Position numbers and translations under genes: made by a program. Source: an uncultured bacterium (lineage in GTDB: Bacteria > Bacillota_I > Bacilli_A > RFN20 > CAG-826). Taken from it: DNA of 64,000 bases. The stretch spans positions 1-64,000 of the forward strand of contig CASFQA010000006.1 in NCBI GenBank assembly GCA_949296775.1, in the 5' to 3' direction. This document shows, piece by piece, positions 1 through 64,000 of the stretch (position 1 is its first letter; each line of letters starts with the position of its first letter). The notes beneath the pieces are model-generated. The model made no database searches. It saw only the letters and a list, made by a program, of their open reading frames with translations, and had not been told where the DNA came from.

Positions 1-1
1 G

Positions 2-73
2 ATCGCCTACGAGAAGAAGGAAAAGATAATCAAGGAGGCAAAAGCCAAGAAGGAATCGGAACCTAAAAATTAG
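2..73 (+). CDS. 3' end of an unknown protein (partial)
   Basis: The reading frame open from the left edge gives a Lys/Glu-rich tail (IAYEKKEKIIKEAKAKKESE, then PKN) ending at TAG 71-73. Alternating Lys and Glu in one frame resembles the charged C-terminal tail of a real protein. Another frame also reaches a stop nearby, so this choice is tentative. Function cannot be inferred from 23 residues. Confidence 0.45.
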   Translation: MAYEKKEKIIKEAKAKKESEPKN

Positions 74-144
74 GTGTCTACAAAACGTTTACTAGTGCAA
101 TCTGCAGTGGTAACCTAAAAGCGAGCCTAATCAAAGCCCATACC

Positions 145-172
145 TTGACTATTATCTTCCAACCGGTATCGT
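145..172 (+). promoter_or_regulatory. Promoter of yccF
   Basis: TTGACT (145-150), a 16-nt spacer and TATCGT (167-172) form a plausible sigma-A promoter. It lies just upstream of the strong ribosome binding site AAGGAGGGG at about 182-190. Confidence 0.5.
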
Positions 173-194
173 CAAATAAACAAGGAGGGGTTTC

Positions 195-560
195 ATGAGA
201 ACCATCGGCAACATCATTTGGGTCGTCTTCGGCGGGCTCATCTCCGCCATCGTCTTGCTCTTTGAGGCGGCATTCTGGTGCATCACCATAATCGGGATAC
301 CCATTGGGGTCAAGCTGTTCCAGCTGGCAAGCTTCGTCATCTGGCCTTTCGGGAAGAAGGTCACCAAGGTCAAGCCATCCGGACTCAAGACCGTCCTCAA
401 CGTCATCTGGGCCATCCTCTTCGGTTGGATCAACGCCCTGCTCTATTGCCTAATCGGATTGCTCTACTGCATCACCATCATCGGGATCCCCTTCGGGCGG
501 CAATACTTCAAGATCGCCCACTTCGTCTTGACCCCGCTCGGCTGCGACTTCGTTAAGTAA
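195..560 (+). CDS. yccF: YccF-family small membrane protein
   Basis: This 121-residue protein is made of two similar halves. Each has a hydrophobic stretch followed by CITIIGIP(I/F)G and a F(K/Q)xA..V..P(F/L)G motif, which is the hallmark of the YccF (DUF307) family of inner-membrane proteins. The biochemical role of the family is unknown. Two to four membrane segments are apparent. The start has a strong AAGGAGGGG ribosome binding site 6 nt upstream. The 3' end, stop codon and following bases are repeated about 1 kb downstream in a truncated copy, with a toxin-antitoxin pair between the two. Confidence 0.88.
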   Translation: MRTIGNIIWVVFGGLISAIVLLFEAAFWCITIIGIPIGVKLFQLASFVIWPFGKKVTKVKPSGLKTVLNVIWAILFGWINALLYCLIGLLYCITIIGIPFGRQYFKIAHFVLTPLGCDFVK

Positions 561-574
561 AAAGCCTTGGCGCC
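431..574 (+). repeat. Direct repeat copy 1 (yccF 3' end)
   Basis: Bases 431-574 are repeated at 1458-1601 with a constant offset of 1027 bp. The last 90 bp or so are nearly identical (three mismatches). The first 50 bp are diverged to roughly 75%. The two copies bracket the toxin-antitoxin module. Confidence 0.85.
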
Positions 575-576
575 TT

Positions 577-609
577 GACGTTTCCCACGGGGAAGCGTCT
601 TCGGTTTAT
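577..609 (+). terminator. Possible terminator after yccF
   Basis: GACGTTTCCC and GGGAAGCGTC form a 10-bp stem (one G-T pair) with an ACG loop. A modest T-rich tail follows. The weak tail lowers confidence. Confidence 0.45.
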
Positions 610-640
610 TCAAGATTCGCCAAAACGCTGGCGTCGGTTC

Positions 641-1066
641 TCAAACGTTATCAGAGGCTATCTTTTCGATTAATTCCGCCGGTTCAAAGACTGCGATAGC
701 CGATTTGCGGAAATCGGCTTTATTGCGGGTCACGATGCAGTCCGCTTTGATCCGCAACGCCGTTTCCGCCATTAGGGCATCCTCGAAATCGGAAATCGGC
801 GAATCGATGGCTTTCTGGCAGTCGATTCCCATTGTATCTTCTACCATGAAAAGGCAAAGGAGCTTATTCAGGATTTCCCGCGACTTTTTATCGTTATGAG
901 TGGACCGGCGCATCAAGTAATATACATCGGTCAAAGATTTGGCGGTAACGCACCCGGAAATAGCCTTATTGGCAACCACTAAAAACAAAACTTGCGCTTC
1001 GCGACAAAAAGGCTCCCTATTTTGCAATACGTCGATGATCACGCAAGTATCTATCAAAGCTTTCAT
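641..1066 (-). CDS. PIN-domain toxin (VapC-like)
   Basis: This 141-residue PIN-domain protein begins MKALIDTCVIIDVLQNR, the usual first strand with the catalytic Asp. Further conserved acidic residues occur at SDFEDAL (the FEDA motif) and near ITRNKADF, a common VapC pattern (TRN..DF). PIN toxins are metal-dependent RNases that cut tRNA, rRNA or mRNA. The gene overlaps the upstream antitoxin by ATGA, so the two are translationally coupled. Length and motifs look intact. The RNA target cannot be read from the sequence. Confidence 0.88.
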   Translation of the reverse strand: MKALIDTCVIIDVLQNREPFCREAQVLFLVVANKAISGCVTAKSLTDVYYLMRRSTHNDKKSREILNKLLCLFMVEDTMGIDCQKAIDSPISDFEDALMAETALRIKADCIVTRNKADFRKSAIAVFEPAELIEKIASDNV

Positions 1067-1278
1067 ATTTTATTCAGCCTTTCCTCCTTTGCTTCCTCCA
1101 ACGTGATGTCGTCGGGTAAAACTCCGAAAAGCGATTTCGCGATCGCGACTCGATCCTGGTACGGGTTCGTAAGCTTTGACACTATTTTCCCGTTTCGGGT
1201 AATGTAGACGTCCTCGGTCATCGATAACGTCAAATATTTGCTGAGGTTATTTTTGATTTCGGTTGCAGTGATGGTCAT
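1063..1278 (-). CDS. Phd/YefM-type antitoxin
   Basis: This 71-residue protein begins MTITATEIKNNLSKYL and continues with VYITRNGK, the DNA-binding fold signature of Phd/YefM antitoxins. A charged C-terminal tail would wrap the toxin. ATG 1278 was chosen over a GTG further upstream because GGAGGA sits 5-6 nt before it and family members begin at this Met. It neutralises the adjacent PIN toxin and probably represses its own promoter at the GTACGAATT repeats. Pairing a Phd-type antitoxin with a PIN toxin is a known but less common combination than VapB-VapC. Confidence 0.88.
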   Translation of the reverse strand: MTITATEIKNNLSKYLTLSMTEDVYITRNGKIVSKLTNPYQDRVAIAKSLFGVLPDDITLEEAKEERLNKI

Positions 1279-1293
1279 AGTCTTCCTCCATAT

Positions 1294-1334
1294 AATTCGT
1301 ACATTTATTTTAAGCAATTCGTACTTTATTTCAA
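1294..1334 (-). promoter_or_regulatory. Toxin-antitoxin promoter with repeated operator
   Basis: On the minus strand TTGAAA (1334-1329), a 16-nt spacer and TAAAAT (1312-1307) form a good promoter. Two exact copies of GTACGAATT, at 1324-1316 and 1302-1294, are 22 bp apart, about two helical turns. One lies in the -35/-10 spacer and the other at the expected transcription start, as expected for antitoxin autorepression. Confidence 0.6.
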
Positions 1335-1439
1335 AGTCCTATGTACATTTTTAAATTTAAGGCGGTCCTCCTAGGCGGTTTGTGGGATCGAGCCGCAAAA
1401 CGACGGGATAGACGGCAGGCATCCGCGATCGCCGACTCG

Positions 1440-1587
1440 CCACCGTCTTCGGCTCGTCAACGCCCTATTCTATCGTTTGATTGGCATGCTATTCTGCGCC
1501 ATCATCATCGGCATCCCCTTCGGGCGGCAACACTTCAAGATCGCCCACTTCGTCTTGACCCCGCTCGGCTGCGGCTTCGTTAAGTAA
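1440..1587 (+). pseudogene. Truncated second copy of yccF
   Basis: Bases 1453-1587 encode the C-terminal half of YccF, including IIIGIPFGRQHFKIAHFVLT and the same final residues and stop as the copy at 195-560. Upstream of 1453 the frame is lost by a one-base deletion in the TCTTCGG segment, and no start codon or N-terminal half is present. The last 90 or so bases differ from the intact gene at only three positions. It is a non-functional remnant of a duplication. Confidence 0.85.
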
Positions 1588-1601
1588 AAAGCCTTGGCGC
1601 C
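1458..1601 (+). repeat. Direct repeat copy 2 (yccF 3' end)
   Basis: Second copy of the repeat at 431-574. It includes the stop codon and the following AAAAGCCTTGGCGCC. Conservation past the stop codon shows that it is a DNA duplication, not protein-level similarity. Confidence 0.85.
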
Positions 1602-1623
1602 TCCTCCAGGGTGGCGCCTTTTT
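1596..1623 (+). terminator. Rho-independent terminator
   Basis: GGCGCC (1596-1601), an 11-nt loop, GGCGCC (1613-1618) and TTTTT. It directly follows the truncated yccF copy. Confidence 0.75.
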
Positions 1624-1880
1624 GTCGTTTCTTGCTTAGCCTTTCTTCTTTGGGTGGCTTTGCCCTCTCGTTAGAAGGCCATGTCCGGAAACCGACATGG
1701 CGATCGCGCGGCGCCCCGCTATATCCAAGTGCCTAGAAACGACCGTGCCCCCTTTCTCTTTCATTCTATAAACGGGGTCTTGGCTTGCGCCCAAAAGACC
1801 GTCACCCTAGACCTAACCTAGCCAAAATGGTAAAATCCATGTGGTTTTTTCTCCTTGGTATGTTTAACCAATCCCAATTG

Positions 1881-1958
1881 CAGGAAAACCGTTTTCTTTT
1901 ATCGATCAAACCTGAAAGCTACGGGATTGGCTGTGGTCCGGGACCGCATAGACCACAG
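1881..1958. repeat. 80-bp dispersed repeat, copy A
   Basis: Similar to 2259-2339 at about 70% by eye. Shared blocks are CAGGA.AA.CCG.TTTCTTTT.ATCG, AAAGCT.CGGGAT and ACCACAG. Copy A also contains an 8-bp inverted repeat, CTGTGGTC and GACCACAG. Confidence 0.6.
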
Positions 1959-2258
1959 AGAAGCCCGTAAATTAGCCAAAAGCTGCGGATTCTAGTGTGG
2001 GCCCGCCTTCATTCTTATCGATAACAAAGGGACTGCTGAAAAGGAAGGGAGAAAGACGCCTAAGTTTTCAATGGAACGTCAAAAAATTGACCAAAAGGCA
2101 TCAAAAACCAATCAAAGATGTCATCTAAGCGCTATCCATACAAAAAAGTTTGTTTTGCAAACGTTATGCCCCTAATCAACGCCGGCGGAATCCATTCTAG
2201 TCCAAGGCTGGTCTGAAGTTCACGGCTCCGACGGCATTTCCTCCTTGGATTTCGGTCG

Positions 2259-2339
2259 CAGGACAAACCGCTTTCTTTTTATCGGGTAAACGCTAAAGCT
2301 GCGGGATCGTCTATGGTGTTGGACCACATTAAACCACAG
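2259..2339. repeat. 80-bp dispersed repeat, copy B
   Basis: Partner of copy A at 1881-1958, in the same orientation and about 378 bp away. Read on the minus strand both copies reach a TAA at the equivalent place, so a decayed gene end cannot be excluded. Confidence 0.6.
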
Positions 2340-2541
2340 CTGAGCTTTCGAACCTTTTTGACGTTGCAGCGTCTTTTGAAACGCAACGCGCTTCGTTTCG
2401 GTTTGATATGAAACGAAAGCCATAACGTTTCACACCTTGAAACGCAAAGCCAACCGACCCACTTTGCTGGGCGGGCCTTGGCGTCAAGATAAAGAAGGCA
2501 TAACAAAAGGGCGGCTCCAATCGGATGACCGCCCATTTCAT

Positions 2542-2564
2542 AACCCTTCTGCTGAAGGGTTTTT
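2542..2564 (+). terminator. Orphan hairpin with T-tract
   Basis: AACCCTT, CTGCTG loop, AAGGGTT, followed by TTTT. It has the form of a plus-strand terminator but no intact plus-strand gene precedes it, so it may be a relic. Confidence 0.5.
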
Positions 2565-2773
2565 ACTAACCAATCCCTAATTTTGAACGAAGCTTTTTTG
2601 ATGAACGATTAATCGGCTTATCATTCATCGAACCAGAAGGATTTCAACTCGGATATTGCTGAACTCCTTCACTTCGGAGGTCTTTCGCCTTTCCTTTCGT
2701 CTTCCTAATCGGCTGGGATTTCGATTGGTGGTTTTTTACCTCTTGGGGATTGGTTCACCCATAAAGTAACGGA

Positions 2774-2815
2774 AAAAGAAAAACCTGTCAAACGACTTTT
2801 TTATCGTTTGGCAGG
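2774..2815 (-). terminator. Terminator of the esterase gene
   Basis: A 12-bp stem pairs CCTGTCAAACGA (2784-2795) with TCGTTTGGCAGG (2804-2815), with one G-T pair. On the minus strand it is followed by a TTTTCTTTTT tract. Confidence 0.85.
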
Positions 2816-2852
2816 TAAACAACTTACAAATATAAGTTGTTTAAAATTTTTA

Positions 2853-3671
2853 TTATTTTACATTCCCCGAGCCGATTCCGACTTCCGCTTCCCCCAAAGG
2901 CAGCCAATTGACGAGGTTGATGATCTCTTCCCGCCAGACGCCCCACTCATGGGCGCCCTTGCTTTGATGATAGGTGACGTCGGCCCCGTTTTCCTTGAGG
3001 AAGTCCCGGAAAGAGAGGCTGGCGGAGAGAAGGTCATCGCTCTCCCCGCAGGAGAGATAGATCTTCGGATAGAGCTCCTTATCCCCTTTACAGGCTTTGC
3101 TCATCCTTGCAAAGCACACCCGGGGATTCAAATCGGTTTTGGCGGCCTTGGCGAAATCGCCGAAGATGGCGTCGGCGTTGAGGCTCGACCGCCGATCGTT
3201 CTCGAATATGTGCAAGGCCCCGGAGAAGCAGCCGATATGAGAAAAGGTCTTATGGTATTTAAGCCCGTTCCGCATCGCCCCATAGCCGCCCATGGAAAGA
3301 CCGGCGATGAAGGTGTCCTCCCTTTTATGGGATAGGGGGAACATCTTCCGGGTCATCTTGACCAATTCATCGCCGATGAATTCGCCATAATCGGCGTTGG
3401 GGATGAGCTTGGAATCGAAATAGAAGGCGTTCTCGCCGGAAGGGCAGACGACGGCCAGATCATGGTCCTCGGCCAGGCGGCGCAACGGCGCGTTTTCGAG
3501 CCAATCGTTGCAATCGCCCAATAGGCCATGCAACAGATAGAGGGTCTTATACGGTTTGACCACCCTCTGCTTCCCGTCATAGCTGAAAGCCTTATCGACC
3601 GGCAGGATGACGTTGACGGTGACGGTCCTTTTCAAAGAGGTGGAGAAGAAGTTGACGGTTAGTCTAGCCAT
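2853..3671 (-). CDS. Esterase of the EstA / S-formylglutathione hydrolase-like family
   Basis: This 272-residue alpha/beta-hydrolase of the esterase D family (PF00756 type) shows LYLLHGLLGDCNDW (oxyanion region), the nucleophile elbow GLSMGGYGAMRNGL, a likely catalytic Asp at CGESDDLL, and the catalytic His at KGAHEWGVWR. There is no signal peptide, so it is cytoplasmic. Family members include lactic acid bacterial tributyrin esterase EstA, which hydrolyses short-chain acyl esters, and acetyl xylan esterase-like enzymes. AGGAG lies about 9 nt before the start. It is monocistronic, with its own strong terminator. The natural substrate is unknown. Confidence 0.88.
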   Translation of the reverse strand: MARLTVNFFSTSLKRTVTVNVILPVDKAFSYDGKQRVVKPYKTLYLLHGLLGDCNDWLENAPLRRLAEDHDLAVVCPSGENAFYFDSKLIPNADYGEFIGDELVKMTRKMFPLSHKREDTFIAGLSMGGYGAMRNGLKYHKTFSHIGCFSGALHIFENDRRSSLNADAIFGDFAKAAKTDLNPRVCFARMSKACKGDKELYPKIYLSCGESDDLLSASLSFRDFLKENGADVTYHQSKGAHEWGVWREEIINLVNWLPLGEAEVGIGSGNVK

Positions 3672-3790
3672 AAGTGGGGCTCCTGTTAATTACCGGTGAT
3701 AATTATAGCGAGTTCTGCCGATTAATAAGCAAGAGGAAATTGGCTATGGCTGATCAGGCGTCAGACTTGCAAAAAAAAGATCTGGCAAAT

Positions 3791-4200
3791 AGTCTCGCAG
3801 CTTTTGCGAGATATCGGGCGAACCGTTCATCCTTTACGCAACTTCAGGGAGCGATACTGAGTTGAGAATGGATAACTGAGTCAGCGATTTTGGTCGATCG
3901 GCATTGCGCTTTTTGAAAGATTATAAATCGATATGTTTAGTCTTTGGCGTTTCGTATGTACCTTTTTGATATATCTTGCAAGAAATCTCGCAACTTTTGC
4001 AAGATATCGGCCGGTCCAGTCATCGATTGCAACAAATTGGGATTCGATTTTGAATCGCCCGACGGCAACAAAATCAAAGAATTCATCCGAGTAATACTGA
4101 TTTTTAATTGGCTAAACTTACTTATGTTTCTCCTTTGGCATCTTATTCACGATTCTCTGTAAGGTCTTGCAAGATATCTCGCAACTTTTGCAAGATATGC
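3791..4200. repeat. Three-copy palindromic repeat with 193-bp period
   Basis: The core (A/T)TCTCGCA(A/G)CTTTTGC(A/G)AGATAT occurs at about 3792, 3985 and 4177, at spacings of 193 and 192 bp. Copies 2 and 3 are preceded by CTTGCAAG. Each core is an imperfect inverted repeat. On the minus strand all three copies read as RYLAK(V/A)AR(F/Y/L)(L/F)AR in one frame, with some similarity upstream. This suggests tandemly duplicated, decayed gene ends, but the hairpin potential also fits a DNA or RNA structural element. No intact gene lies in 3672-4333. Confidence 0.6.
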
Positions 4201-4333
4201 GCTGCTATATATGATTCTTGCGCAACTAAATTATCGGTCGACGAGGGGATTACCGTCAAAACCTTACCGAAAATCCGGTTTAACTCGGAAGGCGACTTTC
4301 GACTATGTCGAAACAGAGATAACGCCAAGAGGC

Positions 4334-4456
4334 TCACTTCCGTTTCGCTTTGACTTGCCTAATGGCTTCCTTCATCATCTTCACCACCTCTTTGGCGGGA
4401 TAATCCGAGAGCCCATGGAGACGGTCTTGCTCCACAGCCAATAACTCATCGGCTAG
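4334..4456 (-). pseudogene. C-terminal fragment of a small antitoxin-like gene
   Basis: A 40-codon minus-strand frame with no usable upstream start ends at TGA 4334-4336. It contains LLAVEQDRLHGLSDYPAKEV and an amphipathic helix rich in Lys and Arg. This resembles the C-terminal part of addiction-module antitoxins, which carry a conserved ER/DRL.G....eV..mlkea.. pattern. A GTG overlapping the stop (GTGA) opens a further short frame that does not look like a toxin. It is a broken module, identified by pattern only. Confidence 0.5.
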
Positions 4457-4518
4457 TTAATGGCTTTTCTACTTGCAGTCATAATTTTCCATTAGAGATC
4501 AGGGCGATGAGAATTCGG

Positions 4519-6561
4519 CTACTTGATGGCCGCCACGGCATTGTTGTAAGCAATGGTGAAGATGGTGTCGAGCTCGGCATCGATCAACACATGATCAGCG
4601 GCGACGACTTGCTGGACGATGGAGCCGGCCTGGTTACGGCATTCAGACGAACCGACGAAGGCTTTGGGAGTAAACATAATGCTCGGCACCTCGGAACAGT
4701 ATTCCAAGCCCCGAGCCAAGAGCAATTCGAGGTTGGTTTTACCGGCGGTATTACAGGCTCTTCTAAAAGCTGCGGATTCCATTGAGGAGGTGCGGATCGG
4801 CATATAACCGGTGGAGTTGAGTGCCCAGTCGGTGGAGTTGTCAGTCTCGGCTAAAAACTTGTAAAAGAGCCAACTGGCCATGACCCGATCGGCATCGACG
4901 ACGCCATTGTTCATATGCTTCAAAACGGTCAACGATGGGCCTTGGGACATAAGGGCTTGCTTATGGCCGTTGCCGGTCGGGGCTTGGGGAACCCGGGCGA
5001 CGTTCGGAACCCAGGGCGAGCCGTCTGGGAGCTGGTAGGTAATGCCACCGGTCGAGCCGATGGAGAAGAGGACTTTCCCTTCCGCCGAGAGGCTGGTTAC
5101 GTAGTCGCCAGCCGCACCCTGAGTGGTGAGGTATTTCTTTTGGGCGGCGTTGTTGAGCATCTTCATGAGTTCTTTCATGCCGTCGTTGTTGAAATCGACT
5201 TTGCCTTTGCCATCGCTGCCGATGGAAGTATAGGCATAGCCGTATTGTTCGGCTAGGGTGATGAAGAAGTTGTCATCGGAATCGTAGCCGACGATGGCGG
5301 AATGGGCGTCGGTATCGTCCCAAATCTTGCGGGTCAGTCCGTTGTTGTAGGTCACGAGGGCCGGGCAGAGCTTGTTGAAGAGTTCGTCCCAGGTCAGCGT
5401 GTCAAGGTATTCTTCACTCAGCGGATTGCCATTATTGATGTCCGCGTCGATAGACGAAAGGTCGATTCCAATGAGTTCCGGATTATAGAACATCGCTTCA
5501 GTCGATTTGTAGAACGAGACCGAATAGGTGCCTTCATCGGCGTATCCCTGCCCTTCCTCAATAAAGGCCGGGATGAGGTCGGCCATGTCTTCCTCGGTCC
5601 AGCCATAGGTCGGGTCATTGATGTAATTGTCGAGATTAACGGCATATCCAAGGTCGAGATATTCGGCAACGTGATCAGGATAGCAAACGGCGAGGTCGGG
5701 ATAGTCGCCGGAGGAGAAACCGGTGATGATTTTAGACTTTAAATCATCATAACCGCCGCCCGCCATCACCGGCACAATGGTTATGTTGGGATGAAGCAAT
5801 TCGAAATCGGCGATTAAGTCCGAAAGAAGCGATCGATTATATTGCCCAAAGGTGTGCCAGAAGGTGATAGTTATCGGCTTTTCGTCGGTTTCCCAAAACG
5901 CATAGATCGTTGTGTCCTTTTCAATCGTGTCGAATAGGTCTACTTTTTCATACTCAAGCGGGTCATAGCTCCATCCGATGAAGGCATAGCCGTCGCGATA
6001 AGGGGAAGCGGGGAGATAATCGCCAATCGCTTCGCCTTCAGGAATATTGACGGAATCGATATCGTCGCCCCCTTGGGTATCGAAGCTTAACGTATAGTAA
6101 GCCGGTTCGTAGAGATTGCCGTTGACGAGGTCATGAATCCATTGTTCCTCATCCCCTTGGTATTCAGGGTGATACTTGATGTATATCTCATAGGCGGAGA
6201 GACCATCATCGCCTTGAGAACCGGTTTGCCCCGGTTCACCCTGCGGGCCTTGGGACCCGTCTTCGCCCTTCTCGCCGTCTTGGCCTTTGATGTTTCCTTG
6301 CTTGATCCATCCTGACGAAGTTTTGAGGTAATAATCCCAGGTCGCCGTGTCGATATAGGAATCGCCGACGTTGCCTAAGGAGGCCGAGGGAGCCCCTTCC
6401 CCAGTGAGCAAGCTGGTCCCGTCCTTACCCGGTTCCCCTTGGGGACCGGTTTGCCCCACCTCCCCTTGGGGCCCTTGCGGGCCGGTTAACCCGACTTCCC
6501 CGGTGCAACTAGACGACAGCAAAGCGACCAGCAGCAATAACGACAATTTGATTGACTTCAT
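4519..6561 (-). CDS. Extracellular solute-binding lipoprotein with collagen-like and B-repeat segments
   Basis: This 680-residue protein has a lipoprotein signal with lipobox SSSC (Cys19). A collagen-like Gly-X-Y stretch (about 23-48) follows, then a short domain, then a second Gly-X-Y stretch (about 96-122). An InlB/Listeria-Bacteroides-type repeat (about 155-225, with DGYAFIGW and TTIYAFW) comes next. From about 230 it is a family-1 solute-binding protein, beginning ITITFWHTFGQYNRSLLSDL as in carbohydrate-binding MalE/UgpB-like proteins. It should be membrane-anchored and capture a sugar or oligosaccharide. No permease or ATPase genes lie beside it. AAGGTGGG precedes the start. A CcpA/LacI-type palindrome lies about 75 bp upstream, suggesting carbon control. 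Collagen-like spacers on a transporter receptor are unusual. Confidence 0.87.
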   Translation of the reverse strand: MKSIKLSLLLLVALLSSSCTGEVGLTGPQGPQGEVGQTGPQGEPGKDGTSLLTGEGAPSASLGNVGDSYIDTATWDYYLKTSSGWIKQGNIKGQDGEKGEDGSQGPQGEPGQTGSQGDDGLSAYEIYIKYHPEYQGDEEQWIHDLVNGNLYEPAYYTLSFDTQGGDDIDSVNIPEGEAIGDYLPASPYRDGYAFIGWSYDPLEYEKVDLFDTIEKDTTIYAFWETDEKPITITFWHTFGQYNRSLLSDLIADFELLHPNITIVPVMAGGGYDDLKSKIITGFSSGDYPDLAVCYPDHVAEYLDLGYAVNLDNYINDPTYGWTEEDMADLIPAFIEEGQGYADEGTYSVSFYKSTEAMFYNPELIGIDLSSIDADINNGNPLSEEYLDTLTWDELFNKLCPALVTYNNGLTRKIWDDTDAHSAIVGYDSDDNFFITLAEQYGYAYTSIGSDGKGKVDFNNDGMKELMKMLNNAAQKKYLTTQGAAGDYVTSLSAEGKVLFSIGSTGGITYQLPDGSPWVPNVARVPQAPTGNGHKQALMSQGPSLTVLKHMNNGVVDADRVMASWLFYKFLAETDNSTDWALNSTGYMPIRTSSMESAAFRRACNTAGKTNLELLLARGLEYCSEVPSIMFTPKAFVGSSECRNQAGSIVQQVVAADHVLIDAELDTIFTIAYNNAVAAIK

Positions 6562-6633
6562 ATTGACCCACCTTTCGCAGGGGAATTTCCCTATGGGGTA
6601 TTATCCGATAGACCCCAATCATTATCTAGGAAA

Positions 6634-6645
6634 GAAAACGTTTTC
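6634..6645. promoter_or_regulatory. CcpA/LacI-type operator upstream of the solute-binding protein
   Basis: GAAAACGTTTTC is a perfect 12-bp palindrome with the central CG typical of catabolite-responsive elements and LacI-family operators. It lies 73 bp upstream of the minus-strand start at 6561 and also upstream of the plus-strand gene at 6716. Confidence 0.55.
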
Positions 6646-6715
6646 GGAAGGGTTTTCAAAACCTTGACCTCACTCCAAGGTATGCGATAATTCCGGAAAC
6701 CGGAGGACATTGTTT

Positions 6716-7066
6716 ATGGGCGAAAGCTATGAACTGAGTTATGAGATAAAAGACGCCATCGAAAGCGCCTACCTCACCAGCTGGAGTTATGGATCCGGGC
6801 CAAGGATCGACTGTTGCAGCGTCGACGTCTATTTCCATCCCAACAAAGCCATCGTCAGTGGCCAGATCACCTTCTATTACATCACCCCCAATTATTCCTT
6901 GCAGTCCGACTTCAATAATGCCGCCAGACGGGCGATAGATAATATCCGGACCGCCATTTGGAATCGGATTCAGGAGTACGCCGATAGCCATGACGATGAA
7001 CGGGTCGAGGGGGATTGGCATCTCGACCTCGATGACCTCAAATTCTCTTTGAAGCAGGAATATTGA
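6716..7066 (+). CDS. Hypothetical protein (116 aa)
   Basis: I do not recognise this small, acidic, soluble protein. It has one Cys pair (DCCSVDVYF), a beta-rich middle (AIVSGQITFYYITPNY) and an amphipathic helix (AARRAIDNIRTAIWNRIQEY), consistent with a compact alpha/beta fold. ATG 6716 was chosen because GGAGG at 6702-6706 is 9 nt upstream. The in-frame TTG at 6710 is too close to that site. It is divergent from the solute-binding protein gene and followed by its own terminator. Confidence 0.7.
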   Translation: MGESYELSYEIKDAIESAYLTSWSYGSGPRIDCCSVDVYFHPNKAIVSGQITFYYITPNYSLQSDFNNAARRAIDNIRTAIWNRIQEYADSHDDERVEGDWHLDLDDLKFSLKQEY

Positions 7067-7071
7067 TCGCG

Positions 7072-7099
7072 AGGTCACCTCTAAACTGGTGGCCTTTCC
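7072..7099 (+). terminator. Terminator of the 116-aa gene
   Basis: AGGTCACC (7072-7079) pairs with GGTGGCCT (7088-7095), with one T-G pair. A T-rich tail, TTCCTT, follows. Confidence 0.65.
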
Positions 7100-7233
7100 T
7101 TAACTGCTGATGGCAACCGTTTTTATTCTTGACTAAAAGATCAAATTAACCACATATCATCGAATAAAGTTGCTCAAAAATTTTATTGATACAAAGCAAT
7201 ACCCCGACTAGCGGAACCTCCTTTAAGTTAAGA

Positions 7234-8529
7234 CTAAATGCAGAAGGCGGCATAAAGCGGAACTGTCTTCTTTGACCCATCGAAGCCGAAATTCTTGGCT
7301 GAGAGTTTTATAGCATAATCAGGCTTATAGGTGTCCATGTATATTTTTAGGCTCTTGGCCATAACGTTGTCAGCCGCTTTAACCTCGATGGGGATTATGG
7401 AGCCCTCCCTCTGAATAACGAAGTCGATTTCGGCCCCCCGTTCCGACTCCCAATAATAGGTCCGGTAGCCATTGATCGAGAGTTGGACTTGAACGTAGTT
7501 TTCCGTCATTCCGCCTTTGAAATCGTTATAGTCATCGCTCATGCAGAAAATATCATTGGCGAAGATGTCTTTTTTGGCGCAAAGCAGCCCTAAATCAGAG
7601 ACATAGATCTTAAATGCATCGATGTCCCGATAATTTTCCAAGGGCTTCTTGATTTGCTCAACCCGATAAACCCGCGAAACGATCCCTGAAAGGCAAAGCC
7701 ATTCAATCGCGTTCTCAAATTCCGCCGCCCGGCCCCCTTTTTTCAACAACTTATACTGGAATCGGGTATTCGACTTCGAAAGCTGAACGGTGATATTGTC
7801 ATAAGCCAGCCGGGTTTTCTTAATTTCGCTCTCCTTGTTGTACTTGCTCATGTCATTCAAATAACCCTCCAAAATGGTGTCCTGAAGATGACGGACGAGG
7901 ATGTAATCCTTGGTTTGAACGAAATTAAGCACGCATTCCGGCATCCCGCCAACGACTAGGTATTGTCGGTAAAACCCCATAGCCGAGTAATGGAGAGCGG
8001 CCGGCAAAGGAGAATTGGTAGCAAATGCTTCCTTAATTCGAGCGACTAAATTTTCCTCTCCCAAAGCCAACAGGAATTCCTCCATATCCATCGGATAAAG
8101 GGTTTTCATGTCTACCTTGCCGACCGGAAAAGAAAATTGAGCTCGATTGACCGCCACACCTAAGAGGCTTCCTAAGGCAACAACGTGATATTCCGGAGCC
8201 TCTTCATAGAAATACTTGAGCGACGTCAAAGCCCTTTCGCAAAGCTGAACCTCATCGAAAACGATGAGGGTCTTGCCTTTGATTATCGTCTGGGAAGAAA
8301 GGTGCGATAGGATGGGCAAAAGATAATCGGGATGGATGTCTTCGGCAAAAGTTTGGGCTAATTTGGGGTCGGTTTCGAAATTAAAATACGCGACGTTTTC
8401 ATAGTGGGACCGCCCAAACTCCAAAATGGAATAGGTTTTTCCAACTTGCCTCGCTCCTTGGAGAATCAACGGTTTGCGCCGCTCATCGGATTTCCATTGC
8501 TCCAGGAACTTTACGATTTTTCGGTACAT
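7234..8529 (-). CDS. AAA ATPase with C-terminal DUF4143
   Basis: This 431-residue protein of the AAA_14/DUF4143 family has Walker A GARQVGKT at about residues 25-32, Walker B LIVFDEVQ at about 88-95, and a sensor-like ALGSL. The C-terminal DUF4143 region has the conserved WESERGAEIDFVI and PIEVKAAD motifs, which resemble a restriction-endonuclease-like core. The family is widespread, often in many copies per genome, and its function is unknown. Proposed roles include DNA mobility or defence. There is no clear strong ribosome binding site. Three copies of an operator-like motif lie just upstream. Confidence 0.9.
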   Translation of the reverse strand: MYRKIVKFLEQWKSDERRKPLILQGARQVGKTYSILEFGRSHYENVAYFNFETDPKLAQTFAEDIHPDYLLPILSHLSSQTIIKGKTLIVFDEVQLCERALTSLKYFYEEAPEYHVVALGSLLGVAVNRAQFSFPVGKVDMKTLYPMDMEEFLLALGEENLVARIKEAFATNSPLPAALHYSAMGFYRQYLVVGGMPECVLNFVQTKDYILVRHLQDTILEGYLNDMSKYNKESEIKKTRLAYDNITVQLSKSNTRFQYKLLKKGGRAAEFENAIEWLCLSGIVSRVYRVEQIKKPLENYRDIDAFKIYVSDLGLLCAKKDIFANDIFCMSDDYNDFKGGMTENYVQVQLSINGYRTYYWESERGAEIDFVIQREGSIIPIEVKAADNVMAKSLKIYMDTYKPDYAIKLSAKNFGFDGSKKTVPLYAAFCI

Positions 8530-8569
8530 CTACATTCCTCCTCCATGTTTACAGGCCTATGATATCACG

Positions 8570-8657
8570 ATTCGTGTAGTTTAGTGTGTTTTTTATGACT
8601 GTTTTTACATTAAACTGCACGTATTTTTCATTGAAATTCACACTAAACAACACGAAT
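8570..8657. promoter_or_regulatory. Three operator-like repeats upstream of the AAA/DUF4143 gene
   Basis: ATTCGTGTAGTTTAGTGTG (8570-8588) is the inverted complement of CACACTAAACAACACGAAT (8639-8657) at 18 of 19 positions. A third, weaker copy in the second orientation, ACATTAAACTGCACGTAT, lies between at 8607-8624. The set sits 40-128 bp upstream of the ATPase start and looks like a multi-site operator or a DNA target of the ATPase. Confidence 0.65.
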
Positions 8658-8679
8658 ATCCTTGGTTGAGGGCATCTAG

Positions 8680-8711
8680 AAGAAAAGGCCACCCCCGATT
8701 GGAGATGGCCT
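8680..8711 (-). terminator. Terminator of the Ig/OB-fold surface protein gene
   Basis: An 11-bp stem pairs AGGCCATCTCC with GGGGGTGGCCT on the minus strand, with two T-G pairs and an AATC loop. TTTTCTTC follows. Confidence 0.85.
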
Positions 8712-8734
8712 AGATGAACAACTAATCTAGATGA

Positions 8735-10792
8735 TTACTTGTTTTTGGCGGACCGTTTCTTGCGGCTGATGAGCAAGGCGGCAGCCCCGGCGATGCCAAG
8801 GGCGGCAACGGCCGAGACGGCGATGATGGCGCCCTTGTTCTCGTTCACCGTGTTCATGATGACCGAAGCGGCGCTTTGATCGCCTTGAGCGGCTTTCCAA
8901 GCTTTGTAACGGGCCTGAGCTTCAGCGATTTCCGGATTATCGGATTTGAGGAAGTAGGTCTGCTGGGCTTCAGAGAGATTCTCTAAGGCTTCTTTGGCGG
9001 CCGGGAAGAGGGTCAAGCACTCATTGTTGCCAGAGGCATCAGAGTCAACCCACTGATCCATATGCATATAGGTTTTGATAAAGTTAAGGATTTCGTCGTA
9101 AGCCGGGCAAGAGAATTCGGAAGAAGCGGTGACCATTATTTGATAAGTCCCGGAATTGGTCCCAAGATGACCGGTAAAGGTAAAGGGGAGTCCTTCGATC
9201 TTCGAAAGGAAGTCATCCAAATAATCCTGAGCATCTTGAGCCGAGGAATCAGCCAAAGGATAAGCTTCGATTTCGACCTCGCCTTTGGTCAAAGTCATTG
9301 CGCCTTTTTTGCTGCCGTTCCAAAGTTTCGAACCATCATCAGCATAATGGAGACCATCGATCTTTACATAAAGCCCATCTTTGCCGGCGAAAGTGTCTTG
9401 AGCAATAGAATCAAGCGTGGTCGGGGCAACCGACTTGCCGCTATCAAGAACCAAAACTTCCTCGGCGTTGGTCAATTCGTAGGTCTCGTTGAAATTATCG
9501 CAGGTACCGGAAATGATAATTTCGTCGCCAACTTTCAAATCGGCGCCAATCTTATCGTCGACACGATAGAGACGGATACCGGCAGTGCCATCGTTCAAAT
9601 ACAAATCCGAATTGCTGTATTTGCTGTCTTTCGCCCGGCCGGTGATGATGCCCTTAATGACGCCAAACTGGCCATCCTTGGCGCGGAATTCGGAAATAGT
9701 CATCGCCGACACATCAACTTCGAAGGTTGCCTTAAGTTCGCCATATGTAACGGTGATAGTCGCCTTCCCGGCAACCACATCATCGAAGGTGAACTCAGTC
9801 TTATCGATGGTGTATTCGTTAGCCGGGACGATGTAAGAATCAGAACCATCCTCGGTTTTGGCGGTAACGACAAGGCCGGCGGTGTCGAGTTTCTCACCGG
9901 CCTTGTAGCTGGTCTTGGTAATGCCAGTCGCTTCAAGAGCAGTGAAGACCGGGCGTTCGGCAACAGTGATGGCAACGTCTTTGGTGGCGGTCAATTCGCC
10001 ATAAGTGGCAGTGACTTTGACTGAGGTATCGTCAGCGGTTAACCCACCTTCAGCAACATCGGTGGACCAAACAACGTCGTCGGTGACGACTTTGGAATCA
10101 CCAGCCTCGTTAGAGGCGGTCACGACTAGACCTTCGGTCGAAAATTCATCGCCAACAAAATAAGAAGTTTTAGAAGGGGCACCAGAGATTTCGATTTTGT
10201 CATAAGTAACATTTTCAAAAGCGGAGATCGCAATAGAATAAATGTAATAGGCTCTTGTAGAAGCGCCCATGGTTATAACAATATCGCCAGAGAGTGGGGA
10301 ATCTAAATCGCCGCCGATTATGCTTCCACCATTTGTCCATCTTGCGGTGTTTTGATTTTCAATCGCTACTTCTTCGCCAATAGTAACGCCGATTGTACCA
10401 GACCCATAACTGTAAGAACTATTATTATAACTTCCACACCCAACCGAAATAGAAGAAATAGCATAGTTATCGGGCAAAGATGTTTTAAGCGTGCCGCCAG
10501 GATAGGCGTCGCCGTTCTTTCCCAGTTGGATGGCCCCATTATTCAGGTACGTACCAACATAATTTGCGTCAGACGTATAAGTCCAGGAAAGATCGCCGAG
10601 CTGAATCGTCTTCCCGTTCGAAGCGTCTTTGAACTTGGTGATGTCACTGCTAGTCGCTGTCCACGAATAATTCAGGCCAGCAGCGTTGGTTTCGACAGCC
10701 CCTTTGTTGGCCATCAAAAAAGCGCCGCTCAGCATGGCTAGCGAAAGGCTAGTCCCAAACATGCCGGCGACGAATCGTCCACATTTCTTCAT
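8735..10792 (-). CDS. Membrane-anchored surface protein with Ig-like and OB-fold domains
   Basis: This 685-residue protein has an N-terminal signal peptide (about 1-37) and a Ser/Tyr/Gly-rich beta domain (about 40-190). Two bacterial Ig-like domains with the LVVTA motif follow (about 195-275 and 283-360). An OB-fold-like segment comes next (about 362-450, SDLYLNDGTAGIRLY and GDEIIISGTCDNFNETYEL). The helical C-terminal part ends in a hydrophobic segment (AIIAVSAVAALGIAGAAALL) and a Lys/Arg tail. It lacks an LPXTG motif and is probably held by the C-terminal membrane segment. Related arrangements occur in Bacilli surface proteins and extracellular nucleases, but no catalytic domain is present here. 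GGGAGGG lies 5 nt before the start. A binding or adhesive role is inference. Confidence 0.8.
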   Translation of the reverse strand: MKKCGRFVAGMFGTSLSLAMLSGAFLMANKGAVETNAAGLNYSWTATSSDITKFKDASNGKTIQLGDLSWTYTSDANYVGTYLNNGAIQLGKNGDAYPGGTLKTSLPDNYAISSISVGCGSYNNSSYSYGSGTIGVTIGEEVAIENQNTARWTNGGSIIGGDLDSPLSGDIVITMGASTRAYYIYSIAISAFENVTYDKIEISGAPSKTSYFVGDEFSTEGLVVTASNEAGDSKVVTDDVVWSTDVAEGGLTADDTSVKVTATYGELTATKDVAITVAERPVFTALEATGITKTSYKAGEKLDTAGLVVTAKTEDGSDSYIVPANEYTIDKTEFTFDDVVAGKATITVTYGELKATFEVDVSAMTISEFRAKDGQFGVIKGIITGRAKDSKYSNSDLYLNDGTAGIRLYRVDDKIGADLKVGDEIIISGTCDNFNETYELTNAEEVLVLDSGKSVAPTTLDSIAQDTFAGKDGLYVKIDGLHYADDGSKLWNGSKKGAMTLTKGEVEIEAYPLADSSAQDAQDYLDDFLSKIEGLPFTFTGHLGTNSGTYQIMVTASSEFSCPAYDEILNFIKTYMHMDQWVDSDASGNNECLTLFPAAKEALENLSEAQQTYFLKSDNPEIAEAQARYKAWKAAQGDQSAASVIMNTVNENKGAIIAVSAVAALGIAGAAALLISRKKRSAKNK

Positions 10793-11035
10793 GTTTGCCC
10801 TCCCTTAATAGGCTATGAATGTGTATGTCGGGAAACGGGCTCCTAACTTCCCTTTTCCCTTATCGACCCAAGAGCCCTAACCGCTTCTTAAGTCAATTAA
10901 CCATAAACCCTTAACGCTCCCTTCGGCAACCCTGAAAGCGTAAAACAACGTAAAACTTCGCTTTTGCCCATTCCATCGATTGTGTTTGTAACCTCGCGAA
11001 GCGAAGTATATATTTATCCGCGGTAGGTACGAATA

Positions 11036-11500
11036 ATGAACAAGAAAACCAATCTCTTCCTAGGGTTGCTGGTGACCTTGCTAAGCATCATCGGCGTCTT
11101 CACCCTCTTCTCCACCGCCTTCGGGGCTGGTGATACTCCCTCGGTCCGGGGCTCGCTATTCACGGTGATGTTCGGGTCCGACGCCATGGGCTATGCCTTG
11201 GTGCCCGGCCTATTGATCGCCTTCATCCTGCTTTGCGTCTCGATCCTCGTCGGCTTGATCGCCTCGTTCATGCCCGGCAAGCTTGGGACCATCTTCTTCG
11301 GGATCAACGGCTTGCTGCTCGCCGGATCAGGCATCCTCTGGTGCTTAGCCCCATCGCTCTACTCATCCGCCAACGCGGAAATCATCTCCGACATGGCCGA
11401 AGCCATCACCCTCGGCACCGGCTGCATCTGCGCCCTCATCTTCTCCTTCGCCGGGGCTTTGCTCTCCTTCTACGGAGCCTATTCCTCCGCGAAGCAATAA
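11036..11500 (+). CDS. Hypothetical four-helix membrane protein (154 aa)
   Basis: Four hydrophobic segments at about 7-30, 50-75, 80-105 and 120-148 predict an integral membrane protein. I recognise no family motif. Only a weak TAGGT precedes the start. A TATATT box about 25 nt upstream is a possible -10. It ends at a strong bidirectional terminator shared with the convergent CarD-like gene. Confidence 0.75.
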   Translation: MNKKTNLFLGLLVTLLSIIGVFTLFSTAFGAGDTPSVRGSLFTVMFGSDAMGYALVPGLLIAFILLCVSILVGLIASFMPGKLGTIFFGINGLLLAGSGILWCLAPSLYSSANAEIISDMAEAITLGTGCICALIFSFAGALLSFYGAYSSAKQ

Positions 11501-11518
11501 ATCGAAGGACAAACGAAA

Positions 11519-11542
11519 ACGGGACCGCGCGGTCCCGTTTTT
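11519..11542. terminator. Bidirectional terminator
   Basis: ACGGGACCG-CG-CGGTCCCGT is a perfect stem at 11519-11538. It has T-tracts on both strands and serves the plus-strand gene ending at 11500 and the minus-strand gene ending at 11549. Confidence 0.9.
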
Positions 11543-11548
11543 CTTTGC

Positions 11549-12037
11549 CTAATTATCGCTAATCAGCAGATTGATGACTTCTTGGTAACTGATCCCCAGG
11601 GCTTCGGCGATCTCCCCGAACACCATCGGCTCGGCCCGGTTGACGAAGGAGATGTCCATCGAGTTCAGGTGGCCGTCCCGCTTCTTCCTTTGCAAGGCCC
11701 CGACGATAAGGGGGGCCATCAGGTAAATGTCGCCTTTGGATAAAGCCTCTTCGTAGGATTGCTTCCGTTTCTTGGAGTCGGCGATGTAATGCTCTTCCTT
11801 AAAGGAAGGCCAGCCCTCGACGTATTCCTTGGCTTTGTCTTTGCCGATGACCGGGCGGAGGAAGACGGGGTTCTCGGTCGGGACCCGGACGATGTTGCCT
11901 TTCTCGTCCCCATATTGGGGGCGTAAGACGTAATAGGTGGTGCCGGAATCGTCACCGGGAAGCGGAGCGACCTCCTGAACGAGGCAAAGCCCGCTTCGGC
12001 GATGGAACACTTTGCTGCCAACCTGGATTTCGCCCAT
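11549..12037 (-). CDS. CarD-family transcription regulator
   Basis: This 162-residue protein begins with the CarD/TRCF RNA-polymerase-interaction domain. Its features are GEIQVGSKVFHRRSGLCLV, then TYYVLRPQYG and VRVPTEN..FLRPVI, the standard Vxh..G.G.v / yYvl / vPv...lRpv pattern. The helical C-terminal half resembles the DNA-contacting part of CarD proteins. CarD proteins bind the polymerase beta subunit and stabilise open complexes at promoters. ATG 12037 was chosen because AGGAGG lies 5 nt before it. The in-frame GTG at 12043 overlaps that site. Confidence 0.85.
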   Translation of the reverse strand: MGEIQVGSKVFHRRSGLCLVQEVAPLPGDDSGTTYYVLRPQYGDEKGNIVRVPTENPVFLRPVIGKDKAKEYVEGWPSFKEEHYIADSKKRKQSYEEALSKGDIYLMAPLIVGALQRKKRDGHLNSMDISFVNRAEPMVFGEIAEALGISYQEVINLLISDN

Positions 12038-12170
12038 AGCCACCTCCTAAATAAAACCGATACTGCCCCGAGTGATTTTGACCCCTTGGCAAGGCAAATA
12101 TTAGCACGCTTCCTAAGAAAATGGAAGGGCGGCTCGTCGCAAAAGAGGATGCAAAACGCCAATTTGAACC

Positions 12171-12176
12171 TATAAT
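12171..12176 (+). promoter_or_regulatory. -10 box of a leaderless transcript
   Basis: TATAAT ends 5 nt before ATG 12182, so transcription should start at or next to the start codon. No Shine-Dalgarno sequence is present. No convincing -35 was found. Confidence 0.5.
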
Positions 12177-12181
12177 AACGG

Positions 12182-13057
12182 ATGATGAAGCCAACCGCTG
12201 AGCATGACGTTTATGGGCTCTTCGCCGTCTATCCAAGCCCAGTTAACTCCTTCCCGATTATCGAGGCCAAACAAAGCTTAGGCGGGGAAGAAATCGAAAT
12301 CGATTTGGAATACGAGGGGACCAACTACGGCAATAAAGATAACTTGTTGGCGATCAGCCCTTCGTGGGTGAATGACGTCCAAAGCCCCTTTGACTTAGCG
12401 AGGGTGATAAAACGTTACGAGAATTTCCGTTCATTCAAGCAGGACGCTTTAAAAGACACCTTCGCCATCTTGGAAAGCCAATGCCAGCAAGCCCTAGACC
12501 CGGACCGGTTCGAGCGAACCCGTCCTCTTATCGAGGAAATCCGCCGGCTCGACCAGATCCGAGCGGCCTATAAACCCAAAACCCGCGCCGAAAAACGGCA
12601 CCCCAACAAGCAGCCGGCAAACGCCGATTACTATGATTTCTTTTCGAAGCACCCGGAGATCCAAAATCAATTCGATATCCGTTGCCACCGCTTCTACTGC
12701 GAAGAGATGATCGATGATAAGGAGCACCCCGAGATCAAAATGCGTTCTCACTTCTACGACCCCCACCCGGAATTGGATTACGACCAATACCATGACTTCG
12801 TCCTCTTCATGCTGGAGAAAATCAAAGAAAGGGATCGAAACTGGATCGAAGGGGAAATAGCCGCGGCCGAAAGCGAGTTTGAGAAAGCCGTCGAGTTGAT
12901 AAAGAAGACTCAGGCAGCTCAAGGAAAAGTCGGGCTTATTGGGATCTACCTAAGCGAGCCTCGGCGCATTCTGGAAAAAGAGGCGGGTCGGATCGAAGAC
13001 TACACCATCGACGACTACCTGCAAGCCAAATGGAACGTCCTCTATTGGTTTAACTGA
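12182..13057 (+). CDS. Hypothetical protein (291 aa)
   Basis: This is an unrecognised soluble protein without a signal peptide. It is Glu/Asp/Lys/Tyr-rich, with a central helical charged stretch (about 85-135) and a Tyr/His-rich segment (HRFYCEEMIDDKEHPEIKMR). A coiled-coil-like helix follows near 215-245. It appears complete. The TATAAT box 5 nt before the ATG pair makes the transcript effectively leaderless. No neighbour suggests a pathway. Confidence 0.75.
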   Translation: MMKPTAEHDVYGLFAVYPSPVNSFPIIEAKQSLGGEEIEIDLEYEGTNYGNKDNLLAISPSWVNDVQSPFDLARVIKRYENFRSFKQDALKDTFAILESQCQQALDPDRFERTRPLIEEIRRLDQIRAAYKPKTRAEKRHPNKQPANADYYDFFSKHPEIQNQFDIRCHRFYCEEMIDDKEHPEIKMRSHFYDPHPELDYDQYHDFVLFMLEKIKERDRNWIEGEIAAAESEFEKAVELIKKTQAAQGKVGLIGIYLSEPRRILEKEAGRIEDYTIDDYLQAKWNVLYWFN

Positions 13058-13469
13058 AGGCCGACGGTTTCCTGTCACTTATTAGCCTAAAGCATTTTAA
13101 TTCCAAAAAACGCCTAGGAAGCCGTTTGAGCCGCTTTAGCGACCTAGACGAGGAGTTTTACGTATCTAAACGAAAACGCGCCTGTACGCCCTCTCTAGAG
13201 GCCTCGTTTCACCGGTGGGAAGTCCGCGCGTAGGCCAAAAAGAGAAAGAAAAGGGCTAAACGCAAAAAACATAGTCGATGACAAGAGAGCGAAAAATCGG
13301 TTTTCGTCCTCGTCAATCTAAAATCGGCCAATTTCAAACTCCAGTTGTCACTTAAAAAGATAACCGTCTCCCCAGATTGCTTTAGGAAAAAGCTTTGATA
13401 AAGAAAAACGAGAGCCTCTAAGCATTGTTTTGGTTGACGATTTATAAGGCGGAATAGCTTACTTGATAA
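13058..13469. other. Gene-free interval
   Basis: I see no supported gene here. A 91-codon minus-strand frame (13209-13484) runs into the following terminator and lacks a ribosome binding site. Small palindromes such as CCTCTCTAGAGG occur near 13188. Confidence 0.5.
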
Positions 13470-13497
13470 ACAAAAGGCCTCCAATTCGAGGAGGCCG
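13470..13497 (-). terminator. Terminator of the dual-HTH gene
   Basis: GGCCTCC and GGAGGCC form a 7-bp GC stem, followed on the minus strand by TTTTGTTT. Confidence 0.85.
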
Positions 13498-13523
13498 AGT
13501 TAATTAACTAAGGGGAAGAGCGA

Positions 13524-14738
13524 TTATTTCGCGATGATTTCCCAATATCCTGTCTTATCCGAGCCGACCCGACGGAGGAACCCTTTATCCTTTAAAACCT
13601 TGAAGATCCGGGAGAGGGTCGCCGGGGCGATAGAGGTTATTTCAATGAGTTCATTACGGGTGATATGGGTGTTCTTTCTCACCTCGGAAAGCACTAATCG
13701 CTCCTTGCCATTGAGCTCTTCGAGAGGGTCGAAAGAGGTATGATAATTTTGTTTCAGCGGCTCGTCATTTTCCTTTCTTACATTATCATTATCGCGTTTT
13801 TGTTCGATGGTTACTCTTGTTTCGGAGTTGATAATGTTTTCTTTATCACTGCCGTTTTCGTTGCTTGATAAAGAAGTTTCACCGCTGTTTTCATTATCAT
13901 TTTCATTATCAGAGGCCTCGGAGGCGTTAAGGTATTGCTCATAGAGAAGCTCGAGCAATGGATCGGGGTGATTTCGGGTCTTGGCGTCAAAGGAAAAGGA
14001 GGAGGGAAGGATGGTGAGCCGGGCTTCCCCGCTCGCTTCATAGTCAAAACATAGGATAGCCTTCACAATCGCCTCGGCGTTCTTCCCACCGACCATTTTT
14101 ACAAAGCCGAACAGCTCATCGTAAAGGTGGAGGAGCGAGCCTTTGAACTGCCGTTGCCTCCCTTTATAAATGACGGAGATAAGGAACCGGTTTTGGTCGG
14201 ACAGCAAATAGGCCAGATAAGTGTACTTGCCCTCCTTGCCAAGCAGCTTCTCCATTCCGGTTAAGGCCATGTCATCCACATAGACCCTTAAGCCATTGAA
14301 AGTCAGTCGATTGATCGGAGCCGGATGGCTCACCAAAGTCGATTGCCCTTCATCCTTCCGATAGATTATCCGCCCATTTTGGAGGGCGTGAACCAGCTCT
14401 TCCTTGTTCAGTTCATTCGGAGTGCTGACTTTTATCCCACCAGGCAAAAACGCCTCTTTATCGGCGATGATCCGGGTTTCGCCGAAATAGGGGTAGGCGA
14501 AGACGAAATCGACCCCCGAGGTCAATAAATAAGGCAAAAGGTTGTAATCGAAGCTAAAGGCCGTCGGCGAATACTCTGCTAAAGAAGAGAGGAGATAACG
14601 ATATTTTAAGCTATCGAGCCGTTCCTCCTTGTTCTCGTAATCGGAATAGGTCCGTAACGGCAAACCAAGGGCGCTCGAGGCCTCTTCTTGGGTCATTTCC
14701 TTGCTGCGCCTGACCAAGCGGAGAAGATTGTTTTTCAT
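13524..14738 (-). CDS. Regulator-like protein with HTH domains at both ends
   Basis: This 404-residue protein has an N-terminal XRE-like helix-turn-helix (about 5-55, MTQEEASSALGLPLRTYSDY). A central domain of about 210 residues has no motif I recognise. An Asn/Glu/Ser low-complexity linker (about 270-325) follows. The C-terminus is a winged helix (about 345-404, ITRNELIEITSIAPATLSRI) like those of MarR or Fic-associated regulators. The central part recalls nucleotidyltransferase- or AbiEi-like DNA-binding proteins only vaguely. ATG 14738 lies 7 nt after TATAGT with no Shine-Dalgarno, suggesting a leaderless mRNA. Confidence 0.75.
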   Translation of the reverse strand: MKNNLLRLVRRSKEMTQEEASSALGLPLRTYSDYENKEERLDSLKYRYLLSSLAEYSPTAFSFDYNLLPYLLTSGVDFVFAYPYFGETRIIADKEAFLPGGIKVSTPNELNKEELVHALQNGRIIYRKDEGQSTLVSHPAPINRLTFNGLRVYVDDMALTGMEKLLGKEGKYTYLAYLLSDQNRFLISVIYKGRQRQFKGSLLHLYDELFGFVKMVGGKNAEAIVKAILCFDYEASGEARLTILPSSFSFDAKTRNHPDPLLELLYEQYLNASEASDNENDNENSGETSLSSNENGSDKENIINSETRVTIEQKRDNDNVRKENDEPLKQNYHTSFDPLEELNGKERLVLSEVRKNTHITRNELIEITSIAPATLSRIFKVLKDKGFLRRVGSDKTGYWEIIAK

Positions 14739-14745
14739 TATCAAA

Positions 14746-14751
14746 ACTATA
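14746..14751 (-). promoter_or_regulatory. -10 box of a leaderless transcript
   Basis: On the minus strand TATAGT is followed by 7 nt and then ATG 14738. There is no ribosome binding site in between. Confidence 0.4.
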
Positions 14752-14834
14752 CTACTACAAGCAATAATTGCCTATAGTTTTATAAGAAAATTTATATCGG
14801 ATTTTTGAGATCCGTCATCGACTTTCAACGATGC

Positions 14835-15401
14835 TTACTTAACCCGGCGGAAAGTCTTGATGAAAAAGTGGGCGGCGTGCTCCGGTGAGGATATGCACCC
14901 CATATCCAGCCAATGGGTCAGCAAGCCGATGAAAGCCTCGGTCATCATCAAAGCGGTGATCTTAGTCGGGACGTTATCGACCGAATACTCCTCGGAGGCG
15001 GCCAGCTTCATAAAGAATGGGTTAAGCCTCCGCCGCAAAGCCTGTAAGAAGGCGAAGGAGCCTTTGCATTTCAGCAAAGGATCTAAGAACCCCTTCGATT
15101 CCATAAAGTGATAAAAGATATGGGCTAAGTCTTGGTTAGGCGAAAAAGTCCCATCATAAGCCGAAAAGTCGTGCCCGAATTCTTTTTCGTGCTTTGGGGC
15201 CAAGATATGGTCGAACATCTGGTCGCAAAAAGAGACGGCGATATCATCGATCGATCGGAAGTGGGAATAGAAAGTTGATCGGGCGACCGGAACGGCTTTT
15301 AGAATCATATCCACCGTGATGTTGTCATAGCCGACATTGACGAGGAATTTCCGATATTGGAAGACGATTTTCTCCCGGGTCTTTTGTCGCCTAGTATCCA
15401 T
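14835..15401 (-). CDS. TetR/AcrR-family repressor
   Basis: This 188-residue protein has an N-terminal TetR helix-turn-helix (about 8-55, with TVDMILKAVPVARSTFYSHF and SIDDIA). The helical ligand-binding half is of the type seen in DhaS-like and other small Bacillota TetR proteins. It is divergent from the FecCD-type operon. The palindrome CCGAACA-AA-TGTTCGG between them is the obvious operator, so it probably controls itself and the uptake genes. A TATAAT box overlaps the leader. AAGGAT precedes the start. Confidence 0.85.
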   Translation of the reverse strand: MDTRRQKTREKIVFQYRKFLVNVGYDNITVDMILKAVPVARSTFYSHFRSIDDIAVSFCDQMFDHILAPKHEKEFGHDFSAYDGTFSPNQDLAHIFYHFMESKGFLDPLLKCKGSFAFLQALRRRLNPFFMKLAASEEYSVDNVPTKITALMMTEAFIGLLTHWLDMGCISSPEHAAHFFIKTFRRVK

Positions 15402-15436
15402 TCTTTTATCCTTGCTTTAGGGGAATTATACACTTT

Positions 15437-15452
15437 CCGAACAAATGTTCGG
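15437..15452. promoter_or_regulatory. Probable TetR operator
   Basis: CCGAACAAATGTTCGG is a 7+2+7 inverted repeat between the divergent TetR gene and the uptake operon. It lies 85 bp before the permease start and just upstream of the TATAAT of the TetR gene. Confidence 0.65.
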
Positions 15453-15529
15453 GATATTTTGCATCCAATAGCGAAATTTTCGCCTCAATCGATTGCAAAA
15501 CGGTCGATGGAGAACAAACATAACTACCG

Positions 15530-16609
15530 ATGGGAAAACCGCGGTTTCTCGATATAGACGACCCTTTGCTAAGCCGAAGGAAGAAGATCGTCAGGAAAAG
15601 GTGGATCCTTATCGGATGCCTGGTCATAGCTCTCCTGCTTTTCTCGTTGTTATCGCTACTAATCGATAACCACGGCCTATCATGGGCCGATGAATTCTTG
15701 GCCATTTTCGGCCAAGGGAGCGAAGAGGCCAACGTCATTATCCGAAATATCCGCGCTCGAAGAGTATTATCCGCCGTTCTGGTCGGGATGGGTTTAAGCG
15801 CCTCGGGGGCGATTATGCAAAGCACCCTCCGCAACCCGATGGCCTCACCCTCGACATTAGGGGTCAGCGAATCGGCTACTTTCGGAGCGACCTTAGCCAT
15901 CCTCTTCCTTAGCGGCGGTGCCCTTTCAAGTTCGGGAATATCCATTTCCTCGCCATACGCCGTCACTGGCTTCGCCTTCCTTTTCTCGGTCTTCGCCATC
16001 CTCGTCATCTTGGGTTTATCGAAAATCAAAGGCTTCGCCCCGGAGATCGTCGCCTTAAGCGGGGTCGCGCTGGGAATGCTGTTTCAAGCTTTAACCAATC
16101 TCGTTCAGTATTTCGTTTCCGATACTACCCTCGCAAGCGCCGTCTACTGGACATTCGGGGATTTAACCCGGGCCACCTATGAGCAGATTTACATCCTGAT
16201 GGCCGTTATTTTCCCGAGTTTGCTCGTCTTTATCCTCCTTTCCCCTAAGCTTAATGCCCTCGAGGAAGGGGACGAGACGGCCAAAAGCCTCGGGATCAAC
16301 GTCGGTTTAGTTCGTTTTATTGGACTCCTATTGGCTTCCTTGATTACCGCCGTCTCCGTCTCTTTCGTCGGGATCATCGGCTTTATCGGCCTAGTCATCC
16401 CGCAGCTGATGAAGCGGCTAATCGGAGCCGATAACCGTTATCTGATCCCGATCTCCGCTTTAGTCGGCGGATCGGCCTTGCTTATATGCGATCTTTTATC
16501 AAGGATCTTGCTTAACGGGACCAACTTGCCAGTCGGGGCATTGACCGCCATCATCGGGGCCCCGATTTTCATCTACATCCTTTTAACCAATCGGAGGCGG
16601 AGTGGATGA
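15530..16609 (+). CDS. FecCD-family ABC permease
   Basis: This 359-residue polytopic protein is of the BtuC/FecCD/FhuB family. The family pattern is visible in IIRNIRARRVLSAVLVGMGL, SGAIMQSTLRNPMASPSTLG, LAGVALG-like ALSGVALGM, and FVGIIGFIGLVIPQLMKRLI near the C-terminus. About ten membrane segments are expected. It would form a homodimeric channel for ferric siderophore, haem or cobalamin. Its stop overlaps the start of the ATPase gene (ATGA). The start at 15530 has only a weak GGAGAA upstream. It is probably repressed by the divergent TetR protein. Confidence 0.92.
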   Translation: MGKPRFLDIDDPLLSRRKKIVRKRWILIGCLVIALLLFSLLSLLIDNHGLSWADEFLAIFGQGSEEANVIIRNIRARRVLSAVLVGMGLSASGAIMQSTLRNPMASPSTLGVSESATFGATLAILFLSGGALSSSGISISSPYAVTGFAFLFSVFAILVILGLSKIKGFAPEIVALSGVALGMLFQALTNLVQYFVSDTTLASAVYWTFGDLTRATYEQIYILMAVIFPSLLVFILLSPKLNALEEGDETAKSLGINVGLVRFIGLLLASLITAVSVSFVGIIGFIGLVIPQLMKRLIGADNRYLIPISALVGGSALLICDLLSRILLNGTNLPVGALTAIIGAPIFIYILLTNRRRSG

Positions 16610-17361
16610 GCTTGCTTTTCACCGATATCGACTTCGCCTATTCCAAAAAGGAAAAGCCGATCCTTAAAGGGGCGAGCCTCGAGGTCAAACCCGGCCATAT
16701 CGCCGCTTTGTTGGGCAATAACGGAGCCGGGAAAACCACGATCCTCCGTTTGCTATTAGGCATACTTAAGCCAAACAAGGGGCAAATATCCATCAACGGG
16801 GTCGATTATCGGGATATCAAACGGAACGAACTATCGAAACAAGTCGCCTATGTCCCCCAGAACCCGATTTTCAGCAATAGCATGGTAATCGACGCCATCT
16901 TATTAGGGCGATTGCCTTATTCGCCTTATATATATAAAAAGCGCGACGTCGAGAAGGCCAAAGAAGTCATCGAAAGGCTGAATCTGACCCCGCTAGCCTA
17001 TCAAAACGCCGCTTCGCTTTCCGGCGGGGAGAAGCAAAAAGTCGCCTTAGGCCGAGCCCTCGTCAATGACGCCGGCTTATTGCTCCTCGACGAGCCGACC
17101 GCCGCGCTCGACGTCAAAGCCACCAAGGAAGTCACTGAGATTCTCAAAACCGAGGCTAAGCAAGGCAAAGCCATCCTTACTTGCCTCCACGATATCGAAT
17201 TAGCCTATCGCCTCGCCGATGAATTTTATCTGCTTATCGACGAGACCTTAGTCCATATACCAAACAAAGAGGGATTGACGGAGGAGCAATTACGGCTCGC
17301 TTACGGGATTGATTTGCGGATAAAGATCCTCGATGGCGAGTTGTTTGTATCTTATTTATGA
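16606..17361 (+). CDS. ABC transporter ATP-binding protein (FepC/FhuC type)
   Basis: This 251-residue ATPase has Walker A GNNGAGKTT (about 37-45), Q-loop AYVPQNP, signature LSGGEKQKVALGRAL, Walker B LLLLDEPTAALD, and H-loop CLHD. The layout matches ATPases of FecCD-type importers. It overlaps the permease gene by 4 bp and the binding-protein gene by 4 bp, so the three are translationally coupled and make one importer. Confidence 0.95.
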   Translation: MSLLFTDIDFAYSKKEKPILKGASLEVKPGHIAALLGNNGAGKTTILRLLLGILKPNKGQISINGVDYRDIKRNELSKQVAYVPQNPIFSNSMVIDAILLGRLPYSPYIYKKRDVEKAKEVIERLNLTPLAYQNAASLSGGEKQKVALGRALVNDAGLLLLDEPTAALDVKATKEVTEILKTEAKQGKAILTCLHDIELAYRLADEFYLLIDETLVHIPNKEGLTEEQLRLAYGIDLRIKILDGELFVSYL

Positions 17362-18542
17362 AAAAACCATTGCTTATGTTAAACGTCTTCTTGCTAGCGG
17401 CCTGCCAGCAAGGGACAAGTTCCACTTCAAAAGAAGGGGGAATCACCATTACCGACGCGTTAGGAAGGAAAGTGAGCCTCGTCCCCGGGGAAGCCAAGCG
17501 CATTGTTTGCATCGGGGCTGGGGCCTTGCGCCTATATTCCTATATCGGCGAACAGGAAAAACTCTGCGGGGTTGAGCGGATCGAGGTGGAATCCGGCGAC
17601 GATGGGGCCTTCGGTTATTTGAATTCGCCTTACGCCCTCCGCCCATATCAGAAAGTCTATGGCCATTATTGGACCGATCTCCCTTCCTGCGGGACCGGGG
17701 GTCCGAAAGCCCAGGTGGTCGAAGAAGAAGCGATCTTTTCCTGCCGTCCGGATTTGATCATCTCGGCCTATGACACGGATAAAGTCGGGATAGATAGGCT
17801 GCAAGAGGATTTAGGGGTACCGGTTTTGACCTTATCCTACGGCGAGACCGAGGCTTTCGACGAAACGCTATATGATTCGTTATTGATCTTAGGCCAAGCG
17901 TTAGATAAGGAGGAGAGAGCCGAGCAGCTCGTTGGCTATATAAAGGGGCTCCATGCTGACTTGCGGCAAAGGCAAGAGAGCATTGAGGACGATCGAAGAG
18001 TAACCGCCTATTTGGCTGGGCAAGCCCGATATGGCCTCAAATCATTCGAGTCCTCAACCGCTCAATATTCGATCTTCGACGCCGCGGGGGTTATAAACGT
18101 CCTCGACCAAAAAGGCTTAATCGGCTATCAAGGGAACGTCAACTTGGAGGATTTGATACTCGATTCCCCGGATAAGATTTTCCTCGACGCCTCGAGTTTA
18201 GCCATCCTGAAAGCGGATTTATCCAGCGCCGAGAAAAGCGAAATACTCCAAAGCATCGAAGCGATCCAAAACGGCGAGGTCTATCTCCAAATGCCTTATA
18301 ACTCTTACTACACCAACTTGGAGATCGCTTATTGCGACGCTTACTGGGTGGGAGCCACTTGTTACCCCGAGCAATATAAAGACCTCGACCTTGAATCCAA
18401 GTTCAACGAAATCTGCAAGACATTCCTGGGGGTGGATTTTTATGCCAACCCCAACCGCGAAGACGACATTTCCGATGTCTATTATGGTGGTTTTCAGCAA
18501 ATCGAAGATTTGTTTGTCTTCTTAGAGCAAGCAGTTAAATGA
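17358..18542 (+). CDS. Substrate-binding lipoprotein of the FecCD-type importer
   Basis: This 394-residue protein has a lipobox LLAAC (Cys16) and a Ser/Thr spacer, then TDALGRKV-type sequence and RIVCIGAGALRLYSYIG, as in Fe-B12 periplasmic-binding proteins. Two lobes are joined by a long helix (about 150-165 and 200 onward). It would deliver an iron complex, haem or corrinoid to the permease encoded upstream. The exact ligand is not readable. It overlaps the ATPase gene by ATGA. Confidence 0.9.
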   Translation: MKKPLLMLNVFLLAACQQGTSSTSKEGGITITDALGRKVSLVPGEAKRIVCIGAGALRLYSYIGEQEKLCGVERIEVESGDDGAFGYLNSPYALRPYQKVYGHYWTDLPSCGTGGPKAQVVEEEAIFSCRPDLIISAYDTDKVGIDRLQEDLGVPVLTLSYGETEAFDETLYDSLLILGQALDKEERAEQLVGYIKGLHADLRQRQESIEDDRRVTAYLAGQARYGLKSFESSTAQYSIFDAAGVINVLDQKGLIGYQGNVNLEDLILDSPDKIFLDASSLAILKADLSSAEKSEILQSIEAIQNGEVYLQMPYNSYYTNLEIAYCDAYWVGATCYPEQYKDLDLESKFNEICKTFLGVDFYANPNREDDISDVYYGGFQQIEDLFVFLEQAVK

Positions 18543-18942
18543 CGGCAAAAACACGTTATTAGGACGATATTCCTTCTTAGAATGCGCAAAAACTTATTCT
18601 TTAAGTAGATTTTTCGATATGTAAAAGCCCGCAATCCAAGCTTTTTGCAAAGGATTTATTGAAAGATGACGCTTAAAACTCGGCCTCGGGCGCTATTTTG
18701 GTATTTATTCGATGCACCGGCGATTTTTTCTTGTCTTGGTGAGACCTAGTTTTTAAGACGAGATGGCTTTTTCAAAACTTTTTCAAACTCTCTTTCATCG
18801 TTTTCATACCGGTTTTCCTCAGTATTAATCGACATAATTGTTATTTCTCCAAAATAGAGAATGACCCTCTACGCCTAAGAAAGGTGGAAATAGAGTGCTC
18901 TTTGACCCCCATTCTATAGAATGAGCCACGGCAGGAAAGCAA
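18543..18942. other. 400-bp intergenic region
   Basis: No gene is evident. Its main feature is the perfect palindrome at 18910-18923. Related half-site-like words, ATAGAGAATG near 18854 and ATAGAGTG near 18890, suggest a regulatory region for the following operon. Confidence 0.5.
18910..18923. promoter_or_regulatory. Palindromic operator candidate
   Basis: CATTCTATAGAATG is a perfect 14-bp palindrome 19 bp before the start at 18943, with TATAGA as a possible -10 inside it. It could be bound by the XRE-type regulator encoded at the end of the same operon. Confidence 0.5.
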
Positions 18943-19899
18943 ATGAACACTACCAAAGAAAAAACCAAAACCAAACTCACTAAGCGGAAAGGCTTCCGCT
19001 ACTCGATGCTCGGGGCCTTCGCCGTCGTGCTCGGGGTCGGCGCCGGATTCGCCGGGGCCTGTGCCTTCAAAGAACCCTTGGTCCAACATGTGGCCAACGG
19101 CGACTCCTACCAAGTCGGCGACGCCTATTTGTTGGAAGCTTTGGCTTTATATAACGGGGCGAAGGAAGACGGCACGCCCTTGCAAGACGTCCTCACCCCC
19201 GACCAGGCCGTGAACCTCGCCTATTCCTTTTACTCCGATGCCAAACAAGGCAAAGCCATCGGGGTGGGGGTTTCCGACGCCGGGATAGCCAAGCAAACCA
19301 TCCAATCCTGCTCAATCAAATCCGATGGAAAATATTTTGAGGAGTCCAATTCCCTCGGCATCGTCAATATTTATAACCGGATGTACGAAGAGGGGGATAA
19401 CACCAAAACCTATTGGGGCTCTTCTTCCGATTACGCCTCGCACCCCGAGGAAACGATGAGCAACGAGGAATACGCTGATTTGATGGGCCGGACCGTCTCC
19501 GATCCCCTTATCTATATCGTTTCCCCTAAGACCATCCTAAACGGCGATACCTTATCCGGGGATCCCTCATCCGGGATCTACGCCAATAGCCACGGCTATA
19601 CCATCGAAATCGAGATGAAATCAGAGGACGGCATGATGCCAGGCATCGCCAACTACCAAAAACAGATGAAAACCATCTCGGGGCTTAAATCGTATCCGGT
19701 TTTCGAATACTGCCACCTTACGATTGAAACCGACGCTGACTTGAATCTTATTTCCATGACTACCCATGAACGTTATCAAGCGGACATGGGATTCATCAAA
19801 TCCAAATGCACCGGGACCTTGACCACCCACTATTCCACCAGCGATGTCAGCATCCCTTCGCTAAACGACCAAATCGACTATTCGGCCTACCAGGCCTAA
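18943..19899 (+). CDS. Membrane-anchored extracytoplasmic protein (318 aa)
   Basis: A Lys-rich N-terminus is followed by one hydrophobic segment (about 21-42, ending AGFAGACAFKEP). The rest is soluble and presumably outside the cell. A non-canonical lipobox-like AGAC might allow lipidation, but an uncleaved anchor is equally possible. No known domain is recognised. It is the first gene of a tightly spaced run (9 nt to the next gene) with two giant surface proteins, implying a joint role at the cell surface. CAGGAAAG lies before the start. Confidence 0.75.
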   Translation: MNTTKEKTKTKLTKRKGFRYSMLGAFAVVLGVGAGFAGACAFKEPLVQHVANGDSYQVGDAYLLEALALYNGAKEDGTPLQDVLTPDQAVNLAYSFYSDAKQGKAIGVGVSDAGIAKQTIQSCSIKSDGKYFEESNSLGIVNIYNRMYEEGDNTKTYWGSSSDYASHPEETMSNEEYADLMGRTVSDPLIYIVSPKTILNGDTLSGDPSSGIYANSHGYTIEIEMKSEDGMMPGIANYQKQMKTISGLKSYPVFEYCHLTIETDADLNLISMTTHERYQADMGFIKSKCTGTLTTHYSTSDVSIPSLNDQIDYSAYQA

Positions 19900-19908
19900 G
19901 GGGGCATT

Positions 19909-22900
19909 ATGAACGCCAAAACCAAATCGCTAATCACCGGCGGGATATTCTTCCTCGCCTTTTTCGGACTTTCGACCGGGCTCACCTATTACTTGATGCC
20001 CCAAAAAGTCCAAACCGTGGTCGATGAAGGGCCAAACGATGACCCTTCGACGCCCGATAATCCGGCCACCCAAACCCATAAGGACACTTTAATCAATTCA
20101 CTCGTCGACCAAGCGATGGGCGAGGGGCTCTCCTTGGCCATCGATCAAGCGACCCTTGCTTTCGATGAGCAAAACGCTCTGAAATTCGACGGCGCTAAAC
20201 TTAATTTAGCCCTCGGCGGCCTATCAATCCACGGGATCGACCTTACCCTAGAAGCCCCGGTCGATTACAACTCCAAGCAACGCTCGCTTGAGCTGGCCTT
20301 GTTGGACGATAACCTCTATTTCTCGATTTCCAATTACCAGCAAGACGGGACCGATTACGATTTCAAATACAAAGTCTCGACCGCCGCCGAAGACATCCTC
20401 GACGAGGAAGGGAACCCCAAAACCGACCCCGTCACCGGCGGAACGCTCCAATACGAGTACGGGAAACTCGACTGGGTCATCGAAGATATCCTTTCGATAT
20501 TAAGCGACGGGGATATCAACGTCTCTTTCCCTTCGATCGGCGATGCTATCTCTGGGACGGCTGGTTCAACGGAGGAAAGCGAAGCGTCTTCGGTTGACCT
20601 TAACGCCATCCTCGCCTCGATGGAGGAAATGAAAGAGGTCAGCAAAGACGGCAACCCTTATTTCCAATGGGATTTGGAGATCGCCGGGCTTTCGTTGCCG
20701 ATCGGCTTAAAAGCCGACTCCAACTATAACCTGACCGGGGTCGACCTCCCCTATAGCGAAGGCGCGGTCGATTTAGGCAACGGCTTGACCTTGGATTTAT
20801 CGGCCACCGTCACCTCCGGCTCCATCGACTGGTCTTTGCCCTACCCGGAAACCGAGTACCGCCGCTTAGAGGATTCGATGGGTTTGTTCCGCGGCTTAGC
20901 CGGAATGGTCGCCCATCCCCAGTTCGGGTTTGAACTCAATGCGTCCTTAACCCACCACGAAGAGGCGATACCCGCCTCGACCTTAATCGTCGGGAAAGAC
21001 GAGATCAACGAAAAAGCCACCCTCGCCTTGACTGGTCAAGTCGATATGGATAAGCGGGTCTTCCGCTCGGCCGAAGCCAACCTAGGGCTATTCGTCAACG
21101 ACGACGAATCGGCTGCTCAGAGTATCTCGACCCATCTTCTTAACGGCGAAGCCTACCTAAACGTCAACGAGGTCTTGAAGGCCAAAACCAGCAAAGTCAC
21201 CAACGACGAATTGCTTGGGAAGATCAAAGACGCCTTAGCCAGCGACAAAGACGGGGCCATCACCGAAAACCAGATGGATATGACACTAAGCGCCATCTCC
21301 GCCATCACCAACTACCTGCAAGGCGATTTGGCGACCGGGCTGCAGGAAGGCCATTACGAAGCCGCCCTTGAGCTATTGAAGACCATCAAAAACGAAGACA
21401 ACCTGATCAAAGTCGAAGTCACCCTCGAGCCCATCGGCATCGAAGGCGGCCTCACCTTGACCTTAGACGGAAACGAGGGGAAATCGCTGCTCAACATCGA
21501 TTTCAAGCAAATCCAATTCGCTTCCTTCACTTTCGATGGCTCGTTGAAGACGACCGCCTTCGAAGCCCCGAATCTATCCGATGACGAGAAGGCCCAATAT
21601 CAGGAGATGACCCATTTGGTCGGAGTCGCCGAGCAAGTCGAGGCCATCGCCAATTCCAAGCAAGCGACCCTCGGGCTCTACTTATCCGTCGGGGAAATCG
21701 AAGCCGACGCCACTTTGGCTTTCGACCTATCCAAAGCAATAGGGGCGCTGAAGATGGAAATCACCTCCGGAAGCGAGAATTCCCGCAATACCCACACGGT
21801 TATGGCGGATCTTTATTCCGATACCGCCGGTCAATTGGATGAAGCCCGGCTCTCCTATTCCTCCTTTAAAGAGGGGAATGCGAGCAACCCGAAGAACACC
21901 ACCCCTTTAAGAGGGAAGATGAACATCTCCTCCTTGAATCCCCTGTTGGATTCCATCATGGGCTTAGGGAAGATGGAGCACCGGTTCAACCGGCTTACCG
22001 CTTCCTTAATCGACGATACCTCAACCTCCTTGCTCGCCTCCTTGACCAAAGGGCAGTATTTCGACCTCCTTCGCCTCCACGTGATCAAGTCGGCTTCAAT
22101 CGAAGGGGATAACCACGTCTTCCTCCTCGACGGCTCCTCGCTTGGCTTAACCGGCGAGATCACCATCAAGATCGCCTATGACGCCGCCCCGCAGGAAGGC
22201 AGCGGGTTCACCGAAGGCGGATTCTCCTCCCTCTGCATCGAAGGAACCGGCTTTAAGCTCGCCATTAACCTGCTCGACACCAAAGCCGAGGCTTCCTCCC
22301 TCTCTTACTTATCGGCTTTTCCGGCCGAGCAATTCACCGACCTTGGCGGCTTGGCTAACCTTTCGAGTTACTTCCTCGACACCCTGACCATCGGGGCCGA
22401 CGACAGCTTCGGGGTTTCGACCTATGAAGTCGAAGCGAACCTCGACGTCGTCTTAGGCCAATATGAGCTCAATGCCTTGAAACTCAAGCTCGGGGCCCGG
22501 CTAGAAGGGGCCAAGACGATGGTTTACGCCGAGATCAAGGACATGCCGCTGATCAAAGGGATCAACGCGCCCGAAGACCCCCATTACTTCCGGCCCCAGG
22601 AATACTTAGGGAGCAGAGACGTCGCCTTCTATTTCTATGCCGATGGGATCGATCCCGAAGGCGAGGTATTGATGACCCGCGAATCGACCTACGGAAGGCT
22701 TCGCAACGTCAAAGACGCTCTCCGGCTCGACGGGGCGACCTTCTTAAACGATATCCCCGGGTATTTGCTTAAGTACCTGCTTGGCATCAACGAATCCTTC
22801 TTTGAAGGGGTTGCCAGCCAAAGCGGAACCGCGGCCTTCGAGCTGCCGTCGATCCACCCGGAAGACGTATTGAATAATTTCGTCTTAGGAGAAGTTGATT

Positions 22901-23271
22901 CCGCCCCTTACCTCAAACTGGGTTTGGACCTTGGCGAATTGACCGGTTTCAGCTTCCTCGGCGACTTAAACCTCGTGGTCTACGGGGTCAATGCGTCCAG
23001 CGCGGAAGCCAAGTACCACGCGATCGAGAGGATCAGCCTCGACGCCGGGATCGCCTTATCGGGCGAATTAAGCGTCTGCTCCTTATCCCTCGATGCCAAA
23101 CTAAATAATGTCACCAACGGGGTTTATACCGATGGCTTCGCTTTCTGCCAGCAAGCCTATAACGCTTACTTCATCAACGAAGAGGGCGAAGACGTCTCGA
23201 CGACTTTCGCCTCCGAGAAGTTCACCCATAAGGAAGTCGGCGCCGGCAACTACTATTTGAGCAAGGAGTAA
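19909..23271 (+). CDS. Giant surface protein, paralogue 1 (1120 aa)
   Basis: An N-terminal signal anchor (about 7-30) is followed by about 1090 extracellular residues rich in short beta-strand patterns alternating L, D and S. It is a paralogue of the next gene. Both share, in order, an LSIHG(I/L)(D/S)L segment, a (K/S)YKVS.....D..G block, an L(D/S)..GL.G...LTLDG unit, LTFDG/FTFDG, and similar C-termini. No catalytic motif, LPXTG or C-terminal membrane segment is seen. AAGGGGG precedes the start. The function is unknown. A lipid- or polymer-binding or structural surface role is conjecture. Confidence 0.8.
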   Translation: MNAKTKSLITGGIFFLAFFGLSTGLTYYLMPQKVQTVVDEGPNDDPSTPDNPATQTHKDTLINSLVDQAMGEGLSLAIDQATLAFDEQNALKFDGAKLNLALGGLSIHGIDLTLEAPVDYNSKQRSLELALLDDNLYFSISNYQQDGTDYDFKYKVSTAAEDILDEEGNPKTDPVTGGTLQYEYGKLDWVIEDILSILSDGDINVSFPSIGDAISGTAGSTEESEASSVDLNAILASMEEMKEVSKDGNPYFQWDLEIAGLSLPIGLKADSNYNLTGVDLPYSEGAVDLGNGLTLDLSATVTSGSIDWSLPYPETEYRRLEDSMGLFRGLAGMVAHPQFGFELNASLTHHEEAIPASTLIVGKDEINEKATLALTGQVDMDKRVFRSAEANLGLFVNDDESAAQSISTHLLNGEAYLNVNEVLKAKTSKVTNDELLGKIKDALASDKDGAITENQMDMTLSAISAITNYLQGDLATGLQEGHYEAALELLKTIKNEDNLIKVEVTLEPIGIEGGLTLTLDGNEGKSLLNIDFKQIQFASFTFDGSLKTTAFEAPNLSDDEKAQYQEMTHLVGVAEQVEAIANSKQATLGLYLSVGEIEADATLAFDLSKAIGALKMEITSGSENSRNTHTVMADLYSDTAGQLDEARLSYSSFKEGNASNPKNTTPLRGKMNISSLNPLLDSIMGLGKMEHRFNRLTASLIDDTSTSLLASLTKGQYFDLLRLHVIKSASIEGDNHVFLLDGSSLGLTGEITIKIAYDAAPQEGSGFTEGGFSSLCIEGTGFKLAINLLDTKAEASSLSYLSAFPAEQFTDLGGLANLSSYFLDTLTIGADDSFGVSTYEVEANLDVVLGQYELNALKLKLGARLEGAKTMVYAEIKDMPLIKGINAPEDPHYFRPQEYLGSRDVAFYFYADGIDPEGEVLMTRESTYGRLRNVKDALRLDGATFLNDIPGYLLKYLLGINESFFEGVASQSGTAAFELPSIHPEDVLNNFVLGEVDSAPYLKLGLDLGELTGFSFLGDLNLVVYGVNASSAEAKYHAIERISLDAGIALSGELSVCSLSLDAKLNNVTNGVYTDGFAFCQQAYNAYFINEEGEDVSTTFASEKFTHKEVGAGNYYLSKE

Positions 23272-23274
23272 GGG

Positions 23275-26200
23275 ATGGGCAAAAGGGTTTACTCTCATAT
23301 CCTCCCCTTGCTCCTCTTCCCTTCATTGCTCTTCGCTTCCTATTCGCCCCAGGCCAATAAAGCGGATGAACCGGAAGAAAGCACGAACGGAACGGACGAA
23401 CCCTCTTTGAACGCGCCTTCCTTCCCCGAGCAATTGCTCACTTCCCTTTCCGAAGGGTTAAGCCTCGACGTCGAGGGAGCCATCGATTTAGGGGGCGTCG
23501 ATAACGTCATCAAGATTGAGGACGGCCGGCTCGATATCGCCGTCTCCGCCTTCTCGATCCATGGCCTGTCCTTAGCCGCCGACCTCCCTTTAACCTATAA
23601 CGAGCAATCCTTAAACCTCTCTTTGAACCTCCATAACGATTGGCTCTACGCCCAACTTAGCGACCCGACCCGCCATGACGAGGTCGAGCTATCGTATAAG
23701 GTTTCCTTGTCCGCGATGGACGTGACCGACGAAAACGGCCCGGTCGAGGATGAGCTGACCGGCGGCATCATCTATTATGACTATGGGATGCTCGATTATT
23801 GCATCGACTCCATCCTCAACGCCATCACCGATGGAGGCTACCGCTACCGGGTCTCCGCCTCCTCGCCCTCGCTTATCGATCCCACCGCCATCCTGAACTC
23901 GCTTAATAGCATCGCCCTCGATCCGGCTTATCAAGACAATGCCCATTACCTTTGGGAATTGCCGCTTGGGGATGCCGTCCTCCCGATCGGGTTAGTCGGG
24001 GACTCGGCTTTAGAGGGCATCAACCTCCCCAATGACGGAAGCTATTTCACCTACGGGGGGATCGGCTATTCCCTTAACGCCCTCTTGACCGAAAGGCCGG
24101 CCGACTTCGCTATCCTTCCTTCGGCTTTGGAATATCCGGAGCTAAACGATTCCTTGGAGCTTTTCAAGAAGATCGCCCTCCTCGCGGTCGCCCCGCAGTT
24201 CAGCTTATCGACCGGCGACGAAGGCATCGCCGTCAAGCACAGCGAAGCCGCCTATGATGGGGGCGATTACGGCTTTGCCCGCCCCGCCATCGAGGAGACG
24301 GCCATCATGAAGCTCGATTCCTCAATCGACGTCGGCGGAGGATTATTGAAAGGGCTAAGCATCGCCGCCTCGACCAGCTGCAACGAACATAGCCAAGCCT
24401 TGCGGATCGACGTCGACGAAGATAACGCCTATCTAAGCCTAAATGGGGTCGTGCGCGCCTATAGCGAGCTTTCGACCATCAACTCCATCATCGATTCCCT
24501 CGGCGGGGTCTTCGGGGAAGCGGCCGCCTCCTACGACGTCCTCTTCGCTTTCCTAAAACTCAACGACTTCATCTCCCCGATCCTAAATTCCTCTTTGGTC
24601 GCTTCCCTTAGGGAGGGGCGATATGAGGAGATCATCACCTTAGTCGACTCCCTCCATAACGATGATAACCTCGTCACCGCCACCCTCGATCTCGATAAGG
24701 TCGGCTTGAAAGGGCAGGTCGCCTTGACCCTTGACGGGAAAAGCAACGAATTGGCCCGGATCGAGCTAAAGGAAGCCGGGGCCAGCAACTTGACCTTCGA
24801 TGGGGTCATCACGGTCAAAGACTACCGGCCCATCGATCCGATAGATAAAGAAACCTATCACCATTTGACCCACCTTCCGACCTTAGCCGATGGACTCGCT
24901 TCCTTCGGGGAAAGCAAAAACGGCTCCTTTCAGGTGACCGGTTACTTCGGGAAGCTAAGCGAGTCGACCGTCCCGAGCGAACTCGCCGACCTCGCCTATA
25001 TGCAGACTGGCTTCGGTTTCCAAGGGCAGGCGGCTTTCGATATCGAATCGCAATCGGGGATGGCCAACCTCACCGTCTATGACCGGAAGGCCGAATACCG
25101 AAACAACCATCACCTCCAGCTGTCCTATTCCGACCAAGGCTATGTCGATATTGAAGGGGAGCGTAAGAATTCCCTGCTCTTCCATTACGACTCGAAGAAC
25201 AGCGAACCGATTCCTGAGGGGGAATCGGGCTCCCGAACCAACCCCAAGGATAGCGATGGGCTCAATGGGCGGATGGAGGAGGCGACCTTCGCCTCGATGA
25301 TGAAAGTCGCCAAAACCTTCCTCACCTCTTCCGACCCCCGTTTCCAGCGGCTCACCAATATGTTCTCCTCGGTCATGAACTCCGGGCTTATCTACCTGTT
25401 CACCAACTCCCGCTTCCTAGAAGCCATCTCCAGCGAGTTCATCATCGACGCCTCCTTCTCCGAATCGAGGGATTCGATTAAGCTCTCCGCCGACGCCTTT
25501 GGCACCAGCGAGCCGGTGGAAATCGCCTTGAATTTCGTTGCTTCCGGCTTAGCCTCCGTTGAGCTCATCACCGCGATCGGGGAAGCGGAAAGCCTGCAGA
25601 ACTGCTATATTCGGATCGAAAACATGGAATCGAAGGAAAGCGCGCAAATCCAAGAGCAAATCGATAAAGCGTTTGGAAATAACTCCTATGCCTTCACCGA
25701 TTTCTCCTCCTTAGGAAGTTTATTGGATTGCCTCGAGGGTTCCTTGACTCTAGGGGCCACCGCCGAGAACGGGTATACCTCCACTTACCGATTAACCGGC
25801 AGCCTGACCATCGATATGCCCATATATGGCGAAATGAAAACCAACTTCGACGCCTTCATCCGCCTGCAAGGGTCGGAGATCATGATGTTCTTCTCGCTGA
25901 ACGAACCAATGAAGGTAGGGGTCAACCTCGGGGCGGGCCCGGTCGGGGGAACCCGTTACATCAATCTTTACTATTACATCAACGGCAATGACGTCGCGAA
26001 CCCCGAGGGCTGGGCTTACGTCGAGCAATATGACGTCGAGGACCATTTGCTATGGCAATCGACCAGTTCGCGCGCAGCCAAGATAAAGGGCAGCAGCTTC
26101 AACGCGAATTTGATGGGGCACATTCTCCAAACGACTTTAGGATATCGGGATCTCGTTCAAGAGCTTATCGATGCAATGAAAATCGATACGGCCAAAGCCG

Positions 26201-26673
26201 TCCATGGCGAGGATTTGATTAAGGGATTCAGCTCAGCGGCCGATTCGAAAGGCAACCCGAATTGGAACTTTACCATCGGCTTATCCGCCATCCCGATGAA
26301 AATGCTCGACAGCATCTCCTTGTCGGATGGCCTCTCCGATATGTCTTTATCCATCGGCTCCACCACCTTGAATAACGGGGAAAAGACCTTATCCTCCTTC
26401 TCGGGGTCGTTGTCGGTTAGCTTGCTACTTAACGTCGACGTCTCCTTCTCCGGTTCGCTCACCAACGTCGCCGACGGGGTCTACCAAGACGTCTTCGACC
26501 CGAATTTCGTCGTCAATGGCTTAGTGACCGGGGTCTCTAGCAAAAACATCACGACCACCAATGAGAGCATCATATCTTTCTACTCCGAACGGTTCTACGA
26601 CAAGGAAACCAAACAATATTCGGCCGCCTTCAACTCGGCAAAAGAGCTCGTCGAGCCGAGCTATAGTTATTGA
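23275..26673 (+). CDS. Giant surface protein, paralogue 2 (1132 aa)
   Basis: This has an N-terminal signal peptide (about 1-24, LLLFPSLLFASYS) and a Glu/Asp-rich spacer. The long beta-rich body is homologous to the preceding gene along its length, for example AFSIHGLSL, VKLGLKGQVALTLDGKS-like and NLTFDGVITVKDY. Its start lies 3 nt after the upstream stop, with AAGGAG overlapping that stop. The pair probably arose by tandem duplication followed by strong divergence. No anchoring motif is seen, so it may be secreted or held by its partner. Confidence 0.8.
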   Translation: MGKRVYSHILPLLLFPSLLFASYSPQANKADEPEESTNGTDEPSLNAPSFPEQLLTSLSEGLSLDVEGAIDLGGVDNVIKIEDGRLDIAVSAFSIHGLSLAADLPLTYNEQSLNLSLNLHNDWLYAQLSDPTRHDEVELSYKVSLSAMDVTDENGPVEDELTGGIIYYDYGMLDYCIDSILNAITDGGYRYRVSASSPSLIDPTAILNSLNSIALDPAYQDNAHYLWELPLGDAVLPIGLVGDSALEGINLPNDGSYFTYGGIGYSLNALLTERPADFAILPSALEYPELNDSLELFKKIALLAVAPQFSLSTGDEGIAVKHSEAAYDGGDYGFARPAIEETAIMKLDSSIDVGGGLLKGLSIAASTSCNEHSQALRIDVDEDNAYLSLNGVVRAYSELSTINSIIDSLGGVFGEAAASYDVLFAFLKLNDFISPILNSSLVASLREGRYEEIITLVDSLHNDDNLVTATLDLDKVGLKGQVALTLDGKSNELARIELKEAGASNLTFDGVITVKDYRPIDPIDKETYHHLTHLPTLADGLASFGESKNGSFQVTGYFGKLSESTVPSELADLAYMQTGFGFQGQAAFDIESQSGMANLTVYDRKAEYRNNHHLQLSYSDQGYVDIEGERKNSLLFHYDSKNSEPIPEGESGSRTNPKDSDGLNGRMEEATFASMMKVAKTFLTSSDPRFQRLTNMFSSVMNSGLIYLFTNSRFLEAISSEFIIDASFSESRDSIKLSADAFGTSEPVEIALNFVASGLASVELITAIGEAESLQNCYIRIENMESKESAQIQEQIDKAFGNNSYAFTDFSSLGSLLDCLEGSLTLGATAENGYTSTYRLTGSLTIDMPIYGEMKTNFDAFIRLQGSEIMMFFSLNEPMKVGVNLGAGPVGGTRYINLYYYINGNDVANPEGWAYVEQYDVEDHLLWQSTSSRAAKIKGSSFNANLMGHILQTTLGYRDLVQELIDAMKIDTAKAVHGEDLIKGFSSAADSKGNPNWNFTIGLSAIPMKMLDSISLSDGLSDMSLSIGSTTLNNGEKTLSSFSGSLSVSLLLNVDVSFSGSLTNVADGVYQDVFDPNFVVNGLVTGVSSKNITTTNESIISFYSERFYDKETKQYSAAFNSAKELVEPSYSY

Positions 26674-26705
26674 TTGAAGGCTCGGAAAAGGACAAAATAT
26701 CGGTT

Positions 26706-27311
26706 ATGGAAAACCTTCCCGCCGTCGTTGGCAAGAATCTCCAAACCCTGCGCAAAGCCAAAGGGATGACCCAGCAGGATTTGGCAAGGCAGATAAACTA
26801 TTCCGACAAATCCATCTCCAAATGGGAACTCGGCTATGCCTTGCCAAGCGTCGATATCCTCCTCGATTTCGCCTCTTTCTACGGGGTGACCCTCGATTTC
26901 TTAGTCAGCGAGCACCAAGAGGAGGAGGTCAAGAAAACCGCCAGCGTCCAACCCAAAGACGTCAATCGTCCGACCATCATGGCCATGACCTTGGCCTTCT
27001 TGATCCTCGTCGCCATCTCGATCTTCTTCTCCCGTTATTTCTTCACCGAACAAGACGTCGATAAAAACGGCTTATGGCCGGTGTTCCTATGGATGATCCC
27101 GGTTGGCTTCCTCCTAATGGCGGCCGAGACCCATCTTTTCTACCATAATTCGCTGCCGACGCTTATCTTGGCCTCCTGCGCCTTATGGACGCTGCTTTTG
27201 GTCATACCTTTGGCTTTGCAGCGGACCGATCTTTGGCTGCTGCTCATCGCCGGCATCCCCATCGAGATCATCATGATCTTGTGGCGGAACCTGAAAAAGC
27301 GGCGCGACTAG
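26706..27311 (+). CDS. XRE-type regulator with membrane domain
   Basis: This 201-residue protein has an N-terminal Cro/C1 helix-turn-helix (about 5-60, MTQQDLARQINYSDKSISKW and LPSVDILLDFASFYGVTLDF). Four hydrophobic segments follow to the C-terminus. ATG 26706 is preferred because it places the HTH near the N-terminus, with AAGGA 12 nt upstream. A TTG overlapping the previous stop is an alternative. It is the last gene of the surface-protein operon and could autoregulate it through the palindrome at 18910. Its 3' end overlaps the convergent SWIM gene by 4 bp. Confidence 0.85.
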   Translation: MENLPAVVGKNLQTLRKAKGMTQQDLARQINYSDKSISKWELGYALPSVDILLDFASFYGVTLDFLVSEHQEEEVKKTASVQPKDVNRPTIMAMTLAFLILVAISIFFSRYFFTEQDVDKNGLWPVFLWMIPVGFLLMAAETHLFYHNSLPTLILASCALWTLLLVIPLALQRTDLWLLLIAGIPIEIIMILWRNLKKRRD

Positions 27312-27655
27312 AACAAATCGGAATAATCGATATCGGAATAAAAGCCGGAATCATCGTCGGATAAATCGGATCCGCCGTATTTTTCCTTGATGGCGAGTAA
27401 GGTCGCCACCACGTGCTTGCAAGGCCCGGGATAGCGGCGCGAGGCCTCGCAAGAGCAGGAATAACCATCCATCCTTCCGTTATCATCGATATGGAGGCTG
27501 ACCGGATAGCTATCTTGGCTTTTCCCTTCCACCCGGGATAAGAAGGTATTCCCCTGCTGACGGAGGCCATAAACCTTTCCCAAGCGGAATATCTCCTCCG
27601 CCCGCTTAACTAGCGGCGAAGGATCGTTGGTCAGGGAAGAGAGGTCGAGTTTCAT
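27308..27655 (-). CDS. Standalone SWIM zinc-finger protein
   Basis: This 115-residue protein carries a SWIM motif, C-x-C-E...(n)...C-K-H (YSCSCEASRRYPGPCKHVVA, about 71-90). SWIM fingers bind zinc and contact DNA or proteins, and are usually attached to SNF2 helicases. Here no helicase domain follows, only an acidic tail. It overlaps the metallo-hydrolase stop (ATGA), so the two are co-translated. Confidence 0.85.
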   Translation of the reverse strand: MKLDLSSLTNDPSPLVKRAEEIFRLGKVYGLRQQGNTFLSRVEGKSQDSYPVSLHIDDNGRMDGYSCSCEASRRYPGPCKHVVATLLAIKEKYGGSDLSDDDSGFYSDIDYSDLF

Positions 27656-28389
27656 CGGTGGCGATAGATGATGCAGTTGTACTTATAGGTCGCCCGATAG
27701 CCTTGGCACAAGCCCGAGTCAACCTTCTCCCCCACCGTTTTGCCCGCGAGGATATTCCGACAAAGATGAATGAGGTTATGGAGTTTGTTCATATTCATCG
27801 GCTTGGCCGAATGGCCGGAATGCAAAATGAAGATTCCGTTGTCTTCGCACTCCTTTTGCAGGGTTAATAACGATTGCAAATACTCTTCGACCCCGGTCGA
27901 TTCCTTTAGCCCGAGCCACACCTCCCCCGGGTTGATGGTATCGCCGACGAAAGCGATATGGGTGGCAGGATCGAGGATGCATACGGAGCCCCGGGTATGG
28001 CCGGGAGTCGAAATGGCGATGGCTTTTCTTCCGCCTAAATCCAGTTCCCCTAGCGGCAATTCCTTCATCTCCGCCCTTTTGATGGCCTTGCCAAGTCGAT
28101 CGGTGAACGGGGCGGAGGAATGCTCAAGATAAAGGCCGAGGTCCTCATGGCGAAGGTAGGCCTCGAATTGATAGGACCCCAAGGCGTGGTCGAGATGGCC
28201 GTGGGTGTTGAATAGGACGACCGGGAGGCTAGTCAAAGAAGCGACCGCCTCCTTCAAAGGCGCGACCCCGTAGCCGGAATCGATCAAAAGGGCTTCCTTT
28301 TGCCCGAGCAGCAAATACATATTGACCCGTCCGGCGGGGCCGGGTTCGATCAGCTTATAGGTCGAAGGGGCGATGAGTTTATGTTCCAT
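27652..28389 (-). CDS. Metallo-beta-lactamase-fold hydrolase
   Basis: This 245-residue protein shows the HxHxDH motif in NTHGHLDHALGSY, a second metal ligand in STPGHTRGSVC, the bridging Asp in FVGDTINPGEVWL, and a C-terminal His in LHSGHS. These are the hallmarks of di-metal MBL-fold hydrolases such as glyoxalase-II-like enzymes. The substrate cannot be assigned. It is first in a two-gene operon with the SWIM protein and divergent from the patatin gene. No clear Shine-Dalgarno precedes the ATG. Confidence 0.9.
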   Translation of the reverse strand: MEHKLIAPSTYKLIEPGPAGRVNMYLLLGQKEALLIDSGYGVAPLKEAVASLTSLPVVLFNTHGHLDHALGSYQFEAYLRHEDLGLYLEHSSAPFTDRLGKAIKRAEMKELPLGELDLGGRKAIAISTPGHTRGSVCILDPATHIAFVGDTINPGEVWLGLKESTGVEEYLQSLLTLQKECEDNGIFILHSGHSAKPMNMNKLHNLIHLCRNILAGKTVGEKVDSGLCQGYRATYKYNCIIYRHR

Positions 28390-28439
28390 AACGCCTATAG
28401 GATAGACCCGGGGAAAAGAAAAGGGAAACCGATTCCGCG

Positions 28440-28467
28440 TTTACAACCGTCTTTTACGTGAGATAAT
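28440..28467 (+). promoter_or_regulatory. Promoter giving a leaderless patatin mRNA
   Basis: TTTACA (28440-28445), a 16-nt spacer and GATAAT (28462-28467). The ATG begins 8 nt later at 28476 with no Shine-Dalgarno, so the transcript should start at or within a base or two of the start codon. Confidence 0.6.
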
Positions 28468-28475
28468 TGACGCGT

Positions 28476-29651
28476 ATGAAATGGGGATTGGCCTTAAGCG
28501 GAGGCGGGAGCCTCGGCGGATATGAATACGGCGCGATTCAGGCTTTGATCGAGGCCGGATACCATTTCGACGTCATCACCGGCACCTCGATCGGGGCCCT
28601 CAACGGAATGCTTTTAGCCGCGGCCAGGATGGACCGGATGAAGAAGGTCTGGGAGTCGGTGACCATCGATGACGTCATCGTCGACGGCTTCGATTTCGCC
28701 CTCCCCATCACCCAGACTTTCTCCCTTAAGAAGAACTCGAAGTTCCAGAAGTTCCTCCGTTCCTACCTCAAAGACCATATCGGGGCCGACGTCACCCCCT
28801 TGAAGAAGATGATCGCCGATAACCTCGAGGGGATCGACGTGGCGGGGCTCAAGGTCAAAATGGGGGTCGTCGCCTGCACCTACCCGGGCTTCAGCGAGGA
28901 GCATTTCCTCCTAAACGAGGTCGAAAGCGACCGAGTCAAGGATTACCTGTTGGCCTCCTGCTCCTGCTTCCCGGCCTTCCCGGTGTGCAAGATCGGGAAG
29001 AAATCCTACGTCGATGGGGGATGGAAAAACGAGGTCCCGATCGATTATTGCTTCGACCTCGGGGCCGATAAGGTCATCGCCATCGAGCTCCAATGCTTCC
29101 CCCCGCCCCAAAAGAAGGAATACTTCGCCTTGCCCAACGTACTCATGATCTCGCCCTCAAGGGATCAAGGGAGCTTCCTCTCCTTCAACCGGGAGATGAT
29201 CGATAAGAACATCAAGCTCGGCTACCTCGACGCCCGGGTGGCCCTCGGCCTCAACAAGGGCGAGAAATATTGCTTCCGGCCCAATAAGGCGCTGGAGACG
29301 TTGGCTTTGAAGCATGTCAAAGAAGGGCTGAAGTATGGGGCCAGCTTCGTCAACAAGGCCTTTAAGAAGCTTTCAATCGGGGCCAAAAGGCTGAAAGGCA
29401 AAGACGAAGTCGCTTTTTTCTTGCTAAACCTTGAACGGGTGGCATCCTTATTCGGCCTCGACCCGTATAAGGAATACGGCATCGAGGAGATGGGGAGGAA
29501 GATCATCGCCCAGGCTTCCCTTTACGATTCGAACAAGCCGAACCCCGAGCAGGCTTACTGGCGTTCTCTTTTCTGGGAAGAGGAAGCCAGCTTGGCCAAC
29601 CCCTTCCTCCGCCGCCTCGACTCGATGCTCTTCAATACGTTATGGCTATGA
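28476..29651 (+). CDS. Patatin-like phospholipase
   Basis: This 391-residue protein has the oxyanion-hole motif SGGGSLGGYEYGA, the catalytic Ser in GTSIGALNG (Ser38) and the catalytic Asp in DGGWKNEVP (about 180), the patatin Ser-Asp dyad. It has no signal peptide. Patatin-like proteins hydrolyse acyl esters of phospholipids or lipids. The C-terminal half of about 190 residues is helical and basic. ATG 28476 is preferred over the TTG at 28467, which lies inside the -10 box. Confidence 0.92.
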   Translation: MKWGLALSGGGSLGGYEYGAIQALIEAGYHFDVITGTSIGALNGMLLAAARMDRMKKVWESVTIDDVIVDGFDFALPITQTFSLKKNSKFQKFLRSYLKDHIGADVTPLKKMIADNLEGIDVAGLKVKMGVVACTYPGFSEEHFLLNEVESDRVKDYLLASCSCFPAFPVCKIGKKSYVDGGWKNEVPIDYCFDLGADKVIAIELQCFPPPQKKEYFALPNVLMISPSRDQGSFLSFNREMIDKNIKLGYLDARVALGLNKGEKYCFRPNKALETLALKHVKEGLKYGASFVNKAFKKLSIGAKRLKGKDEVAFFLLNLERVASLFGLDPYKEYGIEEMGRKIIAQASLYDSNKPNPEQAYWRSLFWEEEASLANPFLRRLDSMLFNTLWL

Positions 29652-29670
29652 AAGGATTCTAGATATAACA

Positions 29671-31440
29671 ATGGAAAACAAAACCACCAGCTGGGACCTC
29701 ACTTACTTCTTCGAAGCCGAAGCGGATTTCGATGAGGCCCTGTCGAAATTCAAAGGCTACCCCGCCAAGCTGCAAGCCTATCAAGGCCAATTGGCCGAGA
29801 AGCTCGGCGAGTACCTCGATTTAAGCGAGGAGGCCAATAAGCTGTTCGCCAAAATCTATTTCTACGCGGCGATGGACAGCGACCTCGACAAAAAGGACGT
29901 TAAGCGGAGCGAACGGCTCTCGAAAGTGGAATACGCCGTCAACCTCCTCTCGGAAGCGACCGCCTTCGACGCCCCGGAGATGCTCTCCTTAGGAGAGCAG
30001 AAAATCGAGCGCTTCCTCAATGACAACCCAAAATACGAGCCCTACCGCTTCTTCTTTAAGAAGCTGTTCTTGAAGAAAGACCACGTCCTCTCAAGCGATA
30101 AGGAAAGCCTTTTAAGCGCCTTTAACCCCCTTATGGGCGAGCAGGGGACGCTTTATTCGGCCCTGACGGTGGCCGACCGGAAACCCGCGGAAGCGACTTT
30201 AAGCGACGGGAAACAAGTCACCGTCACCATGGCCAATTGGTCAAGCCTCATCAAAGAGGCCAAGACGGCGGATGACCGGCAGCTGATCTTCGAATCCCTT
30301 TATAAGTATTACGACGAAAGAAAGACCGCGTACGCCGAAATGTACAACCTCGGCCTCCAAAGCCAGTTGGCGAACATGAAAACCAGGGGGTATAAGTCGA
30401 TCCTCGACACCCATCTCCATGGCGACGCCATCCCCGAAGCCGTCTTCGAGTCTTTGATCGAGGTGGCCAGCCATAACTCCGGCCCCTTGAAGGAATATTA
30501 CGAGATCCGGCGGAAAGCCTTGGGCTTAGCCAAGCATCGGAGCTATGACCGCTTCCTGCCCTTATCGCAATCGAGCAAGAAATACAGCTACGAGGAAGCC
30601 AAGGAGCTGTTCTTCGATTCGATCAAGGGCTTCCCCGAGGATTTCCAAGCCAAGGCCCGCGAGGTCTTGAAACCCGGCTTCGTCGACGTCTATCCCGCCG
30701 AAGGGAAACGGACCGGGGCTTATTCCAACGGGGGTTATGACTATCACCCCTACATCCTGCTAAATTTCGTCGGGGAGCTTAACGACGTCTTCATCCTCGC
30801 CCACGAATCCGGCCATTCGATCCATACCCTCTACGCCGAGGAAAGCCAACCTTTGCCGACGCAGGACTACACCATCTTCGTCGCGGAAATCGCCTCGACC
30901 TTCAACGAGCACAACCTCCTCGATTACCTATTGGAGAAAGGCGACCTATCCAAAGCCGACAAGATATACCTATTGCAGAAATCGATCGACGAGATCTGCT
31001 CGACCTTCTACCGCCAAACCCTCTTCGGCCATTTCGAACGGGACATCGCCCGACTTGCCGAGAAAGGCGAGCCGATCAACTACTCGGTGCTCAATGCCAA
31101 AATGAAGGAGCTATACGCCCAATACTACGGCATCGACATCGAGGAGGAGAAATACAAGCCGCTGGTTTGGGCCTATATCCCCCATCTCTTCTATACCCCC
31201 TTCTACGTCTACCAATACGCGACCAGCTTCACTTCCTCGATGCTTTTATACGAGAAAGTCAAAGCCAAGGAACCGGGGGCCTTTGACAAATACATCTCCT
31301 TGCTCCGAAGCGGAGGCTCCTCCTTCCCGGTCGAGCAGGTGAAGGAAGCCGGGGTCGACCTCACCAGCAAGGAACCATTCCTCGCCGTCGTCAAAAGGAT
31401 GCAGGAATTGGTCGATAAGCTTAAGGAACTGCTTGAGTAA
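29671..31440 (+). CDS. pepF: Oligoendopeptidase F (M3B metallopeptidase)
   Basis: This 589-residue protein has the zinc motif HESGH (about 378-382) within ILAHESGHSIHTLYA and the downstream Glu ligand in AEIASTFNEH. FTSSMLLYEK and the C-terminal region are typical of PepF. The length matches the family. It is a cytoplasmic zinc peptidase that trims 7-17-residue peptides. The true start is ATG 29671 with AAGGA 14 nt upstream. The frame stays open for 80 codons upstream, but that part overlaps the patatin gene and is not protein-like. A terminator follows. Confidence 0.93.
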   Translation: MENKTTSWDLTYFFEAEADFDEALSKFKGYPAKLQAYQGQLAEKLGEYLDLSEEANKLFAKIYFYAAMDSDLDKKDVKRSERLSKVEYAVNLLSEATAFDAPEMLSLGEQKIERFLNDNPKYEPYRFFFKKLFLKKDHVLSSDKESLLSAFNPLMGEQGTLYSALTVADRKPAEATLSDGKQVTVTMANWSSLIKEAKTADDRQLIFESLYKYYDERKTAYAEMYNLGLQSQLANMKTRGYKSILDTHLHGDAIPEAVFESLIEVASHNSGPLKEYYEIRRKALGLAKHRSYDRFLPLSQSSKKYSYEEAKELFFDSIKGFPEDFQAKAREVLKPGFVDVYPAEGKRTGAYSNGGYDYHPYILLNFVGELNDVFILAHESGHSIHTLYAEESQPLPTQDYTIFVAEIASTFNEHNLLDYLLEKGDLSKADKIYLLQKSIDEICSTFYRQTLFGHFERDIARLAEKGEPINYSVLNAKMKELYAQYYGIDIEEEKYKPLVWAYIPHLFYTPFYVYQYATSFTSSMLLYEKVKAKEPGAFDKYISLLRSGGSSFPVEQVKEAGVDLTSKEPFLAVVKRMQELVDKLKELLE

Positions 31441-31465
31441 AGCAGCTTTCGCCGAATTTAGAAAA

Positions 31466-31497
31466 GAGGGGCGCCCGAGATGGGACGCCCCTATTTT
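31466..31497 (+). terminator. Terminator of pepF
   Basis: AGGGGCG and CGCCCCT form a stem, followed by ATTTTTAT on the plus strand. The complementary strand also has a short T-rich tail, so it may also stop the convergent lipoprotein gene. Confidence 0.8.
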
Positions 31498-34400
31498 TAT
31501 GCTCCGACGGCGATTCCGCTTAGGTCGATCTCGCCAGGGGAAGAGATGCTGAAGGTATAGGTCGTTTCTTTTAAAGTCGAGGAATCGACGGTCTCCGACA
31601 AAACCAAGGTGATGAGCATTTCGTTTTGGCCGTTGAGGGTTAACCGCAAGGCGGTGATCTCCGCCGAAGCGGGGATAGCCTCTCGCCAAGTCGCCTTAAG
31701 CAAAGCTCGGGCAACGGTTGGTTTTGCCGAAGCAAGGACATCATAGGTTTCTTCCATTCCAGGCACGGGGGAAAGGTAGCTCGCGAAGCCGGCGATCGCC
31801 GAGGGGAAGAGGACGCCGGAAATGCCGATGTTGCTGTTAAAGTAATCGGCGATGGTTATATCGGAATAACTGGTCAAGGGGTCGCCATAACCGCCATTGC
31901 TCTGTTCGGAATAGATATCGAGCTGTCCGCCTTCCTCGACGAAAAGCATCTTTTCCCCGTCATCATCGGTCGTCTGGACCCGGGTATCGTCGATTTCGGC
32001 TTGATAGGAGAAAGTCTCCGAGGAAAGCAATTCCCCTTTCGCCCCGTCGCTAAGCGCGTAAGTCTCGATGGTTTTCCGATACTCGCCCAGCGAATTGTCG
32101 CTGGACGCGAAGAAGGTGGAGAAATAGGTGCTGAGGCTCATCGGGGGAAGGTTGGACAAATCGATCGAAGCCTCCCCGACCTTATCGATGGAGAGCGAGT
32201 ATTCAACCTCGGCATAAAGTTCGCCGGAAATCCCCCCAGCAGTGAAGCTTAAGGTCAATTTCGCCCCATTGAAATCGACGTCGAGGCCGCTTAAGGTCCG
32301 CCCGCTGACGTCATCGCCAAACGCCCCAAGGGCTAACTGGGTCACGGCCTCAGTCTCGACCGCGGCGTTCACCCCGTACCCCCCTTCGCCGTCCTCTTCG
32401 ATAAATTTGAGGAAGGTCAGCAGTTGGTTAGGCGGGAAATAGCCTCTACGCAAAGCATACTCTTCTAGGGAAGGGACATCATTTGTCCGAGACTGATAGC
32501 TGAGCTCGCCAGTCGAGGTCTCGAAATAAAGGTCGACGGCTTGTTTGCCCTCGTCATAAACCAGAATGGCTTCGCCCTCTTTCCGATAAGCCGAATCGGT
32601 GTAATGGGTGACGTCGGTCTCGGTATCCCCGTCTCGGTAATATTCGCCTTTGCCCCCGTCGAGCAGATGGTAATAAACCGTCTTCTTGGTCGTGGTCACC
32701 ACCGCATTGACGCTTTCGGAGAAGGAATCGGTAAGCCAATCGACCAAAGAGGGCGCCGAGGCTTGAGCCATGGGGTAAAGCCGAATATAGAAGTAACGGT
32801 CTTTGCCGTCGAGGTTGTTTTTGACTACCTTGACCCCAACGCTATATTCAATCCCGTCTTTTATTAAGGCGTATCGGGTGAAATCATCTGCCGCCATCCC
32901 GTCTTCTTGATATCCAATCTCCGCAAGCTCGGCAAGGAACGAGGCGTGGGCGGCGTGAAGAGTTTCCTCGTTGCTGTATATCAAGGCGATATTGGCATAG
33001 CCGGAGGCCGCGTCATTCCATTTCGGGAGGGTAGCCACGCCGGTCAGCTTGATGTCGACGTAAGGCAAAAGAGTCAAATAATCCTCGCCGAGGTATTTCT
33101 TCATGATGGCGATTTGCTCTTCGCCGAGGTCATCCCAGGAATCGTAGGGATTGGGGACGTAAGGGACGTAGAGGTAATCGAGTTCCGTCGTCCCGATGTC
33201 TTTGACGACCATCTCAATCCTCCCCTCGACCTTGGTCCCGGTGGGGTCGGTGTACCCATAATCATAAGCGATCTTGGCCCCGTCATCAGTTAGCTCAATC
33301 GCATAGCCGGGCTTGGCGAAGGCGAGATAGCCCATGTAGTTCCAGGTTTGATCGGGGGAAGTGGATTGCAAATACCGCTCGAAGTTATAGCCGGACTTCA
33401 AGACGTATTTCCCGTCCACGTAATCGAAGACCGCCGGGGAGAAAGCGAACGAGGAGACGAAGTCGCTGATCGCGACGCCGTCGTTTTGATAGATGCCCGT
33501 GCCGAGGAGTTCCCCATCCGTCAAGGTCACGGCTTCGACCAAGGCTTTATCGGAAACATAGTAATAGCCGTTCCCAAGCCGATTGCCGTCCTTATCGAGT
33601 TGAGTATGCAGCAGCGTATCCGCGGTGTAATAATCGACGAAGCTCGCCCGGGCCTCGCTCCCCCCGGAGCCGCCGATCCGGGTAACCTCCAAAGTGTAAT
33701 TGCCGGGCTTAAGCGAATCGAACAACGCCTGCAAGGCCGCATCCTCGGGTTTGCTCGGGAAAGCCGACAACGGCTCGAAGGTCAGCTCGTCTTGCCCGAC
33801 GAGGCGGAACGAATAATTGATTTCGACGTCGACGATGCTGGTGACCCCGTTTTGGGTGATGCTTACTTGCTCTTCTTTCCCGGAAAAGGAACCGCCGACG
33901 ATGACCCCGTCCGCCCCAAGATCAAAACGTAGTTCGTCGAAGGGATAATCCTCATAACCGGTGAAAGCCATAAGGATGGCGGTGGCTTTGTTTGGACCGA
34001 TTTTGTCCAAATCCAGCCGCAAATCCTCGCCATCTTGATAATAATCGGCTTCGTTTATCCCGACGAAGGGATTGACGTAATACTCCGCAAAAGGGACGTA
34101 TTCGCCATCGAGGGTGTAAAGCGATTCCCCGATGGTATTGTCCGGATAAAGGACATGCTGGCACATGTTCCCCTCATCATCGGCATAATCCTCGATGTAT
34201 TGGTAATAGCCATCCTCGTCGAACTCGGCGAAATGATACATCGTCGGGGTTAAGACCGATTCGATGGAGGAGGGGATATTGGAATGGAGATTGCCGGAGA
34301 TGGAGTAATAGGTTTTGAAATCCAGCTCGGCCTTAAAAGCGATGGTTGATTCGGTTAAGGGGGCGATGGCCTTGGCGACATCGATCTCCTTAATCGGAGA

Positions 34401-34532
34401 GGAAGGGGTGGATGAGGTGGAGTCGCTCGGTTCGCTAGGCGAATCCGCTACAGTCGAACCGCTCGTCGATTCCGACGGTGCGCAGGCGAGTAAAGCCAAG
34501 CCAAGCAACGCCAAGAGGGGGGATTTCTTCAT
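31497..34532 (-). CDS. Large lipoprotein (1011 aa), unknown
   Basis: A lipoprotein signal with lipobox LLAC (Cys17) is followed by a Ser/Thr/Pro-rich spacer (about 20-45) and about 960 residues of repetitive mixed alpha/beta sequence. Recurrent patterns resemble KYLG/ALL-type solvent-exposed modules and YYSISG/YYHLLDG-like strand starts. I recognise no enzyme or binding domain. AGGAGG precedes the start at ideal spacing, implying high expression. It should sit on the outer face of the membrane. The downstream gene has its own start signal. Confidence 0.8.
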   Translation of the reverse strand: MKKSPLLALLGLALLACAPSESTSGSTVADSPSEPSDSTSSTPSSPIKEIDVAKAIAPLTESTIAFKAELDFKTYYSISGNLHSNIPSSIESVLTPTMYHFAEFDEDGYYQYIEDYADDEGNMCQHVLYPDNTIGESLYTLDGEYVPFAEYYVNPFVGINEADYYQDGEDLRLDLDKIGPNKATAILMAFTGYEDYPFDELRFDLGADGVIVGGSFSGKEEQVSITQNGVTSIVDVEINYSFRLVGQDELTFEPLSAFPSKPEDAALQALFDSLKPGNYTLEVTRIGGSGGSEARASFVDYYTADTLLHTQLDKDGNRLGNGYYYVSDKALVEAVTLTDGELLGTGIYQNDGVAISDFVSSFAFSPAVFDYVDGKYVLKSGYNFERYLQSTSPDQTWNYMGYLAFAKPGYAIELTDDGAKIAYDYGYTDPTGTKVEGRIEMVVKDIGTTELDYLYVPYVPNPYDSWDDLGEEQIAIMKKYLGEDYLTLLPYVDIKLTGVATLPKWNDAASGYANIALIYSNEETLHAAHASFLAELAEIGYQEDGMAADDFTRYALIKDGIEYSVGVKVVKNNLDGKDRYFYIRLYPMAQASAPSLVDWLTDSFSESVNAVVTTTKKTVYYHLLDGGKGEYYRDGDTETDVTHYTDSAYRKEGEAILVYDEGKQAVDLYFETSTGELSYQSRTNDVPSLEEYALRRGYFPPNQLLTFLKFIEEDGEGGYGVNAAVETEAVTQLALGAFGDDVSGRTLSGLDVDFNGAKLTLSFTAGGISGELYAEVEYSLSIDKVGEASIDLSNLPPMSLSTYFSTFFASSDNSLGEYRKTIETYALSDGAKGELLSSETFSYQAEIDDTRVQTTDDDGEKMLFVEEGGQLDIYSEQSNGGYGDPLTSYSDITIADYFNSNIGISGVLFPSAIAGFASYLSPVPGMEETYDVLASAKPTVARALLKATWREAIPASAEITALRLTLNGQNEMLITLVLSETVDSSTLKETTYTFSISSPGEIDLSGIAVGA

Positions 34533-34604
34533 AAGGAACCTCCTATGTTACGTGGTTATTAAAACACGGGGCCGGCTTTGCGCAACACTTAGATAAAAGG
34601 GCAA

Positions 34605-35630
34605 TCAGTATACCTTGCCCTGCTTCTTGGCCGCCTTTAAGGCTTGGTGGCTGACTTTGCGCCGTTCCTTCTCGGCCTTCTTCTCGGCCTTCTTCGTCTG
34701 CTTCAATTGCTTCTTGCTCGGGGTATTGGGGGATACTTCCATCATCCCTTGTTTGCCATGCTTTGCTAGGAAAGATGGCACGGTCCGAGGATCGACGTAA
34801 TATTGGTCAGCGGATAGTCGCTTCACCTCGGCCTTATTGGCCGCCACCTCGATCTTCATCCCGACGGTTTGGCCGGATTTAGCCATATTGGACAGACGGA
34901 TCGTCTCCAATTTCCGCTTGGCCTCGCCCCCGGAGTAAATGAGGTATTCGATGGCCGAGGGGGTAAGCTTTAGGTTCGACTCGGGGCTGATGTAAGGCTC
35001 GTAAAGGAACTCGCAAAGCTCCTCATACTTCCGTCGTCGGTATAGCTGGCGGAAAGTCTTCTTGTCCTTCCCATATTGCTTGCTCCGTCTTAGCCGAACC
35101 CGGCGCAAGCGATAAATCTCCCGATATTTCGGGGCGATCAGGATCGGGTCGAAGAAAGCCAAGACGCAGGCTAAGGCATGGACGCCGACGAATGCATATC
35201 GCCCATACCCATAGATTGGCTCGATGATCGCCATATAGTCGGCGTTGATGTAGCCCGGCAGCAAAATAATGACGGCCATCAGGATGATGACGATGAAGGA
35301 AGATAAGGATTCCAGCCCCATCAGGATGCCATAGGACTTCTTCCGTCTGGTCATGATGCCGGTGAGGATGAAGATCAAGATCGTGCCGGGCAAGCAGAAG
35401 AGGACCCAAAGGTAATCGTTCATCAAATCCGACCCATAAAGGCGGATATCCAAATAGGGGACGGTGAAGTCGATTTTCGTCAAAAGGTTATCAAGCAACG
35501 CCAATTTCCCGACCATATATCGGGAAAGGAAGCCGGCGGCTAAAACAAGCAAGAATATCAATCCCAAAATCGGGATGTAGATCCGAGGACGGGAGCCCCG
35601 GGCTTGGGCGAGGAGTGATTTGGTAACCAT
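34605..35630 (-). CDS. Membrane protein with basic C-terminal tail (341 aa)
   Basis: Four hydrophobic segments (about 16-40, 72-92, 105-125, 145-165) are followed by a long cytoplasmic Arg/Lys-rich part. It ends in a highly basic helix (KKAEKKAEKERRKVSHQALK). No family is recognised. The basic tail suggests contact with nucleic acid, ribosomes or acidic lipids, but that is inference. The ATG lies 6 nt after a TAGAAT box, so the mRNA is probably leaderless. Confidence 0.75.
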   Translation of the reverse strand: MVTKSLLAQARGSRPRIYIPILGLIFLLVLAAGFLSRYMVGKLALLDNLLTKIDFTVPYLDIRLYGSDLMNDYLWVLFCLPGTILIFILTGIMTRRKKSYGILMGLESLSSFIVIILMAVIILLPGYINADYMAIIEPIYGYGRYAFVGVHALACVLAFFDPILIAPKYREIYRLRRVRLRRSKQYGKDKKTFRQLYRRRKYEELCEFLYEPYISPESNLKLTPSAIEYLIYSGGEAKRKLETIRLSNMAKSGQTVGMKIEVAANKAEVKRLSADQYYVDPRTVPSFLAKHGKQGMMEVSPNTPSKKQLKQTKKAEKKAEKERRKVSHQALKAAKKQGKVY

Positions 35631-35636
35631 GCGGTT

Positions 35637-35642
35637 ATTCTA
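35637..35642 (-). promoter_or_regulatory. -10 box of a leaderless transcript
   Basis: On the minus strand TAGAAT ends 6 nt before ATG 35630 and no Shine-Dalgarno is present. The -35 region (TTCGGT at 17-nt spacing) is poor. Confidence 0.45.
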
Positions 35643-35679
35643 CCACCCGGGGCGAAACTACCGAATAGGATATTGACGA

Positions 35680-35709
35680 AAAAGAAAAGCCAAGGGAGCG
35701 GCCCTTGGC
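35680..35709 (-). terminator. Terminator of clpB
   Basis: GCCAAGGG and CCCTTGGC form an 8-bp stem, followed on the minus strand by TTTTCTTTTT. Confidence 0.9.
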
Positions 35710-35716
35710 TAAGCGG

Positions 35717-37840
35717 TTAGGCTTTTTGGATGGCGATTTTCCCGGACGAGTAATCGACGAGGTATTTTTCCTTCGTCGAGAGCCTCCCGTCGATGATGGC
35801 GGTGGCTAAGGCGGTCTCGACTTCATCCTGGATGAACCGCTTCAGCGGACGGGCCCCGAATTCGCTTGAATAGGCGGAATCGAGGACGTAAAGCTTCAGC
35901 TTGTCGGTGAACGATACGGAATAATATTGGTCCTTAAGCCGTTCAGAAAGCTCTTTAAGCATCTTGTCGACGATCAATAGCTGGGTATCCTTCGACAAAG
36001 GATTGAAGAAGACGATCTCGTCAATCCGGTTGAGGAACTCGGGCTTGAAGGTATGGTTCAAAAGCTGCTTGACCGCCTCTTTGTCGCCTTTAAGCAAATA
36101 CTCCGAGCCCAAATTGCTGGTCATGATGATGACGGTGTTCTTGAAATCGACGAGCCGTCCTTGGCTGTCGGTGAGCCGCCCTTCGTCAAGCACCTGCAAT
36201 AGGAGGTTGAACACCTCGGGGTTAGCCTTCTCGATTTCGTCGAACAGGACGATGGAATAGGGGTTGCGGCGAACCTTCTCGGTCAATTGCCCGCCTTCTT
36301 CATACCCCACGTATCCCGGGGGCGCCCCGATTAAGCGGGAAACCGAGTACTTTTCCATATATTCGGACATATCGATCCGGATGATGTTGTTCTCGTTGTC
36401 GAACAAGGCTTCGGCCAGGGCTTTGCTGACCTCGGTCTTCCCGACCCCGGTCGGCCCGAGGAAAAGGAAGGAGCCGATCGGCCGATTGGGGTTTTTGATC
36501 CCCGCCCGTTGCCGCAAGATGGCGTTGCTGACCAGCGTCACCGCCTCCTCCTGGCCGATGACCCGCTTCTCCAAGGTCGGCTTGAGCTCCAATACCTTCT
36601 CCCGGTCGCCTTTGGAGATCCGCGCCACCGGGATCCCGGTCATCCGCGAGACGATGGAGGCGATCTCCTGCTCGTCGACCACCTCGTTGACCAGCCTCTC
36701 GGCCCCGGAGTTTTCCTCTAAGGTGGCGTTCAGCCGCTGCTCAAGCGAAGGGATGAGCTGGTATTGGAGGCGGGAAGCCTCTTGATAATCGCCGGAAGCG
36801 AATTTGTTCGAAAGATCGAACTTCGCCTTCTCCAGCTGCTTCTTCAGCTCCTTCGCCTCGTTGACTGAGGCTTTCTCTTTGTCCCATTCCTGGTTTAAAG
36901 AGGCGAACTTCGCCTTCTCTTGGCCTAGTTCCTCATCTAAGGAAGCCAACCGTTTTTGGCTCGACTCGTCCTTTTCCTTGGCCAAAGCCACCCGCTCGAT
37001 CTCCAATTGGCGGATCTTCCGATTGGCCTCATCTAGCTCGGTCGGCATCGATTCGATCTCGACTTTGATCGAAGCGCAGGCTTCATCGAGCAGATCGATG
37101 GCTTTATCCGGCAGAAACCGATTGGTGATGTAGCGGTTGCTTAAAGTGGCGGCGCCGACTAAAGCCCCATCGGTGATCCGAACCCCGTGATAGGATTCGA
37201 ACCTTTCCTTCAATCCGCGGAGGATGGAGATGGTATCGGCAACCGAGGGCTCGCCGACCATGACCGGCTGAAAACGCCTTTCCAAGGCCCGGTCCTTCTC
37301 GATGTATTCCCGATACTCATTAAGGGTCGTCGCCCCGATGCAGGAGAGTTCGCCCCGGGCGAGCATCGGCTTAAGCATGTTCGAGGCGTCGAGCGCCCCA
37401 TCGGCTTTCCCGGCCCCGACGATCAGATGGATCTCATCGATGAAGAGGATGGTTTTGCCGTTGGTCTCCTTTATTTTGTTTAGGACCGCCTTCAGCCGTT
37501 CCTCGAATTCGCCCCGGTATTTGGCCCCGGCGACCAAAGCCCCCATATCGAGCTCGTACACTTCTTTCCCTTGCAATGAGGTCGGGACGTCGTTTTTGAC
37601 GATCCGTTCAGCCAGCCCCTCGACGATGGCGGTTTTGCCGACCCCGGGCTCGCCTAAAAGGACGACGTTGTTTTTCGTCTTCCTGGCCAAAACCTGGATG
37701 ACTTTCCTTATCTCCTCATCCCGCCCGATGACGGGGTCGAGCTTGCCTTCGCGCACGGCATCGCAGACATTGCGGCCGAATTTTTCCAACACTTTCGGGT
37801 CATTCGCGTAATCGATGGGCCCGTTTTCTTGCATATTCAT
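35717..37840 (-). CDS. clpB: ClpB disaggregase lacking the N-domain
   Basis: This 707-residue Hsp100 protein has AAA-1 with Walker A GEPGVGKT (63-70), [15 protein letters not shown] and the ClpB-type coiled-coil middle domain (about 260-385). AAA-2 has Walker A GPTGVGKT (about 461-468) and FDEIEKA. It starts directly at the [12 protein letters not shown] linker, so the roughly 150-residue double-Clp N-domain of usual ClpB (about 860 aa) is absent, as in Mycoplasma ClpB. It has no ClpP-binding loop that I can identify. It resolubilises aggregates with DnaK. Expression is controlled by the CIRCE element upstream. GGAGG lies 11 nt before the start. Confidence 0.95.
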
Positions 37841-37884
37841 ATTCTGTCAAGCCTCCTTTGCCCGCTTAAACTATAACGGAAAAA

Positions 37885-37911
37885 TTAGCACTCGCAAGTG
37901 CAGACTGCTAA
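37885..37911. promoter_or_regulatory. CIRCE element (HrcA operator)
   Basis: TTAGCACTC-N9-GACTGCTAA matches the CIRCE consensus TTAGCACTC-N9-GAGTGCTAA with one mismatch. On the minus strand a possible -35 (TTGCGA) overlaps it, and TATAGT lies 16 nt further downstream. HrcA binding would block clpB transcription until heat stress. Confidence 0.93.
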
Positions 37912-37921
37912 TTTTCTTCGC

Positions 37922-38476
37922 TTAGGCTTTCCTCTTCCTTAAGGAAGCGATTTGCGAATCGATGGAAAAATAAAGCTGCCCTCGGTCGCCTTCGGTGGCT
38001 TCCAAGGCGATTTTGGCCTTCTCGATATAGCCCTCGCCGTCATCTTTGAGGGCGAACCCCTCGGCGACGGAGCGGTCCAATTCATAGGATAGGGAGAAAA
38101 TGTAGTTTAGGTGGGAAAACGATTCGTCGTGGTGTTCCAATCCCCAATGCAAGGCGACGTAAAGGGCGGCCATCCGCCCAAGCGAAGACAGCTCCTCGGG
38201 AAAACGGTAGACATAGCCGTCGCTTTCGATCCGCCCGTCGTCATAAGCGCTTAGCGACACCAAAGGCAGGTATTCCAAAAGCGATTGGTCTTTCCGGATA
38301 TAGGGAAGCAGGAGGTAAAGCAAAGTGAAGACCTCGCCAAAACCCCGAGACGGCGGCTCTTTCCCTTGGCAAAGGGGATAATATTCGTCCTCGATCAGCT
38401 TGACGGTCACGCCAAAACGGTAGGCTAAACGCAAGACCGCCTGCTTATCCATCCTGACGCCGGAATTTTCTTCCAT
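37922..38476 (-). CDS. Hypothetical protein (184 aa)
   Basis: This is an unrecognised, mostly helical, acidic cytoplasmic protein with a well-conserved-looking hydrophobic pattern and no signal peptide. ATG 38476 (MEENSGVRM) was chosen because TATAAT lies 6 nt upstream, with TTGATA 16 nt before it. No ribosome binding site is present. It lies just upstream of CIRCE-clpB in the same direction, but the CIRCE promoter is separate. Confidence 0.7.
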   Translation of the reverse strand: MEENSGVRMDKQAVLRLAYRFGVTVKLIEDEYYPLCQGKEPPSRGFGEVFTLLYLLLPYIRKDQSLLEYLPLVSLSAYDDGRIESDGYVYRFPEELSSLGRMAALYVALHWGLEHHDESFSHLNYIFSLSYELDRSVAEGFALKDDGEGYIEKAKIALEATEGDRGQLYFSIDSQIASLRKRKA

Positions 38477-38482
38477 AAGCGA

Positions 38483-38510
38483 ATTATAGATGGACAAGAA
38501 GGAATATCAA
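38483..38510 (-). promoter_or_regulatory. Strong promoter giving a leaderless mRNA
   Basis: On the minus strand TTGATA (38510-38505), a 16-nt spacer and TATAAT (38488-38483). The ATG follows after 6 nt. This is the clearest leaderless arrangement in the window. Confidence 0.65.
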
Positions 38511-38595
38511 TCGAAAAATATTATCTTTGATAACTCTGTATTTCGGGGTCGAAAACTCGTCAAGAGAAAATCCCACCAGAATATTTTACAAAGAT

Positions 38596-38623
38596 TTTAC
38601 ATAATATCCGCTTCCGCTATACT
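38596..38623 (+). promoter_or_regulatory. Orphan promoter, possible small RNA start
   Basis: TTTACA (38596-38601), a 16-nt spacer and TATACT (38618-38623). The predicted start near 38630 is 245 nt before the diguanylate cyclase gene. The leader contains a small hairpin (CGGTCTG-GAAGT-CAGCCG) followed by A- and T-rich runs. It may be a long 5' leader or a separate small RNA. Confidence 0.4.
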
Positions 38624-38802
38624 TTAGTCAACGAATTCGGCCGGTCTGGAAGTCAGCCGTCCGAAAAAAACGTTTATTTTTTCTTTATGTATGTCCTTCT
38701 AAACCTATTATTGTCAGTAAATGCTTTTTTCCGCTAATCGTCAATGAAAAAACATCGGTTTCTTTTTATTATCCGAATTTAAGGATTTGCCGAGCATATC
38801 CC

Positions 38803-38830
38803 TTGACGAAAAATCGATTTTTCCTATTTT
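38803..38830 (+). promoter_or_regulatory. Promoter of the diguanylate cyclase operon
   Basis: TTGACG (38803-38808), a 16-nt spacer and TATTTT (38825-38830). It lies 44 bp before the likely start codon. Confidence 0.55.
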
Positions 38831-38874
38831 ATTATCAGACCATCGGGAGAGGGTTTCCCAATAGTTTATTTGCC

Positions 38875-39954
38875 ATGGAAAAACGCAAGCGACTCCTAGC
38901 AATAGACCATTCGTTGCTAGCCGAGCACATTAACAAAAACCGAACTGCCATCCTAATCCTCAACTATGGATTGGGGGCTTTTTGCCTAATCTACGGGACC
39001 TTCATCATGGCCTACCATTCCCTCCTTGAGCCCCATGATGGCTGGTACCACATCGAACGCACCACTTTGCTCTATTTAATCGCCGGGCTCAGCTTCCTAA
39101 CCGTCTTCATCCTCCATCTATTGAAAATAAAAGCCCGTTATCCCCTTCGGATGACCGTTTTCCAATATTATTTCATTGGCTATACCGTCGCTTTGGCCGC
39201 CTTATCGGTGGCCCTAGCCTATGCCGAGATCGCCTCAGGGGTCATCCCGGTTTCCTACTTCGTCTTCATGACCATCATCGCCTTTTTCTTCGTCCCCGAC
39301 CCCTATCTCATCGCCGGGCTCGAGGTCGCCGGGGTCTTGGTTTTGTCCTTAGTTTGCCATTTCAACAAACTGGCGATGAACGAGCACGATTACGCCAACT
39401 TCGCCCTCTATGCCCTCATCATGGTCATCGCCGTCTTCATCCGTTATACCGTCATCGTCGGCTCCAATCGGCAAGAGACCAAAATGGCGAGCCTTGCCTA
39501 CACCGACGAATTGACCACTATCCCGAATCGAAAACGTTTGGAATTAGACGTCAATGACTTCCTGCGGTCCGCCGAAAGCTTCACCATCGTCATGGCTGAC
39601 CTCGATGGGCTGAAGGAAATCAATGACCATGACGGCCATTCCCGCGGGGACGAGGTCATCATCGGGGCCGCCAACGCCTTAAGCCGGCGTTTCGAGAACT
39701 GCTACCGTTATGGAGGAGACGAATTCGTGATCCTCTCGCGGATCCCGCCCGCGGAATTGAGCCGGGGGATAAAGGAAATCCAAAAGGAGCTTGCAAGCTT
39801 AGGGGTGTCCGCCAGCTTCGGCATATACCAAACCCAGATGGGCGACTCGCGCGATTATTGCTTCGCCGAGGTCGACCGGCGTCTATATGAATCGAAGAAG
39901 GCCGGCAAAGGATTCCTCAACGGCGGTCCCATCAAAGAGGAGGCGGAGGCATGA
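38875..39954 (+). CDS. Membrane diguanylate cyclase 1 (GGDEF)
   Basis: This 359-residue protein has about six N-terminal hydrophobic segments (about 25-210) followed by a GGDEF domain (about 225-350). TDELTTIPNRKRLE, MADLDGLKEINDHDGHSRGD and the active-site loop YRYGGDEFVIL are intact, so it should make c-di-GMP from GTP. The RxxD inhibitory site expected just before the GGDEF loop is absent (RRFENCYRYGG). ATG 38875 starts MEKRKRLLAI. The ribosome binding site is unclear. It overlaps the next gene by ATGA. Confidence 0.9.
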   Translation: MEKRKRLLAIDHSLLAEHINKNRTAILILNYGLGAFCLIYGTFIMAYHSLLEPHDGWYHIERTTLLYLIAGLSFLTVFILHLLKIKARYPLRMTVFQYYFIGYTVALAALSVALAYAEIASGVIPVSYFVFMTIIAFFFVPDPYLIAGLEVAGVLVLSLVCHFNKLAMNEHDYANFALYALIMVIAVFIRYTVIVGSNRQETKMASLAYTDELTTIPNRKRLELDVNDFLRSAESFTIVMADLDGLKEINDHDGHSRGDEVIIGAANALSRRFENCYRYGGDEFVILSRIPPAELSRGIKEIQKELASLGVSASFGIYQTQMGDSRDYCFAEVDRRLYESKKAGKGFLNGGPIKEEAEA

Positions 39955-40991
39955 AAACGTTCGTCGACCACCTCCGGATCATCGGCTCCGCCCTGATCGA
40001 GCGGCGAAAGCTGATTTTCGTCCTCTGCGCCTTCCTTTTCGCCATCGGCATCTTCGAAGGCGTTTGGTGCGGTTATTTCACCTATCCCGTCTCGGTGACC
40101 GGGGCCATCGTCTATATCGTCATCTACGCCCTGCTCGCCTGCTTTTCCCTTTCTTCCATCTTGCTCATCTTCTTCACCGAGAACAAGGGGAAGGGGTTTT
40201 GGAAGGAGGCGACCTACGCCGTCTTCTTCGCTTTCTTCGCCATCTTCATGATGGTTTTCGCCATCCTCGCCTCCTACTTGGAGGCGGCTTATAACGACGC
40301 CCGTCCTTTGGCTTACTTCGTGGTGGCCGCCGCCGTCCCGCTCATCGTCCTGACCCACCCCAGCACCACCTTCGTCTTGCAGCTAGGCGGGGTAATCTCC
40401 CTAGCCTTCGCCCTCCAATCGATCCCGGAGGCGGAATTCTCCTGGACCAACTTCTTGGGGGCCATGGTCTTCGCCGGCGTCATGTGCGTCGCCGGCTATG
40501 CCGTCTACGCCAACTACAAATCCCATTACGTCGGGTATAACCAGTTGAGGAAAGAATCGCTTAACGACGAATTGACGGGGCTAGGGAACCGGCGCAACCT
40601 CGACAAGCAGATCGCCCATCTATCGACCCTTGGCTCCGCCTACTGCTTCGCGGTCTGCGACGTCGACCACTTCAAAACGGTCAACGACGAGAAAGGCCAT
40701 GGCTACGGCGATGAGGCCTTGAAGATCGTAGCCGAAACCCTCCGCCGTTACTTCCAGCATTCCTACCGCTGGGGCGGGGACGAATTCGCCGTCATCACCA
40801 GGCTTCCGAAAGAAGAGACCCTTTACCGCCTAGCGATGGTCAAGGAAAACCTCGCTAAGCACGGCCTGAGCCTCTGCGTCGGCCTGTACTGCGCCGATCC
40901 TGGGGAGGAAGGGCTCACCGCCTTCCGCCACGCCGACGAGGCGTTATTGAAGGCCAAAGGTCAAAAAGAGGGCACCGTCCAAGTCTATTAA
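39951..40991 (+). CDS. Membrane diguanylate cyclase 2 (GGDEF)
   Basis: This 346-residue protein has six hydrophobic N-terminal segments (about 20-185) and a C-terminal GGDEF domain with NDELTGLGNRRNLDKQI, DVDHFKTVNDEKGHGYGDEA and HSYRWGGDEFAVI. Active-site residues are intact and the RxxD inhibitory site is missing. It is coupled to the first cyclase by a 4-bp overlap. Different membrane sensor parts with similar catalytic domains suggest two signals feeding one c-di-GMP pool. No EAL or PilZ gene lies in the window. Confidence 0.92.
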   Translation: MKTFVDHLRIIGSALIERRKLIFVLCAFLFAIGIFEGVWCGYFTYPVSVTGAIVYIVIYALLACFSLSSILLIFFTENKGKGFWKEATYAVFFAFFAIFMMVFAILASYLEAAYNDARPLAYFVVAAAVPLIVLTHPSTTFVLQLGGVISLAFALQSIPEAEFSWTNFLGAMVFAGVMCVAGYAVYANYKSHYVGYNQLRKESLNDELTGLGNRRNLDKQIAHLSTLGSAYCFAVCDVDHFKTVNDEKGHGYGDEALKIVAETLRRYFQHSYRWGGDEFAVITRLPKEETLYRLAMVKENLAKHGLSLCVGLYCADPGEEGLTAFRHADEALLKAKGQKEGTVQVY

Positions 40992-41013
40992 GCCTCAAAC
41001 GAGGCTTTTTTTA
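40991..41013 (+). terminator. Terminator of the diguanylate cyclase operon
   Basis: AGCCTC-AAAC-GAGGCT followed by seven T residues, starting at the stop codon. Confidence 0.9.
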
Positions 41014-42915
41014 ATCGAGCTGCTTAAGCGAGGAGTTCATATCGATATGGGCGATATGGGGCGAAAGGAGGAGGTTGACCAAGACGGTGGCGATGATGAT
41101 CAGGATCGGGCTCGCCAAATACGAATACCATTGGACGTCGCCTAATTCCCCGAATTGGAGGAAATCGAAGGCCCAATAGACGACCCCGGTCCCGACCCCG
41201 ACGCCAAGAATCGAGGCCAAGATGACGATGAAGATGATCTCGCGGAAGGTGTAAAGCGAGCATTCGACGTTATGGTAGCCCAGCACCTTCAAGGTGGCGA
41301 TCTCCCGCTTCCGGTCCTCGATGTTCATATTGGCCAAGGAATAGATGACGGTGACGGCCAAGGCGATGGCCAAAAGGATGATGACCGCGCTTATCGACCC
41401 CATCGAGCTGGCGACCCGCCCGAAAAGCGGATCGTCGACCATGGCGGATGAGGCGTCATTCAGGGCAAAGCCCAGCATGACGATGACCGTCCCCCCGATG
41501 ACCGATAAGGTGGTGAGGATGAGGTTTTTCTTCTGCCGGAATATATTCCTTAAGCTGCTCTTCCAGGAGAAGGAGATCCTTTTCCATAAAGGCTTGATCC
41601 GTTCCAGATAGATTTTCTTCCCCGGCTTGGGGGCCTTTTCCTTCAATAGCTCGGCCGGCACCTCCCTCAAATAGGCAAGAGCGATATAAGTCGTCACGAA
41701 CAAAGAGACCAAGACCACCCCCACCGCGATCAAAATCCCAGCCAAGGTGAAGAAGGAAATGGCGAACTCCCCCATCCGGAAAACCGAGTCATAGGCCGGG
41801 TATAAAAGAAGAGGCAATAACGGGGTCCCGGTCAAATAGCCGGCCAAGCAGCCGGTCGCGGCGGAGAAGAAGGCGAAGAAAAGGAATTTGAAGGCGATGG
41901 AACGCTTCTGAAAGCCAAGCGAGGCATAGCAGCCGATCTCGCTCCGTTCGTCTTTCATGAGCCTTTGCATGGTGATCAGGTTGATGAGGGCGCAGATGAC
42001 GATGAAGAAGAAAGGGATGACGAGAGAAATGCCCCGCACCTTATCGTTATAGTAATCGAACATGGCGTAGGAGGTGTTTTCCTGCAACGTCAGAACCTCG
42101 ACCGCGTCGCCGAGCAAAGACTTCACCTCCTCGGCCTTCTTTTCCATCTGCTCGTCGTAATCCTCGCTCATGTACTTAGCCTCGTGGCTGAATGAAAGGT
42201 AGCAGTCGGTATAGGGGAAGAAGGAGTCGACGTCGACCATCGGGGCCAAAAAATCGGGCACGACGCCAGAAAGGTATTGCCGGTCTAAATAAAACACACC
42301 CTCGACATAACGGTCCTCCTCCGAATCGATCATCGCCGTTTCCGGGGCGGTGCAGCGGTAAAGGCTGTTCGTGGCGATCGAGACGATTTTGTAATCCCCG
42401 GCTTCGGGGAAGGCGAACATCGCCGCCATGTCCCCGGCTTGCTCCTTGATCGAGTCGGTGACGGCTTGCAGGGGATCAAACCCCAAGGCCTGCCCCACTT
42501 CGTATTCCCCGACCCCGGATATGGCCACCACCTCGTCTAAGGCGGCGGGATAATCTTCGGCTAAAGGCTTAGCCATCCCCATATCCGCGAAATCGACCAA
42601 ATAGACCCGATAGTAGGTCTCATCGTCATTCGGGGAGAAATCATAGGAAAAGAATGAGAAGCTGTCTTGATATCCATCGATACCCTTAAGCACGGCCAGG
42701 TTCTCTTCGGTTAAGCCGGACTCGCCGGTGGACTTGACGATGAGGTCCGGGGGGTTGTCGTCATATCCCAACACATAGGATTCCTCGAAGGAATCGGGGC
42801 AGCCGGCGAGGCCGCTGCTGACGAAAACCGAGATAAGGCAAATGAAGAAATTGGCCAAAAACCTCCCTTTGTTATGGGAGACCATCCTGAATATCGTCTT
42901 GCTATAGGCTTTCAT
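41011..42915 (-). CDS. FtsX-like ABC permease
   Basis: This 634-residue protein has one N-terminal membrane segment (about 15-38) and a large extracytoplasmic domain (about 40-265). FtsX-type membrane segments follow at about 270-300, 330-360 and 385-410, with a second set in the last 200 residues. The pattern INLITMQRLMKDERSEIGCY and REIATLKVLGY is the typical FtsX/MacB coupling motif. With the ATPase encoded just upstream it forms an exporter or mechanotransmitter of the LolCDE/MacB type. ATG 42915 overlaps the ATPase stop (TGATG). A GTG at 42921 is an alternative. Confidence 0.9.
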   Translation of the reverse strand: MKAYSKTIFRMVSHNKGRFLANFFICLISVFVSSGLAGCPDSFEESYVLGYDDNPPDLIVKSTGESGLTEENLAVLKGIDGYQDSFSFFSYDFSPNDDETYYRVYLVDFADMGMAKPLAEDYPAALDEVVAISGVGEYEVGQALGFDPLQAVTDSIKEQAGDMAAMFAFPEAGDYKIVSIATNSLYRCTAPETAMIDSEEDRYVEGVFYLDRQYLSGVVPDFLAPMVDVDSFFPYTDCYLSFSHEAKYMSEDYDEQMEKKAEEVKSLLGDAVEVLTLQENTSYAMFDYYNDKVRGISLVIPFFFIVICALINLITMQRLMKDERSEIGCYASLGFQKRSIAFKFLFFAFFSAATGCLAGYLTGTPLLPLLLYPAYDSVFRMGEFAISFFTLAGILIAVGVVLVSLFVTTYIALAYLREVPAELLKEKAPKPGKKIYLERIKPLWKRISFSWKSSLRNIFRQKKNLILTTLSVIGGTVIVMLGFALNDASSAMVDDPLFGRVASSMGSISAVIILLAIALAVTVIYSLANMNIEDRKREIATLKVLGYHNVECSLYTFREIIFIVILASILGVGVGTGVVYWAFDFLQFGELGDVQWYSYLASPILIIIATVLVNLLLSPHIAHIDMNSSLKQLD

Positions 42916-43619
42916 CACCACTCAATGTCCTTTATATCCATCGGATGGTCGTTATGCTCATCAAGGACGATCTGGCCGTTTTTAATCCGCAGGAGGTGGT
43001 CGCCCATGTCCTTGAGGGCGCTGTTATGGGTGACGATGATGACGGTTTTCCCTTGGTTGCGGGCGGCTTGGGAAAGCAGGGAAAGAATCTCTTTCCCCGT
43101 CTCGTAATCCAAAGCCCCGGTCGGCTCGTCGCAAAGGATGATGTCGGGGTTTTTGGCGATCGCCCGGGCCAAGGAGACCCGTTGCTGCTCCCCGCCGCTA
43201 AGCTGGGAGGGGAAATTGTCCTGCCGATCGGCTAACCCGACTTTCGAAAGCACTTCCGCCGGGGATAAGGCGTCTTTCTTGAGTTCGGTCGCGAGCTCGA
43301 TGTTCTCCTTCGCCGTCAGATTCGGCATTAAGTTGTAAAATTGGAAGACGAACCCGATCTTATTCCGCCGATACTCGGTCAGTTCCCGCTTGCTGGCGCT
43401 GGCCAGTTCCTCCCCGTCGACCATCAAAGAGCCGGCGGTAAGGGAATCCATCCCGCCGATGAGGTTAAGCAAGGTCGATTTGCCCGCCCCGGAAGGACCG
43501 AGGATTATGACCAATTCGCCTTTTTTTATCGAAAAGGAGATATCGTCGATGGCCACTACTTCCGATTCGCCTGAGCCAAACACTTTGCGCATCTTCTTCG
43601 CGGTCATGATGTCTTCCAT
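42915..43619 (-). CDS. ABC transporter ATP-binding protein (LolD/MacB type)
   Basis: This 234-residue ATPase has Walker [11 protein letters not shown]-loop [14 protein letters not shown], signature [15 protein letters not shown], Walker [13 protein letters not shown] and H-loop IVTHN. The insert sequence [11 protein letters not shown] is characteristic of the LolD/MacB/FtsE group. It is the first gene of the exporter operon. A perfect 20-bp palindrome overlaps its promoter, so it is under a dedicated repressor, not encoded next to it. GAGGAACG precedes the start. Confidence 0.94.
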
Positions 43620-43634
43620 AGTCGTTCCTCTTCT

Positions 43635-43654
43635 TTCTCTACAATTGTAGAGAA
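43635..43654. promoter_or_regulatory. 20-bp palindromic operator of the ABC exporter operon
   Basis: TTCTCTACAATTGTAGAGAA is a perfect palindrome 16 bp upstream of the ATPase start. On the minus strand TACAAT inside it is a good -10, with TTGTTT 16 nt before. A GntR-, MarR- or BlaI-type repressor is likely. Confidence 0.7.
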
Positions 43655-43718
43655 GGACTGCATAAAAACAATAGGGGTCGATAGGAAAATAAACAAAACG
43701 GGCAAAAACGTTTCAGAG

Positions 43719-44813
43719 TCAATCGATCGCCGAGGCCGAGGCGATGGCGGAAGCGACGTTGCTCGAGCCCAACGCCGCATCGCCGATATAGGTCAAACCG
43801 TCCTTGTTGGCGGGCTTTTCGCCAAGGCATAGATAAAGTTCGGTGAAGTCGACGCACTCGCCTTCCTCCTCCTTCACCTTAAACGACCGGCGGCCATCCT
43901 CGCCGACCGGGCCCAGTTCGCAAGGCTTCAAAAGCAGCCGCTCGCCCTCGACTTTCTCGATCACCGTCAGGCAGCGGAGTTTCGCCCCTTCCTTTTCCGC
44001 GAGCATCAGCTGTTCCTTATCTCCTGGCATCTCAAGCTCGCTGCGCCGATAAACCAAGGTGACGTCAAGCTCGGCCCGGGCAAGGCTGCGCAGGCAATCC
44101 AAAGCCACGTTGCCCCCACCGTAAACGAAATAACGGCCGTCTTTAGGAAGGGAAAGCGAACCATGCTTAAGCGAATAAAGCAAGTCAAGCCCGAGCCTCG
44201 TCTTTTCATTTATAGCGAAGCCGGCCGTATTGGCTATATAGGCCCCGGTCGCGTAAACGACCTTATCAAAGCCCGCCGGCTCTCTTTCGACTTCATAACC
44301 CAACTTAAAATGGCATCCTAACGAAAGGAGTCTTTGATGAATCCTCTCCAGCGCCCCCATATCGAAACGGAAAGACGGGATATAGGCATAGATGGCCCCG
44401 CCGATGGAGGGAAAGCGATCGAAAAGGGTTACCTCGTCGCCATTAAGCAATCGTTTATAGGCATAAGCAAGGCCAGCGGGCCCCGCCCCGATGACGGCGA
44501 TCCGCTGGAAAGTGCTCTCTTTTTTGATCCGAATATCGGGGTATTGCGACAATTCCAACTCGAAAGGCGAAAAATCTATCGGTTCCCCCAGCCGGTGCTT
44601 AATGCAGTTTTTCGCGCAAAACCGCTCGCAAAGCGACCCAGTCAATTCGGGGAAAGGGTTGAATCGATATAGCAATTCGGCCGCTTGCTCTTTTGCCCCA
44701 CTAGCGTAGAGGCGGAGCATTTCGCTGATGGGGTTACAAAGCGGGCAGTTGGCGGAGCAAAAGGCTTTTGGGCAATGCAGGCAACCCGAAGCGATCTCCT
44801 TAAGGTCGGCCAT
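43719..44813 (-). CDS. GltD-like FAD/NAD(P)-binding oxidoreductase
   Basis: This 364-residue protein has an N-terminal Cys-rich Fe-S region (CLHCPKAFCSANCPLCNPI, then CERFCAKNC) of the type in glutamate synthase small subunits. The FAD motif IGAGPAGLAYAYKRL (about 106-120) follows, then a second dinucleotide motif VYGGGNVALDCLRSLA (about 235-250). The C-terminal GDAALGSSNVASAIASA is typical of FAD closure. It is shorter than GltD (about 460-490 aa), and no glutamate synthase large subunit is nearby. It probably transfers electrons from NAD(P)H to an unknown partner. It starts 2 nt after the preceding stop. Confidence 0.87.
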   Translation of the reverse strand: MADLKEIASGCLHCPKAFCSANCPLCNPISEMLRLYASGAKEQAAELLYRFNPFPELTGSLCERFCAKNCIKHRLGEPIDFSPFELELSQYPDIRIKKESTFQRIAVIGAGPAGLAYAYKRLLNGDEVTLFDRFPSIGGAIYAYIPSFRFDMGALERIHQRLLSLGCHFKLGYEVEREPAGFDKVVYATGAYIANTAGFAINEKTRLGLDLLYSLKHGSLSLPKDGRYFVYGGGNVALDCLRSLARAELDVTLVYRRSELEMPGDKEQLMLAEKEGAKLRCLTVIEKVEGERLLLKPCELGPVGEDGRRSFKVKEEEGECVDFTELYLCLGEKPANKDGLTYIGDAALGSSNVASAIASASAID

Positions 44814-44815
44814 GT

Positions 44816-45643
44816 TTATTCCTTGGGAAAGACCAGATTGGCGGACAAAGGCAAGGTCAATTGAGCGAATTTCTCCTTCAGCTTATGGCCGTCTTTATCG
44901 AATTTCGACTCATGCCCCCTGACTTGGATCAGCAGCCCTAGATCAGCCCGGGCATAAGGGCCTAAGTCAGCTAGCGGATAGGAAAGCTCAAAGGCTTTGC
45001 CAAGCCGCTTGGTCCCGTTCGGGGTCACCACGTAACGGCGGGATTTGGTCAACGATTTGGTGTTCAAGACGACCATCCCGTAAACCGCGGCTTGGTCAGC
45101 GATGTTCTCGATCTCAACCCGGACTTTGATACCCGCCCGCTTCTGCGCCATATCGAGGGTTGCCGACTGCGAGGCGGAGAAAGTGACGTCCGCTTCCAGC
45201 AATTTCCCTTTGGCGATAGCGCATTCAAGCCCGAACGAAGGGGAGGGTGAACGGAGGGCGATGCGGGATAAATAAGGGGCGTCTAAAGCCAAACTAAGAC
45301 GCTTGATCAAGGCGTTATAAATATTGATGCCGGCGTCGTAGCAATAGTAGTTCTCGGCTTTTAGGTAATCAAGCAGCCGCCCGGCCAGCTGAGGATCCTG
45401 CCCAATCGAAAGGCAAAGGTAGGAAATGGGGTCGCTCGGGGAAGGGTAAAGCAATCGGGGGGAGACAATCGAATCGTCGATGAAGCGGGATAGAGCTTGG
45501 ATCAAAGCCAAGAGGTCGCGCTTGAAGGCGACCGGGTATTCCTCGGCTAAGTCGGCCTCCACCCGGGCTAAATGGGCTTGGCACTCATCCCCGTAAAGAT
45601 GGGCTTGCAGCCGATGATCGCTATGTTCGCTTTTCATCACCAT
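44816..45643 (-). CDS. Hypothetical protein (275 aa)
   Basis: This is an unrecognised soluble protein. The N-terminal half is helical. The C-terminal half is beta-rich (about 140-270), with VRVEIENIADQAAVYGMVVL suggesting an immunoglobulin- or C2-like sandwich. GGAGGA lies 8 nt before the first ATG. It sits between the 157-aa gene (4 nt away) and the GltD-like gene (2 nt away), clearly one operon. Confidence 0.7.
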   Translation of the reverse strand: MVMKSEHSDHRLQAHLYGDECQAHLARVEADLAEEYPVAFKRDLLALIQALSRFIDDSIVSPRLLYPSPSDPISYLCLSIGQDPQLAGRLLDYLKAENYYCYDAGINIYNALIKRLSLALDAPYLSRIALRSPSPSFGLECAIAKGKLLEADVTFSASQSATLDMAQKRAGIKVRVEIENIADQAAVYGMVVLNTKSLTKSRRYVVTPNGTKRLGKAFELSYPLADLGPYARADLGLLIQVRGHESKFDKDGHKLKEKFAQLTLPLSANLVFPKE

Positions 45644-45647
45644 ATCG

Positions 45648-46121
45648 CTATCCTCCGACCCGAAGGTCTTTTATCCGTTTCCGCAGCAAGGCTAAGTCCC
45701 CGTCCGGGCAAACGTCTTTGATCAAACTCCGGCACAGATCATCGGTCGAGGGCTGGAAGGTCGAATACCCCTCATCGATTTTCCGCTTCAGTTCATTATA
45801 AAGCTCCTCGTCATAATGGAAGGCGTTTTCCCCTAACATCGCGAGGACGTAGCCGACCGAATGGTACCCATCGTCGGTAGGAAGCATCATCACTTCCCCT
45901 TCAGAGGGGAAAATATTATCGACGAGCAATTGCTTCAATTCACAGATAAAGCCATCGACGTCATCGCCAAGCGATTCGGCAAGCAAAATATAGGCCGCCA
46001 TCAAAGATGCTTCATCTAGCGGCAGCTCCTCCTCCGAATAGGCGTCGACGAGGAAACGGGTCATCGTCCCATAGACCAAGCCGAAGCCCAAAACCCTGTC
46101 TTTTTGCAATTCCATACGCAT
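45648..46121 (-). CDS. Hypothetical protein (157 aa)
   Basis: This is an unrecognised acidic helical protein without a signal peptide. ATG 46121 (MRMELQKD) was chosen because the frame further upstream overlaps the NUDIX gene and is not protein-like. The ribosome binding site is weak. It lies in the helicase-NUDIX operon. Confidence 0.65.
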   Translation of the reverse strand: MRMELQKDRVLGFGLVYGTMTRFLVDAYSEEELPLDEASLMAAYILLAESLGDDVDGFICELKQLLVDNIFPSEGEVMMLPTDDGYHSVGYVLAMLGENAFHYDEELYNELKRKIDEGYSTFQPSTDDLCRSLIKDVCPDGDLALLRKRIKDLRVGG

Positions 46122-46141
46122 AGGGTAAACCAAAAACAGGT

Positions 46142-46555
46142 TTAGGGCAAAGCAAAGCTTCGCGCCTTCAAGGCCTTGACGATCGCTTGGTCGGCCGGGC
46201 AAAAGAGGGTCTCGTCCATCTCGATGAGGTCGAAGAAGCGCTCCTGTAGGTGGATCCCTTCGTGGAGAAGGAGCCGGCCTTGCTTCAAAACGGCGAAAAA
46301 GACATCCATGTCCAAAAGGAAGTCGGGATACTCATAATTGACGGTCAGCAGTTTCTCCCCGACCTCGATCTCGCTGCTTAGTTCCTCCTCTATCTCCCTT
46401 CTAAGCGCTTCCTCGGGGGTTTCGCCTTCTTCGATCTTCCCGCCCGGGAATTCGAAATACCCCTTAAGGAAGCCATAGCCCCTTATGGCCGCGAAGTATT
46501 TCCCGTCTTTGACGATGACGGCCGCCACCGCCCGAACCCGCGGCTTATTCATCAT
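46142..46555 (-). CDS. NUDIX hydrolase (MutT-like)
   Basis: This 137-residue protein has the Nudix box GGKIEEGETPEEALRREIEE followed by EL. It lacks only the late Gly of the canonical motif. The N-terminus RVRAVAAVIVKDGKYFAAIR and the length match MutT/CTP-pyrophosphohydrolase-like enzymes that hydrolyse (deoxy)nucleoside triphosphates, including oxidised ones. ATG 46555 overlaps the end of the helicase gene (ATGATGAATAA) and has GGAG inside that gene, so the two are translationally coupled. MutT enzymes next to DUF3427 helicases are, from memory, a recurring arrangement. Confidence 0.9.
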   Translation of the reverse strand: MMNKPRVRAVAAVIVKDGKYFAAIRGYGFLKGYFEFPGGKIEEGETPEEALRREIEEELSSEIEVGEKLLTVNYEYPDFLLDMDVFFAVLKQGRLLLHEGIHLQERFFDLIEMDETLFCPADQAIVKALKARSFALP

Positions 46556-49316
46556 GGATCTCCAACTCCTCGAAATAATAAGACGGGATCGGACGCTCAA
46601 GCAAGATGTCGAAAAGCAATGTCCGGCTTTGATTAGGGGAGACCCGGGGATTGGTAAGCTTCCCTTGGCCGACGTAGAGGAAACTCATATCGACCCCGTT
46701 TTCCTTTTTGATCTTCCGCACGAATAGATGGGCGTGGCCAGCCGCGATCAGCCGCCGCCCCTTTGAGTTGGAAAGGGTCGTCCCGGTCGCTGATTCCCAT
46801 TGCAGGCAGGAGGCGGAGAGGAAACGGTCGCTGTAACGGAGATGTTCTTTTTCCACTTGGTCTTTGTTCAGGTTGATGATGAGGACCAATTCCCCGTTGA
46901 CGTAATTGACCCCGCTCATGAAGAAATGGGTATGGTTGTTGGTCGCCAAAAACACCTGGGATGCCTTATAACGCCCCAGGAAATGCAGACGCGACTCATC
47001 ATAGCCGTAATCCCGTTCATAACGGCGGAGGCCATATTCGAGCTCATCGGCCAAAAATAGGCGGAACGAATCGCTAAGTTCGACCGCTAGGCGGAATCTT
47101 CCGCCCGCTTCCTCGATAAGCCCTTGCCCGATCTCCATTCCCCCGCCTTGCTTAGGCAAAAGAGCCTTCAAGGCGTGATTGAAGCTTTCTTTCTCAAAGC
47201 CCGGGAAGCGGGCGCTCTCTTCTAATCCGGCTAAATCCCTCTCCCCTTCCAAAAGCGCTTGTAGCATCAAGAATTCATAAGGCCGAACCAGGGGGAGGAA
47301 AAAACCGAGCCGTTTGAGGAAATCCCTTTGCGCCGGAGTGAAATAGGGGAGATCGGCTTGCCCGACCGCCGTCAAAAACTCGAAGTAGGAATAATCGTAT
47401 TTGACTATGTAACGGAGCAAATCGGTGCATAGATCGGCGGAAAGGAAATCGCATTGGGACGGATATTCTTTGCTCCCCAGCTTCAAAAAGGCCTTCAAGG
47501 AGGCGAAATCGGCCTTGAGGAAGCGAATATGATAGAAATTCGTCTGCTCAATCGAGGAAAGGATCTCTTCCTTGGCCAATTCGTCGAAATGGATCTCGAC
47601 CGGCAGCTGAAGCGAGGCGAAATCCGTTTGGACCAATTCCTTCAGATACAGCTTGTCGACCGCCCCGCCGGGGGTAAGCTCCCCCAAGGCCATCCCGATG
47701 AAAGCGCTCCGCCGATAGGAGTTGCCGATGAAATCCAAAACCGTGACCGAATCCTTCCCCGGGGCCTTGCGCAAGCCGCGGCCCAATTGCTGAATGAAGA
47801 TGGTCGAGGATTCGGTCGGCCGGAGAAACAAAACCATATTGACCCGCGGCACGTCGATCCCCTCGTTGAGGATGTCGACGCAGAAGACGATCTCCAAAGG
47901 GTCATCGTCTTGCTGCAACCGGGTGAAGAGCTCCATTCGGCGAAGGGTATCGTCTTTCCCGGAGACCGCGGCCGTCCCAAAGCCATAACCGGAGAATCGA
48001 GAAGCCAGTTGTTCGGCTAGGCTGACGTTCGGGCAGAAAGCCAAAGCCATCAGCTTGCCTTTCGGATGGTGCCCTTCGATTTGCTCGACGATGAAGCCGA
48101 GGTTGTCCTCGCTTAGCATCTGAGCCGATAATGCCGGGAGCGAATCGGACCCGTAATCAAGATAAGGGTCGGATATCCCGAAATATCGGAAGCCGACGAT
48201 CAATCCGTTTTCAATCGCTTCCCGCAGGCTTAGATCATAGGGGATATTGTCGTCGAAAAGCGAATAGACGTCTTGCCCATCCATCCGGTCGGGGGTGGCG
48301 GTCAGCCCTAGCAGGAAGGAAGGGCGGAAATAATCGATGATGGAACGGTAAGTGGGCGCGGCGGCGTGATGGACCTCGTCGATGACGATGTAATCGAATC
48401 CATCGGGATCGAATTCATCCAAATGACGGGCGACCATGCTCACCGAAGCGAAAACGAAGTCTTTCTCCTTCTCCTGGATGCCCCCGTTATATAACCCATA
48501 GGTCCGGCTGGGGCCGAAGACGGTCCGGAAGCTGTCTTTGGCCGCGACGATGATCATGTCCTTATGGGCCAAGAAGAGGACGCGCTTAGCCAGGCAATCC
48601 TTGGCGTCGAAGGCCGCCAAATAGGTTTTCCCTGACCCCGTCGCGGCGATGACCAAAGCCCTCTTTTTGCCTAATTGCCGGCTTCTTCTTATTTCCTTTA
48701 ACGCCAATACCTGCATGCCGTTGGGCTTGATTCCCTTCTCAAGCAAGCTGAAATCCATGTCCCAATGGACCAAGGCGTTCTCCAGATGGCGGGAATACTT
48801 CTCAATCAAGGGCTCATCGAGCGGGCTGCTCTTTTCGAATAGGAAGGCGAACTCCCTTTTCGCCTCCTGCAGATACGCCTCGGATGACGTCGAGGTCGCC
48901 GAGAGGTCCCATTCGATGTTTTTCAGCAAAGCGAAGGAAGTCAGGTTGGAGCTCCCGATGAGCAACTCGCATTGACCGTTTTCGTATTCGAAAAGGTAAC
49001 CTTTGCAGTGAAATCCCCCATCTAAAAACGAGTCATAATCCAAATGGGCGTCGAATTGGGAGGGATACCGCCGCTTTAAATCGCAAAAAGTGCGCAAACT
49101 GGGAATATCGGTGAAGTTTTGATAGGTCGAGGTGACGATCTTCCCTTTCGCTCCCCGCCGCAAAGCCGCCTCAATCGAGGGCAAAAGCAAGGTCAATCCG
49201 CTTTGCTTGATGAAGGAGACGGAAAAGGCGAAGGAAACGCATCGGGAAAGATTGTCCTTAATCCGGGAAAGGAAACTGACCGGCGTATGGTTGGAATAAA
49301 ACCCGACTTGCTGCAC
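46545..49316 (-). CDS. PLD-nuclease / DEAD-type helicase / DUF3427 protein
   Basis: This 923-residue protein has an N-terminal phospholipase-D-type nuclease domain with one HxK...GSSN site (His103, Lys105, GSSN 121-124). A superfamily-2 helicase follows, with Walker A AATGSGKT (about 223-230), IDEVHHAA (about 310-317), LGLTATPDR and motif VI QQLGRGLRKAPG (about 507-518). The C-terminal region of about 380 residues is DUF3427-like. Family members are accessory genes suspected in DNA repair or phage defence. The start is GTG 49316, 6 nt after GATAAT, with no Shine-Dalgarno. It overlaps the NUDIX gene. Confidence 0.9.
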   Translation of the reverse strand: MQQVGFYSNHTPVSFLSRIKDNLSRCVSFAFSVSFIKQSGLTLLLPSIEAALRRGAKGKIVTSTYQNFTDIPSLRTFCDLKRRYPSQFDAHLDYDSFLDGGFHCKGYLFEYENGQCELLIGSSNLTSFALLKNIEWDLSATSTSSEAYLQEAKREFAFLFEKSSPLDEPLIEKYSRHLENALVHWDMDFSLLEKGIKPNGMQVLALKEIRRSRQLGKKRALVIAATGSGKTYLAAFDAKDCLAKRVLFLAHKDMIIVAAKDSFRTVFGPSRTYGLYNGGIQEKEKDFVFASVSMVARHLDEFDPDGFDYIVIDEVHHAAAPTYRSIIDYFRPSFLLGLTATPDRMDGQDVYSLFDDNIPYDLSLREAIENGLIVGFRYFGISDPYLDYGSDSLPALSAQMLSEDNLGFIVEQIEGHHPKGKLMALAFCPNVSLAEQLASRFSGYGFGTAAVSGKDDTLRRMELFTRLQQDDDPLEIVFCVDILNEGIDVPRVNMVLFLRPTESSTIFIQQLGRGLRKAPGKDSVTVLDFIGNSYRRSAFIGMALGELTPGGAVDKLYLKELVQTDFASLQLPVEIHFDELAKEEILSSIEQTNFYHIRFLKADFASLKAFLKLGSKEYPSQCDFLSADLCTDLLRYIVKYDYSYFEFLTAVGQADLPYFTPAQRDFLKRLGFFLPLVRPYEFLMLQALLEGERDLAGLEESARFPGFEKESFNHALKALLPKQGGGMEIGQGLIEEAGGRFRLAVELSDSFRLFLADELEYGLRRYERDYGYDESRLHFLGRYKASQVFLATNNHTHFFMSGVNYVNGELVLIINLNKDQVEKEHLRYSDRFLSASCLQWESATGTTLSNSKGRRLIAAGHAHLFVRKIKKENGVDMSFLYVGQGKLTNPRVSPNQSRTLLFDILLERPIPSYYFEELEIHDE

Positions 49317-49322
49317 CCAGAG

Positions 49323-49351
49323 ATTATCGCAGCTTGTCCCCCAGGGGTAAA
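49323..49351 (-). promoter_or_regulatory. Promoter giving a leaderless helicase mRNA
   Basis: On the minus strand TTTACC (49351-49346), a 17-nt spacer and GATAAT (49328-49323). The GTG start follows after 6 nt. It lies in the short gap after phoH. Confidence 0.55.
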
Positions 49352-49355
49352 GATC

Positions 49356-50138
49356 CTACTTAGCCTTTTTGTGGGCCATCTTGTATTCGACGAACCGTAG
49401 GTCGAAATCGGCGACGAAGGAAGAACGCATCGGATTAAGCAATTCGACATACCCGACCAACCCGGTCGGCTCCAGTATCCGATAGGCGGTCAAAAAGGCA
49501 TTGTTCTCCTCGTCCATCCCCGGGATATCGATCTGGTTGGGCGAGCCGATGATGACCATCTTGGTGTATTCGCCGATCCGGGTGACCAAAGTCTGCAGCT
49601 CGTCCAAGGTCAGGTTCTGGGCTTCGTCGACTAAGATGATGCAGTTCTCGAATGAGCGGCCGCGCATGAACTCGGGGGCGAGGGGGACGATGTCGTTGGG
49701 GAGCTTCTGATAAGCCTTCGGCATCATATCCTCGTCCTCGATGATCCCTTTCAGTTTCTTCGGCTGCCGGACTTTGTCGGGGATCACCCCTTCGTTCCGG
49801 GCCTTTTGCATCAGGTGGTTGTAATTATCGAGCAAAGGCCCCAAATAGGGGGCGTATTTATCCTCCTCCGTTCCTTTTAGATATCCAAGCCGGTGGCCGA
49901 TCTCGACCGGCTCCCGAACGTAGAATAAGGTCTTGTATTTCTTTTTGGCCCCTTTGCCCCGGACTAAGGAAAGGGCGCCGGCCAAGGCGGCGAAGGTCTT
50001 TCCCGTCCCAGCCGCCCCGACGCAGAAGACGACCGGCTTGCGGGAGGGATCCTCGTTGATTTGCCGGATCAGTTCCCTTTGCCCGGGGTTAGAGCCGAAA
50101 TCAACGCCGAAAAGATTGTAGGGATTACTCGCGACCAT
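49356..50138 (-). CDS. phoH: PhoH-family ATPase
   Basis: This 260-residue protein has Walker A GAAGTGKTFAAL (about 41-52), Walker B CIILVDEAQNL with TLDELQTLVTRIG, and IIGSPNQID, the standard PhoH pattern. It is a cytoplasmic ATPase linked to RNA metabolism and possibly a helicase. The length fits the short PhoH form without KH domain. ACGGAGG precedes the start. It is divergent from the tandem-HTH regulator, and two palindromes lie between them. Confidence 0.93.
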   Translation of the reverse strand: MVASNPYNLFGVDFGSNPGQRELIRQINEDPSRKPVVFCVGAAGTGKTFAALAGALSLVRGKGAKKKYKTLFYVREPVEIGHRLGYLKGTEEDKYAPYLGPLLDNYNHLMQKARNEGVIPDKVRQPKKLKGIIEDEDMMPKAYQKLPNDIVPLAPEFMRGRSFENCIILVDEAQNLTLDELQTLVTRIGEYTKMVIIGSPNQIDIPGMDEENNAFLTAYRILEPTGLVGYVELLNPMRSSFVADFDLRFVEYKMAHKKAK

Positions 50139-50155
50139 GCCTGCCTCCGTTTAAC

Positions 50156-50169
50156 ATCATTTAAATGAT
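50156..50169. promoter_or_regulatory. Palindrome upstream of phoH
   Basis: ATCATTTAAATGAT is a perfect 14-bp palindrome 17 bp before the phoH start, in the phoH/regulator intergenic region. Confidence 0.5.
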
Positions 50170-50209
50170 AAAGGGCGACTTAACGCTGGTAAATAGCGAA
50201 AAACGGCAA

Positions 50210-50227
50210 AAAAGTTTATAAACTTTT
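50210..50227. promoter_or_regulatory. Palindrome upstream of the tandem-HTH regulator
   Basis: AAAAGTTTATAAACTTTT is a perfect 18-bp palindrome 28 bp before the regulator start, overlapping its promoter region. It is likely an autoregulatory site. Confidence 0.6.
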
Positions 50228-50255
50228 ATTGAACTTGCCCTACAATGCCCCTGCC

Positions 50256-50981
50256 ATGAAAAAGGAACCGATTGGAAAATTCGTCGAACGGAGAAGGAAA
50301 ATGCTCCGTCTCACCCAAACCGAGTTAGCGAGCTACGTCGGCTACTCGCCCCAGGCCTTCTCAAAATTCGAGTCCGGCCGGCTTTCGATTTCCCTTTTGG
50401 TCGCCCCGAGCTTAGCCAACGCCCTGAACTTGACCCTCGATGACCTCTTCGCCCGGCGGGAGAACGATTCCAATCTCGTCAATAAGCCGCTCGATCCCGA
50501 AACCATTTCGGTTCAGCTGCAGTTTTTCCGCAACGCCCGCGGATTGACCCAAAACGAGTTCGCCGCCAAAACCGGGGCCTCGGTCCGCAGCCTCCGTTCC
50601 TATGAGCTTGGCGACGCGGTCCCGACCCTAACCTTCATCGACCGGCTGCTTGAGGAATTCAACATCGAATCCAGCTACATCCTATATAAGAACCCCCTCA
50701 TGATGGACACCAACCTCGCGGCTTCCATCCGCTCGGGCCAAGTCCGGACCAAAAAGAAGAAACAGCTTTACGCCTCTTTGCTTAGCATCTTCTCCTGCTT
50801 CGTCGCCGGGGTCGGGATCGGGGTCGCCCAAATATCCACCGCCGGGGTTTTGCGGCTCGGCCTTAACGAGGACGCCGATGAGGTCAGCGAGCTTTACCAA
50901 GCCCAGTTGCCGCCTCCCGCGACGAGCGAGGACACCACCGAATCCAATAGCTTCTATTTATTGCCTGGCGTCGAAATATAG
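50256..50981 (+). CDS. Membrane-anchored regulator with two XRE HTH domains
   Basis: This 241-residue protein has two Cro/C1-type helix-turn-helix domains in tandem (about 12-65, LTQTELASYVGYSPQAFSKF, and about 95-140, LTQNEFAAKTGASVRSLRSY). One membrane segment follows (about 175-195, SIFSCFVAGVGIGVAQI), then a short external tail. The layout suggests signal sensing across the membrane linked to DNA binding. ATG 50256 follows TACAAT (50241-50246) by 9 nt with no Shine-Dalgarno. It is divergent from phoH. Confidence 0.85.
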   Translation: MKKEPIGKFVERRRKMLRLTQTELASYVGYSPQAFSKFESGRLSISLLVAPSLANALNLTLDDLFARRENDSNLVNKPLDPETISVQLQFFRNARGLTQNEFAAKTGASVRSLRSYELGDAVPTLTFIDRLLEEFNIESSYILYKNPLMMDTNLAASIRSGQVRTKKKKQLYASLLSIFSCFVAGVGIGVAQISTAGVLRLGLNEDADEVSELYQAQLPPPATSEDTTESNSFYLLPGVEI

Positions 50982-51006
50982 CCTTCCTTTAAACGGGCTC
51001 TTAGAA

Positions 51007-51012
51007 GATAAT
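51007..51012 (+). promoter_or_regulatory. -10 box of a leaderless transcript
   Basis: GATAAT is followed by 7 nt and ATG 51020. No Shine-Dalgarno is present. The -35 is poor (TTCCTT at 17 nt). Confidence 0.45.
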
Positions 51013-51019
51013 TAGCCCG

Positions 51020-52018
51020 ATGAGAACCCCGCCTTTCCTTTCCACCGCCTCCACCATCTCGCTCGTCGCCCCCTCCTTTGGGTGCAACATCGAGCCTTAT
51101 TTTTCGCGTTTGGAGGCCGCGATCGATAACTTCCGCCGATGGGGCTACCAAGTCAAAGTCGGCCCGAACGTCTATTTAGCCGACGGGGAAATCGCCTCCG
51201 CTTCCCCAGAGGAAAGAGCCAAGGAATTCACGGAGGCCTATTTGGACGAAGAAACCGATTTGATCCTTTCCGTCGGCGGGGGCGAGCTGATGTGCGAGAT
51301 GCTCCCCTACCTTGATTTCGCCGCCATCAAAGACGCCGCCCCCAAATGGTTCATGGGTTTTTCCGACAACACCAACCTCGCTTTCCTTTTGCCGCTTCTT
51401 TCCGACGTCAAGGCCATCTACGGCCCCAATGCCCCCTCTTTTTACGAGCGAAAGCCCCGGGTCAACCAAGCCGACGCCCTTCGCCTGCTTTCCGGAGCCA
51501 ACCGGGTCAAAGGCTATCCGAAATGGACTTTCGGCAATAAGAAAGAGGATCCCTACCTCAAGCTTTGCTCCTACCGCCGCCCCAATAAGATCGAAGGGGT
51601 CAATTACCTAGGCCCGGTCCACGGCACCTTGCTCGGCGGCTGCCTCGACTGCCTATTGACCCTCTGCGGCACCAAGTTCGATAAAGTCGTCGACTTCACG
51701 AAGGACAAACCGATGATCTTCTTTCTGGAATGCTGCGACCTCAATCCGCTTTCCTTCCGGCGGGGGTTATTCCAACTCAAGGAAGCCGGATGGTTTCAAA
51801 CCGCCAAGCTGTTCATCTTCGGCCGCCCCCTCCATTATGATGAGACGATGTTCGGGATGGGGTTCAAGGAGGCCGCCCTCTCGGTCCTTGGCGAATTGAA
51901 CGTCCCGATGATCTTCAATGCCCCGCTCGGCCACCTCCCGCCTTCCCTTCCTTTCATCGAAGGGGCGGAGGCAAGCGTCGAGCTCACCTTCGACGGGTTG
52001 GAGGTCGTCTATGATTGA
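51020..52018 (+). CDS. LD-carboxypeptidase (S66 family)
   Basis: This 332-residue protein starts with ISLVAPSFG. It has the nucleophile in GFSDNTNL (Ser115), a general-base Glu in MIFFLECCD and the catalytic His in FGRPLHYDE, the S66 Ser-Glu-His triad of LdcA and MccF. Such enzymes cut L,D-bonds in murein tetrapeptides or inactivate microcin C-like peptides. The sequence does not decide between the two. It has no signal peptide. It overlaps the next gene by 8 bp. Confidence 0.9.
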   Translation: MRTPPFLSTASTISLVAPSFGCNIEPYFSRLEAAIDNFRRWGYQVKVGPNVYLADGEIASASPEERAKEFTEAYLDEETDLILSVGGGELMCEMLPYLDFAAIKDAAPKWFMGFSDNTNLAFLLPLLSDVKAIYGPNAPSFYERKPRVNQADALRLLSGANRVKGYPKWTFGNKKEDPYLKLCSYRRPNKIEGVNYLGPVHGTLLGGCLDCLLTLCGTKFDKVVDFTKDKPMIFFLECCDLNPLSFRRGLFQLKEAGWFQTAKLFIFGRPLHYDETMFGMGFKEAALSVLGELNVPMIFNAPLGHLPPSLPFIEGAEASVELTFDGLEVVYD

Positions 52019-52652
52019 GAAGGACCTCCCCCATTACCGTCGCCTGACCCTCGTCGTCGGTTTGGCTTTGTTCGTCGCCGCCGCCGCCGTCATTTTCCTT
52101 TTGGGGTTGGCCCAGGGCTTATTGGAGGAATGGGGGCCGCAACTCGCCCAAGCCGGGATGGGGCTCATGCCGATCGGGGTCTATATCTTCATCGGGGTCA
52201 TGTCGGGGATGTCGCTATCCTGCGCCTCTTCCACCGGGCTCCCGTTGTTTGGCATCGTCAGTAAGGCCGACCGGGAGAAAAACGGGTCGACGCTCGACAT
52301 GGCGGAGATATTGCTCGTTATCCTCGGCGCGGGTTTGTCGTTATTGTCGCTTGGCAACCTTTTCGGGGAAATCACCGAGGCCAAGGTATTCCTCCTCGGC
52401 ACCCCGGCTTTGGCCGCTTACTTGATGCGGATGGTCCGGCTCATCATCCCGGCCTTAAAAAGCGAGGATGAGAAAACCGTCCGCCACGGCATCCTCTTCT
52501 TCCTTTGCTCTTTCCTGCTGGCGTTTTTGCCGGAATCGCTCTCCTTCATCACCTATGAAGGCTATTGGATGTTCCTCTTTCTGCTCATCCCTTTGCTTTA
52601 TTTGGCTTTGCTTTTCGTTCCGGAGCTTCGCGATAAGGAAAGCGATATCTAA
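52011..52652 (+). CDS. Hypothetical six-helix membrane protein (213 aa)
   Basis: Hydrophobic segments at about 13-38, 55-75, 95-115, 125-145, 155-175 and 180-205 predict an integral membrane protein. No family is recognised. ATG 52011 with GGAGG inside the preceding gene shows coupling to the LD-carboxypeptidase. A terminator follows. Confidence 0.75.
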   Translation: MIEKDLPHYRRLTLVVGLALFVAAAAVIFLLGLAQGLLEEWGPQLAQAGMGLMPIGVYIFIGVMSGMSLSCASSTGLPLFGIVSKADREKNGSTLDMAEILLVILGAGLSLLSLGNLFGEITEAKVFLLGTPALAAYLMRMVRLIIPALKSEDEKTVRHGILFFLCSFLLAFLPESLSFITYEGYWMFLFLLIPLLYLALLFVPELRDKESDI

Positions 52653-52662
52653 ATCGATCGAT

Positions 52663-52686
52663 GGCAAAAGTCCGTTTGCCCTTTTT
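52663..52686 (+). terminator. Terminator of the LD-carboxypeptidase operon
   Basis: GGCAAA-agtccg-TTTGCC followed by CTTTTT. The stem is only 6 bp. Confidence 0.65.
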
Positions 52687-52928
52687 GGCAAGGCCAAAGA
52701 GCTGGCTTCAGGCTAAGGCCTTTTTCCCATCGAAGGAAATATTGCATGGAAACCGATTCGCTCCGAGATTTGCTTAAGGGCGAATAAAGTCTTGGATAAG
52801 CGTCCCGCGCTTAATCGAAGAGCCCTAACGGAAATCGGGATGGTTGTTTTTTATAATCGAAAACCGCGCGAAAAAATCAATTAGTCCGCAAAAGCCAACG
52901 ATAAATAAAGGAATCGGCGGAGCTCGCC
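52687..52928. other. Gene-free interval
   Basis: Between the operon terminator and the GH36 terminator (the full gap is 52653-52965) I see no gene or further structure. Confidence 0.5.
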
Positions 52929-52960
52929 AAAAAGAAAAGGCGGAGCCTATTGACTCCGCC
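52929..52960 (-). terminator. Terminator of the alpha-galactosidase gene
   Basis: GGCGGAG and CTCCGCC form a 7-bp stem, followed on the minus strand by TTTTCTTTTT. Confidence 0.88.
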
Positions 52961-52965
52961 GAGGC

Positions 52966-55233
52966 TTATTCAACCTTCTTTAGGTAATAGGCGCGGGCTG
53001 CGAAGTCGAACATGATGCGGCTGGTTTTCGAGATGCCCGACCCCGACCACTTCATGCCGAGCTTCAAGCCCGAATGGGCCAAAGCCGCCCCGCTTAAGGT
53101 GACTTCGGTGGTCTCGGACGGGTAACGGTAAACCTTGCTGACGACGTTAGCCACCGCCCCATCGGGTTTTAGCTTAACCGGGGAAATGTGGTTGATCATA
53201 TCCCCGAAGTCCCGGATATCGAAGTATTCCGGCCGGGTGGCGATCGAATAGGAGGCTTGCTCATCGAGCCCTTCAAGGCGGAGGATCTCTAGGCTCGGCA
53301 AAGGACGATTGACCCCCGAGCAGAAGGAAATGAGCATCTCATCGCCTTTTTTCGCTCCCATGACGATGTTTTCCCCGAATGAGAGATCGATCGGCTCGCC
53401 GAATAAGGCAAGCTCCCGATGCTCTTTATAATAGGCGATCTGCTCTTTTATCTCCTCCTCATCCAAGCCCGAAAGGTGATTGAGGTCCAACTCATAGCCG
53501 AGGGCCCCGAGCATCGCCACGTCGAACTTCGTCCCCAAAGTCGTCTTCCTAAACAGCTGATGGGAGATTTTGGCTGAGACGTGATTGGAGAAGGTCGAGA
53601 AAGGGTAGCCCAGCGACAACGCCCTTTGCATCTTTGCCCTTTCGTAGGAATCGGTGTCGTCGCTAACCCAGGTATAGGGGAAGAAGGACATCATCCCGAG
53701 GTCGAACCGCATCCCCCCGGAAGCGCAGTTCTCGAACAAGGTATCGGGGCATTCCCGGCAGATCCGGGAAAGGACGTCATAAAGGCCAAGGTAATAATCG
53801 TAGACGACCGATTGGGCGACGTCGGAGAAAGGCCGGTTGAAATCCCACTTGATGTAATCGAGACGGTAATCCTTCACCGCCTCCACGATGGTCTTGACGA
53901 TGAAGTCCTGGACTTCCTTTTTCCTCACGTCCAAAAGCAATTGATTACGGCATAGGCAAGGCTCTTTCCTTTCGGAGAGGACATATTCGGGGTGGGAACG
54001 GTAGAGATCGGAATCGGGGTTGACCATCTCCGGTTCGAACCACAGGCCGAATTTCAAACCCCTTTCATGGACGTAATCGGCTAAGGCGGCCATCCCCCCG
54101 ATGACTTTCTTCTTGTTGACCGTCCAATCGCCCAGCCCGGCTTTGTCGTCGTTCCGCTTGCCGAACCAGCCATCGTCCAAGACGAAGAGCTCGACCCCGA
54201 GGTCGGCGGCTTGGCTGACCAAGGAATGGATCTTCATGGTGTTGAAGTCGGCGTAGGTCGCCTCCCAATTGTTGTAAGCGACCGGCCGCGGGGCGTGGAG
54301 GAAGTTCTCCCTGATGATATGGGAATGGATGAAAAGGGCATTGGTCCGCCTAAGCCCATTGGCCCCTTTATCGCTATAGGTCAGGATGGCGATCGGGGAA
54401 TAGAAGGTTTTGTTGCATTTGATCCCATAATGGAAATCGGTGGACGGGAGCCCTTCCTGGACCCGGAGGCGGTAGAAGGAGTCGCGGCTAAGCGAGATCT
54501 CGAACGACCCGGAATAGAGGAGGTTGAACCCGTAGGCGTCCCCATGGTTCGGTCCGGCATCCTTCGCAAACAGGGCGAAGAAGGGGTTGAAGCAATCGGA
54601 GCTAGAACCGGTCAGGCCTTTGAACCGGAGTTCGCCCTTTGGCAGATCCAGCAGCTCCGCTTGCCCTTCCGCTCCCCAAGAGGAGGAAAGGAAATAGCCT
54701 TTTTGGCCAAGGTAAGGCAAATCAAGGGAGAAGGAGGATAGATGATTGATGTAAAGATATCTCGCCCCCTCGTTATGGATGGTGCAATAACGGGCGATCG
54801 CGTGATCATAGACGATATAGTGCAGCTCCAAAGAGGCCTGCCCCTCCAAGTCGCGCAGGAGCAAGACCAGCTCCTCCCCGCCCCGGGGACGGGGGAAGGG
54901 GTTGCCCCCATCCGGCTCCTCGTTGATCCAATAGTCGTCATAACGGAAATCGAAGACGGTCTTCCCCTCCCTCTCCAAACTATACGAAGGGGTCAGATAA
55001 TCGCCCTTCCCAAGTCCGGAGGCTTCAACCGGGACGAGGTTCAAGGTCGTTTCCCCCTCGGTATAAACCGCCCTTCCGGTCGGGATCGAGTAGTCGAGGT
55101 TAAGGGAGGGGATATCGCTTTCCTTCACCTTTCCCCCATAATGGAGGAGGGTCGGCCGCCGATCGTGGATCGAAATAACGTAACTGGCGTCCTCGTTGGT
55201 TAAGATGAATGCGCTTCCAATGGCCTTTATCAT
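52966..55233 (-). CDS. GH36 alpha-galactosidase
   Basis: This 755-residue protein has the N-terminal beta-sandwich, then a TIM barrel with FVLDDGWFGKRNDD. The nucleophile Asp is in DYIKWDFNRPF (about 464), with NCASGGMRFD and the acid/base Asp in WVSDDTDS (about 524). The length and all catalytic motifs fit family GH36. It has no signal peptide, so it acts inside the cell on imported alpha-galactosides such as raffinose-type sugars or melibiose. No sugar transporter adjoins it. GGAG precedes the start. A CcpA/LacI-like operator lies in the shared divergent promoter. Confidence 0.94.
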   Translation of the reverse strand: MIKAIGSAFILTNEDASYVISIHDRRPTLLHYGGKVKESDIPSLNLDYSIPTGRAVYTEGETTLNLVPVEASGLGKGDYLTPSYSLEREGKTVFDFRYDDYWINEEPDGGNPFPRPRGGEELVLLLRDLEGQASLELHYIVYDHAIARYCTIHNEGARYLYINHLSSFSLDLPYLGQKGYFLSSSWGAEGQAELLDLPKGELRFKGLTGSSSDCFNPFFALFAKDAGPNHGDAYGFNLLYSGSFEISLSRDSFYRLRVQEGLPSTDFHYGIKCNKTFYSPIAILTYSDKGANGLRRTNALFIHSHIIRENFLHAPRPVAYNNWEATYADFNTMKIHSLVSQAADLGVELFVLDDGWFGKRNDDKAGLGDWTVNKKKVIGGMAALADYVHERGLKFGLWFEPEMVNPDSDLYRSHPEYVLSERKEPCLCRNQLLLDVRKKEVQDFIVKTIVEAVKDYRLDYIKWDFNRPFSDVAQSVVYDYYLGLYDVLSRICRECPDTLFENCASGGMRFDLGMMSFFPYTWVSDDTDSYERAKMQRALSLGYPFSTFSNHVSAKISHQLFRKTTLGTKFDVAMLGALGYELDLNHLSGLDEEEIKEQIAYYKEHRELALFGEPIDLSFGENIVMGAKKGDEMLISFCSGVNRPLPSLEILRLEGLDEQASYSIATRPEYFDIRDFGDMINHISPVKLKPDGAVANVVSKVYRYPSETTEVTLSGAALAHSGLKLGMKWSGSGISKTSRIMFDFAARAYYLKKVE

Positions 55234-55259
55234 GTCGGTTGCTCCGTGTATCGTAATTA

Positions 55260-55273
55260 TGTTAACGCTTTTG
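55260..55273. promoter_or_regulatory. CcpA/LacI-like operator
   Basis: TGTTAACGCTTTTG matches the catabolite-responsive pattern TGnnnnCGnTTnCA on all but the last two fixed positions. It lies between GH36 (minus) and the phosphatase gene (plus), immediately before the start codon of the latter. Confidence 0.4.
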
Positions 55274-55276
55274 CTT

Positions 55277-55813
55277 ATGTCTATCTATTATATCCGCCAC
55301 GGGGAAACCGCCTACAACCTTGCCTATTTGATCCAAGGGAGCATCGACGCCCCGCTTAACGAAAAAGGGATCGCCCAAGCGAGGGCCACCCGCGAAAAGC
55401 TCCGAGACGTCCATTTGGACATGATTTTCTCCTCCCCCTTGCTCCGGGCGAGGAAAACCGCCGAGATCATCAACGAAGCCCATCATCTCCCCATTCATTT
55501 CGTCGATGCCCTTAAGGAAGAGCGGTATGGGGATTTCGAAGGGAAAAGCCGACAAGGGGAAGCCTATTTGAAGCAAAGGGGGAGCTTCGCCCACCGCTAC
55601 CCCAATGGGGAAAGCTATCTCGATGTCGCGGCCCGGGTCTTCCCTTTCCTCGACTACCTGAAAAAGGAGCATCGCGACAAGGATATCCTTTTGGTCGCCC
55701 ATGGGGGCATATCGCGGATCGTCAACGCCTATTTCGTCGACGATATGGAAAACGAGGAATTCGTCTCCTATTTGCTCGACAACTGCGAAGTCAAGCGTTA
55801 CGAATTCAAATAG
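55277..55813 (+). CDS. Histidine phosphatase / phosphoglycerate mutase family protein
   Basis: This 178-residue protein has the phosphohistidine motif YYIRHGETAYN at residues 4-14, FSSPLLRARKTAEII, a catalytic Glu in EERYGDFEG and the second His in LVAHGGISR. The family includes cofactor-dependent mutases and many small phosphatases. The short length favours a phosphatase. ATG 55277 places RHGE at the N-terminus as usual. The frame is open upstream but not protein-like. It has no Shine-Dalgarno. Its end overlaps the convergent peptidase gene by 8 bp. Confidence 0.88.
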   Translation: MSIYYIRHGETAYNLAYLIQGSIDAPLNEKGIAQARATREKLRDVHLDMIFSSPLLRARKTAEIINEAHHLPIHFVDALKEERYGDFEGKSRQGEAYLKQRGSFAHRYPNGESYLDVAARVFPFLDYLKKEHRDKDILLVAHGGISRIVNAYFVDDMENEEFVSYLLDNCEVKRYEFK

Positions 55814-57539
55814 CCTGGGTCTTCTTCGCCAAATATTCCCTCTCCTCTTCGTTCAACAACGGGGAGAGTTTTTCTTTGACCTCGGCGTGGTAGGCATTAA
55901 GCCAATCCTTCTCCTCCTGGCTAAGCAAGGCCAAGTCCAGGCAGCTCGTCTCGATCGGGACGTAGGTGATGGTATCGAATTTGTAGAAAGTCCCGAATTC
56001 GTTTTCGAAGGCCGGGACGCAAAGGAGGTTGTTCTCGATCCTGATCCCGTATTTCCCTTCCTTATACACCCCCGGCTCGACGGTGGTGATCATCCCGGGG
56101 ACGATATTGGCCCCGTCATGGCGTCCGGCGTCTTTATACCGGAAGGCATTGGGCCCTTCGTGGACCACGTTCATATACCCGACCCCGTGGCCGGTGCCGC
56201 ATTTATAATCGAGCCCTTCCCGCCACATCACTTCCCGGGCCAGCCCATCCAAGCAGCGCCCATTGCTTCCGGCGATGAAGACGGCTCTTGAAAGGGCGAT
56301 GAGCGATTTCAAGGTCAAGGTGTAATCGTGGACGAATTCCGCATTCGGCTTAATCGGGAAAGTCCGGGTCGTGTCGGTCGTCCCCCCGAAATAAGTTCCG
56401 CCGGAATCAAGCAGCAAACTCACCGCCTCCGCGGAGACCAAAGAGTATTTGTCTTCGCTCGGCGCGTAATGCATCATCGCGGCGTTGCTCCCGACCGAGA
56501 CGATGTTCTCGAAGCTTTCCTCGATGAACCCCTCGTTAGATTGCCGGCATTTATGCAGATAAAGCCCGAGGCTCCATTCGTCGGTCACCCCTTTTTCCTT
56601 CAGCGTTTTCTCTAGCTCCATCTGGAAGCGAACGACGGCGGTCCCGTCTTTGATCTGGGTCTTGATGGTGTTTTCGATCTCGACCGGGTTCTTGACCGCC
56701 TTCATAAGCCTTGAGGGGGAGGGGCCGTTGACCGGGGAAGAGAATAGGCCATAGAGTTTGGCGTTCAAATTGACGGGGTCAAGCAAAGTCGGGACGTCCT
56801 TGACCGATTCTAGATAAGGCAATAGTTCCTCAAGGGGTTTGACAAGGGTGGCCGAATAAGTCTCGGGCACCCTAACCGGGTCGACGAAGAGGACGTTTTC
56901 CTCCCCTAGATAGAGGTAGGAATGGAACAAGGGGGCGTAAGGGATGTCATGGCCCCGGAGGTTGGTGAGGTAGGCGATGTCATCAAGGGTCGAGATAAGG
57001 ACGGCCTGGGCCTGGCCTAACTGCTCCTTGACCTTCTTTATCTTGCTTTCGGCCGATTGCCCGCTGAAAGGCAAAGCGAGCTCGAAGAGGGGATCGCGCG
57101 GCAATTCGGGCTTATCGCTCACCAAATAGGAGAAGCTTAGGTCCCGGACTTCCCCGAGTTGGCCGATCGATTCGATGAAATCGACCGGGGCGATGAGGAA
57201 AGAGGTCGCCAAAGGGAAAAGATCGTGGCTGACCAAATATTCCTTCAAGGAGGGGACCCCCGGACTATCCATCTCCATCAAGGCTATCTCGGTCCCGGAA
57301 AGCTCTTGCCTGGCCGAGATGAAAAACCTTCCGTCGGTCCAAAGCAAAGCCGCCTCCTGGCTGATCAGCAAATAGGCGTTGTCGCCACTGAAAGGGCAAA
57401 AGAACTTCCGCTCCGCCCCGTAATAGGGAAGCGGGGTCTCGCTGTTGTGGGGGTCGCCGGTCAAAATCAAGTAGGCCGCCACCCCTTCTTCTTTCATCTT
57501 CGCCCGCAAAGAGGCGATCCGCTGTTCGTAAATATTCAT
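55806..57539 (-). CDS. Xaa-Pro aminopeptidase (M24B)
   Basis: This 577-residue protein has two N-terminal creatinase-like domains (for example SGDNAYLLIS and ALLWTDGRFFISARQ). The C-terminal M24 domain has metal ligands in LLDSGGTYFGGTTDTTRTF, GTGHGVGYMN, TVEPGVYKEGKYGIRIEN and the last Glu of that strand. The length matches the long aminopeptidase P form. It is a cytoplasmic dimetal enzyme that removes N-terminal residues preceding proline. AGGAGC precedes the start, 8 nt after the upstream gene. Confidence 0.93.
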   Translation of the reverse strand: MNIYEQRIASLRAKMKEEGVAAYLILTGDPHNSETPLPYYGAERKFFCPFSGDNAYLLISQEAALLWTDGRFFISARQELSGTEIALMEMDSPGVPSLKEYLVSHDLFPLATSFLIAPVDFIESIGQLGEVRDLSFSYLVSDKPELPRDPLFELALPFSGQSAESKIKKVKEQLGQAQAVLISTLDDIAYLTNLRGHDIPYAPLFHSYLYLGEENVLFVDPVRVPETYSATLVKPLEELLPYLESVKDVPTLLDPVNLNAKLYGLFSSPVNGPSPSRLMKAVKNPVEIENTIKTQIKDGTAVVRFQMELEKTLKEKGVTDEWSLGLYLHKCRQSNEGFIEESFENIVSVGSNAAMMHYAPSEDKYSLVSAEAVSLLLDSGGTYFGGTTDTTRTFPIKPNAEFVHDYTLTLKSLIALSRAVFIAGSNGRCLDGLAREVMWREGLDYKCGTGHGVGYMNVVHEGPNAFRYKDAGRHDGANIVPGMITTVEPGVYKEGKYGIRIENNLLCVPAFENEFGTFYKFDTITYVPIETSCLDLALLSQEEKDWLNAYHAEVKEKLSPLLNEEEREYLAKKTQAI

Positions 57540-57547
57540 ACTCGCTC

Positions 57548-58114
57548 CTATAGCCGTAACGAAACGTCGAGAAGAATCCGTTCCAATCCTTTGGCGATAT
57601 CGAGGAAATGGCTTTGTTTCTCGGCGCTGGATAAATACATTTCCTTAAAATGGGAAAGGGCCTTTTCCTTATCGGGGCCAGCCTCGTTATAGCCGTCCCT
57701 TATCCCTTCGTAAAGCGCCCCCGACATCATTTTCGCGGGACCATAGCAATCGAGCAGATCAAGTCCATTTTGCCCCGCTAGGTTCACGGACAAACTCCCG
57801 ATCAAAGCCTCGGCTTGCTTCAAGAACTTAGCTTGATTGGGGTCGGGCGGGAACTCGCCCCACTCCGGAAGCGAAGTCTCCGTCTTCCCGATAAGCAATT
57901 GACGTTTCAGGATCAAAGAGGCCAAGGAGATCATCGCCAAATCGAACAGGGCCCCATAAAGGTCTTGATCAAGCAGCGAATAGCCGACGAATAGATAAGC
58001 GACGTTAGGCGTAATGTCGGGGCGATAACGGTCGAGGGCACAAAGCAGATACCCCGCCGCCTTGCCGTCGGCATAGCAAGAGGAAGGGGAGATATCGAGG
58101 GTGGTTTTTTCCAT
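57548..58114 (-). CDS. Hypothetical protein (188 aa)
   Basis: This is an unrecognised, helix-rich soluble protein, likely a four-helix-type fold. It pairs with the peptidase gene (8-nt gap). ATG 58114 (MEKTTLDI) is preferred because TATATT ends 9 nt upstream. The frame beyond it is Pro/Ser-rich and not protein-like. It has no Shine-Dalgarno. It could belong to the Vsr-helicase operon only by read-through. Confidence 0.65.
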   Translation of the reverse strand: MEKTTLDISPSSCYADGKAAGYLLCALDRYRPDITPNVAYLFVGYSLLDQDLYGALFDLAMISLASLILKRQLLIGKTETSLPEWGEFPPDPNQAKFLKQAEALIGSLSVNLAGQNGLDLLDCYGPAKMMSGALYEGIRDGYNEAGPDKEKALSHFKEMYLSSAEKQSHFLDIAKGLERILLDVSLRL

Positions 58115-58239
58115 AACGAGGCTAATATAACACAAAAACCCGACGGAAGGGCTAGGGGTCGGGCCTTCCTCGGGCAACGCATATTTTAGTCAAAGCCGAC
58201 CCTAAATCAATAGAAGAAATAAACTTTTTTGCCTGTGTT

Positions 58240-59145
58240 TTATCTTTTGACGTCAACTGGACCAATGGTATCGACCAATTCGCCATTTTCGTAGACCAAT
58301 ACCAAGCGGAAACGCTCATTTTGCTGCAGACGAGGCAAAAAGATCTTGTCCCCTTCCCACATCGCGAGGTCAAAAAGGTTATTTTCATCGATGAAACGCA
58401 GTTCTCCTTCATCGCAATTGGGGTTGATATCCCCGCTCGCCCCATCGATCCGGAAAAGGTACATCCGTTCGCTGTAGTTAGGGAAATCGACAAAGTCGAT
58501 CCGCCCGAGATAAACCTGTTTGCTGACGGTTAATCCAGTTTCTTCCTTAAATTCGCGCTTGGCGGCTTGTAAATAGGTTTCTCCCTTTTCTAAGTGGCCG
58601 CCGATGCCGACGTATTTGCCTTTGTTCAGGTCCTTTTCCTTTTTGTCGCGGTATAAAAGAAGGTAACGGCCATCATGTTTGTAGTAGCTTAAGGTGGTGA
58701 ATTCCTTCGGCCTTTTGGCTAAGTAGAGGGCTTGTTTCCGCCTTTCCGCCGTCTCCTCGATTATCTTAATGACCCGTTCGAAGTCCTTGTTGATCTCAAA
58801 CCCCCAAAACCGCAGGACTTTATACCCTCGGCGTTGCAACTCGGCATTCACTTCCGCATCCCGAGCCATGTTCCGTTTGATCTTGCTCACCCAGTAGTCG
58901 CGGTGGGTGACGAGCTTGCTTTCGTTCTCCGCGAATCGGTAGCCATGCCAAAACTCCGAATCGGCGAAAACCGCCAACCGAAGCGCGGGGAAGAGGAAAT
59001 CGGGATGGCCGAAAGCCCGTTTGGAATTGCAAAGGAATCGGTAGCCGTCTTGGTAAAGCCGTTTCCTTAATTTCCGCTCGATCCCGGTGTCCTTGCCGCG
59101 GATCCGGCTCATGGTGAAGGAAACGATTTCCGGATCCCGGCTCAT
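58240..59145 (-). CDS. Vsr-type endonuclease fused to a NUDIX hydrolase
   Basis: Residues 1-135 match very-short-patch-repair endonucleases: MSRIRGKDTGIERKLRKRL, GHPDFLFP with catalytic Asp49, FWHGYRF with His67, and WVSKIKRNMARDAEVNAELQ followed by RVLxxWg-like KVLRFWGFEI. The Cys residues that bind structural zinc in Vsr are missing (ADSEFWHG). Residues 145-300 form a NUDIX domain with a complete box, Gly183-x5-Glu189-x7-REFKEETGL. Vsr nicks DNA at G:T mismatches. NUDIX enzymes cleave nucleoside diphosphate derivatives. It overlaps the coiled-coil gene by 4 bp. No cytosine methyltransferase is nearby. Confidence 0.9.
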   Translation of the reverse strand: MSRDPEIVSFTMSRIRGKDTGIERKLRKRLYQDGYRFLCNSKRAFGHPDFLFPALRLAVFADSEFWHGYRFAENESKLVTHRDYWVSKIKRNMARDAEVNAELQRRGYKVLRFWGFEINKDFERVIKIIEETAERRKQALYLAKRPKEFTTLSYYKHDGRYLLLYRDKKEKDLNKGKYVGIGGHLEKGETYLQAAKREFKEETGLTVSKQVYLGRIDFVDFPNYSERMYLFRIDGASGDINPNCDEGELRFIDENNLFDLAMWEGDKIFLPRLQQNERFRLVLVYENGELVDTIGPVDVKR

Positions 59146-59600
59146 TTCTTTTTCTTCCCTTTGCCCTTGCTTATCCCCCGGGAATCGAGGTTGGCCTTAA
59201 TCCCTTTCCCGGCGTTTTTGGATTTTTTCTCCTTATCGGCGGGCTTGAGGGTTTCGTTGATTTTTTCGCTAATCTCGCCGCAGCTCGCTTTTAACTCATC
59301 CATCTTCTTCCCGACTTCATCGAATAGTTCCTTGTTCAAGGTCGTCATCGCCTTGTCGAGAAGGGAGCTTATCGAGGTGAATTTGCTTTCGAAGGCTTCG
59401 ATTTTGGCGGCGAGGGAGGACAAAGCGTCGAGTTGGCGGCTATACTCGCCCAATTGGTTATGGAGGGCCTCAACTTGCTCAGTCAAATCGGAGAGCCGGG
59501 TATCGAAGCTTTCCTCCACTTCCTTGATCGCGGCGACGTCCTCCCCCAATTGCTCCAAGCTCGTGAGGGTTTTGATCAATCTGTCATCGGCGTTTTCCAT
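59142..59600 (-). CDS. Small coiled-coil protein between helicase and Vsr-NUDIX
   Basis: This 152-residue protein is almost entirely heptad-patterned coiled coil (about 5-115), with a Lys-rich basic tail (about 118-152). AAGGAG lies 9 nt before ATG 59600, inside the helicase gene's last codons. It overlaps the helicase by 17 bp and the Vsr-NUDIX gene by 4 bp. It probably bridges or oligomerises the other two proteins, and the basic tail could touch DNA. No homologue is recognised. Confidence 0.8.
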   Translation of the reverse strand: MENADDRLIKTLTSLEQLGEDVAAIKEVEESFDTRLSDLTEQVEALHNQLGEYSRQLDALSSLAAKIEAFESKFTSISSLLDKAMTTLNKELFDEVGKKMDELKASCGEISEKINETLKPADKEKKSKNAGKGIKANLDSRGISKGKGKKKK

Positions 59601-62600
59601 TGTTGGCATCTCCTTTCAAGGTATCTTTTATCTTTTTGGCCAATTTGCGGCAACTGAACTCGAAGAAGGCGGCCTTCTCGAGGTAAGTCGATTTCTCCAC
59701 CACTTTCCGGAATAAGCCAACCACGTCGGCGGTTTCGCTCGAAGCGTGGGTATAATGGAGAAGATCGGCTTTATCTTTGAACCCCATCTTCTTGTAGAAC
59801 TCGTAAAGATGGCTGAGGTCGTTCTGGGTTAAGAGGAAATCGCTATAGCCGCTTTGCCAGTTAGAGGGGTCGCGGCGATTGAGGCAATCCTCGTAATGGA
59901 CATAATCTTCGGCGATCTTCAGTAAAGACGCCCCGACTGGATCTTGCTTGACCCTTTCGAAGGCCCGCTTGGCCCCCAGATAATCCCGTTCGGCCAGTAA
60001 GCGTTTCCCATGGGCGATCCAGTGCTTCGGATCAACGATGTCGCTGAATAGGAAACGATAATCGTCGAAAGACAACGGCTCCAACCCGTCCAAAAGCTTC
60101 TTATGGGAGGCCTCGGGGGCGGCAGATTCGAAAAGCAGAATCCGGTTCCGCGCCCTAGTCAAGCCGACGTAAAGCCGGTTGAACATCATCCGGTGGACGG
60201 TCGAGGCGTGGGTCGATTCCCGCCCGCCGTCTAAGCAAAGGGCGAACTCGGCCCCGAATTCGGTCAGGAAATCGACTAAGACCACCGAATCCCATTCCCG
60301 CCCCTTCGCTTCCCCGACGGAAAGGAAGGAACCGCCGATATAGTTCTCAACGTCATCATCATTAACCGAGGAAAGCCGTTTTTTGGCCTCCTCGCAAGAA
60401 GAGGGGGAAGGGAAAAGGAAGACGATGTCGGAGTCAGAAGAGGCCGCCACCTTGACGATATCGGCGAACCGGTCGTTTTCCTTGATGAAAGCGACGAAAA
60501 GGTCGTTTTGGTCTTCGCGAAGCGACTTCTCCTCGGCGTCGAGTTCCTGCTTTTGGGCCCCGATGGCTTTTTTCTTGATGGCATTCAGCTTGTTGATGAA
60601 GGCTAAGAGGTTGGGCCCGCTTCGATAGGAGCCGTCGAGGGTAAGGGCGGAGATCTTAAATGGCCGGTGGAAATGCTCGGTTAAGGCGGCGTTGGCCCTC
60701 GACAAAGAAAAGATCGTCGGGTTCACGCATTGGTTCTCGTCTCCGTAAAGGAATAAATTGAGGGAACGGGCGTCTTGAGTCCCAAGATAAGGCAAAAGGG
60801 AGATGAACTGCAACTCGGTCAAATCCTGATACTCATCGAGCACCACCGCGTCATAGCTATGGGCCCGTTTCCTTTTCCTGATGAGGCGATAAGCCAATTG
60901 GTTATCGGTATGGAGGTTGGAGGCGGAAAGGTCGCCGTCATATGCCAACCCGATTTCGTAAATCAAAGAGGCGATATCTTTTTCGATCGAGGGTTCGTCT
61001 TCCATCTTCGACAAAAACCGCTCCCGGGTCAATTTTCCGTTTGACGCGCATTCGGCCGAGCCGAACATCACCCCGCGGAGGAATAGGTACACCCGGCTCG
61101 CTTGGGAGGCTTTGCTTTCCGATAGTCCACTCATCTTCCTCGCTAAACGCGGCCTTTTGTCCAAGTAAGAGGCGTAATAGGAATGGAAATGCCCTTCCCC
61201 AGCAAGCCGGGTGCCCCCGAGTTCATCCAAGGCTAATTCGGCATAGGTGTAGCAATCGATGTTCTCGCACCCCATTTCCGTTAATTTCTTTTGGGCGTAA
61301 TCCCGGAGGGCCGGCTCATAAGTCAAATACAGGACTTTGCCGTTTCCTTGCAAATCAAGGCAGTTTTGCAGCGAAAGAATGGTTTTCCCGGTTCCGGCCG
61401 ACCCGGTAAAGGCGACCGGAGGGACCAAGCTAGCCGAACGGAGCAAGCCGAATTGCTTGTCGCTAGGATAGGCCAAGGAATCGGTTTTCTTCTTGTTCAG
61501 GTCGAGGAAGACCCGTTCAAGTTGCAGGGGCCGATTTTCATTTAACCGCCTCTCCCATTGGTTGGCGGCCTCCCCTTGACGGTCGTGGTCTTCGTGGGGG
61601 ATGAGGTCGAGGAGGATGAAATCGCTCGGCCGGAAATTCCGGTTCTCCAGGCTCAGATAGCGTTTGCAATCGGCGCCCCGGATGAAGAAAACCCGCGATC
61701 CGGCGTAATCGCCGCCTTTTAAGCGGAACTTATGGATTTGCTTGATCTGCTTCAGGTTCCGGCTGCTTAGATACTGGACTAAGGAGGGTTCGCTAGTGAT
61801 GAGCAGCTTCCGCTCCATCTCGGCGATCTCCGCCTCGGCTTCCGGATGCTTATTCAGCAGTTTGGCGAAGGCGGCGTTGAAACGGAAACTCCGGAAAAGG
61901 CGCCGCTCCTCCTTGATATCGAAATCGACCTCCGGCTCCTCCTCTTCGATAACCTCCGGTTCGCTAGGGAAAGGGGGGTCAGGATAATCCGGTTGAAGAT
62001 CAGCCAGGGGCTCGAGAGCATAGTCCGGGCTTAAACCCGGCTCGACGGCCGCTTCCGCCTCCTCTTTTTTAGCCAAAGCATGTTCCTTTTCGTAGATCGA
62101 ATAAAGGAAATCGCCGGAGACGTAACCGTTATTGACCGTGACGTCAATTGAGGAATAGGCGACGATCGGCAGCTCTTTCCGCCGGTCGATGCGGACCACC
62201 AAATAAAAATATGGGGCTTGGATATGCCGAAGCAAAACGAAAGAAGGAACTTTCGCCTGATTCCCAAGGCAAGCGAGGATGGCGTAATCGGCCGGATCGA
62301 AAAAGGAAAGCAAGTCAAAAACCGGATCGTTTAAATCAATAACCCGCGGGCAATAAAGGCAGCATGGGTCGAACTCCGGCTTCTTCCCCGCCAGATCCTT
62401 TTCGATCCGCGAGAGGATGCCGAAATTCTCGGGGCTCCCAACCAATTGGTAATAACGGCATTTATGGCTTGCTAAGCTCGGCTTTAGGTCATAGTCGGAA
62501 ATCGATTTGGCGTAGGTCCGTTGATTGCTGGGCTTCCGGTAATTGGGATTGGCGACCAAATTCGGGATCTCGGTTTTCCTCTTCGCTTCGAAACTCGGTT

Positions 62601-63312
62601 TCCGGAAAGGCTCGAAAGAAGAAGACGGCTTAGAGTCCGTTGGACCGGTGATCTTCTTCGGCTTTTTCGAGGTCGAGGGGGTGAAGGAAGGGGCAAACGA
62701 CGATGGCAAAGAGGCGGGGGAGGCGTCTTCGCCCTCCTCTTCCTCCTCGTCTTTCCATTGCTTTGCGAACCCCAGATTTTTGATTTTCTTTTTGGCGGTG
62801 CTTTGGAAATACCCTTGGACCACGACGTTCGTCGGCTCGGCCTCCTGTCTGTCAATTGGCGGCAAGATCCGTTCGCTAGGCTTGACATTCGGGACGTAAT
62901 CGGGGTCATCGAACAGCTCGCGCAGCGCTGAGAGCGAATAATATTGGCCGGCTGAGAGCACGGCATATTCCTCGAACAAGGCGACGGCTATCTCCCCTTT
63001 GCTCAAATCGACGACATAAGCGGGGATAAGCCCGCCAAGATGGCCGATAAGAGCGAATAACGGCGTGCCGTATTGGTCGACTTCATAGGCGATGGTCGCC
63101 CAGTCGTCTAATGAAAAAAGCAGCAAATCCTCATTATCTTGATCGAAAAGGCGGTAATTACGCGGATAAGCGGCGTGACCGGGCCGAAACTTCAAGGAAG
63201 TGAATTCGGCGAAGGCTTTGCTTAAGCGCGAGTAAGCCTCTTCCGGGGCATCAGGATCGTAAAAAAGATGAATCGCGTGGCCTTTGTATGTTTTATCACC
63301 ATATCGATACAT
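59584..63312 (-). CDS. Large UvrD-type (SF1) helicase with unknown N-terminal region
   Basis: This 1242-residue protein has a C-terminal UvrD/Rep-like helicase with Walker A GSAGTGKT (637-644), motif II LDEYQDL (about 824-830), motif III GDENQCV, YRSGPNLL, and motif VI VGLTRARNR (about 1048-1056). A helical tail follows. The first 600 residues hold an unrecognised domain (about 1-150) and a Ser/Pro/Lys linker (about 160-280). A second unknown domain with CCLYCP comes next (about 285-425), then an acidic linker. A beta-rich segment (about 505-590, HKFRLKGGDYAGSRVFFI) recalls RelE/ParE-like folds. It is the first gene of the three-gene operon. AAAGG abuts the start codon. Confidence 0.9.
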   Translation of the reverse strand: MYRYGDKTYKGHAIHLFYDPDAPEEAYSRLSKAFAEFTSLKFRPGHAAYPRNYRLFDQDNEDLLLFSLDDWATIAYEVDQYGTPLFALIGHLGGLIPAYVVDLSKGEIAVALFEEYAVLSAGQYYSLSALRELFDDPDYVPNVKPSERILPPIDRQEAEPTNVVVQGYFQSTAKKKIKNLGFAKQWKDEEEEEGEDASPASLPSSFAPSFTPSTSKKPKKITGPTDSKPSSSFEPFRKPSFEAKRKTEIPNLVANPNYRKPSNQRTYAKSISDYDLKPSLASHKCRYYQLVGSPENFGILSRIEKDLAGKKPEFDPCCLYCPRVIDLNDPVFDLLSFFDPADYAILACLGNQAKVPSFVLLRHIQAPYFYLVVRIDRRKELPIVAYSSIDVTVNNGYVSGDFLYSIYEKEHALAKKEEAEAAVEPGLSPDYALEPLADLQPDYPDPPFPSEPEVIEEEEPEVDFDIKEERRLFRSFRFNAAFAKLLNKHPEAEAEIAEMERKLLITSEPSLVQYLSSRNLKQIKQIHKFRLKGGDYAGSRVFFIRGADCKRYLSLENRNFRPSDFILLDLIPHEDHDRQGEAANQWERRLNENRPLQLERVFLDLNKKKTDSLAYPSDKQFGLLRSASLVPPVAFTGSAGTGKTILSLQNCLDLQGNGKVLYLTYEPALRDYAQKKLTEMGCENIDCYTYAELALDELGGTRLAGEGHFHSYYASYLDKRPRLARKMSGLSESKASQASRVYLFLRGVMFGSAECASNGKLTRERFLSKMEDEPSIEKDIASLIYEIGLAYDGDLSASNLHTDNQLAYRLIRKRKRAHSYDAVVLDEYQDLTELQFISLLPYLGTQDARSLNLFLYGDENQCVNPTIFSLSRANAALTEHFHRPFKISALTLDGSYRSGPNLLAFINKLNAIKKKAIGAQKQELDAEEKSLREDQNDLFVAFIKENDRFADIVKVAASSDSDIVFLFPSPSSCEEAKKRLSSVNDDDVENYIGGSFLSVGEAKGREWDSVVLVDFLTEFGAEFALCLDGGRESTHASTVHRMMFNRLYVGLTRARNRILLFESAAPEASHKKLLDGLEPLSFDDYRFLFSDIVDPKHWIAHGKRLLAERDYLGAKRAFERVKQDPVGASLLKIAEDYVHYEDCLNRRDPSNWQSGYSDFLLTQNDLSHLYEFYKKMGFKDKADLLHYTHASSETADVVGLFRKVVEKSTYLEKAAFFEFSCRKLAKKIKDTLKGDANNGKRR

Positions 63313-63363
63313 CCTTTTGCCTGCCTAGGAGTGTAGAATAATTCCGCCCCTAAGGATAAGCAA

Positions 63364-63903
63364 GTGGAAAGATTAACAAAAGCCCAACCGCCGCTTCGGC
63401 CTTTGCTCGACAAACTGCTCAACCGGGTCGAGGAAGGGCTCCTTCGGTCCGGCTTGCCCTCCTTCGACTGTTTTTATTCCCGACCCGCCGAGCTTGACCA
63501 CGTCTATGTCTATTCTTCCTCAAGGCGGGATTTGGGGATGTTCGAGATCGGCTCAAGCTTAGACGATTGCTTCCCCGAAAGCCGAGCCTTTCAAAACAGC
63601 GAGAACGTCTTGGAACGGATCGCTTACAAGGGCGAACGGATCGTCTTGATTAAGTTTTTGGCCATCGACCCGGCTTTTGAAGGGAAAGGATATGGGCGGA
63701 ACCTCCTGGCTTCGATCCATAGCCATTTCCGGGAAACCTCTTTCTTCGTCTATCTTCCCGTCCAATACAAAAGGGCGGTCCGCTTCTTCCGGCAAGCGGG
63801 ATATCACCCGGTCAGCCAAGAAGGGGAACTCGCCCTCTTTGATATGATCTTGCTTTGCCGGCCCTACCAGCCATCCGGCTTGTGCCGGGAAGCCCGGTTT
63901 TAA
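63364..63903 (+). CDS. GNAT-family acetyltransferase
   Basis: This 179-residue protein has the acetyl-CoA loop FEGKGYGRNLLASIHSH (R/QxxGxG/A type) after KFLAIDPA, and YLPVQYKRAVRFFRQAGYHP near the C-terminus, typical of GNAT enzymes. The start is GTG 63364 with AAGGAT 6 nt upstream. The acceptor is unknown. It is divergent from the helicase operon across 51 bp and overlaps the convergent ABC gene by 4 bp. Confidence 0.85.
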   Translation: MERLTKAQPPLRPLLDKLLNRVEEGLLRSGLPSFDCFYSRPAELDHVYVYSSSRRDLGMFEIGSSLDDCFPESRAFQNSENVLERIAYKGERIVLIKFLAIDPAFEGKGYGRNLLASIHSHFRETSFFVYLPVQYKRAVRFFRQAGYHPVSQEGELALFDMILLCRPYQPSGLCREARF

Positions 63904-64000
63904 GCCAGTTGGGAATTGTATAGTTCGGCGAAGAAGCCGTTTTGCTCCATCAATTCGCCGAAATTCCCGGCCTCGATGATCTTTCCCGACTTCATGACGA
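63900..64000 (-). CDS. C-terminus of an ABC exporter ATPase (partial)
   Basis: The last 33 codons of a minus-strand gene read VMKSGKIIEAGNFGELMEQN and GFFAELYNSQLA. This is the standard end of MdlB/MsbA-type ABC exporters (v..GkIvE.G.h.eL....G.Y..Ly..Q). The rest lies beyond the window. The stop TAA overlaps the end of the GNAT gene. Confidence 0.85.
   Translation of the reverse strand, partial: VMKSGKIIEAGNFGELMEQNGFFAELYNSQLA

Follow-up and report, generated by a model that had tools for sequence, protein, structure and literature searches.

A Vsr-NUDIX fusion protein at a conserved chromosomal site of uncultured rumen bacteria lacking MutS1 and MutL, with an optional helicase and coiled-coil pair: a candidate mutation-avoidance enzyme

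In Vsr of E. coli, the residues D51, H69 and E25 cut, and M14, F67 and W68 wedge the mismatch. The scheme of very-short-patch (VSP) repair consists of a nick by Vsr, removal by a helicase and resynthesis by Pol I (PMC12907096). Studies have shown that Mollicutes lack MutS, MutL and MutH, and a role in mismatch repair has been proposed for MGA_0793, a helicase of Mycoplasma gallisepticum with a Vsr domain (PMC4007778). EndoMS/NucS shows that a single mismatch endonuclease can carry mismatch repair without MutSL (PMC5290159, PMC8228993). Mutation control in bacteria without MutS and MutL is an open question beyond Actinobacteria and Archaea, where EndoMS/NucS has solved it, and the locus described here brings this question within reach of tests on a single small protein.

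The window, which is the whole stretch of 64,000 nucleotides analysed in this study, contains three overlapping ORFs on the minus strand. They encode a multidomain SF1 helicase (59584..63312, 1242 aa), a coiled-coil protein with a lysine-rich tail (59142..59600, 152 aa) and a Vsr-NUDIX fusion protein (58240..59145, 301 aa), the last of which is full-length in nearly all same-genus relatives. An earlier note on this DNA had reported these positions and overlaps of 17 bp and 4 bp, and both were confirmed, the 17 bp for the ATG at 59600. The longest ORF of the coiled-coil gene is 59142-59609 (minus strand, 155 aa), which overlaps the helicase gene by 26 bp; the start is most likely the ATG at 59600 (MENADD...), which is also used by relatives. 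The 4 bp (ATGA) shared by the coiled-coil and Vsr-NUDIX genes form a coupling that is repeated in at least 7 other genomes. In the three closest species, dN/dS was 0.10-0.21 for the helicase, 0.08-0.27 for the coiled coil and 0.13-0.15 for Vsr-NUDIX, with dS close to saturation in the pairs that include the window sequence. Because all three genes are under purifying selection and the synteny is conserved, we believe that the operon is not due to chance. Predicted promoters and terminators at the locus were no more than expected by chance. Upstream lies a divergent GNAT gene (63364..63903, plus strand), which in both this genus and its sister genus usually borders the site on the upstream side.

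The Vsr, NUDIX and SF1 domains named in that note were recovered by Pfam, NCBIfam and PADLOC, with Vsr and NUDIX in one chain. The Vsr domain (residues 1-138, 58732..59145, minus strand) scored 65 bits with Pfam Vsr (E 5e-18, cut-off 27) and 103 bits with NCBIfam vsr (cut-off 97.85), and by these scores it belongs to the Vsr endonuclease family. Like the Vsr enzymes of E. coli (PDB 1cw0) and Neisseria (PMC6116569), it retains in the 1cw0 alignment E25, D51 and H69 and the wedge residues M14, F67 and W68 (E. coli numbering). These residues are invariant columns in 26 genus sequences, and D49 is nearly invariant. In contrast to both enzymes, the protein described here has a NUDIX fusion, D in place of H64, no zinc ligands and no obligatory C5-methyltransferase. 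The positions of H64 and of the four zinc ligands C66, H71, C73 and C117, all replaced, are occupied by D62, E64, Y69, F71 and F116, respectively. Given the lost zinc site and the change of H64 to D, the substrate preference may have changed.

The NUDIX domain (residues 150-297, 58255..58698, minus strand; Pfam E 5e-15) has a complete Nudix box, GHLEKGETYLQAAKREFKEETGL, of the form GX5EX7REUXEEXGU at residues 183-205, in which nearly every position is invariant among relatives. The closest solved structures are MTH1 8-oxo-dGTPases (E 1e-12), and the score with the MutT model was 29 bits against a cut-off of 98. The Nudix box is shared with the 8-oxo-dGTP hydrolases of the MTH1/MutT type, which are standalone proteins, and 8-oxo-dGTP is a putative substrate here. 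No paper on a Vsr-NUDIX fusion was found in the literature searched.

The host genus consists of uncultured rumen bacteria, and its genomes are mostly incomplete metagenome assemblies. Of 30 same-genus genomes, 28 carry Vsr-NUDIX at full length, one of the 28 copies being cut by a contig end, and no Vsr was found in the remaining two (G004 and G018). Nearly all copies of the genus lie at a single site bordered by ABC-ABC-GNAT, and most forms of the locus share the order c5-ABC-ABC-GNAT(divergent)-here-c4. The helicase gene lies upstream of Vsr-NUDIX in about 17 genus genomes, two of which (G012 and G023) were inferred from split contigs or contig ends, and the three genes are consecutive in about 15. 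At least 10 genomes have Vsr-NUDIX but neither the helicase nor the coiled coil. In seven genomes, of seven species, the helicase is replaced by a helicase-less protein of 427-531 aa, which has the N-terminal modules and motif linker only, with no motor and no coiled coil; in 4 of these 7 (G005, G007, G008 and G022) its ORF overlaps or lies no more than 3 bp from the Vsr-NUDIX ORF. In three genus genomes there is nothing between GNAT and Vsr-NUDIX. The coiled coil was seen only alongside the helicase, always together with the motor. The locus thus has two layers, a constant Vsr-NUDIX and an optional helicase and coiled-coil pair inserted there. The expectation that the three genes would be found together in relatives holds for about half of the genus, in which they are linked; one fixed three-part system is not supported, since each layer also occurs alone. 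An indivisible three-gene defence system was rejected, because the layers occur separately and Vsr-NUDIX is syntenic and vertical.

In the sister genus, most of the genomes checked have a Vsr of 50-63% identity at this site. It is a standalone protein, and in three genomes (G592, G497 and G503) an in-frame fusion to a NUDIX domain. The Vsr-domain tree follows the genera. Taken with the same-site Vsr of the sister genus, this tree indicates that Vsr was already at the site before the genera split and that the helicase pair came later between GNAT and Vsr. Since the sister genus has Vsr, and three times the fusion, at the same site, we believe that the gene is inherited vertically and is not a mobile defence gene. 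A phylum sample of 392 genomes had suggested that the fusion is confined to one genus, which was overturned by the three sister-genus fusions at the same site; the fusion may have had a single origin followed by losses, or two origins. The helicases at the site form one clade (100/99). The helicase and Vsr-NUDIX trees, whose deep branches are weak, have 7 of 12 splits in common, compared with a mean of 0.17 and a maximum of 4 after shuffling, which indicates that the two genes are co-inherited.

MutL was found in none of 31 genus genomes and in 22 of 24 genomes from other families of the order. MutS1 was absent from every genus genome searched, with only a match of MutS2 size (up to about 129 bits), whereas 11 of the 12 genomes from other families gave a MutS1 match of 260-290 bits; MutS1 is also missing from most of the family. 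The absence of MutSL is read from its consistency over dozens of mostly incomplete metagenome assemblies. In 146 genomes of the family, MutS1 was lacking in each of the 24 Vsr carriers, and Vsr in each of the 21 MutS1 carriers. This mutual exclusion is suggestive only (Fisher p 0.025, with no kinship correction and four Vsr-bearing genera). MutSL has been lost in most genera of the family, and two sister genera have kept Vsr at one site through speciation, one of them with the NUDIX fusion. Many MutSL-less relatives survive without any Vsr, which counts against a repair reading, as do the two genus genomes in which none was found. The rise in GC that T:G to C:G repair would predict looked strong between genera and failed within the sister genus under fuller sampling, where GC was 39-66% in Vsr carriers and 38-47% in non-carriers, so GC content was rejected as support.

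The nearly universal presence of the fusion at one site, the sister-genus Vsr at the same site and a tree that follows the genera make up the pattern of a housekeeping gene. Among the functions proposed earlier, the one that fits best is the removal of nucleotides that are damaged or mispaired. In this study, we consider it an even call that Vsr-NUDIX is a vertically inherited chromosomal enzyme of MutSL-independent mutation avoidance, which works with a helicase or scaffold partner. We infer each biochemical step as follows. The Vsr half would nick the T strand at a G:T mismatch with no need of 5-methylcytosine, and at the same place the NUDIX half would hydrolyse oxidised or otherwise wrong dNTPs of the 8-oxo-dGTP type. 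The co-translated helicase would then strip the nicked strand, and a polymerase would fill the short patch. The N-modules and the motifs of the linker, all that the helicase-less species retain of this protein, may serve as a scaffold, and the coiled coil may be a dedicated partner of the helicase. E. coli Vsr is stimulated by MutL, whereas the host here is without MutL. The proposed logic, a mismatch endonuclease preferring G:T in a host without MutS and MutL, is that of EndoMS/NucS (PMC5290159, PMC8228993). NucS, however, belongs to another protein family, binds the sliding clamp and, unlike the nickase Vsr, cuts both strands, and the role of NucS was established by genetics, while that of Vsr-NUDIX is inferred. 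MGA_0793 (PMC4007778) likewise combines a helicase with a Vsr domain in bacteria without MutS, MutL and MutH; it is one fused protein with no NUDIX reported, whereas the proteins here are separate and co-translated. That Vsr-NUDIX with its helicase or scaffold is a self-contained replacement of MutS-MutL, which would be the third such solution in bacteria after MutSL and EndoMS/NucS and would combine mismatch nicking with cleaning of the nucleotide pool in a single chain, with a repeated undescribed domain as the scaffold, is a tentative and rather doubtful extension. The helicase is dispensable and has relatives near defence genes elsewhere, and both points count against the repair reading.

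The helicase was also analysed domain by domain. Its first 600 residues had been left unassigned in the earlier note, and they are now accounted for by a module present twice (at about residues 1-141 and 273-413) and, at 462-628, by a RelE/HigB-like domain. N-module A (62890..63312, minus strand) is an alpha/beta domain with a model pLDDT of 91.7, and N-module B (62074..62496, minus strand) is its second copy. In iterative profile searches, the module appeared twice within the first 415 residues here and twice in almost every relative. A known fold was rejected for it, since neither the PDB nor viral models gave a match below E 0.001; the best viral matches were uncharacterised phage proteins (E 0.006, TM about 0.5). 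A low-complexity linker (62443..62820, minus strand) contains repeated motifs of the F-x-x-x-S-x-K-K-P/I-x-N-L type, and a motif scan found two to four copies of F-x-x-x-S-x-K-K-P-x-N-L in several relatives. With the helicase, the locus gains a RelE-like domain, and also an alpha/beta module for which the PDB gave no confident match and which occurs in motor-bearing and motor-less proteins alike. The earlier note mentions neither the RelE-like domain and the repeated module nor the loss of MutS1 and MutL and the helicase-less variant.

The motor core (SF1, UvrD-like; 60124..61428, minus strand) matched SF1 models weakly (AAA_19 3e-7), yet all SF1 motifs are intact (Walker A GSAGTGKT, DEYQD, GDENQ, SYRSG, AKGREWD and VGLTRAR), and among solved sequences F-box DNA helicase 1 is the closest. 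It is followed by a C-terminal helical region (59587..60123, minus strand) with a weak TPR-like match. An ordinary PcrA paralogue, the alternative raised at the outset, was ruled out by scores far under the NCBIfam cut-offs (12.5 bits against 911 for pcrA and 18.5 bits against 1144 for uvrD). As had been claimed, neither PADLOC, Pfam and NCBIfam nor the literature searched yielded a described system with this gene set. The helicases of Gabija (GajB), AbiO and Nhi share the match to the SF1 motor core, but their architecture and partners differ; no GajA was seen beside the helicase, and PADLOC found at the site neither full-length component matches nor cognate partners of Gabija, AbiO or Nhi. 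RelE-UvrD seems to be a known arrangement, because some Proteobacteria helicases (L132, L140 and L142) have a RelE/ParE-like N-terminus, as judged by eye, followed by a UvrD-like motor. Compared with the helicase here, those are about 680-700 aa, and no N-modules, motif linker or coiled-coil neighbour were seen.

The RelE/HigB-like domain (61429..61929, minus strand) bears on a serious rival for the helicase pair, in which helicase and coiled coil are an anti-phage module, with a RelE-like RNase toxin under a DNA-sensing SF1 helicase, inserted beside a resident repair gene and merely co-transcribed with it. We hold this to be possible, if short of an even prospect. A sequence search of the PDB gave no match for the domain, and the likeness came from a Foldseek search of the structure model (Cami1 probability 1.00, HigB 0.99-1.00, E 1.6e-3 to 1.2e-2), which suggests a RelE/HigB-like fold with putative RNase activity. 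Its basic residues K521, K528 and R540, together with H576 and Q579, are invariant, and the AbiO and GajB models of PADLOC match the motor core only. Helicase and coiled-coil pairs without Vsr-NUDIX were found in G033, G523, G475, G571 and, weakly, G441, and in G239 the helicase is followed by a 182-aa protein. The pair of G475 lies directly behind PDC-M33A/B/C and an adenine methyltransferase, and the helicase relative of G239 lies behind TmtA. The earlier note had proposed to map whether the genes travel with defence islands; outside the genus the pair twice adjoins known or candidate defence genes, and Vsr-NUDIX is vertical at a fixed site, which is unlike a travelling anti-phage gene. The off-site helicase of G022 groups with the copy of G523 from the sister genus, also away from the Vsr site, which indicates that the pair moves; this off-locus copy of G022, however, follows an addAB-like pair of repair genes. 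The purifying selection, the single clade at the site and its co-inheritance with Vsr-NUDIX also speak against an anti-phage module, as does the retention of the N-modules beside Vsr-NUDIX where the helicase is gone.

It is unlikely that the operon is accidental, with shared transcription and no common function. Each layer does occur without the other, and the linked state is confined to about half of the genus, but the 4-bp stop-start coupling is kept in many species, the trees are congruent, and the N-module protein is closely coupled to Vsr-NUDIX in the long and most of the short forms. Classical VSP repair, acting on T:G from deamination of 5-methylcytosine at the sites of a Dcm-like methyltransferase, is improbable here. 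The Vsr family scores lie above the curated cut-offs, and a Vsr can be unlinked from its methyltransferase (PMC12907096), but C5-methyltransferases were found in only 9 of 25 genus genomes, even with the broken fragment that is the only one in the window's own genome counted, whereas Vsr-NUDIX is nearly universal; as a general role, Dcm-linked VSP was rejected because methyltransferases are sporadic. A restriction-like action, in which Vsr nicks phage DNA with modified bases and NUDIX destroys modified dNTPs, is permitted by the architecture, and PADLOC lists Vsr and a NUDIX candidate (PDC-S07), but it is very improbable given the fixed chromosomal site in two genera, the vertical tree and the lack of a methyltransferase or recognised defence neighbours at the window's site.

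Downstream of the three genes, a gene of unknown family (57548..58117, minus strand) follows Vsr-NUDIX in most of the genus and is possibly a further member of the operon.

Neither MutL nor MutS1 was found in the genus of the window (genomes G000-G030), and in the family sample MutS1 was not found in most genera, the genera that kept it being g3, g4, g6, g35, g36, g171, g172, g177 and g179. The only match to a C5-methyltransferase gene in the genome of the window is a broken fragment (G000:C2:201040-201402).

In the sister-genus genomes G241, G273 and G527, a canonical zinc-type Vsr is located elsewhere (L173, L172 and L246, respectively) than at the usual Vsr site, where no Vsr was found in these three genomes. 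Their GC content is 61-66%, compared with 25-43% for most of the family. In G345 (L123:6044-8656), a standalone Vsr without the zinc ligands lies beside two ORFs, one of them C5-methyltransferase-like, and this arrangement is the restriction-modification setting usual for such zinc-less standalone Vsr proteins.

In most genomes of the genus, Vsr-NUDIX is followed by the gene at 57548-58117 (-), and the two frequently overlap or are separated by a short gap. Searches of Pfam and NCBIfam gave no match for this gene. In G012 (L056:8877-15864), the helicase is set apart from the coiled-coil gene and Vsr-NUDIX, which adjoin a different, GajB/RTasHel-like helicase and a PDC-S49-like KAP NTPase; a defence cassette was possibly inserted at this site.

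The helicase and coiled-coil pair, or a relative of the helicase, was also observed away from Vsr-NUDIX. In G475 (L114:133-9013), PDC-M33A/B/C and an adenine methyltransferase of the D12 class immediately precede the pair, and we regard this as a candidate extended defence locus. In G239 (L113:900-10740), a helicase relative is flanked by a TmtA homologue on one side and by a 182-aa protein and a DEDDh-like exonuclease on the other. In G022 (L066:2-12357), an addAB-like pair is directly followed by a 1776-aa helicase, which has at least three N-modules, with its coiled coil.

The predicted model of the first N-module of the window's helicase (m4acbf1d8c8ac, 62890-63312) weakly resembles the fold of uncharacterised proteins from Lactobacillus phage LP65 and Lactococcus phage WRP3 (E ~0.006, match probability 0.97-0.98).
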